DNA of 64,000 nt. It comes from Amycolatopsis australiensis (GTDB lineage: Bacteria; Actinomycetota; Actinomycetes; Mycobacteriales; Pseudonocardiaceae). The stretch covers positions 2,852,001 to 2,916,000 of the forward strand of contig NZ_FPJG01000006.1 in the NCBI RefSeq assembly GCF_900119165.1. The letters are read 5' to 3'. Positions 1-64,000 of this stretch are shown here, in pieces. The notes beneath the pieces were generated by a model. That model was not told where the DNA came from. It did no database searches and saw nothing but the letters and a program-made list of their open reading frames with translations. Made by a program: the position numbers and the translations under genes. Every line of letters starts with the position of its first letter. The stretch's first letter is position 1.

Positions 1-548
1 GGCACTTCAACGCCGGCCAGCCGCTCGCCGACGACATGGACCCGGAGGACCTCTTCCGGCCCGCGGTCAAGATCGACGTCCGGGCGAAGGCCGCGGCCGA
101 CCCCGACTACGGCGTGACCATCGACGACCTCAAGGCGTGGGAACGACGGCACGGAAGAATCCCGGACGAGTCCGTGGTCGTGCTCTGGACGGGCTGGGAC
201 GCCAAGTGGGGCACGCCGGCCTACCCGAACACCGGCGCCGACGGCGTGCTGCACCAGCCGGGCTTCTCGATCCCCGCGGTGCGGTGGCTGATCGACACGG
301 GACGCCTGGGCCGCCGCGGCGGCACGGGCACCGACACGTTCAGCCCCGACGTCGGCACCGACGAGACGTACACCGTGTCGAAGCTGGTGTACCAGCGCCA
401 CCGGATCAGCCTGGAGATCCTGGCGAACCTGAAGGCGCTGCCGACGACCGGCGCATGGGTCCTCGCCGGCGGCCCGATCAACCGCCGGGGAGCAGGCTCG
501 ACCGCGACGATCTTCGGCGTGCTGCCGCCCGGGGTGACGGCGGACTGA
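1..548 (+). CDS. Cyclase family protein (kynurenine formamidase-like), C-terminal part
   Basis: The gene enters from the left edge, and the reading frame is already open at base 3. The first visible residues, HFNAGQPL, look like part of the histidine/aspartate metal-binding signature of the cyclase family (Pfam Cyclase, which includes KynB-type arylformamidases). About 181 residues remain. VVLWTGWDAKW and a GF(S/A)IPAVRWLID-type stretch fit the family's conserved centre, and the C-terminus (AWVLAGGPIN) is typical. Such enzymes are Mn/Zn-dependent hydrolases of amide or lactone bonds. The substrate cannot be told from this fragment, and the N-terminal metal-binding half lies outside the window. 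The gene converges on the GGDEF-EAL gene, with an inverted repeat between them. Confidence 0.8.
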   Translation, partial: HFNAGQPLADDMDPEDLFRPAVKIDVRAKAAADPDYGVTIDDLKAWERRHGRIPDESVVVLWTGWDAKWGTPAYPNTGADGVLHQPGFSIPAVRWLIDTGRLGRRGGTGTDTFSPDVGTDETYTVSKLVYQRHRISLEILANLKALPTTGAWVLAGGPINRRGAGSTATIFGVLPPGVTAD

Positions 549-551
549 GCC

Positions 552-599
552 GGTCGTGAGTGAGAAACAGGGCCAGAACACTGTTTCTCACTCACGGCC
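552..599. terminator. Inverted repeat between convergent genes (REP-like copy 1)
   Basis: A perfect 15-bp inverted repeat, GTGAGTGAGAAACAG (556-570) and CTGTTTCTCACTCAC (581-595), encloses a 10-nt loop. The flanking bases extend the stem to about 552-599. It lies between the stop codons of two convergent genes and probably acts as a bidirectional terminator. Two related copies occur at 16035-16080 and 38531-38570. Confidence 0.7.
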
Positions 600-610
600 A
601 CCCGGGCGTG

Positions 611-2911
611 CTAACCCGCCGGGATCGTCGACAGCCGCAGGGCGGGCAACGGCGCCGGACGCCCGAACCGATACCCCTGCGCGGACGTGCAACCCGCCCG
701 CGTGACCAGCTCCGCCTGCTCCGCCGTCTCGATCCCCTCGGCGACCACCGCCAGGTCGAGGTCCGCGCACAACCCCACCAACGAGCGGCACAGCGCCGCG
801 TCCCGTTCCGGCTGGATGCCCGTCGTCAGGGCGCGGTCCAGCTTGAGCAGGTCGACCGGGAGCGCGTGCAGCACCGTCAGTGAGCTGTAGCCCGCGCCGA
901 AGTCGTCGAGTGCCACCCGGACGCCCAGTTCCTGCAGCCGGCGGATCGCCGCCGCGCCCGCCGTCAGGTCCGGGACCGGGACCGTCTCCGTGATCTCCAC
1001 GACGAGCCGGGACGCCGGCAGCCCGTACCGGTCCAGTGCCGCCGCGACGCTCCGCTCCAGCGTGGCCGCGCCGAGGCGGCTCGCGCAGACGTTCACGTGC
1101 ACCGTCAGGTCCAGGCCCGCCGCCGTGATCTCCCGGCACGCCAGGTCCAGCACCAGCGCGTCCAGCTCCGCGCCGAGACCCGCCCCTTCGGCCGCGCGGA
1201 CGAAGGTCTCCGGCGAGACCGCCGTGCCGTCCCGCGTCGTCCAGCGGGCCAGCGCCTCCAGCGCCACCGGGGCCTCGTCGGCCAGCCGGACGATCGGCTG
1301 GAACACCAGGCCGAACCCCTCCGGGATGCCGCCGGCCGCGCGGCGCAGCGCCGTCGGGAAGTCGGGCGGGCCGTCCTGCGACGGCTGGTACACCACCGTC
1401 GTGTCCTTGCCCAGCCGCTTGCCCGCGTACATCGACGAGTCCGCGCGGCCCAGCAGCACGTCCGCGGTGACCAGCGGCTCGGCCGGGTCCGGCACCACCA
1501 GGCCCATGCTCGCGCGGACCGACACGAGCGTCCCGTGCACCGCGAACGGCCGCCGCAGCGCGCCCTGGATCCGGTCGGCGACCGCCTGCGGGGCCTCCGG
1601 CTCGCCTTCCAGCAGGATCGCGAACTCGTCGCCGCCGAGCCGCGCGACGGTGTCGGTCGAGCGGACGCAGCTCAGCAGCCGCTGGGCGACCGCGTGCAGC
1701 AGGACGTCGCCGCCCGCGTGCCCGAACCGGTCGTTGACCTCCTTGAAGTCGTCGAGGTCGACGAAGATCAGCACCAGCGGCGCCTCGACGGCTTCGACGG
1801 CCCGGTCCAGCCGGTCGGCGAACAGCGCGCGGTTGGCCAGCCCGGTCAGCGGGTCGTGGTAGGCCTGGTGGGTCAGCTGCTGCTGGCCCTCGTACACCCG
1901 GCGCAGCAGCAACCTGTTGTCCAGCAGCGAAAGCAGCTGCCGGGCCAGCACGAGGAACACGACGAGCACGCCGACGAACACCTCGACGCCGTCCGGTCCG
2001 GCACCCGCCAGCAGTTGCACGGTGATCAGCAGCGCCACGGCGGTGACCGGGACGTACGGCAGCGCCAGCTGCCACCAGTCGACGCCGCCCGGCTGGCCCG
2101 CGTCGTCGCGGCGCCGCGCGTTCGGCGTCACCAGCAGGGCGAACGCGATGAACAGCGGCCCGAGGACGAACCCGCCGTCCGACCACGGCTTCATGCTCTC
2201 GGCGCCGATGCTGACGAGGTAGGCGAACACGCTGTCGGAGCAGGCGAGCGCCACGATCCCGACGGCGGCCAGCAGCAGGTTCGCCCGGTAGGGCCGGTCC
2301 ACCCGGTCGAACACGACCAGCAGCACCGCGACGACCACGATCACCAGGTCCGACAGCGGGTAGGCGATGGCGACGGCCCAGGTGAGCGCGTCCGGCGCGG
2401 TGGCCCTGACCAGCTGCCCGAGCGCCGCGGTCCAGGTCAGGATGAACAGCGAGCCGGTGACGACCAGGCCGTCGAGCACGACCGCGACGCCGAAGTGCGC
2501 GGTCCACTGGGCGGGCTGCCAGCGTTCGCGGTCCGGGCGGACCCGCGCCCGCGCCAGGACGATCAGCGCGGCGAGGGCGAACACCGGGAAGCTCAGGTAG
2601 CCGACGTCGGCCGGCGACGGCGACGGCAGCCCGCGCCCGTCGACCAGCTGGTACCAGGACCAGACGCACTGGCCGAGCGACCAGCCGGCCATGCCGGTCG
2701 CGACCAGCACCCGCCACCAGCGCTGGTGCCCGCGGACCCGGCGGGCGACCAGGACACCGCAGACGACCGCGCCGACGCCGGCGCTCAGCTGCATCGCGTC
2801 GTCGACCCACTGCGCGAGGGTGTCGCCCCACGGGGCGAAACCGTTCACCACGACCAGGGCCACGGTGACGACCACGAGCAGGATCGCCACCGGGTACCGC
2901 CGCACTGTCAT
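611..2911 (-). CDS. Membrane-anchored GGDEF-EAL protein (c-di-GMP synthesis/breakdown)
   Basis: This 766-residue protein begins with about nine predicted membrane helices spread over residues 5-330, an integral-membrane sensor region. A GGDEF domain follows with an intact RLGGDEFAIL signature near residue 425, and then an EAL domain with LEALARW near 550, EITETVP and a DDFGAGYSSL loop. Both catalytic signatures look complete, so it could make and degrade cyclic di-GMP at the membrane. In actinomycetes this second messenger controls development. Which activity dominates, and the input signal, cannot be read from the sequence. It is a single gene whose ATG start sits 84 bp from the stop of the upstream permease gene; no partner gene is attached. 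Confidence 0.9.
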   Translation of the reverse strand: MTVRRYPVAILLVVVTVALVVVNGFAPWGDTLAQWVDDAMQLSAGVGAVVCGVLVARRVRGHQRWWRVLVATGMAGWSLGQCVWSWYQLVDGRGLPSPSPADVGYLSFPVFALAALIVLARARVRPDRERWQPAQWTAHFGVAVVLDGLVVTGSLFILTWTAALGQLVRATAPDALTWAVAIAYPLSDLVIVVVAVLLVVFDRVDRPYRANLLLAAVGIVALACSDSVFAYLVSIGAESMKPWSDGGFVLGPLFIAFALLVTPNARRRDDAGQPGGVDWWQLALPYVPVTAVALLITVQLLAGAGPDGVEVFVGVLVVFLVLARQLLSLLDNRLLLRRVYEGQQQLTHQAYHDPLTGLANRALFADRLDRAVEAVEAPLVLIFVDLDDFKEVNDRFGHAGGDVLLHAVAQRLLSCVRSTDTVARLGGDEFAILLEGEPEAPQAVADRIQGALRRPFAVHGTLVSVRASMGLVVPDPAEPLVTADVLLGRADSSMYAGKRLGKDTTVVYQPSQDGPPDFPTALRRAAGGIPEGFGLVFQPIVRLADEAPVALEALARWTTRDGTAVSPETFVRAAEGAGLGAELDALVLDLACREITAAGLDLTVHVNVCASRLGAATLERSVAAALDRYGLPASRLVVEITETVPVPDLTAGAAAIRRLQELGVRVALDDFGAGYSSLTVLHALPVDLLKLDRALTTGIQPERDAALCRSLVGLCADLDLAVVAEGIETAEQAELVTRAGCTSAQGYRFGRPAPLPALRLSTIPAG

Positions 2912-2995
2912 GGCACCTCACGTGGGTCACCCGCCGGTCGGACCGGGAAACACTACACCGCCCGTGACCGGCCACAAGCGCACCGCACCGGGTGG

Positions 2996-3817
2996 TCAGG
3001 CGATGTCACGCCGATGCAGCAGCCGGCCGCCGAGCAGGCCGAAGGCGACCAGGTACGCGGCCAGCACGACGGCGGCTTGCCCGGAGCCGACGATCCCGTC
3101 GGCCCCCGGCGCGTCCGCCCCGAACGCGGCGGCGAGCGCGCCCGCGTTCGGCCCGGGCAGCGCCTTCTGCAGCTGCGCGACCCAGTCCAGCAGCGGCGCG
3201 GCGACCGACGCCAGCAGGTTCTGCACCGCCAGCAGCCACACCAGCCCGAGCCCGATCGGCAGCGCGACCGAGCGCAGGCCGATCGCCAGCAGCACGCCCA
3301 GCACGCCCCACATCGTCGTCACCAGCCAGCCGGCGCCGAGGCCGAGCACGACGTCCGAGGCCGGCGGCCAGGACTGCGGCTGGTCCTGCAGCGACGCGAC
3401 CACCGCGCCGGCCCCGGCGGCCGCGGCGAACAGCGCGAGCACCACGGCGAGCGCCGCGACCGCGACGGTGACCAGCTTCGCGGCGTACACGGCGAGGCGC
3501 GACGGGTGCTGCACCAGCACCGTCTTCCAGGTGCCGTAGCCGTATTCGCTTCCGGCCACGAGCACGCCGAAGATGAGCGCCAAGGCACCGACGAAGATCG
3601 GCAGACCGCCGAGGGCGCTGCCGACGAACGCGTCCGGCAGCATCGCGCTCAGCCCGCGGCCGGCGCCGGGACCGCCCGACACGGGGGTGCCGCCGAGTGC
3701 CGCGTAGGGGACGACGTAGCCGAAGGTCAGCGTCAGGACGACGGCCACGGCCAGCAGCAGCCAGCTCGCCGGGCGGCGGGACTGCTTGGTCAGCTCGGCT
3801 CGGATGTCACGCAGCAT
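2996..3817 (-). CDS. ABC-2 type transporter permease
   Basis: The 273-residue protein has six or so hydrophobic segments and starts MLRDIRAELTKQSRRPASWLL, a typical opening for ABC-2 permeases whose first helix follows a short basic cytoplasmic stretch. Motifs such as SEYGYGTWKTVLVQ near residue 90 are characteristic of this family. It overlaps the 3' end of the ATP-binding gene by 11 bp, so the two are translated together and form one exporter. The substrate is unknown; drugs, lipids or peptides are the usual possibilities for this class. It is the last gene of a three-gene minus-strand operon. Confidence 0.88.
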   Translation of the reverse strand: MLRDIRAELTKQSRRPASWLLLAVAVVLTLTFGYVVPYAALGGTPVSGGPGAGRGLSAMLPDAFVGSALGGLPIFVGALALIFGVLVAGSEYGYGTWKTVLVQHPSRLAVYAAKLVTVAVAALAVVLALFAAAAGAGAVVASLQDQPQSWPPASDVVLGLGAGWLVTTMWGVLGVLLAIGLRSVALPIGLGLVWLLAVQNLLASVAAPLLDWVAQLQKALPGPNAGALAAAFGADAPGADGIVGSGQAAVVLAAYLVAFGLLGGRLLHRRDIA

Positions 3818-4706
3818 GGCCGGTGCCTCCGGTCAGGGCGAGGAAGGTCTGCTCGAGGTCGGGTTCGTGCCAGCGCAGCTCGGTGACGGTGCACCCGGCG
3901 CCGACCAGCTCGGCGTTGACCCGCCCGGCCTGGCCGGGGTCGACGTCGAGTTCCAGGGCGTTCCCGTCGACGCGGACGCGGCCGGCGCCGTAACGCCGTT
4001 CGAGGTGCTCCCGGGCGCGCTCGACCGGGTCGGGGACGACGCGCAGGGCACCGCCCGCCCGCAGGCCGGCCACGGTGGTCTCGGCGACGAGCCTGCCGTG
4101 GTCGAGCACGCCGACGCGGTCGCAGATCTGCTCGACCTCGGCCAGCAGGTGGCTCGACAGCAGCACCGTGCAGCCGCCGGCGGCGAGATCACGGAGGGTG
4201 ACGCGCATGTCGGCCATGCCCGCCGGGTCGAGGCCGTTGGTCGGCTCGTCGAGGACCACGAGCTCGGGGTCCTTCAGCAGCGCGGCGGCGAGGCCGAGCC
4301 GCTGCTTCATGCCGAGCGAGTACGTCGAATACCGGTCTTTCGCGCGGTCGGCGAGGCTGACGACGTCGAGGACGCCGTCGACGCGAGCGCGCGGCACCCC
4401 GGCGTGGTCGGCGAGGACCCGCAGGTTGGCGCGCCCGGACAGGTACGGGTAGAAGGCCGGGCCTTCGATCAGCGCGCCGACGCGGGCGAGGCTGGCGGGG
4501 CCGGGTCCGGCGCCGAAGAGCCGTACCCGGCCGGACGTCGGCCGGATCAGGCCGAGCAGCATCCGCAGCGTGGTCGTCTTGCCGGCGCCGTTCGGGCCGA
4601 GGAAGCCGTACACCTCACCGGCGAGCACCGACAGGTTCAGGTCCTCGACCGCGGCGGCCGGTCCGTAGCGTTTGGTCAGCGCGGTGGTTTCGACGGGCAG
4701 CGGCAT
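3807..4706 (-). CDS. ABC transporter ATP-binding protein
   Basis: A 299-residue ATPase with Walker A GPNGAGKTT (about residue 38), signature YSLGMKQRLG (about 130), Walker B LVVLDEPTNGLDP (about 150) and the H-loop SSHLL. The C-terminal 90 residues form the small accessory domain found in ABC-2 exporters of the CcmA/drug type. The ATG at 4706 has a strong AAGGAG site. It lies inside the end of the upstream DUF2269-like gene, a 92-bp overlap. Downstream it overlaps the permease gene. It supplies the energy for that permease. Confidence 0.92.
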   Translation of the reverse strand: MPLPVETTALTKRYGPAAAVEDLNLSVLAGEVYGFLGPNGAGKTTTLRMLLGLIRPTSGRVRLFGAGPGPASLARVGALIEGPAFYPYLSGRANLRVLADHAGVPRARVDGVLDVVSLADRAKDRYSTYSLGMKQRLGLAAALLKDPELVVLDEPTNGLDPAGMADMRVTLRDLAAGGCTVLLSSHLLAEVEQICDRVGVLDHGRLVAETTVAGLRAGGALRVVPDPVERAREHLERRYGAGRVRVDGNALELDVDPGQAGRVNAELVGAGCTVTELRWHEPDLEQTFLALTGGTGHAA

Positions 4707-5163
4707 GGGTCTCCTTCCGGATGCGGCCCCACGGCTTGAAGACCGAGAGGACGCTGGCGAACAGCAAGAGGCTCGGGGCGACGACGACGGGGTAGAGCAG
4801 CCCGCGCGCGTCTCCGGTGGCGGCGGCTTCGGCGATGCCGGGCCGCAGCGCGACGAGGATCAGCACCGCCATCAGGAGGTTGACGGCGAGCTTGGCGGCA
4901 ACCCACCAGTAGCGCACGAGCCCGTACCGGCTGCCGAGGCCGAGGACGACACCGGTCCCGAGCGTGAGCACGGCGGCGGTGAGCATCGGCCACACGGCGA
5001 AGAGCGGAAGCGCGTTCAGGCCGGCGGTCCGCACGGCGTCGTCGCCGGAGAGGAGAGCGGTGCAGGCGAGGACGCCGAGGGTCGCGTCGATCCCGATCCA
5101 CGCACCGGCCGAGACGATGTGTGCGACCAGGAACCACTTCCGCGCCCGTGGCTTGAGGGCCAT
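4615..5163 (-). CDS. DUF2269-like small integral membrane protein
   Basis: The ATG at 5163 is chosen because AAAGGAGG sits ideally upstream; a longer frame reaching 5295 lacks such a site and adds a basic, low-complexity leader. The 182-residue product has four membrane helices (about residues 15-35, 50-75, 85-105 and 125-145) with AHIVSAGAWIGIDATLG at the first. This resembles DUF2269 proteins, which have no assigned biochemical role. The last 30 residues are basic and overlap the ATPase start. The gene heads the operon with the ABC exporter, so it may be an accessory or co-regulated membrane protein. Confidence 0.75.
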   Translation of the reverse strand: MALKPRARKWFLVAHIVSAGAWIGIDATLGVLACTALLSGDDAVRTAGLNALPLFAVWPMLTAAVLTLGTGVVLGLGSRYGLVRYWWVAAKLAVNLLMAVLILVALRPGIAEAAATGDARGLLYPVVVAPSLLLFASVLSVFKPWGRIRKETHAAARRNHRADQTLRTGRRGRGPEPVGARR

Positions 5164-5324
5164 GGGGCCTCCTTTCGGATGGCTCCCATGGTGGTGCCGG
5201 GGCAGGCCGCGGTCGTCCGCTCGCGGACGGCTCTTGCGGCTACGCCGGAACACGTACGCGGGTACGGCCGGTGTGTCACGACGTCCGGCTGTCACAGATC
5301 GCCCCCGGCGTTCGTCAGGGCGGT

Positions 5325-6476
5325 GTGACCGATGTTCTCCGTGAACGGCCCCGGGTGATCGGGATCGCCTACCGGCTCCTGGGTTCCCTGAGCGACGCCG
5401 AAGACGTAGTCCAGGAGGCCTACGGCCGGTGGTATGCCCTGCCCGAGCCGCGGCGGGCGGCGATCGAGCGGCCCGGTGCCTGGCTGACCACGGTCGTGAG
5501 CCGCGGCTGCCTCGATCTCCTCGGCTCGGCGCGGGTCCGGCGGGAGCGGTACGTCGGCGAGTGGCTTCCGGAGCCGGTGCCGGGCGAGTTGCCGGCCGAC
5601 CCGGCCGAGCACGTGGCCCTCGACGAGTCCGTCACCATGGCCTTCCTGGTCGTGTGCGAGTCGATGACACCGGCCGAGCGGGTCGCGTTCGTGCTGCACG
5701 ACGTCTTCGGGTACGCGTTCGCCGAGGTCTCGGCCGTGCTGGACCGCACTCCGGCGGCGTGCCGGCAGCTGGCCTCGTCGGCCCGCCGCCGGCTCCGGCC
5801 CGGCCGCCGGCCCGCTCCGGAGCCGAGCGCGTCGGTCGTCCGCGCGTTCAAGATCGCGTGGGAGGCCAAGGACATCCCGGGCCTGATCGGCCTGCTGGAC
5901 CCGTCGGCGGTCGCCGTCGCGGACGGTGGCGGGCGGGTGAGCACCGTGCGCCGGCCGGTCCGGGGCGGGGCGCGGCTGGCGCGGTACGTCGTGGAGCTCA
6001 CCGGCCGGATCCCGGCGATGACCCTGGTGGAACGCACGGTCAACGGGCGTCCCGGGCTGGTCGCGCTGCGCGGCGGCGTGGTCGAGACGGTGCTGGCCTT
6101 CGACGTCGGCGGCGGCGTCGTCCGCCGGATCTGGGCCGTGCGGAACCCCGGCAAGCTCCGTCACTGGCAGGTGGCGGGACACCCGCCGGTGACGGCAGCT
6201 CAGCCCAGCAGCTGGGCCTTCACCTCGGCCTTGAGGACCTTCCCCACCTTGGACCGGGGCAGGTCCGGCCAGACGAGCACCTCCTTGGGCGCCTTGACGC
6301 TGCCGAGCAGTCCCTTGGCGAACTCCCGCAGCTCCGCCGCGGCCACTTCGCGGCCCGCGTGGACCTGCACGACCGCCGTGACCTGCTCGCCCCACTTCGG
6401 GTGCGGCAGCCCCACCACGGCGCAGTCCCGGACGGCCGGGTGGCGCATCAGCGCCTGCTCCACCTCGGCGGAGTAG
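5325..6476 (+). CDS. ECF41/SigJ-type RNA polymerase sigma factor with SnoaL-like tail
   Basis: Region 2 (RVIGIAYRLLGSLSDAEDVVQEAYGRWY) and region 4 (VAFVLHDVFGYAFAEVSAVLDRTPAACRQLASSARRR, broken here only for listing) are intact. A C-terminal SnoaL-like domain follows, as in ECF41 factors, where it modulates activity. GTG 5325 gives the usual VTDVLRERP start; a frame from 5271 adds residues without family support. The recognisable protein ends near NPGKLRHW (about 6170), yet the frame stays open for about 100 more codons, running 277 bp antisense into the ligase gene. That tail may be a real unusual extension or reflect a single-base error near 6180. It diverges from the exporter operon. Confidence 0.8.
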   Translation: MTDVLRERPRVIGIAYRLLGSLSDAEDVVQEAYGRWYALPEPRRAAIERPGAWLTTVVSRGCLDLLGSARVRRERYVGEWLPEPVPGELPADPAEHVALDESVTMAFLVVCESMTPAERVAFVLHDVFGYAFAEVSAVLDRTPAACRQLASSARRRLRPGRRPAPEPSASVVRAFKIAWEAKDIPGLIGLLDPSAVAVADGGGRVSTVRRPVRGGARLARYVVELTGRIPAMTLVERTVNGRPGLVALRGGVVETVLAFDVGGGVVRRIWAVRNPGKLRHWQVAGHPPVTAAQPSSWAFTSALRTFPTLDRGRSGQTSTSLGALTLPSSPLANSRSSAAATSRPAWTCTTAVTCSPHFGCGSPTTAQSRTAGWRISACSTSAE

Positions 6477-7708
6477 ACGTTGAAGCCACCGCTGATGATC
6501 ATGTCCTTGAGACGGTCCACGATGTACAGGTAGCCGTCGGCGTCCAGGTACCCGACGTCCCCGGTGTGGTGCCAGCCGTCGCGCGACACCGCGGCCGTGG
6601 CGGCGGGGTCCCGGTAGTAGCCGGCCATCACCAGCGACCCGCGCACCACGATCTCCCCGCGCGAGCCCGGCGGCTGCCGCCTGCCCGCCTCGTCCACGAT
6701 GGCCACCTGGGTCAACGGCGTCGGCTTGCCCGCCGAAGCGAGCCGGGACTCGGCGAGCGAGCCGTCGGGCCCGAAGTGGTCCGCCGGCGCCAGCGTGGAG
6801 ATCATCATCGGCGCCTCCGACTGCCCGAACAGCTGCCCGAGCACCGGCCCGATGCGCTCGATCGCCTCCTTCAGGCGCGCCGCCGACATCGGTGCCGCGC
6901 CGTACCAGAGGCACTGCAGCGAACCGAGGTCGGCCGTGTCCAGCGCGGCGTTGTCCAGCAGCAGGTAGATCAGCGTCGGTGGCAGGAACGCGTGCGTGAT
7001 CCGGTGCTGCCCGGCCAGCGCGAGGAATTCCGTCAGGTCGGGTGACGGCATCACGACGATCTCGCCGCCGAGCGTCATGACCGGGAAGCACAGCACCCCG
7101 GCCGCGTGGGTCAGCGGTGCGAGTGCCAGGTACCGCGGCCGCCCGTCGAACGGATAGCTCAGCAACGTCAGTGCCGTCATCGTCTCGATGTTGCGGCCGG
7201 TCAGCACCACGCCCTTGGGCCGTCCCGTCGTGCCGCCGGTGCCGGCGATCATCACGACGTCGTCCACCGGCCGGGCTTCCCACGGCGAAGCCTCGCCGAG
7301 CCACGGCCCGAACGAGCCGTCGTCGAGGCAGACCACCGTCTCCAGCCGGGGCAGGTCCGGCCGGATCCGCTCGACGAGCGGCGTGAACGACGACTGGTGG
7401 ATCAGGCACGTGCAGTCGAACAGGTCCAGCAGGTCGCGGTTCTCGCCGGCCGCGTTGCGCGGGTTGACCGGGCACCAGACCGCGCCCGCGCGCGAAATGC
7501 CGAAGACGCACGCGAACGCGACCGGGTCGTTGCCGGACAGGATCGCGACCTTCTCGCCCGGGCGCACGCCGGAGCGGGCCAGCGCCCGGGCGACCCGCCA
7601 GGACAGCTCCTGCACGGCCGCGTAGCTCAGCGAGACGCCGTCCATGGTCAGGCACGGCGCGTCCGGGCCGAGCGACGCGCCCTTGTCGAGGTAGTCGGTC
7701 AGGCGCAT
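6200..7708 (-). CDS. Class I adenylate-forming acyl-CoA ligase (FadD-like)
   Basis: The 502-residue enzyme carries the AMP-binding loop GTGGTTGRPKGV (about residue 160), the FGQSEAP motif (about 300), HHTGDVGYLD with the AMP-ribose aspartate (about 380), the hinge IVDRLKDMIISGG, and the C-terminal catalytic lysine in SKVGKVLK. It should activate a carboxylic acid with ATP and CoA. The acid is unknown; a lipid or ring-degradation product is plausible. ATG 7708 lies 5 bp after the stop of the saccharopine-dehydrogenase-like gene, so it is the third gene of an SDR-reductase-ligase operon whose regulator is probably the divergent TetR at 9809. Confidence 0.9.
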   Translation of the reverse strand: MRLTDYLDKGASLGPDAPCLTMDGVSLSYAAVQELSWRVARALARSGVRPGEKVAILSGNDPVAFACVFGISRAGAVWCPVNPRNAAGENRDLLDLFDCTCLIHQSSFTPLVERIRPDLPRLETVVCLDDGSFGPWLGEASPWEARPVDDVVMIAGTGGTTGRPKGVVLTGRNIETMTALTLLSYPFDGRPRYLALAPLTHAAGVLCFPVMTLGGEIVVMPSPDLTEFLALAGQHRITHAFLPPTLIYLLLDNAALDTADLGSLQCLWYGAAPMSAARLKEAIERIGPVLGQLFGQSEAPMMISTLAPADHFGPDGSLAESRLASAGKPTPLTQVAIVDEAGRRQPPGSRGEIVVRGSLVMAGYYRDPAATAAVSRDGWHHTGDVGYLDADGYLYIVDRLKDMIISGGFNVYSAEVEQALMRHPAVRDCAVVGLPHPKWGEQVTAVVQVHAGREVAAAELREFAKGLLGSVKAPKEVLVWPDLPRSKVGKVLKAEVKAQLLG

Positions 7709-7713
7709 GGCGA

Positions 7714-8835
7714 TCAGGTGTGCACCGTCAGGACCGGCGCCTGCACCAGGCCGAACCCGCGCAGCACGCCCAGCAGCTCGCGGTGCCCGAACGCCTGGCA
7801 CGCCGAGGCGAACCCGGCCCGCCGCGGTGGTTGCTGCAGCAGCGAGTAGGCCGCGTACGCCTGCATCAGGCCCGTCTGCTTGTAGTTGCACGTGCCGTGG
7901 ATGACGCAGTGGGCGCGCCCGGCGGGCCCGGACGCGTGCACCGAGTCCAGTGACGTGTTGACGCGCTGGTTCTCCCGCGGCGGCATCTCGTCGCGCACGG
8001 CCGCGGCCTGCTCGTGCAGCACCTTGAGCTTCTCGGCCTCCGGCAGGCCGTCGACCTGCTCCAGCACGGACTTGACGATCAGCGGCACGCCCTGCATGAG
8101 CGCCTTGTCGAAAACGCCGCCGAGGGCCTTGACGTTCGCCACGCGCGGGTCGCGCCTGAACCACACCGGGTGCGACGTGCCGCCCCACGGAAGCGCCAGC
8201 CCGATCTCGTGCCGGCCCGGCACGGCGACGTCGTAGAGACCGGCGTCGGCGGGCCATTCGGCGTAGGTGTCCTGCTCCAGGTAGTACGCCTTGGACAACG
8301 CGGCGTTGACGAGGATCGTCTGCGTGGAAGCGACGGTGGGGTGGCCCTTCCAGAACACCAGGATGTCCAAAGTGTCCAGTCCCGGGGTTTCGAGGCAGAG
8401 GTTCGCGGCGATCTCGCCGGTCGTGTACATCTGCGCGATGCCCGGCGAGAGCAGCAGGCCGCGCTCGGCCATCCGCGCGCCGTACCGCTCGTCGCAGGTG
8501 ATCAGCCAGTCCTGCTCACCGGTGGTGTCGACGTAGTGCGTGCCGCTGCGGATGCACGCCTCGACGACCTCGTGGCCGTACTCCGCGAACGGCCCGACGG
8601 TGTTGCAGACGACGCTCGCGCCGTCGAACAGCTCGGCCAGCGACTCGGCCTCGTGGCCGACTTCGACGACCTCGTGGTCGACCGTGTCGAGCCCGGGAAC
8701 GTGGTCGAGGGCGGCCTGGACGCGGGCCTTGTCGCGGCCGGCGGCGGTGAACGGGACGTGGTACTCGCGCAGGTATTCGCAGATCAGGCGGCCGGTGTAG
8801 CCGGACGCGCCGTAGACGACGACGGGCTTGGTCAT
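7714..8835 (-). CDS. Saccharopine dehydrogenase-like NAD(P)-binding protein (DUF5938 type)
   Basis: The 373-residue protein opens with MTKPVVVYGASGYTGRL, a Rossmann nucleotide-binding fold with the GASGYTG signature of the saccharopine dehydrogenase/trans-acting enoyl reductase family. CNTVGPFAEYG and HYVDTTGEQDW at about residues 80-110 are also typical. The C-terminal region resembles the actinobacterial DUF5938 group, whose substrate is not established to my knowledge. True saccharopine dehydrogenase activity is unlikely given the operon partners, an SDR and an acyl-CoA ligase, which point to oxidation or reduction of a hydrophobic acid or steroid-like compound. Confidence 0.8.
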   Translation of the reverse strand: MTKPVVVYGASGYTGRLICEYLREYHVPFTAAGRDKARVQAALDHVPGLDTVDHEVVEVGHEAESLAELFDGASVVCNTVGPFAEYGHEVVEACIRSGTHYVDTTGEQDWLITCDERYGARMAERGLLLSPGIAQMYTTGEIAANLCLETPGLDTLDILVFWKGHPTVASTQTILVNAALSKAYYLEQDTYAEWPADAGLYDVAVPGRHEIGLALPWGGTSHPVWFRRDPRVANVKALGGVFDKALMQGVPLIVKSVLEQVDGLPEAEKLKVLHEQAAAVRDEMPPRENQRVNTSLDSVHASGPAGRAHCVIHGTCNYKQTGLMQAYAAYSLLQQPPRRAGFASACQAFGHRELLGVLRGFGLVQAPVLTVHT

Positions 8836-8862
8836 GGTTTCAGCGCCTTTCGGGAGAGGGGG

Positions 8863-9666
8863 TCACATGCCCATGCCGCCGTCGACCGGCAGGCCGGCGC
8901 CGGTGACGAAGCGGGCGGCGTCGGAAGCCAGGAACACGACGGCGTCGGCCATGTCGGTGACCTCGCCGAGCCGTCCGGCCGGGGTCTGCCCGACCACCGC
9001 GCCGATCGCGTCCTCGACGCTGGGGAACAGGCCCAGCCGGACGACGTCGGTGGCGAGCTGGTTGCCCATCTCGGTCGGCACCAGGCCGGGGTAGACGCAG
9101 TTGACGCGCACGCCGTAGCCGAGCTTCCCGGCCTCCATCGCGGCCACGCGGGTCAGGCGGTCGACCGCGGACTTCGTCGCGGAGTAGCCGGCGATGCCGG
9201 GGAAGGCGATGGTCGCGGCGACCGACGCGATGTTGACCACCGCGCCGCCGTGCCCGGCCGCGCCGCCCGGGCGCATCGCGCGGAACGCGTGCTTGATGCC
9301 CAGCGCCGTGCCCAGCACGTTGACGTCCAGCATGCGCCGCACGTCGGCCGGGTCGAGGTCGGCGACCAGTCCCGAGATCTCGACGCCGGCGTTGTTCACG
9401 ACGATGTCCAGGCCGCCGAGCTCGGCGAGCGTGGCGGTCACGGCCTGCTCCCAGCTCGCGTCGTCGGTCACGTCGAGCGGGACGAACGCGGCGGTCGCGC
9501 CGGTCTGCTTCAGCGCGTCGGCGGTCGCGCGGCCCAGGTCCTCCCGGATGTCGGCGATCACCACCGCCGCGCCGGCCTTGGCCAGCGCCTCCGCCATGCC
9601 GGCGCCGAGACCGCGCGCGCCGCCGGTGACCAGCGCCGCGCGCCCGGACAGGTCGTATCCACCCAT
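8863..9666 (-). CDS. Short-chain dehydrogenase/reductase (SDR)
   Basis: A classical SDR of 267 residues: TGGARGLG cofactor loop near residue 15, NNAG near 95, catalytic Ser in NIASVAATIAF, and YSATK with the Tyr/Lys pair near 165. The C-terminus VTGAGLPVDGGMGM is typical. AAGGAGGAG lies 7 nt before the ATG at 9666, so I prefer it to the ATG two codons upstream. It is the first gene of the operon running on through the DUF5938-type gene and the acyl-CoA ligase. Its promoter region contains the tandem repeat 9713-9750. Confidence 0.9.
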   Translation of the reverse strand: MGGYDLSGRAALVTGGARGLGAGMAEALAKAGAAVVIADIREDLGRATADALKQTGATAAFVPLDVTDDASWEQAVTATLAELGGLDIVVNNAGVEISGLVADLDPADVRRMLDVNVLGTALGIKHAFRAMRPGGAAGHGGAVVNIASVAATIAFPGIAGYSATKSAVDRLTRVAAMEAGKLGYGVRVNCVYPGLVPTEMGNQLATDVVRLGLFPSVEDAIGAVVGQTPAGRLGEVTDMADAVVFLASDAARFVTGAGLPVDGGMGM

Positions 9667-9712
9667 GTGCATCTCCTCCTTGAGACGGCCGGGCCACAGC
9701 ATCGGCCAAGTT

Positions 9713-9750
9713 CTGGACAGTCGTCAAGACTTTCTTGGACACTCGTCAAG
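9713..9750. promoter_or_regulatory. Tandem operator between SDR operon and TetR gene
   Basis: Two 16-bp direct repeats, CTGGACAGTCGTCAAG (9713-9728) and TTGGACACTCGTCAAG (9735-9750), are spaced 22 bp apart, two helical turns. On the minus strand each reads TTGACGA-type, and the proximal one could double as a -35 box for the SDR operon. This is a likely TetR binding site. Confidence 0.55.
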
Positions 9751-9808
9751 GAAAAGTTGGTCAAGTGCCCGATAGACTGATCCCCGGCAACCCAGGAAGC
9801 GACGGACG

Positions 9809-10447
9809 GTGCAGGTGACAGAGGCGAAGGAACGGACCCGGGACCGGATCTCACGCCGCCAGGTCGACAAGTTCGAGCAGCGGCGCGCGCAGCTGGCCGA
9901 GTCGGCGCTGCAGACGCTGGCCGAGCTCGGCTACGCGCGGACCAGCCTGCGGGAGATCGCGCAGAACTCGGAGTTCTCGCACGGCGTGCTGCACTACTAC
10001 TTCGCCGACAAGGTCGAGCTGCTGACCCACTGCGTGCGGCGGTTCGAGGAAGTGTGCGTCACCCGATACGACGAAATCGTCGCCCGGGCGCGGACGGCGG
10101 AGGAGCTGGAACGGGAGTTCGCGGCGGCGATGGCCGCGACGCTGCGCACCGACGCCAAGATGCACCGGCTCTGGTACGACCTGCGCAACCAGAGCCTGTT
10201 CGAGGAGTCTTTCCGCGCCGACGTGCTCGAGATCGACCGGCGCCGCGAGGAGATGATCCACCACGTCGTCGCGCGCTACGCGGAGCTGGCCGAAAGTGCC
10301 GAGGACGTGCCGCAGCAGGTGGCGTACGCGCTGCTCGACGGCTTGTTCCAGCAGGCGCTGCTGCGGCACCTGGCCGGCGCGGAGGACGCCGCGGCCGGGC
10401 TGGAACGCCAGGTCCCGCCGGTGCTGGCGCGGCTCGTCGCGCGCTAG
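9809..10447 (+). CDS. TetR family transcriptional regulator
   Basis: The 212-residue protein has an N-terminal helix-turn-helix, TSLREIAQNSEFSHGVLHYYF, at about residues 46-66, in the canonical TetR position. It has a helical ligand-binding C-terminal domain. The start is GTG 9809 or GTG 9815; neither has a clear Shine-Dalgarno site. It stands divergent from the SDR/DUF5938/ligase operon with the tandem repeat in between, the usual arrangement for a local repressor responding to a pathway metabolite, often an acyl-CoA. The ligand is unknown. Confidence 0.85.
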   Translation: MQVTEAKERTRDRISRRQVDKFEQRRAQLAESALQTLAELGYARTSLREIAQNSEFSHGVLHYYFADKVELLTHCVRRFEEVCVTRYDEIVARARTAEELEREFAAAMAATLRTDAKMHRLWYDLRNQSLFEESFRADVLEIDRRREEMIHHVVARYAELAESAEDVPQQVAYALLDGLFQQALLRHLAGAEDAAAGLERQVPPVLARLVAR

Positions 10448-10611
10448 GGGCCCAGGCGTTCGTGCGGGGTTCGCGGGGCGGGCACGACGAACGCGATCGC
10501 CGTCGCCAGCATCCCGGCGAACAGGGACAGGTGCGCGGCGGCCGGCACGGCACTGACCAGGAACAGCCGCAGCGACCCCGAGATCAGCAGGCGCCACATC
10601 TTCGGGCTCAT
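10444..10611 (-). CDS. Small membrane protein, 55 residues, unknown function
   Basis: A short frame starts ATGAGCCCGAAGATG at 10611 and ends TAG at 10444-10446, where its stop overlaps the stop of the convergent TetR gene. The product begins MSPKMWRLLISGSL and contains two hydrophobic stretches (about residues 14-27 and 31-45) ending in a PAPRTPHERLGP tail. Its codons are G/C-ending almost throughout, like the neighbouring genes. No good ribosome-binding site is visible. I do not recognise a family. Confidence 0.45.
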   Translation of the reverse strand: MSPKMWRLLISGSLRLFLVSAVPAAAHLSLFAGMLATAIAFVVPAPRTPHERLGP

Positions 10612-10813
10612 GATCAACAAGTACCCGCCGGGCGGCGGTGGTCACGCCACGATCACCCGCCAGGGTGGCGGCTCCGGGGGTGCCACCGGTGGAAACGAGC
10701 GTGTGCGTCGCCGCGGAATGGTTTCTCCGGTTTCCGGTTCCGTCGCGGAGGAAACCGCGGGATAACGATCCGTTTGGCCGTCCCTCGATCGGCTGGACAT
10801 CGGCGGCGGCGCT

Positions 10814-10827
10814 GACCAACATTGGTC
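10814..10827. promoter_or_regulatory. Palindrome upstream of the 317-residue unknown gene
   Basis: GACCAACATTGGTC has 6-bp arms around a CA centre and ends 27 bp before the GTG start at 10855. It could be a regulator site. The rest of the 10612-10854 gap shows only a weak hairpin (CGGTTTCC with GGAAACCG around 10727-10760). Confidence 0.3.
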
Positions 10828-10854
10828 CCCGGCGAGAATGGCGAGGGAGGAACG

Positions 10855-11808
10855 GTGGACCTCAGTGCGGCGGACGTGGTCGAGGAACTGAAGGTCCTGC
10901 GCAAAGGGAGGGGAATTTTCAGCACACCGCTCGCTGATCGCGTCGGTCCCGCTTTGCGGGCCGCATTCGGCATTTTCGGAGATGACGACAGCACGGCGGT
11001 GCGGCGTAAGCTCACCGACGGGCTGCGGCCGCTGGTCGAGTCGCTCCCGGAGGACCTGAAGATCGCGCTGCTGGCGGCGTTCGCGCTGGACGAGCGGGCG
11101 CGCAAGCCGTTCTACCAGGAACGGGTGCACTGGGCGGCGCGCACGCTCGACCGCGACGACCGGACCGTCCGGCGGCGCATCGACGAAGGAATCGAACACG
11201 TCGCGGCGATGGCCGTCTCGGCCGGTGAACCGCTTTCCCGATCGCGCTTTCCGAGCCGCGGCTGGCACACCGAAGAACTGCGCGTCACGCTCGCACTCGA
11301 CCGGCCGGTGCCCGAGGCGTTCGAATTCCGCCGAGTGGTCGCCGACGCCGACGAAATCGCCGAACTGGACCTGGCACTGACGCTCACCGCGCCCGGAGAT
11401 CCGGTCGGCGAATCCGATCTGGAGGTCGACGTGTTCCACGGCGGCGTGCTCGCCGGCCGGGTGATGGAGTCGAGTGACCGGATCGGGCTGGCGTTGCGGC
11501 TGCCGGCGCCGTTGCGCCGCGGCGAGCGCCGCGACCTCGGCCTGCGGTTCCGGGCGAACCTGCGCGAACCGCACTACGTCTGCGTCCCGCGTCACCCGTG
11601 CGAGGTGTTCGACCTGCACGTCCGGTTCGGCGACCGGGTGCCGGGCCGGATCGTCCGGCTCGACAAGGCGTCCCAGGAGGACACGGCCACGCTGCGGGGC
11701 CCGGTCCTGGAGCCCGACGGCGCGGGGGAGGTGCACGTCCGGTTCCGGGATCTGGCGCCGGGCTTCGCCTACGGGATCCGGTGGCAGCCGGGAGTGACCG
11801 CCGGGTAA
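10855..11808 (+). CDS. Unknown 317-residue protein
   Basis: GTG 10855 is preceded by GGGAGGAAC at good spacing; the frame extends upstream without another convincing start. The product is soluble, with no signal peptide or membrane helix. The first 120 residues are helical and charged (MDLSAADVVEELKVLRKGRG, ... RTVRRRIDEGIEHVAAMAV), recalling a small regulatory or HTH-like module. The remaining 190 residues are rich in beta-type sequence, with LRFRANLREPHYVCVPRHPC near 240. I do not recognise a characterised family. It stands alone before the sigma factor gene. Confidence 0.6.
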   Translation: MDLSAADVVEELKVLRKGRGIFSTPLADRVGPALRAAFGIFGDDDSTAVRRKLTDGLRPLVESLPEDLKIALLAAFALDERARKPFYQERVHWAARTLDRDDRTVRRRIDEGIEHVAAMAVSAGEPLSRSRFPSRGWHTEELRVTLALDRPVPEAFEFRRVVADADEIAELDLALTLTAPGDPVGESDLEVDVFHGGVLAGRVMESSDRIGLALRLPAPLRRGERRDLGLRFRANLREPHYVCVPRHPCEVFDLHVRFGDRVPGRIVRLDKASQEDTATLRGPVLEPDGAGEVHVRFRDLAPGFAYGIRWQPGVTAG

Positions 11809-11861
11809 CTCCCGTGGCATGTCGCCGGTTAACGGACAATATCTGGACAACACCCACGCGG

Positions 11862-11875
11862 CTGCAACGTTGCAG
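11862..11875. promoter_or_regulatory. Perfect 14-bp palindrome upstream of sigma factor gene
   Basis: CTGCAACGTTGCAG is its own reverse complement and lies 122 bp before the sigma factor start. Nearby are two GGACAA words (11834 and 11845 regions) and GTCCATTGTGGAC at 11940-11952. It may be a regulator site or a small hairpin. Confidence 0.3.
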
Positions 11876-11997
11876 GTCAGCGCCTCGATTACTCCGGATG
11901 TCGGACCGGAACCGGCCGAACCGTCCCCGGACCCGTGTGGTCCATTGTGGACAGCGGTGCGCCCCGGCGGTCCGGTGGACGAGGCGAGGAGGGACCT

Positions 11998-12636
11998 GTG
12001 GAAACCATGACGGCGGAGACGGCGGTCGACGGCTACGTCGTGCTCGACGAGCTGCCGCGGCCGGACGGCAAGCTGACGAAGGAGCAGCTCGACCCGGTCG
12101 TGGCCGCGGCGCGCACCGGCGACCCGGACGCCGTCCAGGCGCTGCTGCGGCTGATCAAGCCGACCGTCGTGCGCTACTGCCGGGCCCGGATCGGCGGCCG
12201 CGACCTGTCGTACCTGTCGGCCGACGACGTCGCCCAGGAGGTCTGCCTGGCCGTGCTGAAGGTGCTGCCGGGCTACCAGGACCGCGGCGGCTCGTTCCTG
12301 TACCTCGTGCGCGCGATCGCCGCGAACAAGGTCGCCGACGCCTTCCGCTCGGTGGCGCGCGACCGGTCGAAGCCGGTGCCGGAGCTGCCGGACCGCCCGC
12401 TCGGCGGCAACGAGCCGGAGAGCCACGTGCTCGACCTGGACCTCGGTGCCCGGCTGGGCCGGCTCATGGCGTCGCTGCCGCCGCTGCACCAGGAGATCCT
12501 GTCGCTGCGGATCGTCGTGGGCCTCTCGGCGAACGAGACGGCGGAGGCGCTGGGCATCTCGGCGGGCAACGTCCGCATCACGCAGTACCGCGCGCTGGCG
12601 AAGCTGCGTGGCATGATCCCGGACGGCGGGCTCTGA
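11998..12636 (+). CDS. ECF RNA polymerase sigma factor (ShbA/SigD-like)
   Basis: GTG 11998 follows GAGGAGGGACCT; an ATG lies three codons later. The 212-residue protein has sigma region 2 with YLSADDVAQEVCLAVLKVLPGY at about residues 75-97, and region 4 with LPPLHQEILSLRIVVGLSANETAEALG and NVRITQYRALAKLR near the end. The overall form is that of ShbA/SigD-type factors, which in Streptomyces help transcribe hrdB. The role here is inferred only from resemblance. No anti-sigma gene is attached. The next gene, tail to tail and 18 bp away, encodes a related sigma factor. Confidence 0.85.
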   Translation: METMTAETAVDGYVVLDELPRPDGKLTKEQLDPVVAAARTGDPDAVQALLRLIKPTVVRYCRARIGGRDLSYLSADDVAQEVCLAVLKVLPGYQDRGGSFLYLVRAIAANKVADAFRSVARDRSKPVPELPDRPLGGNEPESHVLDLDLGARLGRLMASLPPLHQEILSLRIVVGLSANETAEALGISAGNVRITQYRALAKLRGMIPDGGL

Positions 12637-12654
12637 CGGTCACTGCGGCGCGGC

Positions 12655-13167
12655 TCAGCCGGCGACCACCTTCCGCAGCTGGCTGAGCGCCCGGTGCTGG
12701 GCGACGCGCACCGCGCCGGGCGTCGAGCCGACCGCGGCCGCCGTCTCCTCCGCCGACAGGCCGACCACCACGCGCAGGACCACGATCTCCCGCTGCTTCT
12801 CCGGCAGCCTGCGCAGCAGCTGCGCCATGCGCTCGTTCAGCTCGCGGCGCAGCGCGTGGTGCTCGGGGTCGGTCGACCAGTCGGGTTCATCGGGCAGCTC
12901 GGCCGCCGGCTCGTCCCACTGCCGCGCGGCCGCCTTGCGGGCCGCGGCGACCTTCTGCCGGGCGATGCCGCAGACGAAGTTCGGGAACGGCCGGTCCGGC
13001 GGACGGCGGGGCAACGCCTTGAGCAGCGCGACGCAGACGTCCTGCGCGACGTCGTCCGCCGAGCGCCAGGTGCCGTCGCCGGTGCCGAGGCGGGCCCGGC
13101 AGTACCGCACCACCAGTGGCCGTGCCGCGGCCAGCAACCGGTCCGGAGCTTCCTCTGCGGTCGTCAT
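12655..13167 (-). CDS. ECF RNA polymerase sigma factor, second ShbA/SigD-like paralogue
   Basis: A shorter 170-residue sigma factor with ATG at 13167 behind GGAGGGG. It shares VVRYCRARLG, SADDVAQDVCVALLKALP (region 2) and LRVVVGLSAEETAAAVGSTPGAVRVAQHRALSQLRKVV (region 4, split for listing) with the neighbour at 11998, so the pair looks like an old duplication. It lacks the 40-residue N-terminal leader of the other copy. The frame stays open upstream to 13857 only as antisense of the TetR gene. TTTCCGCGGAAA at 13205-13216 lies in its upstream region. Confidence 0.85.
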   Translation of the reverse strand: MTTAEEAPDRLLAAARPLVVRYCRARLGTGDGTWRSADDVAQDVCVALLKALPRRPPDRPFPNFVCGIARQKVAAARKAAARQWDEPAAELPDEPDWSTDPEHHALRRELNERMAQLLRRLPEKQREIVVLRVVVGLSAEETAAAVGSTPGAVRVAQHRALSQLRKVVAG

Positions 13168-13350
13168 GGCTTCCCCTCCGCTGCGTCCGGCAGGGGCTAC
13201 CCGTTTTCCGCGGAAATCGATCCGCGGCGCGGCGATTCCCGGGGAATTCCGGGGTAATCGTGTGCCCGGCGTCGATCCCGAGGTCAATCCGCCGGATGAC
13301 CTACGGCTTCCGGCGGATCGGACACCTGTCCGGTTGGCTACGCTGGCGGT

Positions 13351-13905
13351 GTGACGCCGATGCGAGCCGACGCCGAACAGAACCGGGAGCGGATCCTGGA
13401 CGCCGCGCGCACCGCGCTCAAGGCGTCCAGCGCCGCCTCCCTGCAGTCGATCGCGAAGGCGGCCGGGGTCGGGCAGGGCACGCTGTACCGGCATTTCCCC
13501 AGCCGCGAGGCACTGCTGCTCGCCGTCTACCGGCACGACGTCGGCAAGCTGATCGACGCCGCGCCCGCGTTGCTCGCCCGGCACCCGCCCGCGGAGGCAC
13601 TGCGGCGGTGGTTCGAGCAGCTCGCGGCGTACGGGCGCATCAAGCACGGCGTCGCCGACGCCGTCGAAGCCGCGACGCGCGCCGACCTCTCCGGCGAGTT
13701 CTACGAGCCGGTGCGCGCGGCGATCACGCTGCTGCTCGACGCCGGGAAGACCGCGGGCTCGGTGCGGCCGGACGTCGACGCCGAAGACGTCCTGCAGCTG
13801 GTGAGCTTCCTCTGGCGGTCCGACTTCGGGGCGGACCGGAAGGCGCGGACCGCGCATCTGCTGACCCTGGTGCTGGACGGGCTGAAACCGCCGCGGCGCG
13901 GGTGA
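13351..13905 (+). CDS. TetR family transcriptional regulator
   Basis: The 184-residue protein has the TetR helix-turn-helix ASLQSIAKAAGVGQGTLYRHFPSREALLLAVY at about residues 30-60 (split for listing), and a C-terminal domain of the SBP_bac/TetR_C type with a LRRWFEQLAAYGRIKHG segment. GTG 13351 and ATG 13360 are both possible starts. No Shine-Dalgarno site is visible, and TACGCT at 13339 lies at the distance expected of a -10 box for a leaderless transcript. The regulated target is not obvious: the left neighbour is a sigma gene and the right neighbour converges. Confidence 0.82.
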   Translation: MTPMRADAEQNRERILDAARTALKASSAASLQSIAKAAGVGQGTLYRHFPSREALLLAVYRHDVGKLIDAAPALLARHPPAEALRRWFEQLAAYGRIKHGVADAVEAATRADLSGEFYEPVRAAITLLLDAGKTAGSVRPDVDAEDVLQLVSFLWRSDFGADRKARTAHLLTLVLDGLKPPRRG

Positions 13906-14271
13906 TCAAGGCGCCTGCTGCCGGAACGCGTCCAGCACGCGGCGCTCCTTCTTGGTCGGCCGTCCGGCGCCGCGGTCGCGCCGGGCGACCGGGATCGCCG
14001 TCTCCGGTGGCGGCTTCGGCGTCCGGTCGACGAAGCACGTCGCCGCGTCCGCCGCGCCCACGCGCTTCTGGATCACCCGGACGACGTCGAGGATCCGGGT
14101 CGTCCCGCCGACGCGCAGGCGGACTTCGTCACCCGGCACCACGGTCGTCGCGGGTTTCGCCGGCTTGTCGTTGACGCGCACGTGACCGCCGCGGCACGCC
14201 GCCGCGGCGTCCGGGCGGGTCTTCGTCAGCCGGACCGCCCAGAGCCAGCGGTCCACTCGGGTCGACTCCAC
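13906..14271 (-). CDS. S4-domain RNA-binding protein (Hsp15/RqcP-like)
   Basis: The 121-residue protein starts GTG at 14271 with VESTRVDRWLWAVRLTKTRPDA, the usual opening of actinobacterial S4 proteins of the Hsp15 type. The S4 RNA-binding loop continues through GGHVRVNDKPAKPATTVVPGDEV at residues 30-52 (split for listing). The C-terminus is basic (RRDRGAGRPTKKERRVLDAF). Family members bind rRNA or stalled 50S-peptidyl-tRNA complexes. Its stop directly abuts the TetR stop. Confidence 0.82.
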   Translation of the reverse strand: MESTRVDRWLWAVRLTKTRPDAAAACRGGHVRVNDKPAKPATTVVPGDEVRLRVGGTTRILDVVRVIQKRVGAADAATCFVDRTPKPPPETAIPVARRDRGAGRPTKKERRVLDAFRQQAP

Positions 14272-14361
14272 AATCGTCCATGATGGCCCATTCGGCGGCA
14301 CGGCCGCGCCACCCCGGCGGGTTACTCGCGGGTAAATGTCGACTTGTCTGCACCGCACGGT

Positions 14362-16031
<1,670 letters not shown>

Positions 16032-16034
16032 CCC

Positions 16035-16080
16035 GTCGTGAGCGGGAAACCGGGTCAGAACACTGTTTCCCGCTCACGAC
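16035..16080. terminator. Inverted repeat between convergent genes (REP-like copy 2)
   Basis: GTCGTGAGCGGGAAAC (16035-16050) pairs perfectly over 16 bp with GTTTCCCGCTCACGAC (16065-16080). It begins 4 nt after the cholesterol oxidase stop, and the right arm contains the TGA stop of the AhpD-like gene. It is a probable bidirectional terminator and belongs to the same element family as 552-599 and 38531-38570. Confidence 0.7.
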
Positions 16081-16559
16081 CGGTGGGACGGCAGGACGCA
16101 GACGGTGTCGAGCCCCAGGACGTGGTTCAGCCGGCCGAACGCCAGCCACGCGCCGAGGCTCATGCTCAGCTCCACGATCTCCCGCTGCGTGTAGTGCGCG
16201 GACATCCGCTGCCAGAACTCGTCGTCGAGGTGGTGGTGGTCGAGGGCGTACCGCTCGGCGTACTCGGCCGCCAGGCGCGTCCGCTCGTCGAACCGGCCGG
16301 TCGTGCGCCAGTCGGCGACGGCGTCGGCGAACTCCGGCTCGACCTTGACGCCGTCGCGCTCGGTGCGCCAGTCGAGGCAGAACACGCAGCCGTTGATCTG
16401 CGCGATGCGCAGCCGCGCGGCTTCGAACTCCCGCAGTCCCAGCGTCGTGTGCTCGTACACGGCCAGCGAGAACCGGGAAGCGGCGATCCCGATGCCGGGC
16501 ACCATTTCGCCCCAGACGTACCCGATCGGGTCCTTGCCCTCGGGGATGTCGATGTTCAC
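16074..16559 (-). CDS. Carboxymuconolactone decarboxylase/AhpD family protein
   Basis: The 161-residue protein begins GTG at 16559 (VNIDIPEGKDPIGYVWGEM) behind GGAGG. RIAQINGCVFCLDWRTE at about residues 50-66 has the C-x2-C pair (CVFC) and nearby acidic residues of the AhpD-like disulfide reductase/decarboxylase fold. It is all helical and has no signal peptide. Its start overlaps the upstream dehydrogenase stop by 4 bp (GTGA), so the two are translationally coupled. The role may be peroxide or thiol handling or an uncharacterised reaction; the neighbourhood of a peroxide-producing oxidase is suggestive only. Confidence 0.82.
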   Translation of the reverse strand: MNIDIPEGKDPIGYVWGEMVPGIGIAASRFSLAVYEHTTLGLREFEAARLRIAQINGCVFCLDWRTERDGVKVEPEFADAVADWRTTGRFDERTRLAAEYAERYALDHHHLDDEFWQRMSAHYTQREIVELSMSLGAWLAFGRLNHVLGLDTVCVLPSHRS

Positions 16560-17632
16560 GGACGCCTCCTGCCGAGCCTGCCCACCGCCGGGCGCAGCGG
16601 GACGTCGAGCGCGTCGTAGAGGCCGGGTTCCGCCGCGGCGAGCCAGTCGATGGCCCCGACGAGCCGGCCGACGGCGGTGGCGTTGCCGCCCGCGGACCGG
16701 TTTTCGCCCTCGTCGCTCGCCTCGACCGTGACCTCGATGCGCGGCCGGCCTTCGATGATCACGCGGTGCGCGCCGTCGCCGCTGGGCGGTGCCGGCCAGT
16801 CCGGCGCGCACGACGGGTGGATCCGGGTGACGTGCTCGACGACGATCCGCGGTTCGCCGCCGACGAGGCCCTGCACCTCGAACCGCACCGCGCCCTGCGT
16901 GCCGCGCTCGAACTCGCCCATGGTGCGGGTGGTCACGGTTTCGGCGAGGGGACGGCGATCGAGCGTCTCGCGCAGCTCGCCGACCTCGACGCCGAGGCCG
17001 CGCGCGATCAGCCGGACCTGGCCGCCCCAGACCATCGACGGCACGCCGGGCATGAGCATCGGCGGGTCGTAGTCCATCGGCCGGCCCATGCCGACCAGGT
17101 TCCGGACGGAGTCGGGCTGCTCGTAGGTCGAGTAGTCGAAGATCTCCTGGCAGCGGACGACGTCGACGTCGGTGCCGAGCCCGCTGACCAGCAGCGGCAG
17201 CACGTCGTTGCCCCAGCCGGGGTCGACGCCGGAGACGAACAGCGAGCCGCCGCCCGCCCGCACGGCGGCCAGTACCGGGTCCCGCAGCTCGGGTGGCGCG
17301 TTGCGCTGGTCGTAGAGCGGGTAGAGCGCCGGGGTCACGACCACCGCGCCCGCCCGGACCCCGCGGACGACGTCGGCGAACGCGTCGTCGAACCGGACGT
17401 CGCCCGAAGCGGCGTACACGATCGCGCGCGGACCGGCCGCGAGCACCGCGTCGACGTCGTCGGTGGCGGTCACGCCGAGTTCGCCGGTGCCGGCCAGCGC
17501 ACCGGCGTCCTTGCCCACCTTCGCCGGGTCGTGGACGAGCACCGCGGTCAGCTCCAGCGCCGGATGGGCGTCGACGGCCCGGACGGCCGCGCGCCCGACG
17601 TTGCCCGTGCCCCACACCACTGTGGCGATCAT
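16556..17632 (-). CDS. NAD(P)H-dependent amine dehydrogenase/DapB-like oxidoreductase
   Basis: A 358-residue protein starting MIATVVWGTGNVGRAAVRAV, a Rossmann fold with GTGNVG. It then resembles the dihydropicolinate reductase-like/2,4-diaminopentanoate dehydrogenase group that is abundant in actinobacteria (SGVDPGWGNDVLPLLVSGLG near 145, FDYSTYEQPDSVRNLVGMG near 175). Many relatives lie among lipid and steroid genes and have no proven substrate. It is coupled to the AhpD-like gene and diverges from ilvD with 115 bp between starts. Confidence 0.78.
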   Translation of the reverse strand: MIATVVWGTGNVGRAAVRAVDAHPALELTAVLVHDPAKVGKDAGALAGTGELGVTATDDVDAVLAAGPRAIVYAASGDVRFDDAFADVVRGVRAGAVVVTPALYPLYDQRNAPPELRDPVLAAVRAGGGSLFVSGVDPGWGNDVLPLLVSGLGTDVDVVRCQEIFDYSTYEQPDSVRNLVGMGRPMDYDPPMLMPGVPSMVWGGQVRLIARGLGVEVGELRETLDRRPLAETVTTRTMGEFERGTQGAVRFEVQGLVGGEPRIVVEHVTRIHPSCAPDWPAPPSGDGAHRVIIEGRPRIEVTVEASDEGENRSAGGNATAVGRLVGAIDWLAAAEPGLYDALDVPLRPAVGRLGRRRP

Positions 17633-17747
17633 GGCCCGAGTCTTCGCCGGTTCGCCGGGGCCCCGGAAGGGAATCGTTCCGGCCAGCGGACCGCGCGGAC
17701 GTTGGTAGGATCCCGGTGCAGCCGAACGTAGCAAGCGGAGGTCTGCC

Positions 17748-19439
17748 ATGACTGTCGACCCGAAGCCCCGCAGCCGCACGGTGACCGACGGGATCGAGGC
17801 CGCGCCCGCCAGGGGCATGCTCCGCGCCGTCGGGATGGGGGACGGCGACTGGGGGAAGCCGGTCATCGGCGTCGCCAGCTCGTGGAACGAGATCACGCCG
17901 TGCAACCTGTCGCTGGACCGGCTCGCGCAGGCGGCGAAGGAAGGCGTGCACGCCGGCGGCGGCTACCCGCTGCAGTTCGGCACGATCTCGGTGTCCGACG
18001 GCATTTCCATGGGCCACGACGGCATGCACTTCTCGCTCGTCTCCCGCGAGGTCATCGCGGACTCGGTCGAGACCGTGATGCAGGCCGAACGCCTCGACGG
18101 CTCGATCCTGCTGGCCGGCTGCGACAAGTCGCTGCCCGGCATGCTGATGGCCGCCGCGCGCCTGGACCTGGCGTCGGTGTTCCTCTACGCGGGCACGATC
18201 GCCCCCGGCTGGGTGAAGCTCACCGACGGCACCGAGAAGGACGTCACGCTCATCGACGCCTTCGAGGCCGTCGGCGCGTGCCGGGCCGGCCGGATGACGA
18301 CCGGCGACCTGGACCGGATCGAACGCGCCATCTGCCCCGGCGAGGGCGCGTGCGGCGGGATGTACACGGCGAACACGATGGCGTCGGCCGCCGAAGCCAT
18401 GGGGATGAGCATGCCCGGCTCGGCCGCGCCGCCGTCCGCGGACCGCCGCCGCGACCATTACGCGCACCTTTCGGGTGAAGCCGTGGTCGGGCTGCTCGAA
18501 CGCGGCATCACCGCGCGGGACATCCTCACGCGCGAGGCGTTCGAGAACGCGATCACGGTCGTGATGGCCCTCGGCGGCTCGACGAACGCCGTGCTGCACC
18601 TGCTCGCCATCGCCCACGAGGCGAAGGTCGAGCTGACGCTGGACGACTTCAACCGCGTCGGCGACCGCGTCCCGCACCTGGGCGACCTGAAGCCGTTCGG
18701 CAAGTACGTCATGAACGACATCGACCGCCACGGCGGCATCCCGGTGCTGATGAAGGCCCTCCTCGACGAGGGGCTCATCCACGGCGACGCGCTGACCGTC
18801 ACCGGCCGCACGGTCGCGGAGAACCTCGCCGACCTGGATCCGGGCCCGATCGACGGCGAAGTGCTGCGCACGCCGGCCAACCCGCTCCACCCGACCGGCG
18901 GCATCACCATCCTGCGCGGCTCGCTCGCGCCGGAGGGCGCCGTCGTGAAGTCCGCGGGCTTCGACACGGCCAGCTTCGAAGGCCCGGCCCGCGTGTTCGA
19001 ACGCGAGCAGGAGGCGATGGCCGCGCTGAACGAGGGCCGCATCCAGGCCGGCGACGTCGTCGTCATCCGCTACGAAGGCCCGAAGGGCGGCCCGGGCATG
19101 CGGGAGATGCTGGCGATCACCGCGGCGATCAAGGGCGCCGGGCTCGGCCGCGACGTCCTCCTGCTCACCGACGGCCGGTTCTCCGGCGGCACCACCGGCC
19201 TGTGCATCGGCCACGTCGCCCCCGAAGCCGTCGACGGCGGCCCGATCGCGTTCGTCCGCACCGGCGACCGGATCGCCGTCGACATCAAGGCCCGCAGCAT
19301 CGACCTGCTGGTCGACGCGGCCGAGCTGGCCCGCCGCCGGGACGGCTGGCAGCCGCTGCCGAACAAGTTCCCCGAAGGGGTGCTCGGCAAGTACGTGAAG
19401 CTGGTGAAGTCGTCGTCCTACGGCGCGGTCACGAGCTGA
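17748..19439 (+). CDS. ilvD: Dihydroxy-acid dehydratase
   Basis: The full-length 563-residue enzyme carries out the penultimate step of valine and isoleucine synthesis, dehydrating 2,3-dihydroxy acids to 2-keto acids using an Fe-S cluster. [37 protein letters not shown] and [16 protein letters not shown] contain the three conserved cluster cysteines. [19 protein letters not shown] and the C-terminal [19 protein letters not shown] are canonical. ATG 17748 follows GGAGGT. It stands alone; ilvB, ilvN and ilvC are not in the window. Its last 22 bp overlap the convergent acyl-CoA ligase gene. Confidence 0.96.
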
Positions 19440-20773
19440 GCCAGGGCCCGTTTGTCGACCTTGCCGACGTCGGTGAGCGGCAGCGCGTCGACGAAGTCCA
19501 CGCCGGCCGGGACGTAGTGCTCCTGCCCGAAGACTTCCCGCGCGTGGGCTTTCAGCTCGGCTTCCGTCACTTCGCTCCTCGTGACGACGACGGCGTGCAG
19601 CAGCCGGCCGTGGCCGAAGACGGCCGCGCTCCGGACCGCCGGGTGCGTCTCCAGCGCGTGCTCGACGACGGTCGTGGGCACCTTCGTGCCGTGCTCGCCG
19701 GTCACGACGACGTCGTCCGCGCGGTCGAGCAGGTAGAGGTAGCCCTCGTCGTCGAAGCGGCCGAGGTCGCCGGTGCGCAGCCAGCCGTCGCCGATCGGCT
19801 CGGCACCGACGTAACCGTCCATCATGGACAGTCCGCGGACCTCGACCTCGCCGCCGGTGATCCGGGCTTCCATGCCGGGCACGATCCGGCCGACCGAGCC
19901 CAGCCGGTCCGGCCGGTCGAGCAGCTCGGCGGCGGAGATGCTCGCGATCATCGGGGCCTCGGTCAGGCCGTAGCCCTGGCCGACGACCGGCCCGAACACG
20001 TCGAGGGCCTGAGCCAGCCGGTGCGGCGGCAGCGGTGCGGCGCCCAGGGACAGCGAGCGGACGCTGCGGAGGTCGGTGCGCGGCCGCGCCGGGTGGTCGA
20101 GCAGCGCCGCCAGCCGCGGCGGGGTCAGCGACAGCGTGTCGATGCGGTGCTCCTGGATCGCGTCGAGCACCGCGCCCGCGTCGAAACCGTCGTGCAGCAC
20201 CACGGTGTCCCGCCGCAGCAGCGCGCCCAGCACGGTCGCGTTGCCGGTCATGTGCGTCATCGGCGCGACGAGCAGCGTGCGGCGCGGGCCGTCCGGGTCC
20301 GGCGCGAAGATGTGCGCCATGCCGTCGTAGATGCCGCTGTGGTGGATGAGCTTCGGGGTGCCGGTGGTGCCGCCGGTGGGGAAGCGGAGGCTGACCCGCT
20401 CGGGCAGGGTCAGCGGCTCGGGCTCGCCGTCGAGGTCTTCGAGCGTCCGGACGTCGCTGCCGGGCCATTCCCCGGGGCGGCCGGTGACGACGGTCGCGCC
20501 CCGCGCGGCCGCGAGCCGATCCTGGTTCGGGGCCGACGCCGGGACCAGCAGCACGGTCGCGCCGCGCAGCAGGGCCGCGAGCTGCACGAGGACCGTCTCC
20601 GGCCGGTTCGGCAGGTCGATGGCGACGGTCCCGGTGCCGCCCAGCCCGGCGTGCAGGCGGCGCAGGCGGTCGCGGGCCTGGTGGTAGGTCGTGGTGACCC
20701 CGCCGGCGTGGAACAGGACGCGGTCACCGCCGTCGTCGAGGGCGGCGAGCGCTTTCGCCAGGAAGAAGCTCAC
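19418..20773 (-). CDS. AMP-dependent acyl-CoA synthetase/ligase
   Basis: A compact 451-residue adenylate-forming enzyme. The P-loop is [16 protein letters not shown] near residue 130, the A5 motif GYGLTEAP near 265, and A7 [26 protein letters not shown] near 335 (split for listing). The C-terminal lysine is in [11 protein letters not shown]. Start GTG 20773 comes 14 bp after the stop of the SsgA-like gene, so the two may be cotranscribed. The length is short for the family because the N-terminal domain is trimmed. The substrate is unknown, and salicylate-, benzoate- or fatty-acid-type acids are all possible. Confidence 0.85.
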
Positions 20774-20787
20774 CGACCGGACGGTAC

Positions 20788-21201
20788 TCAGTCCTGGTAG
20801 GACAGCTTCGCCAGCTCCGCCTGGAAGTCGAACCAGTCGGTCTCGCTGCCGGCCGGGATGACGTCGTAGGTCCGGTCGAGGAAGGCGGCGATCTCCTTCG
20901 CGGGCGCTTCGAGCACCGCGGCGCCGTCCGGGGAGGTCAGCTCGACGACGACGAGGGCGGGGTCGGCGGCGGGCCCGACCCGGACGTCACCGTCGCCGCA
21001 GCGGGTGAGCAGCCCGTCGGCGAGCAGGTCGCGGCCGAAGAGCCAGCGGACGGCGCTCGCGCCGGCGTGCAGCACCACGGCGACCGCGTACGGGTCGCGG
21101 GTGTCGTACTCCAGCTCGGCCGGCACCGGCCGCGGCGCCGCCCCGAATGTGCGCAGGGCGAAGTCGATGCGGGCGCTGGTCACGCTGTGCGGGTCGGCCA
21201 T
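20788..21201 (-). CDS. SsgA/SsgB-like sporulation and cell-division protein
   Basis: The 137-residue protein has family hallmarks: an N-terminal beta-rich half with PVPAELEYDTRDPYAVAVVLH, then VRWLFGRDLLADGLLTRCGDGDVRV at about residues 55-80 and SPDGAAVLEAPAKEIAAFLDRTY (each split for listing). SsgA-like proteins are found only in sporulating actinomycetes; SsgB recruits FtsZ to septum sites. Which paralogue this is cannot be said by eye. ATG 21201 is chosen over an upstream frame because MADPHSV matches family length. This supports a mycelial, sporulating or fragmenting organism. Confidence 0.8.
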   Translation of the reverse strand: MADPHSVTSARIDFALRTFGAAPRPVPAELEYDTRDPYAVAVVLHAGASAVRWLFGRDLLADGLLTRCGDGDVRVGPAADPALVVVELTSPDGAAVLEAPAKEIAAFLDRTYDVIPAGSETDWFDFQAELAKLSYQD

Positions 21202-21372
21202 GGGGGACACCTTCGCGTTCGTTCGGTCTTCTTGATCTTGTCCAAGGGATAACCCATGGTGAGTGCAACGCCCAGCGATCCGAAAAACTTTCACACGCGC
21301 GGGTGATCAAGAAGTGGCCGACGTCACCGTCGGCGTGGCCGAACGGGCACTTTCGTCACTGTACGTGTCCAG

Positions 21373-22365
21373 TCAGCGGCCGAGTGCCGGGCCGAGCCGT
21401 TCCGCGATGTCGGTGAGGATCTGCACGTAGTCCTCGTGCTCGAAGGTGAACGGCAGGGCGAACGCGACCTCGTCGACCTCGCGGAACGCGGCGTGCGCGT
21501 GCAGCCGCTCGGCGATCTCCGCCGACGTCCCGACGAAGTCGGGGGAGAACAGCATCCGCGCCGGGCCCTGCGGCTCGGCGGTCCGCGGCAGCCGCTTCGC
21601 CGCGTACGCCTCGTACTTCGCGCGCTGCTCCGGCGTCGCGCGGTCGGTCGGGATGACGACGAGGCCTTGCGAAACACGGCCGGCGGGGTGGTGCTCGCGG
21701 AAGGTCCGGATGTGCGACAGCTGGATCTCGGCGAAGTCCGTGCTCTCGCCTTCGGCCTTGACCACGCTGCTGGTCAGGAAGTTCATCGCGTGCTTGCCGG
21801 CCCATTCGGCCGAGCGCAGGCTCGCCCCGCCGTACCAGAGGCGTTCGCCGAGGCCGGGCGACTGCGGCTGGACCCGGTCGGAGAACACCTCGAAGCCGTC
21901 GGTGCCGCTGAAGCCCGTTGCCGGCTCGCCGCGCACGAAGTCCAGCAACCTCCGCACGCGCTCGTAACCGAAGTCCTCGGCGTCGGCGGTGTCGGGGTAG
22001 AGCGCGCGCTTGATCTCGTCCCAGCGCATCGGCGGGCCGACGCTGATACCGGGGTTGAGCCGGCCGCCGGAGAGCAGGTCGACGGTGGCCAGGTCCTCCG
22101 CCAGCCGCAGCGGGTTCTCCCAGCCGAGCGGGATGACGGCGGTCCCGAGCGCGATCCGGCTGGTCCGCTGCGACGCGGCCGCCAGCACGGCGACCGGCGA
22201 GGAGATGCCGTGCTGCAGGTGCCGGTGGCGCACCCAGGCGCTGTCGAAGCCGAGCTGTTCGCCGAGCTCGATGATCTCGAGGGTCGATTCGTGGCCCCGC
22301 CGCGGGTCGGCGGGGTCGAACAGGCCGATGGTCAGGAAGCCCAGCTTCCGCAGTGGTCGCGACAC
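21373..22365 (-). CDS. LLM-class flavin-dependent oxidoreductase
   Basis: The 330-residue protein has the luciferase-like monooxygenase TIM barrel: KLGFLTIGLFDPAD at the N-terminus, STLEIIELGEQLGFDSAWVRHRHLQ near 30-54 (split), SQRTSRIALGTAVIPLGWENPLRLAEDLATVDLLSGGR near 65-105 (split). FMN or F420 could be the cofactor. The substrate is unknown. The start is a GTG at 22365; no strong ribosome site is visible. It follows the cutinase gene on the same strand, but a strong terminator at 22430-22459 separates them. Confidence 0.85.
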   Translation of the reverse strand: MSRPLRKLGFLTIGLFDPADPRRGHESTLEIIELGEQLGFDSAWVRHRHLQHGISSPVAVLAAASQRTSRIALGTAVIPLGWENPLRLAEDLATVDLLSGGRLNPGISVGPPMRWDEIKRALYPDTADAEDFGYERVRRLLDFVRGEPATGFSGTDGFEVFSDRVQPQSPGLGERLWYGGASLRSAEWAGKHAMNFLTSSVVKAEGESTDFAEIQLSHIRTFREHHPAGRVSQGLVVIPTDRATPEQRAKYEAYAAKRLPRTAEPQGPARMLFSPDFVGTSAEIAERLHAHAAFREVDEVAFALPFTFEHEDYVQILTDIAERLGPALGR

Positions 22366-22429
22366 GCCGCCGATTCTGCCCCGGCCTGCCGTGAAGCCGC
22401 CGCCGTTCCACCTGCTGGGCTGCTCCGGA

Positions 22430-22459
22430 GCCCCCGGGAGGCGTGAACCTCCCGGGGGC
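22430..22459 (-). terminator. Rho-independent terminator after the cutinase gene
   Basis: GCCCCCGGGAGG (22430-22441) pairs with CCTCCCGGGGGC (22448-22459), a 12-bp perfect stem with a 6-nt loop. It lies immediately downstream of the cutinase stop. Confidence 0.7.
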
Positions 22460-22464
22460 CGGGC

Positions 22465-23394
22465 TCAGCCGTTGTGCGGGCAGTTGCCCCGGTAGTCGGA
22501 GATGGCGGCGCTGGTGCTCGGGAGCGGGCAGAGGAACTGTTCGTAGCGGGTGTCGTTGTCGATGAACCGCTTGAGCCAGGACAGCGTGTACTTCGCGATC
22601 GTGGTGTTCGGCGTGTTCGGGGCGAAGTGGCTGGCGCCGCGCAGTTCCAGGTACGCCCGGTCCAAAGTGGACGGCAGGCTGGTGTAGAACGGGATGGAGT
22701 GGCTGGCCACGGGGGCGACGGTGTCCGCCTGCGCCCCGACGACGAGCGTCGGCACCTGCAGCGTCGACCAGTTCTTGTTCAGGTCCCACGCGGTCAGCGG
22801 CACGGCGGCCTGCAGCGACGGCCGCGAGCGCGCGGCTTCGAGCGTGCCGCCGCCGCCCATCGAGTGCCCGACCACGCCCAGCCGGCCGCTGTCGATGCGC
22901 GAGCGCACCGAGCTCTGCTGGGTCAGGTAGTCGAGGGAGGCGAGGAGCTGGCGGCCCCGGCTGTCGGGCTGGTCGCTGGTCGTGAGGGTGTCGATGGTGA
23001 AGACGACGAAGCCCTGGGAGGCCAGCCGCGGCCCGAGCCAGGCGATGCTCGACTGGGTGGCGGTGAAGCCGGGCGCGATGGAGATGGCCCCGAACGTGCC
23101 GGCGGTGGTGGTGGTCGGGTAGTAGATGGTGCCGCCACCGAAGCCGGAGACGGCCAGCCGCGAAACGGTGGCGGTACTGGTCGCGAACGGGCCCTGGGCG
23201 GCTTCGATGCTGGCGTTGGTGGGATCGGGGCCGCGTTCGTAGGGGTTGGCGGCAGCGGGAGCGGGAGCGGCAACACCGGTGGTGAGCGCCAGCGCGGCGA
23301 GCACCACCCCGGCGGCCTTGGCCCGCCACCCACGGCGGCGGGAAATTTTCTCACCCGAGCCAGACAGCATCGGCGGGCTGGTGAGTACGGACAT
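22465..23394 (-). CDS. Secreted cutinase/polyester hydrolase of the PET-hydrolase family
   Basis: The 309-residue protein has a signal peptide (basic RRRGWRAK, hydrophobic [17 protein letters not shown], then [11 protein letters not shown]). The mature part closely follows actinobacterial cutinases such as TfCut2 and the compost enzyme [28 protein letters not shown] and SDYRGNC at the end. The triad is Ser in GHSMGGGG, Asp in [10 protein letters not shown] and His in GASHFAPN. The substrate-site Trp (TAWDLNKNW) is kept. SHSIPFY has the His/Phe pair of ordinary cutinases, not the Ser/Ile of IsPETase, and one C-terminal disulfide is possible (FLCP...GNCP). The oxyanion-hole Tyr of LCC is Phe here (APGFTA). 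It should hydrolyse cutin-like and possibly synthetic polyesters outside the cell. Confidence 0.9.
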
Positions 23395-23525
23395 GGAGCG
23401 CTCTCTTTCCCCGGGCGGCCGAAAGCGGCCCGGAACGGACGGGCGGACCGACGGAATCGTTGCGGGACAACGGAGGACGTGCGAAGTGAGGGTGCGGGGG
23501 TAACCGCTTTCCCGTGGTGTCATGA

Positions 23526-23544
23526 AACACTTCTGGGAAATGTT
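23526..23544. promoter_or_regulatory. Imperfect inverted repeat upstream of the cutinase gene
   Basis: AACACTT and AAATGTT flank CTGGG, giving 6 of 7 paired positions. It lies about 130 bp before the cutinase start in otherwise G+C-rich DNA and could be an operator. No regulator is adjacent except the QsdR-type gene beyond the repeat tract. Confidence 0.25.
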
Positions 23545-23759
23545 CCACAACACCCGAATGGGTGAGTCGTTGGCCGACTGTGCGCTCAGTCAGCGTCGGG
23601 AGGGGCCTGTGCGGGCTGGGTGCGGTCCTCGCGGCCTGGCTCGGCGCCTGCGGGCGGGGCGCCCAGGCCGGGCTGTGCCCGCTCGGGCGCGGAGTCCGCG
23701 GGACTGCTCAGCGTCGCTGCAAGCCCTGTGCACCGCGACCGCGCACCAGCGCACTCGCG

Positions 23760-24050
23760 CCGCGAGTTGCGCCCGCGCGAGCTGAACTCGCGCGGCTTGC
23801 GCCCGCGCGGGTTGAGCCCGTGCCCGCGCCCCGCGCACCCGCGCCGCGGGTTGAGCCCGTGCCCGCGCCCCGCGCACCCGCGCCGCGGGTTGAGCCCGTG
23901 CCCCGCGCGCTCGCGCCGGGAGCTGCGCCCGCGCGAGCTGCGCCCGCGCGAGCTGCGCCCGCGAGCTGCGCCCGCGCGAGCTGCGCCCGCGAGTTGCGCC
24001 CGCGTGAGTTGCGCCCGCGCCCGGCGCACTCGCGCCGCGAGCTGCGCCCC
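23760..24050. repeat. G+C-rich tandem repeat tract
   Basis: Two identical adjacent 39-bp units (23812-23850 and 23851-23889, starting TTGAGCCCGTGCCCGCG) are followed by a partial third. From 23921 comes a run of AGCTGCGCCCGCG(CG) units whose lengths run 15, 15, 13, 15, 13, 15 bp. Because unit lengths are not multiples of three, translation in any frame would break up, which argues against a coding role. Confidence 0.75.
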
Positions 24051-24139
24051 GCCCGGTGTGCTCCACAGGCGCCAAGCGGCCCCGCGCCCGGCATCCGCAG
24101 GCCCGCACTGCGCCACCGAGCCGCGCCCGGCGCCGATGA

Positions 24140-24739
24140 TCAACCGGCGGCCGTCGGTTCCAAGGCTCCGCGGACCAGCGTGTCCAGCAGCGTCGTCGCG
24201 ACCGTCAAATCCACCGTCCGCGCCGCCAGCACGTCCGAGTACAGGAACGACTCACCCAGCCGCACGACAGCGAACGCCAGGTCCGGCAACCCCACCAACG
24301 GCGTCAACCCCGCCGCCTCCGCGTCCGCGCGGAACAGCTCCACGTGCGCGTCCACCAGGGCCGGCTGGACCGCTCCGCGCGGGTCGGTCAGCACGCGCAG
24401 CGCCACCGTCGACTCCGCCTCGATCAGCTTGCGCATGCCCTCGTTGCCCGCCACCTCGCGGCGGTACTCCTCCATCACCCACAGGCACCGCAGCCGTCCC
24501 TCCGGCGCGCGGACCGCGTCGCCGTGCTGCTCGTGCCAGTGGTCGAGTGCCCGCTGCCACGTCCGGTCGGACAGCAGGCGCAGCCCCGCGCCCATCAGGT
24601 CGTCGCGGTTGCCGACGCGGCGGAAGAACGTCGTGCGCGAAATCCCCAGCTCCGCCGCCATCCGGCCGAGGTCGAGGCGCGTGCCCGAGTACAGGAGGCG
24701 GGCCGCGTGCCGGACTATGTCGTCGGTCGAGACGGTCAC
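24140..24739 (-). CDS. QsdR-type TetR family regulator
   Basis: The 199-residue protein has a TetR-like helix-turn-helix at the N-terminus (LDLGRMAAELGISRTTFFRRVGNRDDLM, about residues 22-50, split here) and a C-terminal domain of the QsdR type (RCLWVMEEYRREVAGNEGMRKLIEAESTVALRVLT, split). In Rhodococcus QsdR controls a lactonase that quenches quorum signals. Here no lactonase gene is adjacent, so the target is unknown. The start is GTG 24739, divergent from the DsbA-like gene with 72 bp between, which probably holds both promoters. Confidence 0.82.
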   Translation of the reverse strand: MTVSTDDIVRHAARLLYSGTRLDLGRMAAELGISRTTFFRRVGNRDDLMGAGLRLLSDRTWQRALDHWHEQHGDAVRAPEGRLRCLWVMEEYRREVAGNEGMRKLIEAESTVALRVLTDPRGAVQPALVDAHVELFRADAEAAGLTPLVGLPDLAFAVVRLGESFLYSDVLAARTVDLTVATTLLDTLVRGALEPTAAG

Positions 24740-24811
24740 CGGCCCACCCTAGCCGCAGGTCGCCGTCGGTTACCTTGAAGTGCGTGCCGCCACCGGGGAT
24801 ACCGTGTCGGC

Positions 24812-25459
24812 GTGCGCGTAGACATCTGGTCCGATCTCGTCTGTCCCTGGTGCTACCTCGGCAAACGCCGCTTCGAAAAGGCCGTGGCCGAACTCGGTGC
24901 CGACGTCGAGGTCGTGCACCACTCCTTCCAGCTGGACCCGTCGTTCCCGCGGGGCACGTCCCGGCCGACGCGCGAGGTGCTGTCCGAGAAGTACGGCCGC
25001 ACCCTCGAAGAGGCCGACGAAATGGAAGCGCAGATGGAACAGCGCGCGGCGGCCGACGGGCTCGAGTACCACCTCGACGGCGTCCACATGGGCAACACCG
25101 CCGACGGCCACCGCCTGGTCCACCTCGCCGCCGAGCGCGGACTGGCCGACGCGGTCGTCGACCGGTTCTACCGCGCGCACTTCACCGAACGACGCTCGCT
25201 GTTCGACCGCGACTCGCTGGTGGCGCTGGCCGCCGAAGCCGGCCTCGACGCGGCCGAAGCCCGCGCGGTCCTCGAATCGGACGCGTACGAAGCCGAAGTC
25301 GCGGCGGACGGCGAACAAGCGCGGGCGCTGGGCGCCACCGGCGTGCCGTTCTTCGTGATCGACCGCCGGTTCGGCGTCGCGGGCGCCCAGTCGCCCGAGG
25401 CGTTCGCCCAGGTGCTGCGCCGCGCGGCAGAGGTCAGCGACGGCGCCGCCGCCGGGTGA
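24812..25459 (+). CDS. DsbA family oxidoreductase (FrnE-like)
   Basis: The 215-residue thioredoxin-fold protein begins MRVDIWSDLVCPWCYLGKRRF with the active-site CPWC at residues 11-14. The helical insertion of DsbA/FrnE proteins follows (residues 60-150), and the cis-proline loop GATGVPFFVIDRRFGVAGAQ lies near 180. No signal peptide is present, so it acts in the cytoplasm as a 2-hydroxychromene-isomerase/FrnE-like disulfide oxidoreductase or isomerase. It is a single gene divergent from the QsdR-type regulator. Confidence 0.88.
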   Translation: MRVDIWSDLVCPWCYLGKRRFEKAVAELGADVEVVHHSFQLDPSFPRGTSRPTREVLSEKYGRTLEEADEMEAQMEQRAAADGLEYHLDGVHMGNTADGHRLVHLAAERGLADAVVDRFYRAHFTERRSLFDRDSLVALAAEAGLDAAEARAVLESDAYEAEVAADGEQARALGATGVPFFVIDRRFGVAGAQSPEAFAQVLRRAAEVSDGAAAG

Positions 25460-25619
25460 ACCGCGACCGGTCGGTGGCGACGCCGGCCAGGTGCAGCGCG
25501 ACGCACAGCAACCCGGCGGTGGTGAGCGTCCCGGTCGTGACGACGGAGCCGAGCCCGAACCCGGCCAGCTCCATCAGCAGGGCGAGCCCGAAGAGAACAG
25601 CGGCGAGAATGGCGAGCAT
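25434..25619 (-). CDS. Small two-helix membrane protein, 61 residues
   Basis: The product MLAILAAVLFGLALLMEL... starts at ATG 25619 behind ACGAGG. It has two hydrophobic helices (about residues 1-20 and 24-45) joined by a Gly/Thr turn, and a basic RFTRRRRRR tail that would sit in the cytoplasm. The 3' end overlaps the DsbA-like gene by 26 bp, tail to tail. The form is common in actinomycetes, but the function is unknown. The 25620-25867 gap beyond it shows no further gene. Confidence 0.6.
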   Translation of the reverse strand: MLAILAAVLFGLALLMELAGFGLGSVVTTGTLTTAGLLCVALHLAGVATDRSRFTRRRRRR

Positions 25620-25867
25620 GACGGCCTCGTTTCCGTGGTGCGGCTGAATGGTCCACACCACTGCGACGTTCGGAGCGCCGGAAGTCCCGGCTCGGTGGCC
25701 GGTAATGCCCCGGCGCCCGCGCGGCGAAACGAAGATTGAGACGCAGCTCGCGGGGGCGCCCCCCGTTTTCCACTCTACCGGCAGTCACCGACAATTCCGG
25801 CGCGAGCTGCCGAACCCGGTGCGGCCGACCGACTTCTCCACGGCACCAACCCGCTGAGCCACGCCCG

Positions 25868-26884
25868 TCACGGCGGTGGTGCCGTACTCGACCGGACCAC
25901 CAGCTCCGTCGGCACGCTCACCGGCTCCCCAGCCTCGGCGCCCGTCTCGATCTCCGTCAGCAGCGCCGCCACCGCGTGGCGGCCCACCGCCTCGAACGAC
26001 TGGCGGATCGTGGTCAGCGGGGGCCAGAAATGGGCCGACTCCTCCATGTCGTCGAAGCCCACCACGCTCACCTCTTCCGGCACGCGCCGTCCCGCTTCGT
26101 GCAACGCCCGCAGCAGGCCCAGTGCCATCTGGTCGTTCGCCGCGAACACCGCCGTCACCGCCGGGTCCGCCGCCAGCCGCACCCCCGCCTCGTAACCCGA
26201 CGCCGGGGACCAGTCGCCGGTCGACACCGGTGGCACCGGGCGTCCCGCCCGCTCCAGCGTCGCCTGCCACGATTTGCGGCGCCGCTCCGCCGAATACGAC
26301 TGCGGCGGGCCCGCTATGTGCCACACCGTCGGATGCCCCAGCTCCAGCAGGTGCCGGGTCGCCGTGGCCGCGCCGTCGGCCTGGTCGGTGTCCACCACCG
26401 GGTAGTCGTAGCGGGCGCTCGAGTCGATCACCACCACCGGCAGCCCGTGCGGCAGCTCGATCTCGCTCTGGTCGAGCTGGTGCTGCTCGATCAGGATGAT
26501 CACGCCGTCGACGGCCTGCTCGTTCAGCTTGCTGAACGCGCCCGTCACCTCGCCCTGCGTCGGGCGCGTCACCGGCATCAGGATGATCGAGAACCCCTGC
26601 TCGACGACCGCCGCCGCGATGGCGTCCAGCGTGCGGCTGTTGCCGAACGTCGGCAGCGCCGAGATGATCACGCCGATGCTGCGGAACTTGCCGTTGCGCA
26701 GCGCGCGGGCCGCGCTGTTGGGCCGGTAGCCGATCCGCCGCATCGCGGCCAGGACCCGTTCGCGTGTCGCGTCGTCGACGTTCGTCTTGCCGTTCGCCAC
26801 CCGGGACACCGTCTGGCCGGACACGCCCGCCTCGCGCGCGACGTCCGCCATCGACGGTCCACGGCGCGGGGATGCAGTCGGCAC
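25868..26884 (-). CDS. LacI family repressor of the arabinogalactan locus
   Basis: The 338-residue protein has a LacI helix-turn-helix MADVAREAGVSGQTVSRVANG at residues 12-32 (split here) and a periplasmic-binding-like sensor domain (VFAANDQMALGLLRALHEAG, VVGFDDMEES). GTG 26884 has GAGGAG at the right distance. The alternative ATG 26911 lies inside operator 1 and is disfavoured. It is divergent from the sugar importer with twin operators between, so it very probably represses the importer-glycosidase operon until an arabinose- or galactose-type oligosaccharide binds. Confidence 0.88.
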   Translation of the reverse strand: MPTASPRRGPSMADVAREAGVSGQTVSRVANGKTNVDDATRERVLAAMRRIGYRPNSAARALRNGKFRSIGVIISALPTFGNSRTLDAIAAAVVEQGFSIILMPVTRPTQGEVTGAFSKLNEQAVDGVIILIEQHQLDQSEIELPHGLPVVVIDSSARYDYPVVDTDQADGAATATRHLLELGHPTVWHIAGPPQSYSAERRRKSWQATLERAGRPVPPVSTGDWSPASGYEAGVRLAADPAVTAVFAANDQMALGLLRALHEAGRRVPEEVSVVGFDDMEESAHFWPPLTTIRQSFEAVGRHAVAALLTEIETGAEAGEPVSVPTELVVRSSTAPPP

Positions 26885-26910
26885 GGTGTCTCCTCGAAGC
26901 GTCCTGGACA

Positions 26911-26924
26911 TGTTTACGTCAACA
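26911..26924. promoter_or_regulatory. LacI operator 1
   Basis: TGTTTACGTCAACA is a near-perfect palindrome centred on ACGT. It is the exact reverse complement of operator 2 and lies 27 bp upstream of the LacI start. Confidence 0.75.
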
Positions 26925-26944
26925 CGTTACCCTCCGACCGTCCA

Positions 26945-26958
26945 TGTTGACGTAAACA
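26945..26958. promoter_or_regulatory. LacI operator 2
   Basis: TGTTGACGTAAACA, the reverse complement of operator 1, lies 23 bp before the importer permease start. The two centres are 34 bp apart, so one repressor could occupy both promoters. Confidence 0.75.
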
Positions 26959-26981
26959 TCCGCACGAACACCGGAGAGACG

Positions 26982-27911
26982 ATGACGTCCACAGCGGCTC
27001 CGCCCGTCCCGGCCCCGCCGCGCCGGGCGACGGCGGCCCGGCGGCCACGGCGCAACTGGCGTGGCTGGCTCTTCGTCGCTCCCTTCATGCTGGTGTTCGC
27101 GCTGACCTTCGTCGCGCCGGTCGGCTACGCCTTCGTGCTCAGCCTCTTCCGCGACCAGGCCTTCTTCGGCGGCACGGTGTTCGTCGGCGCCGACAACTAC
27201 GCGCAGGTGCTCGCCGACCCGAAGTTCTGGGAGGCCTTCCGGCGGGTGCTGCTCTTCCTCGCCGTCCAGGTGCCGATCATGCTGGTGCTCGCGCTGATCG
27301 CGGCGCTGGCGATCGACAGCGCCCGGCTGCACGCCGCCGGGTTCTTCCGGATCGTGATCTTCCTGCCCTACGCGGTGCCCGCCGTGGTCGCCGCCCTGAT
27401 GTGGGGCTTCATCTACGGCGACCACTTCGGCCTCGCCGCCGACCTCAACCACCTGCTCGGCACCGACGCGGTGCGGCCGCTGTCCCAGAACTGGCTGCTC
27501 GCCTCGATCGGCAACGTCGTCACCTGGGAGTTCGTCGGCTACAACATGCTCATCTTCTACTCCGCGCTGAAGGTGATCCCCAAGGAGCTGTTCGAGGCGG
27601 CCGCGATCGACGGCGCCGGCGCGTTCCGCACCGTCTTCTCGATCAAGCTGCCCGCCATCCGCGGCGCGATCGTGATCGCCACGATCTTCTCGATCATCGG
27701 CAGCTTCCAGCTGTTCAACGAGCCGAACATCATGCGCAACCTGGTCCCGAACGTGATCGGCACCTTCTACACGCCGAACATGTACGCCTACAACCTTTCC
27801 TTCGCCGGTCAGCAGTACAACTACTCCGCCACGGTCGCGATCGTGATGGGCGTGATCACCGCGGTCATCGCCTACGTCGTGCAGCTGCGCGGCACCCGGA
27901 AGGGGATGTGA
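26982..27911 (+). CDS. ABC sugar importer permease 1 (MalF-like)
   Basis: The 309-residue protein has six membrane helices after a basic N-terminal tail, and the EAA loop ELFEAAAIDGAGAFRTVFSIKLP at about 205-228 (split) that contacts the ATPase. ATG 26982 is chosen for the GGAGAGACG site; a longer upstream frame would start inside the LacI gene. It heads an operon with a second permease, a lipoprotein and glycosidases. The ATPase is missing, as is usual for this class, which borrows a shared MsiK-type ATPase encoded elsewhere. Confidence 0.93.
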   Translation: MTSTAAPPVPAPPRRATAARRPRRNWRGWLFVAPFMLVFALTFVAPVGYAFVLSLFRDQAFFGGTVFVGADNYAQVLADPKFWEAFRRVLLFLAVQVPIMLVLALIAALAIDSARLHAAGFFRIVIFLPYAVPAVVAALMWGFIYGDHFGLAADLNHLLGTDAVRPLSQNWLLASIGNVVTWEFVGYNMLIFYSALKVIPKELFEAAAIDGAGAFRTVFSIKLPAIRGAIVIATIFSIIGSFQLFNEPNIMRNLVPNVIGTFYTPNMYAYNLSFAGQQYNYSATVAIVMGVITAVIAYVVQLRGTRKGM

Positions 27912-27912
27912 C

Positions 27913-28788
27913 GTGGCCACGGCTCCGGGCAAGAGGCAGTCGGTGACCCGGCCGGAGAAGTCGCGGGTCCTCACCGCCGTCATGGCGCTGTACCTGCTCT
28001 ACACGCTGGTCCCGCTGGTGTGGCTGGTGATCAACGCGACGAAGACGCAGCCGGCGCTGTTCACGACGTCGGGCCTGTCCTTCGGCGGCCCGTTCGCGCT
28101 GTTCGACAACATCGCCCAGACGTTCACCTACAACAACGGCATCTTCTTCCGCTGGCTCGGCAACACCCTGCTCTACGTCGTGGCCGGCGCCGGCGGGGCG
28201 ACGATCCTGGCCACGGCGGCGGGCTACGGGCTGGCCAAGTACCGCTTCCCGGGCCGCCGCGCGGTGTTCGCGGTCGTCCTGGGCGCGGTGGCGGTACCGG
28301 CCACGGCGCTCGCCGTGCCGACGTTCCTCATGTTCAGCAAGCTCGGGCTGACCAACACGCCGCTGGCCATCATCATCCCGTCGCTGATCAGCCCGTTCGG
28401 CCTCTACCTGATCTGGGTCTACGCCGCCGACGCCGTCCCCGACGAGCTGCTGGAAGCGGCCCGGATCGACGGCGCGGGCGAGGTCCGGATCTTCCTCACC
28501 GTCACGCTGCGCCAGCTCGTGCCCGGGATCATCACGGTGGCGCTGTTCACGATGGTGCAGACCTGGAACAACTACTTCCTCCCGCTGATCATGCTCAGCG
28601 AGCCCAAGTGGTACCCGCTGACCGTCGGGCTCAACCAGTGGAGCGCGCAGGCCAACGGCGCCGGCGCGCAGCCGATCTTCAACCTCGTGCTCACCGGATC
28701 CCTGCTCACCATCATTCCCCTCGTCCTCGCTTTCCTGCTCATGCAACGGTTCTGGCAGTCCGGGCTGAGCGCGGGCAGCGTCAAGTAA
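27913..28788 (+). CDS. ABC sugar importer permease 2 (MalG-like)
   Basis: The 291-residue partner permease, GTG 27913, begins one base after the stop of permease 1. Six helices are visible, with the EAA loop ELLEAARIDGAGEVRIFLTVTLRQLVPG near 185-212 (split). It forms the transmembrane channel together with permease 1. The KTQPALFTTSG segment after helix 1 is typical of the MalG branch. Confidence 0.93.
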   Translation: MATAPGKRQSVTRPEKSRVLTAVMALYLLYTLVPLVWLVINATKTQPALFTTSGLSFGGPFALFDNIAQTFTYNNGIFFRWLGNTLLYVVAGAGGATILATAAGYGLAKYRFPGRRAVFAVVLGAVAVPATALAVPTFLMFSKLGLTNTPLAIIIPSLISPFGLYLIWVYAADAVPDELLEAARIDGAGEVRIFLTVTLRQLVPGIITVALFTMVQTWNNYFLPLIMLSEPKWYPLTVGLNQWSAQANGAGAQPIFNLVLTGSLLTIIPLVLAFLLMQRFWQSGLSAGSVK

Positions 28789-28819
28789 CCGCCGTCACAC
28801 CGTCGTGAAGGGACACTCG

Positions 28820-30157
28820 ATGTCACGCATCCGTAGTCGCGCCAGGGCGGCCGCCGCCGTGGCGCTGGCCGCCGCACTGGCGGTCGGCTGCTCGTCCGGC
28901 AGCACGTCCGGGCCCGCCGCCGCCACCGGCACCCAGGACTCCGTCGACGCCGCGCTGAAGGCGGGCGGCACCATCACCTACTGGAGCTGGACGCCCTCGG
29001 CCAAGGACCAGGTCGCCGCGTTCCAGAAGGAATACCCGAACGTCCACGTCGACTACGTCAACGCGGGGACGAACAAGGAGGAGTACACCAAGCTCCAGAA
29101 CGCGATCAAGGCCGGCTCCGGCGCCCCGGACGTCGCGCAGATCGAGTACTACGCGCTGCCGCAGTTCGCGTTGACCGATTCACTGGCCGACCTGAACCAG
29201 TACGGCTTCGGCGCGTTCGAAAAGGACTACAGCGCCTCGACGTGGGCGCAGGTGAAGAACAGCAACGGCCTGTACGGCCTGCCGCAGGACTCCGGCCCGA
29301 TGGCGTTGTTCTACAACAAGGAAGTCTTCGACAAGAACGGCATCGCCGTGCCGAAGACGTGGGACGAGTACGTCGCCGCGGCCAAGAAGCTGCACGCCGC
29401 CGACCCCACCAAGTACATCACCTCCGACACCGGTGACCCCGGGTTCGCGCTCAGCATGATCTGGCAGGCCGGCGGGCACCCGTTCAGCGTCGACGGCCGG
29501 AACGTGAAGATCAACCTGGCCGACGCCGGCGCCAAGAAGTGGACCGCGACCTGGAACCAGCTCATCGAGGGCAAGCTGCTCGCCCCGGTCAAGGAGTGGT
29601 CCGACGACTGGTTCCGCGCCCTCGGCGACGGCACCGTCGCGTCCCTGGTCACCGGCGCCTGGATGCCCGGCAACTTCAAGTCCTCCGTCCCCGGCGGCGA
29701 GGGCAAGTGGGCGGTGGCCCCGATGCCGACCTACGACGGCAAGCCGGTCACCGCGGAGAACGGCGGCAGCACCCAGTCGGTGGTCAAGCAGAGCAAGAAC
29801 CCGGCGCTGGCGGCGGCGTTCGTGCGCTGGCTCAACCACGGCAACGGCGTCAAGCCGTTCATCGAAAGCGGTGGCTTCCCGGCCACCACGGCGGACCTGA
29901 CCTCGCCCGCGTTCGTCGACGAGCCCGTGCCGTACTTCGGCGGGCAGAAGATCAACCAGGTGCTGACCCAGGCGTCGAAGGACGTCGCGCCGGGCTGGAC
30001 CTACCTGCCGTACCAGACCTACGCCAACAGCGTCTTCAGCGACACCGTCGGCAAGGCCTACCTGAACGGCACCGGGCTGGACGCCGGGCTGGCGGCCTGG
30101 CAGCAGGCCCTGGTCGACTACGGCAACCAGCAGGGCTTCACGGTCAGCGCCGGATGA
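28820..30157 (+). CDS. Extracellular sugar-binding lipoprotein of the ABC importer
   Basis: The 445-residue protein has a lipoprotein signal peptide with lipobox LAVGCSS; the Cys, near residue 24, would be lipidated. ITYWSWTPSAKDQVAAFQKEYPNV at the start of the mature part (split) is typical of family 1 solute-binding proteins. ATG 28820 follows AAGGGA. It would capture the oligosaccharide released by extracellular hydrolysis and pass it to the two permeases. Its stop overlaps the GH51 start (ATGA), tying uptake to intracellular degradation. Confidence 0.92.
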   Translation: MSRIRSRARAAAAVALAAALAVGCSSGSTSGPAAATGTQDSVDAALKAGGTITYWSWTPSAKDQVAAFQKEYPNVHVDYVNAGTNKEEYTKLQNAIKAGSGAPDVAQIEYYALPQFALTDSLADLNQYGFGAFEKDYSASTWAQVKNSNGLYGLPQDSGPMALFYNKEVFDKNGIAVPKTWDEYVAAAKKLHAADPTKYITSDTGDPGFALSMIWQAGGHPFSVDGRNVKINLADAGAKKWTATWNQLIEGKLLAPVKEWSDDWFRALGDGTVASLVTGAWMPGNFKSSVPGGEGKWAVAPMPTYDGKPVTAENGGSTQSVVKQSKNPALAAAFVRWLNHGNGVKPFIESGGFPATTADLTSPAFVDEPVPYFGGQKINQVLTQASKDVAPGWTYLPYQTYANSVFSDTVGKAYLNGTGLDAGLAAWQQALVDYGNQQGFTVSAG

Positions 30158-31701
30158 CCGTCCACATCGAAGGCGACGTGGGCAACGCCGCCCAGGTGAT
30201 CGGCCGGGTCCCGCGTCGCCTCTTCGGCTCGTTCGTCGAGCACATGGGCCGGTCGGTCTACACCGGGATCTACGAACCCGGACACCCCACCGCGGACGAA
30301 CGCGGCTTCCGCGGCGACGTGCTGGAGCTGGTCCGGGAGCTGGGCCCGACGGTGGTGCGCTACCCCGGCGGGAACTTCGTGTCCGCGTACCGCTGGGAGG
30401 ACGGGGTCGGGGCCGTCCGGCCCGTCCGGCTCGATCCGGCCTGGCACAGCGTGGAGTCCAACCGCTTCGGCCTGCACGAATTCGCCGCGTGGGCCGAAGC
30501 CGCGGGTGCCGAGGTGATGTACGCGGTCAACCTCGGCACCCGCGGCATCCAGGAGGCCGCCGACGTCCTGGAGTACTGCAACCACCCGGGCGGCACCGAG
30601 CTGAGCGAGCGGCGGCGCGCGAACGGCGCCGACCGCCCGTTCGGCTTCAAGCTCTGGTGCCTCGGCAACGAGATGGACGGGCCGTGGCAGATCGGCCACA
30701 AGACGGCCGACGAGTACGGCAGGCTCGCCGCGGAGACCGCCCGGCTGATGCGGATGATCGACCCGGACGTCGAGCTGGTCGTCGCGGGCAGCTCGCACGC
30801 CGAGATGCCGACGTTCGGCTCGTGGGAGCGCACCGTGCTGCGCCACACCGCCGAGCTGGCCGACCACATCTCGCTGCACGCCTACTACCAGGAGCTGCAC
30901 GGCGACACCGAAAGCTACCTGGCCAGCGGCGCCGCGCTGGACCGCTACATCCGGACCACCGCGGGCGTCATCGACGAAACCCTCGCCGAGCTGGGGCTGG
31001 ACAAGAAGATCGGGATCAGCGTCGACGAGTGGAACGTCTGGGACCTGCGCCGCTGGAACGAGGTCGACCAGGCGCGGCTCGCCGCGAGCGGCTGGCGGGA
31101 ACACCCGCGGATCATCGAAGACACCTACACCGTCACCGACGCGGTCGTCGTCGGGTCGCTGCTGTCCTCGCTGCTGCGCAACGTCGACCGCGTCACCATG
31201 GCGAACCAGGCCCAGCTGGTGAACGTCATCGCGCCGATCCGCACCGAGCCCGGCGGCCCGGCGTGGCGGCAGCCGACGTTCCACCCGTTCCGGCAGGTCG
31301 CCGCCCTCGCGAGCGGGGACAGCCTGCGGCTGACCGTCGAAGGCGAGCGGCTGCGCACCGCCCAGCACGGCGAAGTCGACCTGGTCGACGCCGCCGCGAC
31401 GGCCGCGGACTCGGGGCGTGGCGCGGTGTTCCTCACCAACCGGGCCACCGCGGCGCCGACCGAGGTCCGGCTGCGCCTGCGCGGCGCGCGCTACGGCGTG
31501 TACGCCGCCGAAACCCTGACCACACCCGACGGCGAAACCCGGCACGCCGTCAACACCGCCGAAGCCGAACCGGTCCGGCCGGTGCCGCTGGCCGGCGCCG
31601 CCGTGACGACCGACCCCGGGGGGACCACCATCACCGTGACTCTGCCGCCCTTGTCCTGGACCGTGCTGCAGCTGTGCCCCGAGGCGGGCCCGCATGCCTG
31701 A
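30154..31701 (+). CDS. GH51 alpha-L-arabinofuranosidase
   Basis: The 515-residue enzyme shows FGSFVEHMGRSVYTGIYEP at the start and WCLGNEMDGPWQ near 170 with the general acid/base Glu. SVDEWNVWDLR near 290 carries the nucleophile Glu, and a C-terminal beta domain follows. No signal peptide is visible, so it acts inside the cell on imported arabino-oligosaccharides, removing terminal arabinofuranose. It overlaps the binding-protein gene by 4 bp and the GH35 gene by 8 bp, in one tightly coupled operon. Confidence 0.93.
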   Translation: MTVHIEGDVGNAAQVIGRVPRRLFGSFVEHMGRSVYTGIYEPGHPTADERGFRGDVLELVRELGPTVVRYPGGNFVSAYRWEDGVGAVRPVRLDPAWHSVESNRFGLHEFAAWAEAAGAEVMYAVNLGTRGIQEAADVLEYCNHPGGTELSERRRANGADRPFGFKLWCLGNEMDGPWQIGHKTADEYGRLAAETARLMRMIDPDVELVVAGSSHAEMPTFGSWERTVLRHTAELADHISLHAYYQELHGDTESYLASGAALDRYIRTTAGVIDETLAELGLDKKIGISVDEWNVWDLRRWNEVDQARLAASGWREHPRIIEDTYTVTDAVVVGSLLSSLLRNVDRVTMANQAQLVNVIAPIRTEPGGPAWRQPTFHPFRQVAALASGDSLRLTVEGERLRTAQHGEVDLVDAAATAADSGRGAVFLTNRATAAPTEVRLRLRGARYGVYAAETLTTPDGETRHAVNTAEAEPVRPVPLAGAAVTTDPGGTTITVTLPPLSWTVLQLCPEAGPHA

Positions 31702-33448
31702 GTTCGTGATCGGGGAGACCGACTTCCTGCTCGACGGCCGGCCGTTCCGGATCCTTTCCGGGGCCCTGCACTACTTCCGGGTGCACCCGGACCTGTGGGC
31801 GGACCGGATCGACAAGGCCCGGCGGATGGGCCTGAACACCATCGAGACCTACGTCCCGTGGAACGCGCACGCCCCTTCGCCGGACACCTTCGACCTCACC
31901 GGCGGCCTCGACCTCGACCGCTTCCTGCGGCTCGTCGCCGACGCCGGGATGTACGCGATCGTGCGGCCGGGCCCGTACATCTGCGCCGAGTGGGACAACG
32001 GCGGCCTGCCGGCGTGGCTGTTCCGCGACCCGTCGGTCGGGGTACGGCGGTACGAGCCGAAGTACCTGGCCGCCGTGCGCGAATACCTCACGCGCGTCTA
32101 CGAAGTCGTGGTGCCGCACCAGGTTGACCGCGGCGGCCCGGTGCTGCTGGTGCAGGTGGAGAACGAGTACGGCGCGTTCGGCGACGACAAGCGGTACCTG
32201 AAAGCGCTTGCCGACCACACGCGGGCGTCCGGCATCACCGTGCCACTGACCACAGTGGACCAGCCCACACCGGAGATGCTGGATGCGGGCAGCCTGGAAG
32301 GGCTGCACCGCACCGCGTCCTTCGGCTCGGGCACCGGAGAGCGGCTGGCGATCCTGCGCGCGCACCAGCCGACCGGGCCGCTGATGTGCAGCGAGTTCTG
32401 GAACGGCTGGTTCGACCACTGGGGCGCGCACCACCACACGACACCGGCCGCGGCCGCGGCGGCCGAGCTGGACGCGCTGCTCGCGGCGGGCGCGTCGGTC
32501 AACCTGTACATGTTCCACGGCGGCACCAACTTCGGGCTGACCAGCGGCGCCAACGACAAGGGCGTCTACCAGCCGCTGGTGACCTCCTACGACTACGACG
32601 CGCCGCTCGACGAGGCCGGCGACCCGACGCCGAAGTACCACGCCTTCCGTGACGTCATCGCCCGCTACCACAAGGTGCCCGATTCGGTGCCGCCGCCGGC
32701 CCGGCCCGCGCCGACCCCGGCGGGGGTGCTGCGCGACCCGGTCCGCCTGCTCGACGCGCCGGACCGCTGGGGCACCTGGGAGTTCCACGAGGAGCTGCCC
32801 GCCTTCGACGACCTGACGCCGATGCCGCGGCTGGCACTGCTGCGCACCTCGGTGACCGGCGACCGGCCCGGCGTGCTCACCTTCGGCGAGGTCCGCGACC
32901 GCGCGACGGTGTTCTTCGACGGCGACCCGGTGGGCACGCTGCACCGCGACCACCACGACCGCGCGATCGCCCTGCCGCGGGCCCGCGGTGAGCTGCTGGT
33001 GCTCGTCGAGGACCAGGGCCGCGTCGACTACGGGCCGCGGATCGGCGAGGCCAAGGGCATCGTCGGCGGCGTCACGCTGCACGGCGAGCCGCTGACCGGC
33101 TGGGACGTGCTGCCGATCGACCTGGCCGCGGTGCCTTCGCTGCGGGCGCCGGGCGGCGCCGTCGTCGCGGGTCCGGTGGCCGGCCCGGTGCTGCTGCGCG
33201 CCGGATTCGACGTCGACGCGCCCGCCGACCTCTTCCTCGACACGGGGGACTGGGGCAAGGGCATCGCGTGGCTCAACGGTTTCGCGCTCGGCCGGTACTG
33301 GCGGCGCGGGCCGCAGCGGACGCTGTACGTGCCGCGTCCGGTAGTCCGCGCGGGCGCCAACGAGCTCGTCGTGCTCGAACTGGACACCCTGCTCGACCCG
33401 GCGGCCCGGTTCGTGCCGCGGCCGCTGCTCGGCCACACCGAAGCCTGA
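31694..33448 (+). CDS. GH35 beta-galactosidase
   Basis: The 584-residue enzyme has the GH35 barrel: ALHYFRVHPDLWADRIDKAR and NTIETYVPWNAHAP near the start, LVQVENEYGAFG near 155 with the acid/base Glu, and MCSEFWNGWFDHWG near 235 with the nucleophile Glu. A C-terminal jelly-roll region follows (GDWGKGIAWLNGFALGRYWRRG). No signal peptide is visible. It should remove terminal beta-galactose from imported galacto-oligosaccharides, complementing the GH51 enzyme. Confidence 0.93.
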   Translation: MPEFVIGETDFLLDGRPFRILSGALHYFRVHPDLWADRIDKARRMGLNTIETYVPWNAHAPSPDTFDLTGGLDLDRFLRLVADAGMYAIVRPGPYICAEWDNGGLPAWLFRDPSVGVRRYEPKYLAAVREYLTRVYEVVVPHQVDRGGPVLLVQVENEYGAFGDDKRYLKALADHTRASGITVPLTTVDQPTPEMLDAGSLEGLHRTASFGSGTGERLAILRAHQPTGPLMCSEFWNGWFDHWGAHHHTTPAAAAAAELDALLAAGASVNLYMFHGGTNFGLTSGANDKGVYQPLVTSYDYDAPLDEAGDPTPKYHAFRDVIARYHKVPDSVPPPARPAPTPAGVLRDPVRLLDAPDRWGTWEFHEELPAFDDLTPMPRLALLRTSVTGDRPGVLTFGEVRDRATVFFDGDPVGTLHRDHHDRAIALPRARGELLVLVEDQGRVDYGPRIGEAKGIVGGVTLHGEPLTGWDVLPIDLAAVPSLRAPGGAVVAGPVAGPVLLRAGFDVDAPADLFLDTGDWGKGIAWLNGFALGRYWRRGPQRTLYVPRPVVRAGANELVVLELDTLLDPAARFVPRPLLGHTEA

Positions 33449-33481
33449 CAGGTCCCCACCGAAGCGAAGGGCAGTCCGACG

Positions 33482-35443
33482 ATGAACCTGCGGCGTTTGC
33501 TCACCGTCCTTTGTGTACCACTGGTCGGCGGCGCGGTCGTCGCCGCGCCCGCGGCGGCGGCCACCGCCGTGACCGTGAAACCCGACCCGACCTACCGGCA
33601 GCAGCCGTTCGAGGGCTGGGGCGCGAGCCTGGCGTGGATGGCCGAGGCGACCGGCGGCTACCCCGATGCGGTCCGGACCAAGCTGGCGGACCTGGTCTTC
33701 GGCCCGCAGGGGCTGAACCTCAACATCGCCCGGTTCAACGTCGGCGGCGGCAACGCCCCGGACGTCCCGCCGTACCTGCGCAAGGGTGGCGCGGTCCCCG
33801 GCTGGTGGAAGGCGCCGGCCGGCACCACCCGCGCCGACAAGGACTGGTGGACCCCCGGCGACCCGGCCGAGTTCGACCCGAACGCCGACCCGAACCAGCG
33901 CTGGTGGGTCGACAAGATCAAGAACCGCGTCACGAAGTGGGAGGCGTTCAGCAACTCCCCGCCCTACTTCCAGACCGTGTCCGGCTACGTCTCCGGCGGC
34001 TTCAACGCCACCGACGAGCAGCTGCGGCCCGACAGGATCGGCGATTTCACCGCGTACCTGGCGCAGGTCGTCCGGACGCTGGAACGCGCGCACGGCATCA
34101 AGTTCGCGTCGGTCGACCCGCTGAACGAGCCGAACACGAACTACTGGAAGACGACCCTCGGCCCCGACGGCAACCCGACCGGTGGCCGGCAGGAGGGCGC
34201 GCACGTCGGGCCGTCGGTCCAGGCCCAGCTGATCCCGGCGATGGCCGCGGCGCTGCCCGGGACGGCGGTGTCCGCCCCCGACGAGACCAACCCGGACATC
34301 TTCGCCGCGGACTGGAGCGGCTGGACGGCCGCGGCGCGGGCGGCGGCGGGACGGCTGAACGTGCACACCTACGGGACCGGCAACCGGCCGGTGCCGCGGG
34401 ACATCGCCAAGGGCGCGGCGAAGCCGCTGTGGATGAGCGAGGTCGGCGGCAGCTGGCTGGACCGGCAGGACTTCACCAGCATGGACCCGGGACTCGGGCT
34501 GGCCGGCCAGATCACCGACGACCTGCGCCTGCTCGAGCCGAGCGCGTGGGTGAGCTGGCAGCCGATCGAGGACTACGACAACATGAAGCCCGGCGGGGAA
34601 TCCGCGGCCGGGATGAACTGGGGCGAGATCCAGGTTTCGTTCGGCTGCACCACCGCGGACTGTCCGATCCAGACGAACACGAAGTTCGACACGATGCGGA
34701 ACTTCACCCACTACATCCGGCCGGGTGACCGGCTGATCGCGTCGAACGACACGGCGTCGACGGCCGCGATGCGCGGGGAGGACCTGTCGTCGGTGGTCCA
34801 CGTCAACCCGGGCGCCGCGGAGCAGGACGTCACGCTGGACCTGTCCGGGTTCGGCCGCGTCCGGCCGGGCGCCTCGGTGACGCCGGTGGTCACGGACGGC
34901 ACAGGCGCGCTTCGCCGTGGCAAGCCGGTCCGGGTGCGCTCGGGCCAGGCGACGCTGCGGGTCCCGGCGCGCTCGGTGACGACGTTCGTGGTCGACGGCG
35001 TCTCGTCGGCGGCCGCGGGCACGGGTATCGGCTCGGGCCGGCCGTTCACGTTCACCGGCGTCCAGAGCGGCAAGTCCCTGTCGGCGGAGAACGGCACGCT
35101 GGTCCAGCGCACGACGGACGCGTCGGCGGCCTCGCAGCGCTGGACGCTGACGGACCGCACGGGCCGCTACGGCAGCCGCGACCGCTACACGATCACGAAC
35201 GCGGCGACGGGCGAGGTGCTGACCACGGCCGGCGGCGCGGTGACACTGGCCCCGGCGGCCACGACGGACCCGGCGGCCCAGTGGACGCTGTCGACCACGG
35301 GCGACGGAACCTGGACGTTCGTCAACGCGGCGGACGGCCGGCTGCTGGACGTGACGGGCGAGTCCCGCGCGGACGGCGCCCGCATCGGCCTGTACCGGCC
35401 GACCAACGGCCCCAACCAGCGTTGGCAGGCCGTCGCCCGTTAG
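33482..35443 (+). CDS. Secreted GH30 endo-beta-1,6-galactanase-like enzyme with ricin-type lectin domain
   Basis: The 653-residue protein has a signal peptide (MNLRRLLTVLCVPLVGGAVVAAPAAAA). Its GH30 catalytic domain contains FEGWGASLAWMAEATGG, the acid/base Glu in DPLNEPNTNYWK and the nucleophile Glu in WMSEVGGSWLD. A beta-sandwich follows, and then about 140 residues with QxW repeats (ASQRWTL, AAQWTLS, PNQRWQA) typical of a ricin-B/CBM13 lectin. This layout resembles GH30 subfamily 5 endo-beta-1,6-galactanases from Streptomyces that attack arabinogalactan-proteins; the subfamily is my inference. It would release the oligosaccharides taken up by the importer. Confidence 0.85.
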   Translation: MNLRRLLTVLCVPLVGGAVVAAPAAAATAVTVKPDPTYRQQPFEGWGASLAWMAEATGGYPDAVRTKLADLVFGPQGLNLNIARFNVGGGNAPDVPPYLRKGGAVPGWWKAPAGTTRADKDWWTPGDPAEFDPNADPNQRWWVDKIKNRVTKWEAFSNSPPYFQTVSGYVSGGFNATDEQLRPDRIGDFTAYLAQVVRTLERAHGIKFASVDPLNEPNTNYWKTTLGPDGNPTGGRQEGAHVGPSVQAQLIPAMAAALPGTAVSAPDETNPDIFAADWSGWTAAARAAAGRLNVHTYGTGNRPVPRDIAKGAAKPLWMSEVGGSWLDRQDFTSMDPGLGLAGQITDDLRLLEPSAWVSWQPIEDYDNMKPGGESAAGMNWGEIQVSFGCTTADCPIQTNTKFDTMRNFTHYIRPGDRLIASNDTASTAAMRGEDLSSVVHVNPGAAEQDVTLDLSGFGRVRPGASVTPVVTDGTGALRRGKPVRVRSGQATLRVPARSVTTFVVDGVSSAAAGTGIGSGRPFTFTGVQSGKSLSAENGTLVQRTTDASAASQRWTLTDRTGRYGSRDRYTITNAATGEVLTTAGGAVTLAPAATTDPAAQWTLSTTGDGTWTFVNAADGRLLDVTGESRADGARIGLYRPTNGPNQRWQAVAR

Positions 35444-35444
35444 T

Positions 35445-35491
35445 CCCGGCCCCGAGCGCCCCAAGGCGGCCTTGGGGCGCTCGGGGCCGGG
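35445..35491. terminator. Strong terminator at the end of the arabinogalactan operon
   Basis: A perfect 22-bp stem (35445-35466 with 35470-35491, built on CCCGAGCGCCCCAAGG) has only a 3-nt loop. It starts one base after the GH30 stop and ends one base before the stop of the convergent DUF3140 gene, so it can act in both directions. Confidence 0.85.
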
Positions 35492-35830
35492 TCAGCTCGG
35501 GGGTTTCAGCGGGTCGTGGCCGATGGACATCAGGCGGTGGCGCCAGTGGGCCTCGCCCGCCGTCGGCTCCAGATCTTCGCGGCGCTCGCTGCGGACGCGG
35601 GCCACCACCTTGCGCATCACGTCCGCGTCGCGCTCGTCGGTGTCCACCCGGCGTTTGCGCAGGATCGACAGCACCTGGTGACCCGTCGGCGGGCCCGCTT
35701 CGTCGGGGAGCGGTTCGTCCTCCGGGCCGGCGTCCCGTGTGCGCAGCCAGTCCTCCAGCTCGCGCGACGTCATGTTCACCACCCGGTGGAACTCGGCCCA
35801 CAGCTCGTCGTCAACAGCCGGATCGCTCAT
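35492..35830 (-). CDS. DUF3140 family protein
   Basis: The 112-residue acidic protein MSDPAVDDELWAEFHRVVNMTSRELEDWLRT... has the short helical form of DUF3140 proteins, with HQVLSILRKRRVDTDERDADVMRKV near the middle (split) and HWRHRLMSIGHDP at the end. Function is not established. Its upstream GTTT-N15-GGGTAG suggests control by a general-stress sigma factor; the -10-like element ends only 9 bp before the ATG, so the leader must be very short. Confidence 0.8.
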   Translation of the reverse strand: MSDPAVDDELWAEFHRVVNMTSRELEDWLRTRDAGPEDEPLPDEAGPPTGHQVLSILRKRRVDTDERDADVMRKVVARVRSERREDLEPTAGEAHWRHRLMSIGHDPLKPPS

Positions 35831-35839
35831 GCTCCGGGG

Positions 35840-35864
35840 CTACCCGGCGCGGCCGACGCCAAAC
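35840..35864 (-). promoter_or_regulatory. Candidate sigma-B/F-type promoter of the DUF3140 gene
   Basis: On the minus strand GTTT (35864-35861) and GGGTAG (35845-35840) are separated by 15 nt. This fits the GTTT/GGGTAT-type promoters of actinobacterial stress sigma factors. The same arrangement and spacing recur before the DUF4383 gene. Confidence 0.5.
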
Positions 35865-35986
35865 CGGAGGCCCACGGCCGGTAGAGTTCACCCGGACCCG
35901 TTGAAACGCCAGCGGTGGTCTCGGTTGACGCTGCTGGCGAGCTCTTCCCGTTGCTCGCCACTCGACGCAAAAGGGAGGGGTGGGCT

Positions 35987-36733
35987 GTGCCGACCACTGG
36001 CGACGGCATGGCGGAGCGGGTCGACGAGCTGAACGCCGTCCTGGCCGACCTCGTGGGGGTCCTCGAATCGGTGTCCGACACGCCGGGTCTGCTCGACGCG
36101 GTCTGCGGCGAGGCGGTCCGGGTGGTCCCCGACGCGGACCTGGCGAGCATCATGGTCGTCCGCGACGGAGTGACGCAGACCGCCGCCTACACCGACGAGC
36201 GCGCCCAGCGCATCGACGACGTGCAGTACGCGGCGGGCGACGGTCCCGGCCTGGTCGCGGCGCTGACCGGCGAAGTCGTGCGGGTCGCGGTCGGGGACAC
36301 GGGCCCGCGGTGGCCCGAGTTCACCGCCGCGGCCAAGGAACTCGGCGTCGGCAGCTACCTGGCGGTGCCGCTGCGGGTGGACGACACCCTCGTCGGCGCC
36401 ATCACGCTGTTCGGCTTCGGCGCGCACGGCTACCACGAGTTCGACACCAAGGTGCTCCGGCTGTTCACACTGTGCGTGGAGACCGCGCTGCGGCTGACGC
36501 GCCGCTACCGGGAGGCTCGCAGGCTCGCCGACGAGCTCCACAACGCGATGGAGACGCGGGCGGTGATCGAGCAGGCCAAGGGCATGCTCATGCTGATCCA
36601 CCGGGTGAACGAGGACGCGGCGATGCAGCGGCTGATCGTCGAGTCCCAGCACACGAACATCAAGCTGCGCGACGTCGCGGCGCGGTTCACGAGGAGGATG
36701 AGCTCGGCCGACGGCGCGCCGCCGCGGCGCTAG
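35987..36733 (+). CDS. GAF-ANTAR domain regulator
   Basis: The 248-residue protein carries a GAF domain (about residues 30-170; DADLASIMVVRDG, YAAGDGPGLVAALTGEVVRV, SYLAVPLRVDDTLVGAITLFG) followed by a C-terminal ANTAR RNA-binding domain (METRAVIEQAKGMLML and LRDVAARFTRRM). ANTAR proteins act as RNA-binding antiterminators. GTG 35987 lies after GGGAGGGGTGGGCT. The signal and target RNA are unknown. Its 3' end overlaps the convergent ECF sigma gene by 47 bp. Confidence 0.88.
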   Translation: MPTTGDGMAERVDELNAVLADLVGVLESVSDTPGLLDAVCGEAVRVVPDADLASIMVVRDGVTQTAAYTDERAQRIDDVQYAAGDGPGLVAALTGEVVRVAVGDTGPRWPEFTAAAKELGVGSYLAVPLRVDDTLVGAITLFGFGAHGYHEFDTKVLRLFTLCVETALRLTRRYREARRLADELHNAMETRAVIEQAKGMLMLIHRVNEDAAMQRLIVESQHTNIKLRDVAARFTRRMSSADGAPPRR

Positions 36734-37685
36734 GAACGCCCACCGCGCCGAGCACCGGCTCGCCGCCGAAGGACGGGACCAGCGCGGCGTCGTTGAACGC
36801 GGTGATCCGCGCGACGCGCGAGCCGGTCAGCGTCAGGACCTGGACGCCGTGCGCGGCGAACCGGCCGCCGCCGGTCGCCGCGTACTCGAGCAGGGCAGGC
36901 TGGCCGTTCGCCCGGGCCGGGACCAGGCGCCACGCGCCGGGACGCAGCACGCGGCGGCTCAGGAACCCGAGCACGGCGTCACGGCCGGTGAACCACGTCG
37001 GGATCGGCGGCATCTCCAGCTCGACGTCGGCGCGCAGCAACGTCACCAGCGCGCCGGCGTCGGCCCGGACGAACGCGTCGACGTAGCCGTCGAGCAGGGT
37101 CCGGCGCGCCTGCTCGTCCGGCTCGGCGACGTCCGCCTCGACCGGGCCCGCCTCGGCGAGCCGGGCGCGGGCCCGGCGCAGCGCGCTGTCGACGGCCGCC
37201 GGGGTCGTGCCGAGCATCTCGGCGACCTCGCCGGTGCGGAACGCCAGCACGTCGCGCAACGTCAGCACCGCCCGCTGCCGCGCCGGGAGCAGCTGCAGCG
37301 CGGCGATGAACGCCAGCCGCACCCCGGCGCGCCCGGCCACCACCGCCGCCGGGTCGAGCAGCGCGTCGGGGATCGGCTGCAGCCACGGCACCGACGGGTC
37401 CGCGGCCGCCACCGCCACGCGGTGGTCGTCGGCGGGCGCGCCGAGCCCGGACGGCAGCGGCCGCCGGGCCCGGGTTTCCAGCGCGGTCAGGCACGCTGTC
37501 GTGGCGATCTTGTACAGCCAGCGCCGCACCGACGACCGGCCCTCGAAGCCGCCGAAGGCGCGCCACGCGCGCAGGTAGGTCTCCTGCACGAGGTCCTCGG
37601 CGTCGTGGATCGAGCCGAGCATGCGGTAGCAGTGCGCGAGCAGCTCCCGCCGGAACGGCTCGGTCTGCGCGGCGAAGTCGGGCAT
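36687..37685 (-). CDS. ECF RNA polymerase sigma factor with SnoaL-like C-terminal domain (SigG/SigJ type)
   Basis: The 332-residue factor has region 2 LLAHCYRMLGSIHDAEDLVQETYLRAWRAF at about 20-50 (split), region 4 LPARQRAVLTLRDVLAFRTGEVAEMLGTTPAAVDSALRRARARL near 140-185 (split), and a SnoaL-like domain from about 200. ATG 37685 is preferred. A TTG at 37694 would overlap the SDR stop as TTGA and is a real alternative. The gene follows the SDR by 5 bp, so the two form an operon. The C-terminus ends in a basic, Ser-rich tail, probably non-essential. Confidence 0.87.
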   Translation of the reverse strand: MPDFAAQTEPFRRELLAHCYRMLGSIHDAEDLVQETYLRAWRAFGGFEGRSSVRRWLYKIATTACLTALETRARRPLPSGLGAPADDHRVAVAAADPSVPWLQPIPDALLDPAAVVAGRAGVRLAFIAALQLLPARQRAVLTLRDVLAFRTGEVAEMLGTTPAAVDSALRRARARLAEAGPVEADVAEPDEQARRTLLDGYVDAFVRADAGALVTLLRADVELEMPPIPTWFTGRDAVLGFLSRRVLRPGAWRLVPARANGQPALLEYAATGGGRFAAHGVQVLTLTGSRVARITAFNDAALVPSFGGEPVLGAVGVPSAAAARRRPSSSSS

Positions 37686-37690
37686 GGTGG

Positions 37691-38419
37691 TCAAAGCGTA
37701 CGCAGGCCGGTGCCGCTGACCTGGTACTCGGCCGCGTCGCCGGTGACAATGTCGAGGACGGCCTTCGCGACCTGCTCCGGCGTCAGGACCGGCTCCATGT
37801 TCCGCACGAAGGTGTCGCGGTCGACGCCGGTGCGGGCGGCGTACCCCTCGACGCCGGCCGTGCCGAGCCCGGTGACCGGGGTGAGCTGCGGCAGGAGCGT
37901 GGCGAACCGCAGGCCGAGGCCGGCGCGTTCGGACTCCTCGGCGCCGTACGCGCGCAGGTAGCGGATCGCGGCCTTCGCGCTGGCGTACCCGCCGCTGAGC
38001 GGCGAACCCCCGATGGCCGCCCCGCTGGACATCGAGACGACGACCCCGCCCGGGTCCAGGGGCGCCCGCAGCGCGGCGCGGGTCCAGGCGAAGACGTGCC
38101 GCGTGTCGACGTGCCAGTTGCGGCTGAAGGTCTCCCAGGTCTGCTCGTGCACCGGCGCCATGTGCGGCACGGCGCCGGCGTTGAGGACGAGCAGGCCGGG
38201 CCGGTGCTCGCGGAGCACCTTCTCGGCCAGGGCGTCGTCGGTCGCGTCGGCGGCGACCGGGACGAAGCCCGCGCCGAGCTCGTCCCGCGCGGCTTCGAGG
38301 TCGTGCGCGGTGCGGGCGACGCCGACGACGGTGCGTCCCTCGGCGACGAGCGCGGCGGCGATGGCGCGCCCGAAGCCGCGGCCGGCTCCGGTGACGACGG
38401 CGGTGGTGTGGGTGGACAT
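37691..38419 (-). CDS. Short-chain dehydrogenase/reductase
   Basis: The 242-residue SDR has TGAGRGFGRA at residue 10, NAG near 80 (LVLNAGAVPHMAP), the catalytic Ser in VVSMSSGAAIGG and YASAK near 150. ATG 38419 follows GGGGAGCCCGTC. The cofactor is probably NADP(H), given the GRGFG loop and the following Arg, but the substrate is unknown. It is the first gene of an operon with the SnoaL-type ECF sigma factor, an unusual pairing that hints at co-regulation under stress. AGTGACTCAGGTCAC (38491-38505) lies 72 bp upstream. Confidence 0.88.
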   Translation of the reverse strand: MSTHTTAVVTGAGRGFGRAIAAALVAEGRTVVGVARTAHDLEAARDELGAGFVPVAADATDDALAEKVLREHRPGLLVLNAGAVPHMAPVHEQTWETFSRNWHVDTRHVFAWTRAALRAPLDPGGVVVSMSSGAAIGGSPLSGGYASAKAAIRYLRAYGAEESERAGLGLRFATLLPQLTPVTGLGTAGVEGYAARTGVDRDTFVRNMEPVLTPEQVAKAVLDIVTGDAAEYQVSGTGLRTL

Positions 38420-38530
38420 GACGGGCTCCCCGGTGGTCTCGGCGATGCGGACCGGATCAAGACCACCGGCGGCCCGGGAAACCGTCGCCGAGTGACTCAG
38501 GTCACAGCTGCGGTGTCGCGGCGCGGGGGC

Positions 38531-38570
38531 GTGAGCGGGAAACCGGGTTGGCACCCGGTTTCCCGCTCAC
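38531..38570. repeat. Inverted repeat overlapping a stop codon (REP-like copy 3)
   Basis: GTGAGCGGGAAACCGGGT (38531-38548) pairs perfectly over 18 bp with ACCCGGTTTCCCGCTCAC (38553-38570), with a 4-nt loop. The right arm contains the TGA stop of the RpiR-type gene. It is a probable terminator and shares GTGAGCGGGAAAC with copy 2. Confidence 0.7.
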
Positions 38571-39445
38571 GAGGGCTTGGCCGACGGGCGGCGGTGCAGC
38601 AGGTCGAACCGCGACCACATGGCTTCCGCGGCCTCGATGGACTCGCTCGTCCGGGCGGGGTCGACCGCCGCCAGCTGCGCCACGATCGCCTGGACCAGCG
38701 CCATGCCGGCGGTCAGCGACGGGAAGAACGTCACACCCTCGGCGGGCACCATCAGCACGTGCTCGACCGCGCCCGCCAGCGCCGGGCTGGCCGCGTCCGT
38801 CACCGCGAACACGCGGGCGCCGCGGCGCTTGGCCTCGTCCGCCGCCAGGACGGTGCTCTCGTACAGGCGCCAGAAGCTGATCGCCACCAGCACGTCGTCG
38901 GACGTCAGTTTCGCCGTCTGGTTCGCCAGTTCCGCGTCGCCGGCCGTGATCGCGTGGACGTCGTAGCCCGCGAGACGCGCGTTGTGCGCGAAGGCGATGC
39001 CGACTGCCGCGTAGCTGCCGTCGGCGATCACCACCGTCCGCCGCGCCGCGGCGATCGCGCGGGCGACCTCGCGGATCACGTCTTCGTCGAACCGCCGGTT
39101 CAGCAGGGCCAGGCTGTCGAGGTCGCGGCGCAGCGACGCCGAGCCCGGCGAGCCGACGTCGCGATGTTCCTCGGCGACCTGCGGCGCGCTCAGCGACGAC
39201 ATGTACCGCGCCCGCAGCTCCTGCTGCAACGCGGGCCAGCCGGCGAAGCCGAGCGCCTGGGCGGTGCGCGTCACGGTCGCGACGTTGACCCCGGCGAGCT
39301 GCGCCAGCTCGGCCGTCGAGCCGAACGAGGCCCGCCTCGGCTGGGAGACGAGCACCTCCAGCACCGCGGCCGACTTCGGCCGCAGCCCCCGCGCGGGCAG
39401 CCGGTCGCGCAGCCAGCCCTCGAAACCGTCGTCGGGTTCCGCCAC
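38567..39445 (-). CDS. RpiR/MurR family transcriptional regulator
   Basis: The 292-residue protein has an N-terminal HTH_6 domain (STAELAQLAGVNVATVTRTAQALGF, about residues 42-66, split) and a C-terminal SIS sugar-phosphate-type domain (VVIADGSYAAVGIAFAHNARLAGYDVHAI, VLVAISFWR, ARVFAVTDAASPALAG). GTG 39445 follows GAGGGAGGGC. It is divergent from the MFS-GAF-amidohydrolase operon, with a TTGCAA repeat between, and is probably its regulator. The effector would be a phosphorylated sugar or related small molecule. Confidence 0.87.
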   Translation of the reverse strand: MAEPDDGFEGWLRDRLPARGLRPKSAAVLEVLVSQPRRASFGSTAELAQLAGVNVATVTRTAQALGFAGWPALQQELRARYMSSLSAPQVAEEHRDVGSPGSASLRRDLDSLALLNRRFDEDVIREVARAIAAARRTVVIADGSYAAVGIAFAHNARLAGYDVHAITAGDAELANQTAKLTSDDVLVAISFWRLYESTVLAADEAKRRGARVFAVTDAASPALAGAVEHVLMVPAEGVTFFPSLTAGMALVQAIVAQLAAVDPARTSESIEAAEAMWSRFDLLHRRPSAKPS

Positions 39446-39492
39446 TTCGTGCCCTCCCTCGTTCGCGTAGACCGTAACGCAGGGATGTCGAC

Positions 39493-39532
39493 TTGCAACA
39501 AACATTGCAAAACAGCGAAAGTGCAGTATACG
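39493..39532 (+). promoter_or_regulatory. Promoter with overlapping TTGCAA operator for the MFS operon
   Basis: Two TTGCAA words (39493-39498 and 39505-39510) are 12 bp apart. The second, with N16 and TATACG (39527-39532), makes a plausible sigma-70-type promoter reading into the MFS gene. A regulator on the repeat would cover the -35 box. Confidence 0.5.
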
Positions 39533-39574
39533 TTGTCCGCACTCCTCGGCGCCCGGACACGGAAGGCGTTCCCC

Positions 39575-40966
39575 ATGACCCTGCTGGCACGACTGGATCG
39601 GCTCCCGCTGAGCCGTCCCCACTACAAACTGCTGCTCATCGGCGGGCTCGGCTACACCTTCGACGGCATGGACTCGGCGGTCGTCGCCTTCCTCCTGCCC
39701 AGCGCGAAGGCCGCCTGGCACCTCGGCAACGGCCAGCTCGGCCTGATCGGGTCCGCGACGCCGTTCGGCTTCCTCTTCGGCGCGATCGCCGCCGGCCTGC
39801 TCGGCGACCGCATCGGCCGCAAGAAGGTCATGATGTACGCGCTGGCCTTCTACGCGGTGTTCTCCGTCGTCGCGTCGTTCTCGCCCAACTACGAAATCTT
39901 CCTCGGCGCCCGGGTGCTCGCCGGCGCGGGCGCCGGTGCGGAAAGCGCCATCATCGCGCCGTTCCTGTCCGAGTTCGTCCCGGCCAAGCGGCGCGGCTGG
40001 TTCGTCGGCGCGCTCGCCGGCTTCTTCTCGTTCGGCTTCGTGGCGGCCGCGCTGATCGGGCGGTTCGTCGTGCCGTCGTTCGACGAAGGCTGGCGCGTCG
40101 CGCAGCTGGTCACCGCGCTGCCGATCGTGATGCTCCTGTGGTGGCGGCGGTCCCTGCCCGAGTCGCCGCGGTTCCTGCTCGCGCAGGGCCGCACCGCCGA
40201 AGCCGAAAACGTCGTCGCGAAGATGGAACGCGACGTCGAGAAGGCGACCGGCGCGGCCCTCCCGCCGGTGCCCGCCGCCGACGCGCGGCCGGCGACCGAG
40301 ACGCCGAAGGTCAACCTGTTCAGCGCGCTGAAGTTCCTGTGGAGCCCGGCCATGCGGCGCCGGACGGCGGTGATCTGGACCGTCTGGTTCGTGATCACGT
40401 TCTCCTACTACGGTTTCTTCTCCTGGATCCCGACGCTGCTGGTGGAACGCGGGATCACGGTGACGAAGAGCTTCGAGTTCTCGATCATCATCTACCTGGC
40501 CCAGGTGCCCGGGTACTTCTCGGCCGCGTGGCTGTCGGAACGGCTCGACCGCAAGCACACCATCGCGCTCTACCTCGCCGGTTCGGCCGTGAGCGCGTTC
40601 TGGCTGAGCCAGACGAGCGCGCCGTGGTCGATCACGCTCGCCGGTGCGGTGCTGTCGTTCTTCCTCAACGGCACCTACGCCGGGGTGTACTCCTACACGC
40701 CCGAGGTGTTCCCGACCTGGATCCGCGCCAGCGGCACCGGCCTGTCCAGCGCGTTCGGCCGGGTCGGCAGCATCCTCGCGCCGACCATCATCGGCCTGTC
40801 GGCGGCGAGCCTCGGCTTCGCCGGCGTGTTCGGCCTGACGACGGCCGTGCTGGCCGCCGGGGTGCTCTGCGTGCTCGTCTTCGGCCTGTCCACCGCGGGC
40901 CGCTCGCTGGAAGAACTGACCGAACACGGCGCGCCGGTGGCCGCCGCGAAGGAGATGACGCAGTGA
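39575..40966 (+). CDS. MFS transporter (sugar/aromatic acid-porter type)
   Basis: The 463-residue protein has 12 predicted membrane helices. GDRIGRKKVMMYALAFYAVF near residue 82 is the family loop 2-3 signature, and SLPESPRFLLAQGRTAEAE near 190 is typical of sugar-porter and aromatic-acid porters. ATG 39575 is chosen over a very long upstream frame that is antisense to the RpiR gene. Its end overlaps the GAF gene by 4 bp (GTGA), which in turn overlaps the amidohydrolase by 4 bp. It probably imports the substrate of that amidohydrolase. Confidence 0.9.
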   Translation: MTLLARLDRLPLSRPHYKLLLIGGLGYTFDGMDSAVVAFLLPSAKAAWHLGNGQLGLIGSATPFGFLFGAIAAGLLGDRIGRKKVMMYALAFYAVFSVVASFSPNYEIFLGARVLAGAGAGAESAIIAPFLSEFVPAKRRGWFVGALAGFFSFGFVAAALIGRFVVPSFDEGWRVAQLVTALPIVMLLWWRRSLPESPRFLLAQGRTAEAENVVAKMERDVEKATGAALPPVPAADARPATETPKVNLFSALKFLWSPAMRRRTAVIWTVWFVITFSYYGFFSWIPTLLVERGITVTKSFEFSIIIYLAQVPGYFSAAWLSERLDRKHTIALYLAGSAVSAFWLSQTSAPWSITLAGAVLSFFLNGTYAGVYSYTPEVFPTWIRASGTGLSSAFGRVGSILAPTIIGLSAASLGFAGVFGLTTAVLAAGVLCVLVFGLSTAGRSLEELTEHGAPVAAAKEMTQ

Positions 40967-41388
40967 GTCTGTCCACTGTGGAGGACAAGGTGCGCGCCGA
41001 ACTGGGCGTGCGGCTGTTCACCGTGCTCGCGTGGGTGCCGGAGCGCCGGGCGCTGCGGCGGGTGCACAGCAGCCATCCGGCGGAGTACCCGGTGGGCGGG
41101 GAGAAGACGGTCGAGGTCGCCGCGGGCTGGCTCGAGCGCTGCATCACCGCGCAGGAGCCGTACTTCGGCCCGGACCGGGCGGCGGTGCGGGAGATCTTCG
41201 CCGACCACGAGCTGATCGAGAGCCTCGGCTGCGGTTCGATCATCAACGTGCCGGTGGTCGCGGACGGCCGGACGCTCGGCGTGCTCAACATCCTCGACGC
41301 GGAAGGCGCCTACGACGAGGATTCCGTGAAAACGGCCCAATCGCTCGCGCCGCTGGCCGTGCCGGCGCTGCTGGAGGAGGAGAAGTGA
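40963..41388 (+). CDS. Single-domain GAF protein
   Basis: A 141-residue free-standing GAF domain: FTVLAWVPERRALRRVHSSHPAEYPVGGEKTVEV in the first third (split), GCGSIINVPVVADGRTLGVLNILDAEGAYDE in the last third (split). No kinase, DNA-binding or cyclase domain is attached. It is translationally coupled on both sides to a transporter and an amidohydrolase, so it may sense or bind their substrate. It could instead be an enzyme, since a GAF fold is also used by free methionine-R-sulfoxide reductase; the only Cys here is in the LGCGS and LERC segments. Confidence 0.75.
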   Translation: MSLSTVEDKVRAELGVRLFTVLAWVPERRALRRVHSSHPAEYPVGGEKTVEVAAGWLERCITAQEPYFGPDRAAVREIFADHELIESLGCGSIINVPVVADGRTLGVLNILDAEGAYDEDSVKTAQSLAPLAVPALLEEEK

Positions 41389-42599
41389 CCGGAAACCTGC
41401 TGCTGCGCAACGCCCGGCTGCTCGATCCGCTGTCCGGCGAGTACACCGAGGGCGACCTGCGGTGCGCCGACGGCCGCATCGCCGAGGTGGGGCCGGACCT
41501 GGCCGCGGCCGACGTGCCCACGCTCGACCTGCGCGGCGCGGTCGTCCTGCCCGGCCTCGTCGACGCGCACGTCCACGTCACGGCGTCGACGGCCGACCTG
41601 GGCTCGCTGCCGTCGTCGTCACCCTCGTACGTGGCCGCGCACAGCGCGCGCACGATGAGCCGGATGCTCGACCGCGGCTTCACCACGGTCCGCGACGCGT
41701 CGGGGGCGGACTACGGGCTCGCCGACGCCCAGGCGGAGGGGCTGTTCCGCGGTCCGCGGCTGCTGTTCTGCGGGCGGGCGCTGAGCCAGACCGGCGGCCA
41801 CGGCGACAGCCGGACCCGCGGCACGCAGGTGAAGGACGACCATCCGTGCTGCGCGGGCCTGGGCCGGGTGGCCGACGGCGTCGACGCGGTCCGCGCGGCG
41901 GCCCGCGACGAGCTGCGCAAGGGCGCGCACCACATCAAGGTGATGGCCTCCGGCGGCGTCGCCTCGCCGACCGACCGCATCGACTCGACGCAGTACTCGG
42001 CCGAGGAGCTGCGCGCGATCGTCGAGGAAGCCGAGGCGGCGAACCGGTACGTGGCCGCGCACGCCTACACCGCCCGCGCGGTGAACCGGGCGCTGGAGCT
42101 GGGCGTCCGGTCGATCGAGCACGGCAACCTCCTCGACGACCGCAGCGTTTCGCTGTTCCTCGCGCACGACGCGTTCCTCGTCCCGACGCTGGTGACGTAC
42201 TGGGCGCTCAAGGAGGAAGGCCGCGAGCACGGGCTGCCGGAGTCCAGCTGGCGCAAGGTGGACGAGGTGCTGGGCGCAGGGCTGGCGGCACTGGACCGCG
42301 CGGCCCGCGCCGGCGTGAAGATCGTCTACGGGACCGACCTGCTGGGCGGGATGCACCGCCACCAGAACCACGAGTTCCGCCTGCGCGCCGAGGTCCAGAC
42401 CCCGCTGGAGGTCATCCGCTCGGCGACGTCGACGGCGGCGGAGCTGCTGAACCTCACGGGCGAGATCGGCACGCTGGCCCCGGGCGCCCACGCGGACCTC
42501 CTCGTCCTGGACGGCGACCCGCTGGCCGACATCGGGGTGCTGGCGGAGCCGAAGCACTTCCGCCACGTCGTCCAGGGCGGCGAGGTGGTCGTGGGCTGA
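41385..42599 (+). CDS. Metal-dependent amidohydrolase (imidazolonepropionase/peptidase-like)
   Basis: The 404-residue enzyme has the amidohydrolase barrel: GLVDAHVHVTAS near 58 (HxH metal ligands), HHIKVMASGGVASPTDR near 185 (bridging Lys), AAHAYTARAVNRALELGVRSIEHGNLLDD near 225-252 (two His, split) and IVYGTDLLGGMHRHQ near 310 (Asp). This is the Zn-dependent group with members acting on Xaa-Arg/Lys dipeptides or cyclic amides. The substrate is unknown. It is coupled to the GAF gene, and its transporter and regulator lie upstream. Confidence 0.85.
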   Translation: MTGNLLLRNARLLDPLSGEYTEGDLRCADGRIAEVGPDLAAADVPTLDLRGAVVLPGLVDAHVHVTASTADLGSLPSSSPSYVAAHSARTMSRMLDRGFTTVRDASGADYGLADAQAEGLFRGPRLLFCGRALSQTGGHGDSRTRGTQVKDDHPCCAGLGRVADGVDAVRAAARDELRKGAHHIKVMASGGVASPTDRIDSTQYSAEELRAIVEEAEAANRYVAAHAYTARAVNRALELGVRSIEHGNLLDDRSVSLFLAHDAFLVPTLVTYWALKEEGREHGLPESSWRKVDEVLGAGLAALDRAARAGVKIVYGTDLLGGMHRHQNHEFRLRAEVQTPLEVIRSATSTAAELLNLTGEIGTLAPGAHADLLVLDGDPLADIGVLAEPKHFRHVVQGGEVVVG

Positions 42600-42683
42600 C
42601 CGGCCGCACCGGCTCGGCCGGCCGCTGGATCTTCCGGCGAAGATGGCAGGGTTGTCCGCGCGGGTGCCGGGTAACCACCTCCG

Positions 42684-43706
42684 ATGCGCATCGTGGTCAC
42701 CGGAGCGACCGGCAACATCGGGACCGGCGTCGTCGCCGCCTTGGACGCCGATCCGCAGGTCGAGGCCGTCGTCGGGCTGGCGCGGCGGCCGGCGGCGGGC
42801 GTCGTCACCGCCGACGTCGAGCGGGACGACCTCGTGCCGCTCTTCCGCGGCGCCGACGCCGTCGTGCACCTCGCCTGGCTGTTCCAGCCCACCCGGCGCC
42901 CCGAGCGCACCTGGCGCGCGAACGTCCTGGGGTCGCTGCGGGTGTTCGACGCCGTCGCGACGGCGGGCGTGCCCAAGCTGGTGTACTCCTCGTCCGTCGG
43001 CGCGTACTCACCGCGCGAGGACGACGACCCGGTGACCGAGGACTGGCCGACGCACGGCTGGCCCGGCGCGGCGTACACGCGCGAGAAGTCCTACCTCGAG
43101 CGGTACCTGGACGCGTTCGAGCAACGGCACCCGGAACTGGCCGTGGTCCGGATGCGGCCCGGGTTCGTCTTCCAGCGCGCCGCCGCGACGGAACAACGCC
43201 GCCTGTTCGCCGGGCCGTTCCTGCCGGGCTCGCTGGTCCGGCCGGGTTTGCTGCCGGTCGTGCCGGACGTCCCGGGCCTGCGCGTGCAGGTCGTGCACAC
43301 CGCCGACCTGGCCGACGCGGTCCGCCGGGCGGTGACGCGGCCGGTGCGCGGCGCGTTCAACATCGCGACCGGCCCGGTGGTCGACCCGCGGTTCCTCGCG
43401 GGCCTGCTGCACGCGCGCCCGGTGCCGGTACCGGTCGCCGTGGTCCGCGCCGCCGTGGACGCGGCCTGGCGCCTGCACGCGGTGCCCGCGTCGCCGGGCC
43501 TGTTCGACGCGGTCATGCGGCTGCCGCTGCTCGACACCACCCGCGCACAGGCCGAACTGGACTGGCAGCCGCGGCACGACGCCGCGGCGACGCTGACCGA
43601 GTTCCTGTCCGGGCTGCGCTCCGGCGCCGGCGCGGACACCGCGCCGCTGGCCCCGGACCGGCACCGGCTGCACGAGATCTCGACGGGCATCGGCCGCCGT
43701 CCGTAG
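42684..43706 (+). CDS. NAD-dependent epimerase/dehydratase family protein
   Basis: The 340-residue extended SDR has MRIVVTGATGNIGTGVVAAL at the N-terminus, VYSSSVGAYSP near 95 with the catalytic Ser, and AYTREKSYLERYL near 130 with the YxxxK pair. The C-terminal substrate domain has no clear sugar-nucleotide specificity. It ends 15 bp before the Fe-S subunit of a molybdenum oxidoreductase and is probably in the same operon, which suggests the two act on one pathway. Confidence 0.85.
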   Translation: MRIVVTGATGNIGTGVVAALDADPQVEAVVGLARRPAAGVVTADVERDDLVPLFRGADAVVHLAWLFQPTRRPERTWRANVLGSLRVFDAVATAGVPKLVYSSSVGAYSPREDDDPVTEDWPTHGWPGAAYTREKSYLERYLDAFEQRHPELAVVRMRPGFVFQRAAATEQRRLFAGPFLPGSLVRPGLLPVVPDVPGLRVQVVHTADLADAVRRAVTRPVRGAFNIATGPVVDPRFLAGLLHARPVPVPVAVVRAAVDAAWRLHAVPASPGLFDAVMRLPLLDTTRAQAELDWQPRHDAAATLTEFLSGLRSGAGADTAPLAPDRHRLHEISTGIGRRP

Positions 43707-43721
43707 CCGAGAGGAGAAGCC

Positions 43722-44237
43722 ATGACGCGCGCCTGCGCACTCGAACTGCGGGTCGACGGCACCGCGCACCGGCTGGAGGTCGACCCGCGGCGGACCCTGC
43801 TGGACCTGCTGCGCGACCAGCTGGGCGGGTACAGCCCGAAGAAGGGCTGCGACCACGGCCAGTGCGGTGCCTGCACGGTGCTGCTCGACGGACGCCGCGT
43901 CCTGGCCTGCCTCATCCTCGCCGTGACCTGCGAAGGCGCCGAGGTGACGACGGCGGCCGGCCTCGCTCCCGGCGGCGAGCTGCACCCGGTCCAGCAGGCG
44001 TTCCTCGAGCACGACGGCTTCCAGTGCGGCTACTGCACGCCCGGCCAGATCTGTTCCGCGGCGGGCCTGCTGGCCGAGTTCGCCGCCGGCGCGCCGAGCC
44101 ACGTCACCACGCCGGTCACCGACGCTCCACAGTGGACGGACGAGGAGATCGCCGAGCGGATGAGCGGGAACCTGTGCCGTTGCGGTGCCTACGCCGGGAT
44201 CGTCGCGGCGGTCCGGCAGGCGGGGGAGGAGCGGTGA
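43722..44237 (+). CDS. Molybdenum aldehyde oxidoreductase, 2Fe-2S subunit (PaoA/YagT-like)
   Basis: The 171-residue protein has two [2Fe-2S] sets: plant-type GCDHGQCGACTVLLDGRRVLAC near residues 43-65 (split) and the helical C-terminal set GFQCGYCTPGQ near 100 with NLCRCGAYAGI near 150. No Tat signal is seen, unlike E. coli PaoA, so the enzyme should be cytoplasmic. Electrons pass from the molybdenum centre to FAD through these clusters. It overlaps the FAD subunit by 4 bp. Confidence 0.92.
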   Translation: MTRACALELRVDGTAHRLEVDPRRTLLDLLRDQLGGYSPKKGCDHGQCGACTVLLDGRRVLACLILAVTCEGAEVTTAAGLAPGGELHPVQQAFLEHDGFQCGYCTPGQICSAAGLLAEFAAGAPSHVTTPVTDAPQWTDEEIAERMSGNLCRCGAYAGIVAAVRQAGEER

Positions 44238-45241
44238 AACCCTTCACCTACGCCAGGCCGGCCACGGCGGCCGAAGCGGTCGACGCCGTCGCCGGCGACC
44301 CGGCCGCGGCGTTCCTGGGCGGCGGCACCAACCTGGTGGACCACCTCAAGCTCGGCGTCGCGGCGCCGGGCCGGATCGTCGACGTGACGGCGCTGAGCTC
44401 GCGGGAGATCACCGAGGACCCCGGCGGTGGCCTGGTGATCGGCGCGGGCGTGCCCAACAGCGACCTGGCGGCCGACCGGCGCGTGCGGGAGCGGTACCCC
44501 GTGCTGGCCCAGGCCCTGCTGTCCGGCGCGTCGGCGCAGCTGCGGAACCGGGCGACCACCGGCGGGAACCCGTTGCAGCGCACGCGATGCCTGTACTTCC
44601 AGGACGTCACGACGCCGTGCAACAAGCGCTCGCCGGGCACCGGCTGCTCGGCCATCGGCGGCGCCACCCGCCAGCACGCGATCCTCGGCGCGTCCGAGCA
44701 CTGCGTCGCGACGCACCCGTCCGACCTGGCTGTGGCGCTCGCCGCGCTCGACGCCGGGGTGCGCGTGCTCGGGCCGGCGGGCGAGCGTGAGATTCCGGTC
44801 GCCGGCCTGCACCGCCTGCCCGGCGACCGGCCCGACCGCGACACGGTGCTCGAGCACGGCGACCTGATCACGGCGATCACCGTCCCCGCGCGGCCGTGGG
44901 CCCGCCGGTCGGCCTACCGGAAGGTCCGCGACCGGGCGTCGTACGCCTTCGCCCTGGTGTCCGTCGCCGCCGCGGTCGACGTGCGGGACGGCGAGCTCGC
45001 CGACGTCCGGATCGCGCTCGGCGGCGTCGCGCACAAGCCGTGGCGCGCCCACCGTGCCGAAGACGTCCTGCGCGGCGGACGGCCGGGCGACGCGCTGTTC
45101 CGGGCCGCCGCCGAGGCCGAGCTCGCCGACGCCCGCCCGCTGGACGGCGTCGACGGCGGCAACGCGTTCAAGATCCCGCTCGTCGCGCGCACCCTGAACG
45201 CTGTCCTGCGCGACCTGACCGCCGAGGAGCCGCGCCGATGA
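44234..45241 (+). CDS. Molybdenum aldehyde oxidoreductase, FAD subunit with extra Fe-S site (PaoB/YagS-like)
   Basis: The 335-residue FAD-binding subunit has FLGGGTNLVDHLKLG (FAD loop) and SAQLRNRATTGGNPLQRTRC. Next comes RCLYFQDVTTPCNKRSPGTGC near 120-140 (split), a Cys-rich insert like that of PaoB, which carries a [4Fe-4S] cluster, and the downstream EHCVATHPSDLAVALAALDA. Ordinary xanthine dehydrogenase FAD subunits lack this insert. GTG 44234 overlaps the previous stop (GTGA). Confidence 0.92.
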   Translation: MKPFTYARPATAAEAVDAVAGDPAAAFLGGGTNLVDHLKLGVAAPGRIVDVTALSSREITEDPGGGLVIGAGVPNSDLAADRRVRERYPVLAQALLSGASAQLRNRATTGGNPLQRTRCLYFQDVTTPCNKRSPGTGCSAIGGATRQHAILGASEHCVATHPSDLAVALAALDAGVRVLGPAGEREIPVAGLHRLPGDRPDRDTVLEHGDLITAITVPARPWARRSAYRKVRDRASYAFALVSVAAAVDVRDGELADVRIALGGVAHKPWRAHRAEDVLRGGRPGDALFRAAAEAELADARPLDGVDGGNAFKIPLVARTLNAVLRDLTAEEPRR

Positions 45242-47328
45242 CCGGACTGCCGGAACCGGAGGCGATCGGCCGCCCGCTCACCCGCCGCGACGGGCCCGCC
45301 AAGGTCACCGGCACCGCGCCGTACGCCTACGAGGTGCCCGCCGAGCACGCCGCCTACTGCCATCCCGTGCAGGCCACGATCGCGCGGGGCCGCTGCACCC
45401 GGGTCGGCACCGTCGAGGCCGAGTCGCTCGACGGCGTGCTGCGCGTGCTGACGCCGTTCACCGCCGAACGGCTGGCCGGCACCGGTGACGCCGAGCTGGC
45501 GGTGCTGCAGGACCGGGAAGTCCCGTTCCGCGGCCGCGTGCTCGCCCTGGTCGTCGCCGACAGCCCGGAGACCGCCCGCCAGGCGGCCGGGCTCGTCGAA
45601 GTCGACTACGAACGCGAAGACGCCGACGTCGAGCTGCGGGCCGACCGCGACGACCTGTACAAACCGGACAAGGTCAACCCGTCCTTCCCGACGGACACCG
45701 ACGAGGGTGATGTCGACGCCGCCCTGCGCGAAGCCGACGTCACCGTCGAGCAGACGTACACGACGGCGATGTACCACAACAACCCGCTCGAACCCCACAC
45801 CACGACGGCATTGTGGGAGAACGACACCCTCACGCTGTGGGACTCCACGCAGGGCGTCCACCCGGTGCGCAGCGCGGTGGCGGAGGTGTTCGGGCTGCCC
45901 GAAGAGCGGGTGCGGGTGATCTGCCCGTACGTCGGCGGCGGCTTCGGGTCGAAGGGCACCGCGCACGCCCACGTCGTCCTCGCGGCGCTGGCCGCGCGGG
46001 CGGTACCGGGGCGCCCGGTGAAGCTCGCGCTGACCCGGCAGCAGATGTTCAGCCTGGCCGGCTACCGCACGCCGACGATCCAGCGGATGCGCCTGGGCGC
46101 GGGCCGCGACGGGCGGCTGACGGCGATCCGGCTGGACGTCGTCGAGCAGACCTCGCGCATCAAGGAGTTCGCCGAGCAGACCGCGGTACCCGCCCGGATG
46201 ATGTACGCGGCGCCGAACCGGCGCACCAGCCACCGGCTCGCCGCGCTCGACGTCCCGGTGCCGTCGTGGATGCGCGCGCCGGGCGAGTGTCCCGGCATGT
46301 TCGGGCCCGAGGTCGCGATGGACGAACTGGCCCACCGGCTCGGCATCGACCCGGTCGAGCTGCGCATCCGCAACGAGCCCGAGCGCGACCCGGAGACCGG
46401 GAACCCCTTCTCCCGCCGCAACCTCGTCGGATGCCTGCGCGCCGGCGCGGCGGAATTCGGCTGGGCGGACCGCGACCCGCGGCCGGGCGTCCGCCGGGAC
46501 GGCCGGTGGCTGGTCGGCACCGGCGTCGCGGCCTCGGTCTACCCGGCGAAGCGGATGCCGGGGTCGACCGCGCACGTCCGGTTCGACGGCGGCCGCTACG
46601 TCGCCGAGATCGGCGCCGCCGACCTCGGCACCGGCGCGTGGACGGTGCTGCCGCAGATCCTGGCCGACGCGCTCCGGGTGCCGGTCGGCGACGTCGACGT
46701 GCGGATCGGCGACACCGCGTTGCCGGTCGCGAGCGTCGCGGGCGGGTCCACCGGCACGGCGTCCTGGGGCTCGACGCTGGTCGCGGCCGCGGCGGCGTTC
46801 CGGGACAAGTACGGCGACGATCCCGGCGACGGCGACGAAGCCTCGGCGGACACGCCGGAGAACCCGGACGAAGACCGCTACGCGATGTACGCCTTCGGCG
46901 CGCAGTTCGCCGAAGCCCGGGTCGACGCCGACACCGGCGAAGTGCGGGTGTCGCGGCTGCACGGCACGTTCGCCGCCGGCCGGATCGTCAACCCGCGCAC
47001 CGCGCGCTCGCAGTTCCTCGGCGGCATGACCATGGGCCTGTCGATGGCCCTGCACGAGCACAGCCTGCTCGACCCGCGGTTCGGCCACGTCGTCAACCAC
47101 GACCTGGCCGAGTACCACATCGCGGCCAACGCGGACGTCCGCGACCTGCGGGCGGACTGGCTGGCCGAGACCGACCCGCACGTGAACCCCATGGGCAGCA
47201 AGGGGATCGGCGAGATCGGCATCGTCGGGACGGCGGCGGCGGTGGCCAACGCGGTCTTCCACGCCACCGGTGTCCGCGTGCGCGACCTGCCGATCACCCT
47301 GGACAAGCTGCTGCCGGGACTGCCCTGA
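45238..47328 (+). CDS. Molybdenum aldehyde oxidoreductase, Mo-binding catalytic subunit (PaoC/YagR-like)
   Basis: The 696-residue subunit shows RRDGPAKVTGTAPYAYEVP at the start, EPHTTTALWENDTLTLWDSTQ near 180 and CPYVGGGFGSKGTAHAHVVLAALA near 223-247 (split). Further motifs are MRAPGECPGMFGPEVAMDELAH and SKGIGEIGIVGTAAAVANA near 660, with the catalytic Glu. It binds molybdopterin cytosine dinucleotide and oxidises aldehydes to acids. The dedicated maturation factor (XdhC/PaoD) is not in the window. Its stop directly abuts the stop of the convergent DUF4383 gene. Confidence 0.93.
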   Translation: MTGLPEPEAIGRPLTRRDGPAKVTGTAPYAYEVPAEHAAYCHPVQATIARGRCTRVGTVEAESLDGVLRVLTPFTAERLAGTGDAELAVLQDREVPFRGRVLALVVADSPETARQAAGLVEVDYEREDADVELRADRDDLYKPDKVNPSFPTDTDEGDVDAALREADVTVEQTYTTAMYHNNPLEPHTTTALWENDTLTLWDSTQGVHPVRSAVAEVFGLPEERVRVICPYVGGGFGSKGTAHAHVVLAALAARAVPGRPVKLALTRQQMFSLAGYRTPTIQRMRLGAGRDGRLTAIRLDVVEQTSRIKEFAEQTAVPARMMYAAPNRRTSHRLAALDVPVPSWMRAPGECPGMFGPEVAMDELAHRLGIDPVELRIRNEPERDPETGNPFSRRNLVGCLRAGAAEFGWADRDPRPGVRRDGRWLVGTGVAASVYPAKRMPGSTAHVRFDGGRYVAEIGAADLGTGAWTVLPQILADALRVPVGDVDVRIGDTALPVASVAGGSTGTASWGSTLVAAAAAFRDKYGDDPGDGDEASADTPENPDEDRYAMYAFGAQFAEARVDADTGEVRVSRLHGTFAAGRIVNPRTARSQFLGGMTMGLSMALHEHSLLDPRFGHVVNHDLAEYHIAANADVRDLRADWLAETDPHVNPMGSKGIGEIGIVGTAAAVANAVFHATGVRVRDLPITLDKLLPGLP

Positions 47329-47799
47329 TCAGTGCCCCTGGATCTCGGGCTCCGGGTACTGGCCGCGGGCGCGGTCGACGGCCGTCGTCGCGATGCCGAG
47401 CGCGATCATCGCCAGGCCGAGGCCCAGGTGCAGCCAGTCGTCGGCGTTGTCGAGCGGGATGAAGTTGGCCGGGCTGTCGTGGTTGAGCGCCAGGCCGAAC
47501 ACCCAGAGCAGGACGTAGACGCCGCCGCCGATCATCAGGAACGCGCGCGAGCCGCCGTTGTAGCGCGCGGCCAGCACGCCGAGGACGCCGAAGAGCAGGT
47601 GGACCAGGTTGTGCAGCACCGAAACGGTGAACACGCCGAACAGGCGGGCTCCCGACTCGTGCCCGGCGAAGCGCAGGTCGCCGTACCCCGCGGTGATCCC
47701 CGGGATGAACCCCAGCACCCCGACGACCAGGAACGCGATCCCGACCAGCAGGGCCGCGGTCCGCGCGGTGCTCCGGCGCGGCCGGGTTTCCGTTGTCAT
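47329..47799 (-). CDS. DUF4383 family four-helix membrane protein
   Basis: The 156-residue protein has four membrane helices (about residues 15-35, 55-80, 85-105 and 125-145), with VSVLHNLVHLLFGVLGVLAAR and NHDSPANFIPLDNADDWLHLGLG (split), hallmarks of DUF4383. ATG 47799 follows GGGAGGCGTC. The function is unknown. GTTT-N15-GGGTAG lies 32-56 bp upstream, so it is a probable general-stress gene. Confidence 0.85.
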   Translation of the reverse strand: MTTETRPRRSTARTAALLVGIAFLVVGVLGFIPGITAGYGDLRFAGHESGARLFGVFTVSVLHNLVHLLFGVLGVLAARYNGGSRAFLMIGGGVYVLLWVFGLALNHDSPANFIPLDNADDWLHLGLGLAMIALGIATTAVDRARGQYPEPEIQGH

Positions 47800-47830
47800 G
47801 ACGCCTCCCGCTTTCTCGGCAGCCGGTCGG

Positions 47831-47855
47831 CTACCCGGGTGCGGGCGGGACAAAC
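47831..47855 (-). promoter_or_regulatory. Candidate sigma-B/F-type promoter of the DUF4383 gene
   Basis: On the minus strand GTTT (47855-47852) and GGGTAG (47836-47831) are 15 nt apart, the same arrangement and spacing as before the DUF3140 gene. The -10-like element lies 31 bp before the start codon. Confidence 0.5.
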
Positions 47856-47862
47856 GCGGGGG

Positions 47863-48132
47863 TCAGGCGAGTTCGGCCGAGACGACCGACGGCAGCCCGC
47901 GCAGCCGGTCGAGCAGGGGCTCGGTCTCCTCGGCGGCCAGCAGGACGGCGCAGACCATGCTGCTCTCGCGGACGCCGTCCTTGATGTCGACGCTCAGCTC
48001 GTGCACCGGGCGGCCGTCCAGCGCGTGGACGAGCGCGGGGATCTGCTCGGCACCGCCGACGAAGTAGGTCGCGATGCGGCGCCGCAGCAGCACGGCGGAG
48101 CGGGGCGCGGGAACGGCGAAGGACGTGGACAT
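47863..48132 (-). CDS. Small unknown protein, 89 residues, possibly ACT-like
   Basis: The product MSTSFAVPAPRSAVLLRRRIATYFVGGAEQ... starts at ATG 48132 behind GGAGATCAGCC. Its alternating strand-helix pattern (IATYFVGG, IPALVHALDG, HELSVDIKDG, SMVCAVLLA, EPLLDRLRGL, VVSAELA) fits a ferredoxin-like ACT fold. No catalytic residues are evident. It lies upstream of the DUF4383 gene on the same strand with 63 bp between, which holds that gene's own promoter. Function is not known. Confidence 0.55.
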   Translation of the reverse strand: MSTSFAVPAPRSAVLLRRRIATYFVGGAEQIPALVHALDGRPVHELSVDIKDGVRESSMVCAVLLAAEETEPLLDRLRGLPSVVSAELA

Positions 48133-48295
48133 GGCTGATCTCCAGGACGAAGAAGGAATGAGATCACCGGCCAGGTCCGGAAAATGCGATCGACGACGCT
48201 GCGCGCCGGCGACCTGGGTTCAGCCGGCGCGCCGGGTTACGAGTCGCGAGGACGGCGTGAGGCGCTGCACGGCGTCAGGCTAACACGCGACGGCC

Positions 48296-48881
48296 TCAGC
48301 GGGGCAAGACCCGCTCGAGCAGGCCGGTGACCGTGTCGCGGTACCGCTGCGGGTCGAGCCCGGGTTCCCAGGACCGTTGCAGCAGGAAGCCCCTGGACGA
48401 GGGCGAGCAGGACGCGGGCGAACATGTCGGGCTCGACCCCGTCCGGCAGCGCGACGCCGTCGAGGGTGCGCTCGACGTCCCCGAGCGGCGCGAGCCCTTC
48501 GGTGACGACCCGCCGCAGCCGCTCGTCGTGCTCGGCGCGGGCCCAGACGTGCACGGTGACGCGCCGCCGCCGCGCCTCCGCCGGGTCGGCGATCCAGGCG
48601 AAGCAGGCGTCCATGAACTGGCGCAGGCCGTCCGGGCCACCGGTGGCGAGCGCCGCCCGGAGCAGTTCCCGCTCGCGCTCGTGGCGGTCGGCGGCGACGG
48701 CTTCGATGATCGCCTCCTTGCTGTCGAAGTAGCCGTAGATCGCGACGGCGCTCATCCCCGACTCGGCGACGATGTCCTGCATGGACGCCCCGCCGGGGCC
48801 CGCTTTCTCGAAGCACGCCATCGCGGCGTCGAGGATCCGCTGCCGCCGCGCCTCGCGGCGCTCGTCACTGATGCGCGGCAT
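48296..48881 (-). pseudogene. TetR family regulator disrupted by a one-base frameshift
   Basis: ATG 48881 opens a normal TetR protein (MPRISDERREARRQRILDA, with helix-turn-helix ASMQDIVAESGMSAVAIYGYF). In the ligand domain the frame changes at a run of four C (48390-48393, GGGG on the coding strand). Before it the reading is VLLALVQG. After it the family-like continuation FLLQRSWEPGLDPQRYRDTVTGLLERVL (split) to TGA 48296 is found only in the next frame. Unshifted, the product gains a meaningless tail to 48237. One extra G explains it, by real mutation or sequencing error. Its 5' end overlaps the methyltransferase remnant by 17 bp. Confidence 0.75.
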
Positions 48882-49110
48882 GGGCGTTCCTCGCGACGGC
48901 GATCCGGTACAGCCGCGAGCCGCCGCCCGCTTCGAAGGCCGAGACGTCCGATTCCAGGACGAACCCGCGCTCGGCGAGGACGCGCAGCGACGGGCGCAGG
49001 AACGCGGTGGCGTACGGGTCTTCGAACCGGCGACGGCCGGGCGGCCGGTGGGTTTCGAAGGCCCGCTGCAGGGCCATCGTCTCGGCGGTGAAGCTGGCAC
49101 GCGCCGCCAT
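48865..49110 (-). pseudogene. Internally deleted SAM-dependent methyltransferase (TIGR00027/LCM type) remnant
   Basis: The 81-residue frame starts MAARASFTAETMALQRAFETH and has RFEDPYATAFL, matching the N-terminus of actinobacterial class I methyltransferases of the TIGR00027 group. It then jumps at about residue 40 to VLAERGFVLESDVSAFEA and RLYRIAVARN, which matches the C-terminus of the same family. The whole SAM-binding core of about 200 residues is missing, so the protein cannot be a working methyltransferase. It lies directly before the frameshifted TetR gene. Confidence 0.55.
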
Positions 49111-49143
49111 AGCGAATGGATGGTTGTTCGCGAGTCCCCGTGG

Positions 49144-50103
49144 TCAGCTCGCCCGGATCAGGCCGAGGCCCAGTGGCGTGATCTCGTGGACGTGCGCCTT
49201 GCCGGAGCGGGTGCTGGTGATCAGCCCGCTCGCCCGCAGCACCGAGGCGTGCTGGCTGGCCGTCGCGAGGGAGACGCCGGTCAGTTCGGCCAGCTCGCTC
49301 GTGTTGCACCGTGCGATCGCGATCGTCACCAGCGCCCTCGCCCGCGTCTGGCCGAGCAGGGCCGCCAGTGCCGGTCCCGGCTCCGCGTCGCGGTCGAACC
49401 CCGGGTGGCTGATCGAGTGCACCAGCACCGGCGGCAGACCTGGGTTCTTGTACGTCGTCGGCATGCCGTGGGCGAAGAACGCCGGGATCAGGCGGAGGCC
49501 GCGGCCGTCCAGGTGCAGCTCCTGCTCGGCCGGGAACCGGACGCGCAGCACCGGCGGCGTCCACGTGATGTCCGGGTGCAGCGTCGAAAGCAGCAGCTGC
49601 GGCCCGCCGTGGTCGAGGCTGGCCTGCAGGCGGCGGCGGTCGCGGGCGACCGCCCGGCGGACCGCCGGCCAGTCCGGGGCCAGGCACCGGCGGTAGTAGT
49701 CGTGCAGGGCCGTGCCGAGCCGGTGCAGCTCGCGGGTCTCGCCGCCGGCCAGCCGGCGCAGCCACGCCGGGACGCGCGTGCCCTGCGCCGCCAGCTCGGC
49801 GACGTCGGCGGCCAGGACCGGCGGCGGGGTGTCCAGCACCGCCGCGACCCCGTCGCCGATCGTGCGGCGGCCCGCCGGGGTGAGGAAGTCCGGGCAGTAC
49901 CCGTACGGCGGGACGGCCGCCATCAGCAGCCGCCCGGACTCGGGGACCGCCGAACGCGAGCCCCGGCGCCACCGGCCGAAGAACGGCTCGCCCTCGGGCC
50001 GGCGCATCCGGTAGCTGCTCATCAGCAGCTCCCACATCGGATCGGCGTCCTCGGCGATGGTCAGCTTCGCCAGGTCCGCCTCCGTGAAGTGGATCTTCAA
50101 CAT
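49144..50103 (-). CDS. ArsR-like winged-helix regulator with DUF5937 domain
   Basis: The 319-residue protein begins MLKIHFTEADLAKLTIAEDADPMWELL, as do actinobacterial DUF5937 regulators. It ends in a winged helix-turn-helix (CNTSELAELTGVSLATASQHASVLRASGLITSTRSGKAHVHEITPLG, about 265-312, split). In this family the sensor domain precedes the DNA-binding domain. Target and ligand are unknown. ATG 50103 has the weak site GGCGGTACCTCG upstream. It diverges from the conservon by 276 bp. Confidence 0.82.
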   Translation of the reverse strand: MLKIHFTEADLAKLTIAEDADPMWELLMSSYRMRRPEGEPFFGRWRRGSRSAVPESGRLLMAAVPPYGYCPDFLTPAGRRTIGDGVAAVLDTPPPVLAADVAELAAQGTRVPAWLRRLAGGETRELHRLGTALHDYYRRCLAPDWPAVRRAVARDRRRLQASLDHGGPQLLLSTLHPDITWTPPVLRVRFPAEQELHLDGRGLRLIPAFFAHGMPTTYKNPGLPPVLVHSISHPGFDRDAEPGPALAALLGQTRARALVTIAIARCNTSELAELTGVSLATASQHASVLRASGLITSTRSGKAHVHEITPLGLGLIRAS

Positions 50104-50274
50104 CGAGGTACCGCCCCTTTCCCCGGCGAGAATAGCGGTGGCGGAAATTCACGGACGCGCCCCGGGTTTCCGCACGATCTTGAGGTGGTGTTCACCCTCC
50201 GCGAGGGTAAAAAGCCGGGCCGTGGCGGCTCACCCTGCGTAGCTGGTGCGTACGGGGGAAATGGCGGCGCTTCC

Positions 50275-50304
50275 TTGACAGCGCCGCGGTCGCCGGGGTT
50301 ATGT
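50275..50304 (+). promoter_or_regulatory. Candidate sigma-70 promoter of the conservon
   Basis: TTGACA (50275-50280), N18 and TTATGT (50299-50304) give a housekeeping-type promoter about 75 nt before the cvnA start. A TTCCGCGGAA palindrome follows at 50317-50326 in the leader. Confidence 0.45.
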
Positions 50305-50379
50305 CTGGCGTCTGAATTCCGCGGAAAAAGCACCTTAAATCGTTCTCGGGTCACCGGTACGAATCGAGCGACGCCACCG

Positions 50380-52572
50380 ATGAAAGAAGAAGAAACACTT
50401 CGCCGTCGTCCCGCCGCCTCCTGGAATCCCGGCACCTGGCGGCTGCGCACCAAGATCTCCGTCGTGCTGCTGCTGCCCGTCCTGGTCGCGCTGCTGCTGG
50501 CCGGCGGCCGCGTGCAGGTCGAGCTCGCCCAGGCGGGCGGGCTCAGCGCCGTGCGCGACCAGATGCCCGTCGTGCAAGGGATCGCCGAGCTCGGCGGCCT
50601 CGCCGACGAGGAGGTGAACCACGACGGCGCCGCCGCGCAGACCGCCGCGGTCGACGCGAAGGCCGCCGCGATCCGCCACGACGCCGAATTCGCGCAGCTC
50701 GGTCCCGAGCTTTCCCGGGCGCTGGAAGATCAATTGGGTAAATTGGCCGGACTGCGTCAGCAGGACGGTTCCGCGGCCGCGAAAACCGCTGGTTACCACG
50801 ACTTCGCCGGCGCGCTCGCGGAAGTGATCCCCGGCATCGTCGACCAGGCCGGAAATGCCGATCTCGACGCCTCGGCCGATATCGTGAAGGCATTGATGCA
50901 GCTGAGGACCGCGCTGGCCGGCCAGGAGGTGCCGGGCGGCAAGCCGTCCGACGCGGCCGCGGCCGCCGCCGAAGAAGCGGTGCTCACCGCGCAGCTGCGC
51001 CGGTCGCTGTCGCCCGGCGCGGTCGCCGCGCGGTTCGCCGCCGCCACCATCCCCGGCGCCGGCGGCCCCGCGGCCCGGCGGGCCGCGCTCGGGACCCTCC
51101 TGGCCGAGCAGGTGAAAGCGCTTTCGGACGCGGTCGGCGCCCGGACCAACCAGGTCCGCTCCGCCGCGCTGCGCGACGCCGCGCTGGTGCTCGCGGCGCT
51201 GCTGGGCGCCCTCGCCATCGCGCTCGCCGTGGCCCGCTCGGTGGTCTCCCCGATCCGGCGGCTGCACGCGGCGGCGCTCGACACCGCGCGCAACCGGCTG
51301 CCCGGCACCATCGAGCGGATCCGCGAGGGCGAGGACGTCGACTGGCAGGCGACCGAGCCGCTGCCGGTCGACTCCGAGGAGGAGATCGGGCAGCTGGCGC
51401 GGGCGTTCGACGACATGCACCGGCAGGCGGTGCGGCTGGCCGTCGGCGAGCAGGCCGAGATGCGGATCCAGGTCAGCGAGATGTTCATGGCGCTGTCGCG
51501 CCGCAGCCAGTCGCTGGTGGAGCTGCAGCTGTCGGTGATCGAGGACCTCGAAGCCGAGGAGCAGGACCCGCAGCGGCTGGCCGAGCTGTTCCGGATCGAC
51601 CACATCGCCACCCGGCTGCGGCGCAACGGCGAGAACCTGCAGGTCCTCGCGGGCGGCCGGCCGGTGCGGCGGGACGTCGGCCCGGTCCCCGCGGTCGAGC
51701 TGCTGCGGGCGGCGACCTCGGAGGTCAAGGACTATCAGCGCGTCACGCTCGGCAACGCGCCACGCGGGTCGGTGCAGTCCGAAGCCGCGGCCGACGTCGT
51801 GCACATCCTCGCCGAGCTGCTGGAGAACGCCATCCGCTCGTCGCCGCCGGAGGAGCAGGTCGTGCTCACCGCCGACCGCGGCTTCGACGGCGGCCTGCTG
51901 ATCGAGGTCGTCGACACCGGGCTCGGCATGACCCGCGAGGACCTCGAGGCGGCGAACGCCCGGCTGGCCGCCGGCGCGGCGGTGAGCCCGGAGACGACCC
52001 GCCGGATGGGGCTGTTCGTGGTGAGCAGGCTCGCCGCGTCGCACGGGATCACCGTGCGGCTGCGGCCGACGACCACGCGCACCGCGAGCGCGGGCATCAC
52101 CGCCAGCGTGCACGTGCCCGGCGTGCTGATCCTCGTCGACCTGCCGCCGCGGCCGCCCGCGATCCTCCCGGCGGCCGCCGGCACCGCCCGGCGCGAGCCG
52201 GAACCCCGCTGGCCCGCCGAGGAACCGGGCCCGGCCGTCGTGGAGCCCGCGCCGATCTTCGACCAGATGCTTTCGCACTGGTTCGCCGGCACCCCGGCGA
52301 GCGCGGAGTGGACGAGCCCGGCCGACGAGCTGCGGCGGGCCGCCGAGGCCGCGGTCGGGACGCTGGACGACGTCGAGTTCACCGCGTCCGGGCTGCCGGC
52401 CCGGCAGCCGGGGGCGCAGCTCGCGCCCGGTGCGGCCGCGCCGCGCAAGCCGACCGCACCTGACACGTCGTTCCGGGACCCGGCTGCCGTGCGGAGCAAC
52501 CTTTCCCGGCACTACAGCGGCATGCGCGCGGCCCGCCACCGGGTCGCGACCGACCCGAAGGCGCAGCGATGA
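50380..52572 (+). CDS. cvnA: Conservon sensor histidine kinase-like protein CvnA with nitrate-sensor-like domain
   Basis: The 730-residue protein has two membrane helices (about 25-42 and 265-287) flanking an external helical NIT-like sensor domain. A HAMP segment follows ([20 protein letters not shown]), then a coiled stretch with [21 protein letters not shown] and [19 protein letters not shown]. Its ATPase domain has an N-box [16 protein letters not shown] and DTGLGM. The last 150 residues are disordered and Pro/Ala-rich. It is CvnA of a conservon: the signal input that works with a roadblock protein, a DUF742 protein and a small GTPase. The start overlaps nothing; the stop overlaps cvnB (ATGA). 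Confidence 0.9.
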
Positions 52573-52991
52573 GCACCCGGCAGGAAGGAGCGGAAGTGGC
52601 CGACCAGTCCCGCAACTGGCTGGTGTCGGCGTTCACGCAGGAGGTGCCCGGCGTCGCGCACGCCGCGCTCGTGTCGGCCGACGGGCTGCTCGTCGCGGCG
52701 AACGAAACCCTGCCGCGTGACCGGGCCGACCAGCTCTCGGCCATCGCCTCCGGGCTCTCGAGCCTCGCCATCGGAACCGCCGAGCTGTTCACCGCCGGCC
52801 GGGTCGTGCAGTCGGTCATCGAGATGGAGCAGGGCTTCCTGCTGCTGATGAACGTCGGCGACGGCTCGAACCTCGTCGTGCTGGCCCATCCCGGCTGCGA
52901 CATCGGGCTGGTCGGCTACGAGATGACGCTGCTGGTCGACCGGGCCGGGAAGATGGTCGACACCCCGGCCCGGCCGGGAGCGAGCCGGTGA
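52569..52991 (+). CDS. cvnB: Conservon roadblock/LC7 protein CvnB
   Basis: The 140-residue protein is a roadblock/LC7 domain: [34 protein letters not shown] near 16-48 (split), then [54 protein letters not shown] (split). Such proteins are GTPase-activating or scaffold partners of the conservon GTPase. ATG 52569 overlaps the cvnA stop by 4 bp and its own stop overlaps cvnC (GTGA). Confidence 0.93.
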
Positions 52992-53365
52992 CCGACGGCC
53001 GGCGCCGGGAAGGCGGTCGGCACGCCGCGTCGCTGGCCCGCCCGTACGCGTGGACCGCCGGCCGCACCCGGCCGCGGGTCGAGCTGGCCGTCGAAGCGCT
53101 CGTCGAGACGACGCCGGAGGGGCGCACCGCGCCCTACAGCCCGACCGACCCGCTGGCCGCGGTGACGCAGCTGTGCCTGCACCAGCGCTCGGTGGCGGAG
53201 GTCGCGGCGCACCTCGGTGTGCCGCTGGGCGTGGCCAGGGTGCTCGTCGGCGACCTGCTCGCGGCCGGCCAGGTGTCGGTCCGCGACACGCTCACCGCGG
53301 ACGCCTCCTTCGACGAACGCAACGACCTGCTCGAAAGGGTCCTCAGTGGACTACGCGCACTCTGA
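52988..53365 (+). CDS. cvnC: Conservon DUF742 protein CvnC
   Basis: The 125-residue DUF742 protein has [15 protein letters not shown] near the start, [37 protein letters not shown] in the middle (split; a helix-turn-helix-like shape) and [14 protein letters not shown] at the end. Family members always accompany CvnB and CvnD. The biochemical role is unsettled. Its last 20 bp overlap cvnD. Confidence 0.93.
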
Positions 53366-53933
53366 CAAGCGGATCACCTCGGCCAAGATCGTCGTGGCAG
53401 GCGGCTTCGGGGCCGGCAAGACGACGTTCGTCGGCGCGGTGTCGGAAATCGACCCGGTGCGCACCGAGGCGGTCATGACGGTCGCCGGGGTCGGCGTCGA
53501 CCGGGCCGAAGCGGTGCCGGGCAAGTTCGCCACGACCGTCGCGATGGACTTCGGCAGGCTCACCCTGGCCGACGACCTGGTGCTCTACGTGTTCGGCACG
53601 CCGGGCCAGCACCGGTTCTGGTTCATGTGGGACGACCTGGTGTGCGGCGCGGTGGCGGCGATCGTCCTGGTCGACACGCGCCGCCTCGCGGACTGCTTCG
53701 CGTCGATCGACTTCTTCGAGTCGCGCCGCCTGCCGTTCCTGGTGGCGGTCAACCAGTTCGCGGACACCTGTCAGCACCCGCCGGAGCAGGTGCGCGAAGC
53801 CCTCAAGATCCCGCCGGCGGTCCAGGTCGTCACCTGCGACGCGCGCTCGCCGGAGTCGACGAAGCACACCCTCATCGCCGCGGCCGAGCACGCGCTGGCC
53901 GAACTGCACGCCCCGCGACAGCGGAACGCCTGA
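53346..53933 (+). CDS. cvnD: Conservon small GTPase CvnD
   Basis: The 195-residue ATP/GTP-binding protein has Walker A GGFGAGKTTFVG near residue 18 and switch-type TTVAMDFGRLTL near 66. LYVFGTPGQHRFWFMWDDL near 84 is the DxxGQ-like element, and LVAVNQFADTCQ near 137 stands in for NKxD, degenerate as usual in this family. GTG 53346 is the start that matches family length. It acts downstream of CvnA/B/C in a eukaryote-like G-protein module at the membrane. Confidence 0.93.
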   Translation: MDYAHSDKRITSAKIVVAGGFGAGKTTFVGAVSEIDPVRTEAVMTVAGVGVDRAEAVPGKFATTVAMDFGRLTLADDLVLYVFGTPGQHRFWFMWDDLVCGAVAAIVLVDTRRLADCFASIDFFESRRLPFLVAVNQFADTCQHPPEQVREALKIPPAVQVVTCDARSPESTKHTLIAAAEHALAELHAPRQRNA

Positions 53934-53946
53934 CAGGAGCACGGAA

Positions 53947-54711
53947 ATGCCCATGGACCACGACGACTTCGCGATGGGCCACTGGCTCGTGGTGCTCGCC
54001 TACCTGACCTCGGCGGTGGGCTGCGCTCTCGGCCTCGCCTGCACGCTGCAGGCCCGCACCACGGACAACGCGCGCGTCCGGCTGACCTGGCTCGTGCTCG
54101 CCGCGGTGTCGATCGGCGGCGTCGGGATCTGGGTCATGCACTTCATCGCGATGCTCGGCTTCGCCACGCCCGGGCTGCCGGTGCGGTACGACATCCTCCG
54201 CACGGCCCTGTCGGCGCTGCTGTCGGTGGCGGCCGTGTTCTGCGGCCTGCTCGTGTTCGGCGTCCGCAACCGGTTCGCGTGGCGGCGGCTGCTGCTGGGC
54301 GGCCTGCTGACCGGCCTGGCCGTGAACGTCATGCACTACACGGGGATGTGGGCGGTGCGGATCAAGGGCACGATCGGCTACGACCCGGCGCTGGTGGCGC
54401 TCTCGGTGGTGATCGCGGTCGTCGCGGCGACGGCGGCGCTGTGGTTCACCGTCGGCCTGGACAAGCTCCTGCCGCGGCTGGCGGCGGGCCTGGTGATGGG
54501 CGCGGCGGTCACCGGGATGCACTACACCGGCATGGCGGCGGTCCGCCTGCACCTGGACCCGGCGGCGCCGGACCCGGCAGGCGCGGAGGTGTTCTCGTTC
54601 CTGTTCCCGGTGTTCGTGCTGGCGGCGCTGGCGATGGCGGTGCCGATCTGCGCGGTCCTGATGGCTTCGTCGAGCTCCGAGGCGCCGCGGCACACGACGG
54701 TGCCGTCCTAG
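53947..54711 (+). CDS. MHYT-domain seven-helix membrane protein
   Basis: The 254-residue protein has seven membrane helices and three MHYT-type motifs: MHFIAMLGF near residue 60, MHYTGMWAVR near 127 and MHYTGMAAVRLH near 190. These may bind copper and sense oxygen, CO or NO in the proposed family model. No output domain (GGDEF, EAL, kinase) is attached. It lies 13 bp after cvnD with GACAGGAG upstream, so it belongs to the conservon operon and could be an additional sensor for it. Confidence 0.88.
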   Translation: MPMDHDDFAMGHWLVVLAYLTSAVGCALGLACTLQARTTDNARVRLTWLVLAAVSIGGVGIWVMHFIAMLGFATPGLPVRYDILRTALSALLSVAAVFCGLLVFGVRNRFAWRRLLLGGLLTGLAVNVMHYTGMWAVRIKGTIGYDPALVALSVVIAVVAATAALWFTVGLDKLLPRLAAGLVMGAAVTGMHYTGMAAVRLHLDPAAPDPAGAEVFSFLFPVFVLAALAMAVPICAVLMASSSSEAPRHTTVPS

Positions 54712-54737
54712 TCCGATGTGGACACCGGGACCGCGGG

Positions 54738-55508
54738 TCACCAGGTCGGCCGCGCGGTGACGCCGCCGTCGACGACGAGGTCGTGCCCGGTGATCCAGGA
54801 CGCCAGCGGCGAGGCCAGGAACACGCACGCGTTGCCGACGTCGGCCGGGGTGCCCAGCCGGCCCAGCGGCGCCGCGCGGTGCCAGCGGCCGACGCCCTCC
54901 GGCCAGTCCCGCGCCAGGCCCGGGCGCTCGATCAGCCCCGGCGACACGGTGTTGACGCGGATCCCGCGCGGCCCGTACTCCAGCGCGGCGCCGCGGGCGT
55001 GCATGACCAGCGCCGCCTTGGCCGCGCTGTAGTGGACGTGCCCCGGCGCGGGCTGCCGGGCCTCGATCGACGCGATGTGCGTGACGCTGCCGCCGTCGCG
55101 CATCAGCCGGGCCGCCGCCTGGGTGCACGAGAACGCGCTGGTCAGCGTGGCGTCCAGCATCTCCCGCCAGCGCCGGGCCGACAGGTCGGCGAGGGCTTCG
55201 ACCGGCTGGACGCCGGCGTTGTTCACCAGCGCGTCGAGCCGGCCGCCCCATCCGGCGACGGCGTCGAGCAGGGCGTGGCAGGCGCGGTCGTCGGTCAGTT
55301 CGGCGGGGAACGCGCGCGCCCGGCCGCCGGCGGCCTCGATCGCCTCGACGACGCCGTCCGCCGTGCCCGGCCGCCGGTGGTGCACGGCCACCACGCTGCC
55401 CGCTACGGCGAACCGCAGCGCGATCCCGCGGCCGATCGTGCCGCCGGCGCCGGTGACGCAGGTGACCGTGCCGGACAGGTCGGGCAGGTCCGTTCGGGGG
55501 CTCGTCAC
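54738..55508 (-). CDS. Short-chain dehydrogenase/reductase
   Basis: The 256-residue classical SDR has TGAGGTIGRGIA near 20, NNAGVQP near 97, the catalytic Ser in HIASIEARQ and YSAAKAAL near 160, and ends GHDLVVDGGV. It starts GTG at 55508, 35 bp from the divergent ferritin start, so promoters overlap. It resembles glucose-1-dehydrogenase or 3-oxoacyl-ACP reductase types; the substrate is not assignable. It is a single gene. Confidence 0.9.
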   Translation of the reverse strand: MTSPRTDLPDLSGTVTCVTGAGGTIGRGIALRFAVAGSVVAVHHRRPGTADGVVEAIEAAGGRARAFPAELTDDRACHALLDAVAGWGGRLDALVNNAGVQPVEALADLSARRWREMLDATLTSAFSCTQAAARLMRDGGSVTHIASIEARQPAPGHVHYSAAKAALVMHARGAALEYGPRGIRVNTVSPGLIERPGLARDWPEGVGRWHRAAPLGRLGTPADVGNACVFLASPLASWITGHDLVVDGGVTARPTW

Positions 55509-55543
55509 GCGCAGATCGTAGAGCGCGCCGCTACGTTGGGGGC

Positions 55544-56086
55544 ATGGCCGACACCCAGCGATCGAAGTTCGGCGAGCTCCTGCGGGCGCAGATCCGCCAC
55601 GAGTTCACCGCCGCACAGCAGTACATCGCCCTCGCCGTCTGGTTCGACGCGCGTGACCTGCCGAGGCTGGCCAAGCGCTTCTACCGGCAGTCGATCGAGG
55701 AACGCAACCACGCGCTCGCGATGGTGCAGTACCTGCTCGACCGCGACCAGCCGGTGGCGATCCCGGGCACCGGCGAGGTCCGGAACGACTTCGCCGGCGT
55801 CCGCGAGGCGATCGAGCTGGCGCTGGAGCAGGAGCAGACCGTCACCGCCGACATCGAGGCGATGGCCAAGGCCGCGCGCGCCGAGGAGGACTACCTCGGC
55901 GAGCAGTTCGTGGCCTGGTTCCTCAAGGAGCAGGTGGAGGAAGTGGCGCAGATGTCGACGCTGCTCAAGGTCGTCGAGCGCGCCGGCGGCAACCTGTTCG
56001 AGGTCGAGAACCACCTCTACCGCGAGGCGGCCACGGCCGTCGAGGACGCGCCGGACATGCCCCCGGTGGCCGGCGGGAAGCTCTGA
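55544..56086 (+). CDS. Ferritin
   Basis: The 180-residue four-helix protein has the ferroxidase ligands: QIRHEFTAAQQYIALAVWFDA (helix A), SIEERNHALAMVQYLLDR with ExxH (helix B), QEQTVTADIEAMAKAARAEEDYLGEQFVAWFLKEQVEEVAQM (helices C and D, split) with Glu and ExxxE. It resembles BfrB-type ferritins of actinobacteria, which store iron without haem; no haem-ligand Met is apparent. ATG 55544 has a weak GGGGGC site. A terminator follows at 56131. Confidence 0.9.
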   Translation: MADTQRSKFGELLRAQIRHEFTAAQQYIALAVWFDARDLPRLAKRFYRQSIEERNHALAMVQYLLDRDQPVAIPGTGEVRNDFAGVREAIELALEQEQTVTADIEAMAKAARAEEDYLGEQFVAWFLKEQVEEVAQMSTLLKVVERAGGNLFEVENHLYREAATAVEDAPDMPPVAGGKL

Positions 56087-56130
56087 CCGCCGGGCCGGGG
56101 CGGTAGGCACGGGGGTCGGGTCTGGCTGCC

Positions 56131-56159
56131 GGGCCGGGCCCGCCTGCCGGGCCCGGCCC
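56131..56159. terminator. Hairpin terminator between ferritin and glycosyltransferase genes
   Basis: GGGCCGGGCCCG (56131-56142) pairs with CGGGCCCGGCCC (56148-56159), a perfect 12-bp stem with a 5-nt loop, between two convergent genes. Confidence 0.65.
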
Positions 56160-56188
56160 GACCCAGCGCCCACCCGGCCGACTCACCG

Positions 56189-57400
56189 TCACCCAGCCAG
56201 CTCGACCAGCAACTTCGCCGCCACCATCGCCCCATCGGGCCGGATCTCGCGACCCACCGCTCTCGCCCGGGCCGCCGTCTCCGGGGCCAGAGCCGTCTCG
56301 AGCGCCGCCGACAACGACTCCGCTGTCGGCGCCGGATCCGGATGGGCCGCTCCGATGCCCAGCTCCGCCACCCGGGCCGCCCAGTGCGGCTGGTCCGCTA
56401 CCCGGGGGACCACCACCTGGGGCGCTCCCGCGCGGGCGGCCGTCGTCGTCGTGCCCGCGCCGCCGTGGTGGATCACCGCCGCCGTTCTCGGGAACAGCGC
56501 CTGCTGGTTCACCTCGCCCACCGCGAAACAGTCGGTGCCGTCGTCGACCGGGGTCAGGCCCGCCCAGCCGCGGGCCAGGACGATCCGGCGCCCGTGCGCG
56601 CGGGCCGCCTCGATCGCCGCCCGCGCGATGCCCTCCGGCGCGTACGCGGCCATGCTGCCGAAACCGACGTACACCGGCGGTTCGCCCGCGTCCAGGAATG
56701 CCTCCAGCCCCTCCGGGAGCGGACGCTCGTCGGGCAGGAACCACGCTCCGGTCTGCACCACGTCGAGGTCCGTCTTGCCCGCCGACGGGCACAGCAGCGG
56801 ATCCGCGGCCAGCCACGGCCGGTCGGTGAAGACCTGGTCACGGACGTTCCCGACCGGCGGCAGGCCGATCGCCGCCCGGTGGCTGTTGACCGCCGGGCCG
56901 TACAACGCCTGCACGCGCTCCGCGTCCTGCCGCCACAGCACGCGGTTGTCGGTCTCGTCCGGCGACGACGGCGTCCCGGGCCGCCGCCCCGGCGGGAAGT
57001 GCCGCGACGGCAGCCCGAGCAGGTGGAAGCACGCCAGCACGTACGGCAGGCCGAGCTTCTCGGCGACGTCCGGCGCGCCGGCCGGCAGCAGGCCCGTCGC
57101 CAGCAGCGCGTCACATCCTTCGGCCGCCGCGGTGAGCGTCTCGAACCGCGCGGCGACCAGCCGCGGCGCGAGCTCGAACGCCTCTTCCGCCCCGGGCGGC
57201 TTCGGCCCGGCGACCACCGAACGCACCGTCGGCCCGAGCGGCACCAGCGGCACCCCGGCCCGCTCCAGCAGCGCGACGAAGTCCTCGTCCGGCGGCGCGC
57301 ACACCCGCGTCCCGACCCCGAGCTCCCGCAACGCCACCGCGAGCCCGGCCAAGGGCTCGACGTCCCCCCGCGAACCCCACGTCGTCAACAGCACTCGCAT
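56189..57400 (-). CDS. GT1-family glycosyltransferase (antibiotic Gtf-like)
   Basis: The 403-residue protein begins MRVLLTTWGSRGDVEPLAGLA, the opening shared by vancomycin-group Gtf enzymes. Its nucleotide-sugar domain has PVYVGFGSMAAYAPEG near 245 and FPRTAAVIHHGGAGTTTTAARAGAPQVVVPRVADQPHWAARVAELG near 320-365 (split), with the HHGGAGTT signature. The acceptor is unknown. No peptide synthetase or polyketide genes lie nearby, so it may detoxify or decorate a small molecule or glycolipid. ATG 57400 is chosen. Confidence 0.87.
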   Translation of the reverse strand: MRVLLTTWGSRGDVEPLAGLAVALRELGVGTRVCAPPDEDFVALLERAGVPLVPLGPTVRSVVAGPKPPGAEEAFELAPRLVAARFETLTAAAEGCDALLATGLLPAGAPDVAEKLGLPYVLACFHLLGLPSRHFPPGRRPGTPSSPDETDNRVLWRQDAERVQALYGPAVNSHRAAIGLPPVGNVRDQVFTDRPWLAADPLLCPSAGKTDLDVVQTGAWFLPDERPLPEGLEAFLDAGEPPVYVGFGSMAAYAPEGIARAAIEAARAHGRRIVLARGWAGLTPVDDGTDCFAVGEVNQQALFPRTAAVIHHGGAGTTTTAARAGAPQVVVPRVADQPHWAARVAELGIGAAHPDPAPTAESLSAALETALAPETAARARAVGREIRPDGAMVAAKLLVELAG

Positions 57401-57510
57401 CGCACGTCCCCCGTTTTCGCTGGTAGTGGCTTCAGGCGGGCCATTCTGGGGCATCGCACCCGCCTTGCCGCAAGCCCCGGGGTCGGCTATACCTTGAAGG
57501 GGGCGGGAGT

Positions 57511-59289
57511 TCACCCGACGCGGACGCGCCGTTCGGCCGCCAATCGCGGCACCGCCAGCACCCGCTCGCGGTGGTGCTCCTCGTGCAGGTCCCGGCGCCG
57601 GGCGTGCAGCAGCTGGGCCAGCGTGATCACGCCGCGGACCCGGTCCGGCGCCGTGCGGTCCACCACCACCGCCTGCGTGACGTGGCCCGTCGCCAGCCGG
57701 TTCGCCACCTCGCGCAGCGTGTCGTCGGGATGGCAGACGGCGTGGGCGGGGGTCGCCGCGTCGGCCACCGTCCGGCCCGCGCACGTCAGCAGCGCGTGCC
57801 GGGTCGTCACGCCGATCAGGCGGTCCTCGCCGTCCACCACGGGGTACAGCGTGGCGTGGCGGGTGTGCGGCAGTGTCCCGTCCACCGTCTCGTCGTGGCG
57901 GAAGACCACCGGTGCCGCCGTCATCACCTCGTGCGCGAAGAACGTCTCCAGCGGGTCGGTCGTGTACTCGCGGGTCAGGTGCAGGCGCCGCCGCGCGATC
58001 TTCTCGGTGAGCACCGACCGCTTGAGCAGCAGCACCGACACCGCGTAGGCCGCCACCGACGCCGCCACCAGCGGCAGCAGGAAGCTCCACGCGTGCGTCA
58101 GCTCGAGGGTGAACACGATGCCGGTCAGCGGCGAGCGCATGACGCCGCCGACCACCGCCGCCAGGCCGCACACCGCCCAGAACCCGGGTGTGACGTGGGG
58201 GAGCAGCCCGCCTTCGGCCGCGCCCAGTGCCGCACCGATCATGAACACCGGCGCCAGGACCCCGCCCGACGTGCCGGAGCCGAGCGACAGCGACCAGATG
58301 AGCGTCTTCACCACCAGGATGCCGGCGATCAGCGACGTCGTGGCGTGGCCGGTGAGCAGCTGCGCGATGACGTCGTAACCGACGCCGAGCGCGCGGGGCT
58401 CGACCAGCCCGCCGAGGCCGATGACGAGCCCGCCGATCGCCGGCCACCACATCCAGTGGACCGGCAGCCGGGCGAAGCCGTCCTCGGCCAGGTACACCAG
58501 CGCGGTCGCGGCGATGGCGAGCAGCCCGCCGGTGACGCCGGGGACGAGCGCGAGCACGTCGGCGGCCGCGCCGGGCGCGGGCGCGGCGGGCAGGCCGAAG
58601 ACCGGCGCGGTGCCGAGCAGGAAGCCGCGGCACAGCGTGCTGGTGAGCACGGCGGCGGCCACCGGGACGAAGCTGCGCGGCCGCCACTCGAACAGCAGCA
58701 GCTCCACCGCGAGCAGGATCGACGCCAGCGGCGCGTCGAACGTCGCGGCCATGCCGCCCGCGGCGCCCGCCACCAGCAGCGTCTTGCGCTCGTCGGCGGA
58801 CAGGTGCAGCAGCTGCGCGAGGATCGACCCGACGGCGCCGCCGGTCATGATGATCGGGCCTTCGGCGCCGAACGGGCCGCCGGTGCCGATGCTGATCGCG
58901 GCCGACACCGGCTTCAGGACGGCGACGCGCGGCGCGACCTTGCTCTCGCCGGTCAGGATCGCCTCGATCGCCTCCGGCATGCCGTGGCCGCGGATCTTCT
59001 CCGAGCCGAACCGGGCCAGCAGGCCGATCACCAGCGCGCCGGCCACCGGTGCGGTCAGCACCAGCCACCACGGGTGCGCGCTGCCGCCGGGCGCGCCGAG
59101 CGCGGTGTCGAACCGCTGGGCGAACACGAGGTTCGTGATCAGCCCGATGAGCTTCAGCAGCGCCAGCGCGGCGAGGGCCGCGGCGCCGCCGACGGGGACC
59201 GCGAGCAGGGTGATCAGCAGCATGCGCGGCCGGACCTGGAAGTCGCCCAGGTGCGTGGCGCGGGGCTGCGTGGACGGGCCGCCGCTCAT
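57511..59289 (-). CDS. ClC family chloride transporter with CBS domains
   Basis: The 592-residue protein has a ClC core with about ten helices. GTGGPFGAEGPIIMTGGAVGS near residue 130 includes the gating Glu in AEGP, and SLGSGTSGGVLAPVFMIGAALGA near 335 carries the GxxxP anion site. Two CBS motifs follow at the C-terminus (HEVMTAAPVVFRHDETVDGTLP; ADAATPAHAVCHPDDTLREVANRL, split). The gating Glu suggests a Cl-/H+ exchanger. ATG 59289 follows AACGGAGACCCG. The MarR operator at 59312-59330 lies directly upstream. Confidence 0.9.
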   Translation of the reverse strand: MSGGPSTQPRATHLGDFQVRPRMLLITLLAVPVGGAAALAALALLKLIGLITNLVFAQRFDTALGAPGGSAHPWWLVLTAPVAGALVIGLLARFGSEKIRGHGMPEAIEAILTGESKVAPRVAVLKPVSAAISIGTGGPFGAEGPIIMTGGAVGSILAQLLHLSADERKTLLVAGAAGGMAATFDAPLASILLAVELLLFEWRPRSFVPVAAAVLTSTLCRGFLLGTAPVFGLPAAPAPGAAADVLALVPGVTGGLLAIAATALVYLAEDGFARLPVHWMWWPAIGGLVIGLGGLVEPRALGVGYDVIAQLLTGHATTSLIAGILVVKTLIWSLSLGSGTSGGVLAPVFMIGAALGAAEGGLLPHVTPGFWAVCGLAAVVGGVMRSPLTGIVFTLELTHAWSFLLPLVAASVAAYAVSVLLLKRSVLTEKIARRRLHLTREYTTDPLETFFAHEVMTAAPVVFRHDETVDGTLPHTRHATLYPVVDGEDRLIGVTTRHALLTCAGRTVADAATPAHAVCHPDDTLREVANRLATGHVTQAVVVDRTAPDRVRGVITLAQLLHARRRDLHEEHHRERVLAVPRLAAERRVRVG

Positions 59290-59311
59290 CGGGTCTCCGT
59301 TCGGCACGGTG

Positions 59312-59330
59312 GTATTGCAGACAGCAATAC
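59312..59330. promoter_or_regulatory. Palindromic operator before the ClC gene, probable MarR site
   Basis: GTATTGC and GCAATAC are perfect 7-bp arms around AGACA. It lies 23 bp before the ClC start and downstream of the marR-type gene. A TTGACC on the minus strand further upstream (near 59353) could be the -35 box. Confidence 0.55.
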
Positions 59331-59397
59331 TTGTAGTGGCGAACAGTTGCGGTCAAGTCGAGCCGCGGTGGAGTGGCGGGGTTCACCGCGGGGCCGG

Positions 59398-59889
59398 TCA
59401 GCCCCAGATGGCTTCGGGTGCCGCGGCGGCGGGCGGCTCGCCGCCGGCTTCGGCGAAGGCCGTGAGCGCGTCGACGAGGCCCTGGCGGCTCTCCTCCGGC
59501 ATCCGGGCGACGATCTTGGCGATCTCCTTGCGCCGCCGGTTCGTCACCTGCCGGACGATCCGGGCACCCTCCCGGGTGATTTCCAGCACGATCTCGCGGC
59601 GGGACACCGGGTTGTGCTGCCGGTCGACGAGCCCGCCGGCGACCAGGCGGTCGACCATGCGGCTGGCCGTGGACGGCGTGACCCCCAGGTACTCGGCGAG
59701 GGTGGCGTGCTTGAGCGGCCCGCGGGTGTGCAGCACCACGAGGAGCCGGAACTGCGGCAGGGTCAGGCTGTCCTCGGCCGCGGCGATCGACCGGACGGAC
59801 ACCGCCACCAGCAGCCGGGAGGCGGTGAGCACGGCGTCGGTCAGCGTGTCGACGCCCGCGGCGTCGATGCCCGGGTTCGTGCGGGTCAT
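59398..59889 (-). CDS. MarR family transcriptional regulator
   Basis: The 163-residue winged-helix protein has LTLPQFRLLVVLHTRGPLKHATLAEYLGVTPSTASRMVDRLVAGGLVDRQHNPVSRREIVLEITREG (split; residues 42-108), with the MarR wing motif. ATG 59889 follows GGAGGGC. It lies 108 bp upstream of the ClC gene on the same strand with a palindrome between, so it probably controls ClC. The ligand is unknown. It diverges from the mutasome operon. Confidence 0.88.
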   Translation of the reverse strand: MTRTNPGIDAAGVDTLTDAVLTASRLLVAVSVRSIAAAEDSLTLPQFRLLVVLHTRGPLKHATLAEYLGVTPSTASRMVDRLVAGGLVDRQHNPVSRREIVLEITREGARIVRQVTNRRRKEIAKIVARMPEESRQGLVDALTAFAEAGGEPPAAAAPEAIWG

Positions 59890-59968
59890 GCCCTCCAGTG
59901 TGCCGGAACGAGCCCGCCCCGCCGGGGTGACCCCCGGCTTGACAGCGGGCCGCCCGTCTCGCACTATG

Positions 59969-59983
59969 CGAACAAGTGTTCGA
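59969..59983. promoter_or_regulatory. LexA (SOS) box upstream of imuA'
   Basis: CGAACAAGTGTTCGA contains CGAAC-N4-GTTCG and matches the actinobacterial SOS box TCGAAC-N4-GTTCGA except for the first base. It lies 73 bp before the imuA' start in an A/T-rich patch. Confidence 0.75.
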
Positions 59984-60055
59984 TAACTTTCTCCAGGGTT
60001 CGCCCGTCGTGACGCGGGTGTCTCCGGTGCGAGTACGTGGTGCTGGAGGTGAGCG

Positions 60056-60730
60056 GTGGTGGCGGTGCCGGACGCGCTGGCCGGGCTCACGGCGATCCCG
60101 GGGGTCCGCACGGCGGGGGAGCTGCGCGCGGACGACGTGCTGAGCGTGCTGCCGCCGCTGGCGGACCTGCTGCCGGGCGGCGGCCTGCGGCGCGGCACGA
60201 CGGTGGCGGTGCGCGGAGCGACGTCGCTGGCACTGGCACTGGCGGCGGCCCCGACCCGCGACGGCTCGTGGGCGGCGGTGACGGGCCTGCCGGAACTGGG
60301 CCTGGCGGCGGCGGCGGAGCTGGGCGTCGACCTGGCGCGGCTGGCCCTCGTGCCCCACCCGGGCGCGGAGCTGACGGGCGTACTGTCCGCCCTGGTGGAC
60401 GGCTTCGACGTGGTGGTGCTCGGCCCGGTGGGCGTCCAGCCGGAGCTGGCGCGCCGCCTGGCGGGCCGGGTGCGCAACCGCGGCACGGTGCTGCTGGCGG
60501 TGGGCCGGTGGCCGGGCGCGGACGTGGAGCTGAGCGTGTCGGAACGCCGCTGGCACGGCCTCACCCAGGACGGGCACGGCCACCTGCGAGCCCGCGAAGT
60601 GGTGGCGACAAGCCGAGGCCGCGGCGCGGCGATGCGCCCGTCGACGGTACGGCTGCAGCTCCCGGGAGCCGGCGGCGAAGTGGCGAGAGGAGGCCCACCG
60701 CGGCGGCGGCTGGCCGAGGTGGCCGGGTGA
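60056..60730 (+). CDS. imuA': ImuA' mutasome accessory protein
   Basis: The 224-residue RecA-like protein starts GTG at 60056 behind GGAGG. LLPGGGLRRGTTVAVRGATSLALALAAAP at about 40-68 (split) aligns with the RecA Walker A loop but lacks GKT, so ATP binding is doubtful, as in mycobacterial ImuA'. GSWAAVTGLPELGLAAAAELGVDLARL is typical. Mycobacterial ImuA' cooperates with ImuB and the DnaE2 polymerase in damage-induced mutagenesis. Its position before imuB and dnaE2 and the LexA box support this identity. Confidence 0.85.
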   Translation: MVAVPDALAGLTAIPGVRTAGELRADDVLSVLPPLADLLPGGGLRRGTTVAVRGATSLALALAAAPTRDGSWAAVTGLPELGLAAAAELGVDLARLALVPHPGAELTGVLSALVDGFDVVVLGPVGVQPELARRLAGRVRNRGTVLLAVGRWPGADVELSVSERRWHGLTQDGHGHLRAREVVATSRGRGAAMRPSTVRLQLPGAGGEVARGGPPRRRLAEVAG

Positions 60731-60736
60731 GCGAGG

Positions 60737-61027
60737 ATGCCGCGACGGTCGGATCCCTTGCCGGACAGGGGAAATGAGGTCGACGCCGGGTTCGGGGCCG
60801 GGGTGCCTGCGCGGGCGGGCGGCCGAGCCGCGAGGTGCGCGCGGGGCGAAGCGTCCGGCCGTGGTTGCGTGGTCGGCGGTGCGCCGCGGTCGGTGGCCGG
60901 CAGGGTGGTTTGCCGCGGTTGCGTTGCGGGCGCGGCCTTGTCCATACGGGCTTGCGCGCCCGGCCGGGTGTCCCGGTGCGCCGCCGCCGGTGCGCCGCGG
61001 TCGTTCCTCCTCGAGTGCGCCGGATGA
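60737..61027 (+). CDS. Possible 96-codon ORF bridging imuA' and imuB
   Basis: ATG 60737 lies 7 nt after the imuA' stop, and the TGA at 61025-61027 overlaps the imuB ATG (ATGA), the geometry of a coupled gene. However the product is an Arg/Gly/Ala/Cys-rich string without a recognisable fold. About one fifth of its codons end in A or T, including ATA, AAT, GGA and CGT, well above the neighbouring genes. It may be a chance frame in an enlarged spacer. Confidence 0.25.
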   Translation: MPRRSDPLPDRGNEVDAGFGAGVPARAGGRAARCARGEASGRGCVVGGAPRSVAGRVVCRGCVAGAALSIRACAPGRVSRCAAAGAPRSFLLECAG

Positions 61028-62595
61028 GCGGTGCGCCGCGGCTGCTGGTGCTGTGGTGCCCGGACTGGCCCGTCGTCGCCGCCGGGGCCGCCGCCGGGAC
61101 CTCGCCGCTCCTGCCCGCCGCCGTTTTCTCCGGGAACCGGGTCGTTGCCTGCTCCGCCTCCGCGCGGCGGCAGGGTGTCCGGCGGGGGATGCGCCGCCGC
61201 GATGCCCAGTCGCGCTGTCCCGACCTCGTTGTCCACCAGCACGATCCCGACCGCGATGCCCGGCTCTTCGAACCCGTCGCCGCCGCCGTCGAAAGCCAGG
61301 CCGTCGGGGTCGAAGTCGTGCGGCCCGGCGTCGTCGCCGTGCCCGTCGGCGGGGCCGCCGGGTACTTCGGTGGCGAAGAAGCCCTCGCCGAACTCCTCAT
61401 CGACCAGGTGGAAACCCGGGCCGGTGTCGAATGCCAGGTCGGGATCGCCGACGGGCTCTTCGCCGCCGTCCTCGCCGCCCGCCGCGCGGCGCTCGTCCCG
61501 CCCGGGGACACCCCCCGGTTCCTCGCCCCGCTCCCGATCGGCGAGCTGGACCAGCCCGGCGACGACCGCGGCGAGCTCGTCGGCCTGCTGCGGCGGCTCG
61601 GCCTGGCCACCCTCGGCGCGTTCGCCGCCCTCGCCGAACGCGACGTCGCCGGCCGCTTCCCGAAGGACGCCGTCCTCGCCCACCGCCTCGCCCGCGGCCT
61701 CGCCGAACGGCCGCCCCTGCGCCGCGCGCTCCCGCCGGACCTCACCGTCACCCAGACCTTCGACGAGCCCCTCCGCCGGATCGACGAAGCCGCGTTCGTC
61801 GCCAAAACCCTCGGCGAACGCTTCTTCGCCGTCCTCGCGAACCACGGCCTCGCCTGCACCCGCCTCGCCATCGTCGCCGTCACCGAAGCCGGCGAGGAAC
61901 GCGTCCGCGTCTGGCGCTGCGCCGAACCGCTGACCGCCCGCTCGACGGCGGACCGCGTGCGCTGGCAGTGCGAAGGCTGGCTCACCGCCCGCGACCGGCC
62001 CACCTCGGGCATCGTCCGGCTGCGCCTCGACCCCGAGGAGGTCGTCGGCGGGCAGGCGCTGCAGCTGCAGCTCGGGTCGATGGGCCGCGACGCCGACGCC
62101 GCCGAGCGCGCGGGCCGCGCGCTGGTGCGGATCCAGGGCCTGCTCGGCCCGGAAGCCGTCGTGACGCCGCTGCTGGACGGCGGCCGCGGCCCGGCCGAGC
62201 GCGTCCGGCTCGTCCCGTGGGGCGAGCCGCGGCGTCCCGTCGCCGAAGACCGGCCGTGGCCCGGCCGGCTGCCCCCGCCCTCGCCGATCCGGGTGCCACC
62301 CCGGCCGCCCGCGGCGAGCGTGCTCGACGCCGTGGGCGACGTCGTCCGCTGCACCGGACGCGGCGAGCTCAGCTACCCGCCCGCGACCGTCGCGGTCGAC
62401 GGCGGACCGGCCCGCCGGGTCCTCGGCTCGGCAGGCCCGTGGGTGGTGCGCCCGCCGCTGCCCGCCCACGGCGGCGAGCCGCCGCTGGCCCGGGTCCAGG
62501 TGGTGCTGGAAGGCGAGCACGACGACCTCGCGCTGCTGCTCCGGGTCACCGTCGGTGACGATCCACAATGGACTGTAGAGGGCGTCTACGACTAG
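61024..62595 (+). CDS. imuB: ImuB, catalytically inactive Y-family polymerase-like protein
   Basis: The 523-residue protein begins MSGAPRLLVLWCPDWPVVAAG. That places WCPDWP where active Y-family enzymes have a DxDxFFAxVE metal site, so catalysis is lost, as is known for ImuB. PHFGGEEALAELL-type and helix-hairpin-helix regions follow, then a C-terminal domain (RVRLVPWGEPRRPVAEDRPWPGRLP). By eye, QLQLGS at 347-352 stands where mycobacterial ImuB has the clamp motif QLPLWG. ImuB is the hub joining DnaE2, ImuA' and the beta clamp. ATG 61024 is chosen; the frame stays open upstream to 60835. Confidence 0.87.
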   Translation: MSGAPRLLVLWCPDWPVVAAGAAAGTSPLLPAAVFSGNRVVACSASARRQGVRRGMRRRDAQSRCPDLVVHQHDPDRDARLFEPVAAAVESQAVGVEVVRPGVVAVPVGGAAGYFGGEEALAELLIDQVETRAGVECQVGIADGLFAAVLAARRAALVPPGDTPRFLAPLPIGELDQPGDDRGELVGLLRRLGLATLGAFAALAERDVAGRFPKDAVLAHRLARGLAERPPLRRALPPDLTVTQTFDEPLRRIDEAAFVAKTLGERFFAVLANHGLACTRLAIVAVTEAGEERVRVWRCAEPLTARSTADRVRWQCEGWLTARDRPTSGIVRLRLDPEEVVGGQALQLQLGSMGRDADAAERAGRALVRIQGLLGPEAVVTPLLDGGRGPAERVRLVPWGEPRRPVAEDRPWPGRLPPPSPIRVPPRPPAASVLDAVGDVVRCTGRGELSYPPATVAVDGGPARRVLGSAGPWVVRPPLPAHGGEPPLARVQVVLEGEHDDLALLLRVTVGDDPQWTVEGVYD

Positions 62596-62755
62596 GGCCG
62601 GCGCACGGCACGCCTGTGATCGCGGTGACTCCTGATCCGTCCACAGTTGACACCGCGCGGTCCCCGGCCCAGGATCGAACCGAGCGGATTCGTCCGTGTG
62701 TTCGAACCGTAGTCGCCGGCTTCCCCACGGTGAAGACCTTTGTGGGGAGCCGGTT

Positions 62756-64000
62756 TTGGCGTTCAACAACCCGAACGTGCCGTGGTCCGAAGTGGAGCGG
62801 ATCGCCTCCGGGCGGCCGCCCGGGCCCGGGGACGGCAACGACGCCCCGGCGTGGTCGCGCAAGCGCGAAGGGTACGCCGGCGCGCCGCCGGACCTGCGGG
62901 ACCGCCGGGGCCGCGACGACGGCGGTGACCGGATCCGCGCGCCGTACGCCGAGCTGCACGTCCACTCCAACTTCAGCTTCCTCGACGGCGCCAGCCACCC
63001 CGAGGCGCTGGTCGAGGAGGCCGCGCGGCTGGAGCTCGACGCGCTGGTGCTCACCGACCACGACGGCATGTACGGCGCCGTCCGGTTCAACGACGCCGCC
63101 CGCGAGCTCGGGGTCCGGGTCGGGTTCGGCGCCGAGCTGTCGCTGGACCTGCCCGCGCCGCAGGCCGGGGAACCCGACCCGGCCGGGTCGCACCTGCTGG
63201 TGATCGCGCGGCAGCAGGAGGGCTACCGCCGGCTCTGCCGGGTCATCTCCCACGCCCAGCTCGCCGGCGGCGAGAAGGGTCGTCCCGTCTACGACCTGGA
63301 GGAGCTGGCCGACGAGCTGGCCGGGCACGTCGTCGTGCTGACCGGCTGCCGGAAGGGCCCGGTCCGCCGGGCGCTCGCCGAGCGCGGGCCCGCCGCCGCG
63401 CACGCCGAGCTGGCCCGGCTGATCGACTGGTTCGGCCGTTCGCACGTCGCGGTCGAGCTGATCGACCACCGCCGGCCGCTGGACGACACCGTGAACGACC
63501 ACCTCGCCGCGATGGCCCGCGACCTGCGGCTGCCGACCGTCGTGTCCAGCAACGCCCACTACGCCCGCCCGGACGACGCCGTCGTGGCCGACCTGGTCGC
63601 CGCGGTGCGGGCCCGGCGCTCGGCCGAGGAACTGGAGGGCTGGCGGCCGCCGTCGGGGCAGGCGTTCCTGCGCTCGGGGATGGAGCAGCGCCGCCGGTTC
63701 GAGCGCCGCTACCCGGGCGCGGTCGGGCGGGCCGCCGTGCTCGGCGTCGAGGTCGCGTTCGACCTGCGGCTGGTCGCGCCGGACCTGCCGCCGTTCCCGG
63801 TGCCGCCAGGGCACGACGAGATGTCGTACCTGACCGAGCTGACCTGGCAGGGCGCGCGAAAGCGCTACGGGACGAGAGAAGACAACCCGAAGGCCTACGC
63901 GCAGCTCGACCACGAACTGGCCGTCATCGGCAAGCTCGGCTTCCCCGGCTACTTCCTGGTCGTGTGGGACATCGTCCGGTTCTGCAAGGAAGCCGACATC
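62756..64000 (+). CDS. dnaE2: Error-prone DNA polymerase DnaE2 (start; cut by window end)
   Basis: TTG 62756 follows GGGGAGCCGG and gives MAFNNPNVPWSEVERI, matching the usual DnaE2 opening. The first 415 residues include the PHP domain (YAELHVHSNFSFLDGASHPEALVEEAARL and LVLTDHDGMYGAVRF, split) and the start of the polymerase domain (YLTELTWQGARKRYG, LGFPGYFLVVWDIVRFC). DnaE2 is a second C-family polymerase that carries out translesion synthesis with ImuA'/ImuB. The gene lies 160 bp after imuB; two TCGAAC half-sites (62675, 62702) in the gap do not form a full LexA box. The remainder is outside the window. Confidence 0.93.
   Translation, partial: MAFNNPNVPWSEVERIASGRPPGPGDGNDAPAWSRKREGYAGAPPDLRDRRGRDDGGDRIRAPYAELHVHSNFSFLDGASHPEALVEEAARLELDALVLTDHDGMYGAVRFNDAARELGVRVGFGAELSLDLPAPQAGEPDPAGSHLLVIARQQEGYRRLCRVISHAQLAGGEKGRPVYDLEELADELAGHVVVLTGCRKGPVRRALAERGPAAAHAELARLIDWFGRSHVAVELIDHRRPLDDTVNDHLAAMARDLRLPTVVSSNAHYARPDDAVVADLVAAVRARRSAEELEGWRPPSGQAFLRSGMEQRRRFERRYPGAVGRAAVLGVEVAFDLRLVAPDLPPFPVPPGHDEMSYLTELTWQGARKRYGTREDNPKAYAQLDHELAVIGKLGFPGYFLVVWDIVRFCKEADI

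Follow-up and report, generated by a model that had tools for sequence, protein, structure and literature searches.

Within the 64,000-nt window (the whole stretch of DNA analysed here), the gene of principal interest occupies 22465..23394 on the minus strand, where an ORF check of the window confirmed an ATG start and a product of 309 amino acids. Profile, structure and protein matches agree that this product is a member of the PETase/cutinase family of alpha/beta hydrolases; it has an export signal, is predicted to be secreted, and is called the cutinase below. The Pfam PETase profile (PF12740) matches at 417.3 bits against a cut-off of 28, covering positions 2-263 of its 263, and the NCBIfam model NF051441, bis(hydroxyethyl) terephthalate hydrolase (BdeA), matches at 549.9 against an equivalog cut-off of 520. 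The placement in the cutinase/PET-hydrolase family proposed by a first-pass annotation of this DNA is thus upheld. That annotation had named clustering with dienelactone hydrolases as the contrary outcome, but the dienelactone hydrolase profile (PF01738) reaches only 22.4 bits (cut-off 21), with no single stretch attaining an E-value of 0.001, and against the 417.3 bits for PETase this identity is ruled out.

Upstream of the cutinase and co-oriented with it lies a gene for a TetR-family regulator of 199 amino acids (24140..24739, minus strand), recognized by a match to PF18598 (TetR_C_36) and by its homologues. A 25-bp dyad, TGGAACAT-N9-GTGTTTCA (23523..23547, minus strand), is situated between the two genes, 128 bases before the ATG, and has 8-nt arms and a 9-nt spacer; on the basis of alignment and genome pattern searches, it is proposed here as a TetR operator. 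It is kept in relatives, and lies in a conserved block in an alignment of the window with eight Amycolatopsis loci. An imperfect inverted repeat had been reported upstream of the gene, and this dyad is its best candidate. The 128-nt leader that follows (23395-23522) is well conserved in Amycolatopsis, and a repeat within it, CGTTG-N5-CAACG, is exact in only three of the eight aligned relatives; in the Actinokineospora locus L016, the leader is otherwise not conserved, but the dyad is. The stretch between the TetR gene and the dyad is 81% GC, contains GC-rich degenerate tandem repeats at 23746-24054 (units of about 15, 28 and 39 nt), and matches, besides itself, only L009 and L011, over its last ~55 bases. 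No consensus promoter was found, and the 64,000 nt contain neither tRNAs nor Rfam families at the gathering threshold.

Just past the stop codon lies a GC hairpin (22430..22459, minus strand) with perfect 12-bp arms and a 6-nt loop, which may end transcription. The dedicated terminator suggested earlier therefore survives as a real hairpin with a plausible role, but the hairpin has no T-run and was not seen in seven relatives with aligned downstream DNA. Farther along, a luciferase-like monooxygenase homologue (PF00296, 21373-22365) is present downstream of the cutinase in all eight Amycolatopsis loci L008-L015, at varying distances, and DsbA-like and LacI-type genes are found on the opposite side in six of these eight, the upstream flanks being short in the other two. 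The same genome also encodes a second PETase-family protein, 54% identical to the cutinase (L002:1492-2409; G000:C6:4365726-4366649). This paralogue has APGFLES where the cutinase has APGFTAT, so that the Phe is shared; its catalytic His is followed by Leu, and its gene adjoins one for a LuxR-family regulator; the two PETase-family paralogues seem to be wired differently.

A search of 5.8 billion proteins gave 7997 scored candidates, of which 5225 were kept at E <= 1e-20 and the best 120 were examined. Among these 120, the organism names given for P0002-P0035 are Amycolatopsis throughout. P0003 ('lipase [Amycolatopsis mediterranei S699]'), one of the matches listed, shows 93% identity along its whole length and differs at 21 of 309 residues; 14 of these differences fall in the mature part and none at the 19 tabulated active-site and disulfide positions. 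These matches suggest that the host is probably an Amycolatopsis close to A. mediterranei. The ATG at 23394 is preferred over a GTG at 23553 because it is preceded by a conserved purine-rich site and because the closest relatives are 309 residues long; the GTG, which would give 362 amino acids, lies right at the dyad's edge and was dismissed. The purine-rich site, GGGGAAAGAGAGCG (23399..23412, minus strand), is a likely ribosome binding site, and is the same in the window and in all eight aligned Amycolatopsis loci. Residues 1-48 (23251..23394, minus strand) form the N-terminal export signal region, with cleavage predicted to leave a mature protein that starts near NPYERG; most of the listed PDB matches start at residue 46-50.

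The catalytic residues are encoded on the minus strand at 22861..22863 (Ser178, in GHSMG), 22723..22725 (Asp224) and 22627..22629 (His256), and their numbers equal those of AML, a secreted Amycolatopsis enzyme (PMC7851449). A residue table was compiled for 87 loci, of which 82 had a match at E <= 1e-60; the five without one (L003-L007) are distant hydrolases from the same genome, and 81 remain once the window itself is removed. Ser178, Asp224, His256, Met179, Trp203, Cys289 and Cys305 are invariant in all 81. The two cysteines, both encoded within 22480..22530 (minus strand), are the only ones in the protein, and a C-terminal disulfide between their counterparts has been modelled for AML. The first-pass reading of an intact Ser-Asp-His triad and an ordinary cutinase-type His/Phe subsite (H232, F236) is borne out, and both cysteines of its C-terminal disulfide are present. 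As generally understood, type I cutinase-like PET hydrolases have the triad in a GHSMG context, a His and Phe subsite and a single C-terminal disulfide, and type II PETases, such as IsPETase, have a second disulfide near the active site. With S178, D224, H256, H232, F236, C289 and C305 all present and only two cysteines available, the cutinase agrees with type I, where AML has also been placed (PMC7851449), and not with type II.

Among the PDB matches listed, PET40 (8a2c) is the closest solved structure and a Streptomyces exfoliatus lipase (1jfr) the second closest. An AlphaFold model built from 64 sequences has a mean pLDDT of 82.9, with residues 1-47 below 50, and superposes on 8a2c with an rmsd of 1.2 A over 260 columns at 90% identity; an earlier model from 26 sequences (pLDDT 60.4) was set aside. 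Beside the clamp residue Trp203, the cutinase has Asp204 (codon 22783..22785, minus strand), which is uncommon in the family: of the 81 loci, 67 have Asn at this position and 12 have His, with Asp and Ser occurring once each, and Asp occurs in 10 of 121 proteins (the query plus the best 120 of 5225), the query and P0003 among them. Judging from the correspondence of IsPETase W185 with PHL7 W156 and Trp203, Asp204 is probably equivalent to IsPETase D186, a residue named in PMC10975908.

Phe110 (codon 23065..23067, minus strand) stands at the oxyanion-hole/aromatic-clamp position, and had been presented as a Tyr-to-Phe change in the oxyanion region of a new family member. The residue table confirms the Phe, but it is neither rare nor new. 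In the set of 121 proteins, comprising the query and the best 120 of 5225, Phe occurs in 72 and Tyr in 49; with the window itself left out, Phe is found at 51 of 81 loci and Tyr at 30. The residue is also already in print. In AML, Phe110 and Met179 were described as oxyanion residues acting via their amide backbones, and Phe110 was set against the Tyr of IsPETase and TfCut2 with the suggestion that it might be important (PMC7851449). PHL7 carries F63 at the equivalent position, and its oxyanion hole is formed from the backbone nitrogens of F63 and M132 (PMC10076380). Backbone nitrogens make the hole, and the side chain belongs to the aromatic clamp. AML Phe110, PHL7 F63 and the frequency of Phe together rule out the substitution as a novelty, and position 110 is best described as an ordinary aromatic-clamp site at which Phe and Tyr are both common. 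It could still be that Phe110 makes a functionally distinct oxyanion variant with an altered rate or substrate choice; AML hydrolysed neither PET nor PLA, and its authors offer Phe110 as a possible reason (PMC7851449). However, PHL7 is a strong PET hydrolase with Phe at this site, and after 4 h its F63Y variant was only slightly reduced, while F63A fell to 16% (PMC10076380). PET40 has Phe as well, yet frees TPA from PET (PMC9888244). Given also the 51 of 81 loci with Phe, a distinct role of this kind appears very unlikely.

The activity of the enzyme can be anticipated from its relatives. AML is reported to prefer C8 esters and to hydrolyse PCL and PBS polymer rapidly, but not PLA, and its hydrolysis of PET was not detectable after 96 h at 30 C (PMC7851449). 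For PET40, 2.74 uM TPA was obtained from PET after 20 h at 40 C, as compared to 18.99 for IsPETase and 6.68 for LCC (PMC9888244). By analogy, the cutinase is expected to act like AML, with PET hydrolysis that is weak or undetectable at moderate temperature. As an orthologue of AML and PET40, it would be exported, would adopt a lid-less alpha/beta hydrolase fold, and would cleave aliphatic polyesters and medium-chain esters via Ser178-Asp224-His256. The oxyanion would be held by the backbone NH groups of Phe110 and Met179, with Phe110 and Trp203 as the aromatic clamp, and the natural role is probably the scavenging of plant cutin or lipids. In these respects, the cutinase is an ordinary close orthologue of a well-studied enzyme, whose headline residue had been published before, and the regulatory part of this analysis outweighs the enzyme part in importance.

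The dyad was searched for as TGRAACAY-N9-RTGTTYCA. Among 80 named loci, the exact pattern is present in 12, and these are exactly the 12 in which a homologue of the TetR gene (24140-24739) lies beside the cutinase. In ten of them (eight Amycolatopsis and two Actinokineospora), TetR, dyad and cutinase follow one another in the same direction. In Amycolatopsis keratiniphila (L085) and A. roodepoortensis (L087), the cutinase is divergent from TetR, and the dyad is located between TetR and a LuxR/LAL gene. Relaxing the pattern brings in background: L087 has a one-mismatch match inside the coding sequence of its cutinase, and L085 and L086 have two-mismatch matches inside theirs. As for regulators near the 80 named loci, 57 have a LAL/LuxR homologue without TetR, 10 have TetR only, two have both and 11 have neither, counting LAL/LuxR homologues at E <= 1e-10 (30-46% identity) and with several flanks short enough that regulators may be missed. 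A LuxR/LAL homologue is thus nearby in 57 of the 68 named loci that lack TetR, and the exact dyad is absent from all 57.

The window's own genome (G000) contains a single exact match to the pattern; four two-mismatch sites come next, and these are background since the reversed pattern gives three. Exactly one exact dyad is found in each of 41 of 80 same-genus genomes, and none is found in any of the 80 with the reversed pattern; these genomes were taken as Amycolatopsis and probably overlap the named loci, and the TetR-positive loci are related, so that the counts are not independent. Forty of the 41 dyads lie beside a TetR gene and within 800 bp of a cutinase match (distances computed from the best 48 of 90 cutinase matches). 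In 24 of the 40, which have the window's arrangement, the dyad is 129-132 bp before the cutinase start, and in the other 16 it is 751-786 bp from the cutinase, on the far side of a divergent TetR gene. TetR homologues at E <= 1e-30 are present in 46 of the 80 genomes, 40 of these being the same genomes that have an exact dyad by the cutinase. Four more genomes with both genes (G150, G158, G196 and G200) have a one-mismatch dyad, and every same-genus TetR-cutinase locus therefore carries the dyad (44 of 44; 40 exact and four with one mismatch). In G090 and G217, which have TetR and no adjacent cutinase, no dyad within four mismatches was found in the stretch examined. An exact dyad occurs in one of the 34 genomes without TetR (G156, L110), where the surrounding 3 kb contain neither TetR nor a cutinase, and in none of the ten genomes that have a cutinase match (E <= 1e-60) and no TetR. 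A Fisher test on these counts (40/6 vs 1/33) gives p = 3.6e-15, uncorrected for relatedness. Across the 24 genomes arranged like the window, anything from 48 to 595 bp separates the end of the TetR match from the dyad, whereas the spacing between dyad and cutinase start is fixed; this links the dyad with the promoter region of the cutinase and not with the 3' end of TetR.

Beyond the genus, a set of 150 genomes of the order contains TetR homologues in 15 genomes, at 16 loci including the window's own. Six of the other 15 loci combine TetR, cutinase and an exact dyad. L101, from another family, has the cutinase first and TetR second, with a copy of the dyad at two mismatches upstream of the cutinase. 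At the other eight loci, the DNA examined contains no cutinase match and no dyad at up to two mismatches. Some of the genomes in this set recur in the genus set. TetR genes away from a cutinase, which occur at these eight of 15 order loci and in two of the 46 genus genomes (one shared), have no dyad. The earlier suggestion of a separately controlled gene is probably correct.

At 20 of the 44 TetR-cutinase loci with a dyad, the dyad does not precede the cutinase. Eleven of these have been verified to place it directly before a LuxR/LAL gene, and three more (G203, G206 and G219) presumably share this arrangement. In the remaining six (G150, G152, G158, G172, G196 and G200), it precedes an AMP-binding acyl-CoA-ligase-type gene, identified by Pfam PF00501 on the G152 copy. 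A LAL-type homologue follows the ligase in G152 and G172, and the other four stretches end too early. In L201 (1532-5980), TetR, dyad, acyl-CoA-ligase-type gene and LAL-type homologue occur in a row, divergent from the cutinase; this arrangement is possibly an older form of the module. The window's genome also encodes a ligase relative (69%) and a LAL relative (46%), both far from the window.

Comparison of these loci makes it most likely that the dyad is the operator of the TetR protein encoded at 24140-24739. It may instead be the site of another regulator, such as a LuxR/LAL protein, and travel with TetR by linkage. There is precedent in Streptomyces, where LipR, a LuxR-family activator encoded beside lipA, binds upstream of lipA (PMC12134079), and the dyad does lie directly before a LAL gene in the 11 verified same-genus loci. 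This explanation is, however, rather unlikely: the ten named loci that have TetR and no LAL match in the DNA examined (L008-L017) all have the dyad, and no exact copy is found at any of the 57 with a LAL match and no TetR. A terminator or RNA element at the 3' end of TetR is highly improbable. The dyad is indeed located 3' of TetR at every one of the 44 same-genus loci, and at 16 of these the TetR match ends 12-42 bp away from it, but its arms are AT-rich, it has no T-run, its spacing in 24 genomes is fixed with respect to the cutinase start and not to TetR, and in L101, where the gene order is cutinase then TetR, the two-mismatch copy is still found upstream of the cutinase.

The reading favoured here, with a probability of roughly 0.7, is that the window encodes an AML/PET40-type cutinase orthologue, with predicted export and substrates, that is controlled by the adjacent TetR protein via the putative dyad operator. 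A TetR dimer would bind the dyad and repress the cutinase, and a breakdown product would release it; in other species the dyad is followed by the ligase gene, which points, speculatively, to a fatty-acid-type signal. A broader model is also conceivable, although it falls somewhat short of an even bet: polyester-cleaving cutinases of Amycolatopsis and Actinokineospora may be under a dedicated TetR repressor that has just one exact operator per genome, the operator having moved in evolution between the front of the acyl-CoA ligase and/or LuxR/LAL gene and the front of the cutinase, in a system that replaces LipR-type activation as found in Streptomyces. In that case, the ligand of TetR might be a product of cutin or polyester breakdown, and this protein would serve as a natural sensor of polyester hydrolysis. 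No report of TetR control of such a cutinase was found among the best matches in the open-licence literature, and the regulation and induction of PET-hydrolysing enzymes have been described as little documented (PMC11169514). With a one-site TetR/operator candidate next to the cutinase, the question of regulation becomes directly testable, and a sensor for polyester breakdown products could result.

Several characterized systems resemble this one in part. One is AML (ADJ49206.1). We infer from name, length and residue numbers that P0003 is AML; it shares Phe110, Ser178, Met179, Trp203, Asp224 and His256 at the AML numbers, and the residues at which it differs from the cutinase all lie outside the active site. 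The Streptomyces exfoliatus lipase 1jfr, which we take to be the lipA product, is 75% identical, with the motif SPGFTA. PET40, the closest structural match, has the same APGFTA motif as the cutinase, but differs in having Asn at the Asp204 position and in its reported activity on PET (PMC9888244). PHL7 (68% identity) also has Phe at the oxyanion/clamp position; in contrast to the cutinase, it originates from a compost metagenome and is active at 70 C, and the residue after its catalytic His is Leu (L210; PMC9303343) rather than Phe. The BHET esterases LipA/BdeA of Streptomyces are covered by the same equivalog, NF051441, and ScLipA is 78% identical to PET40 (PMC11169514), but these enzymes belong to another host genus and to a different regulator neighbourhood. 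In Streptomyces, the gene for the LuxR-family activator LipR is located downstream of lipA (PMC12134079), whereas the cutinase described here has a TetR gene upstream, together with the dyad.
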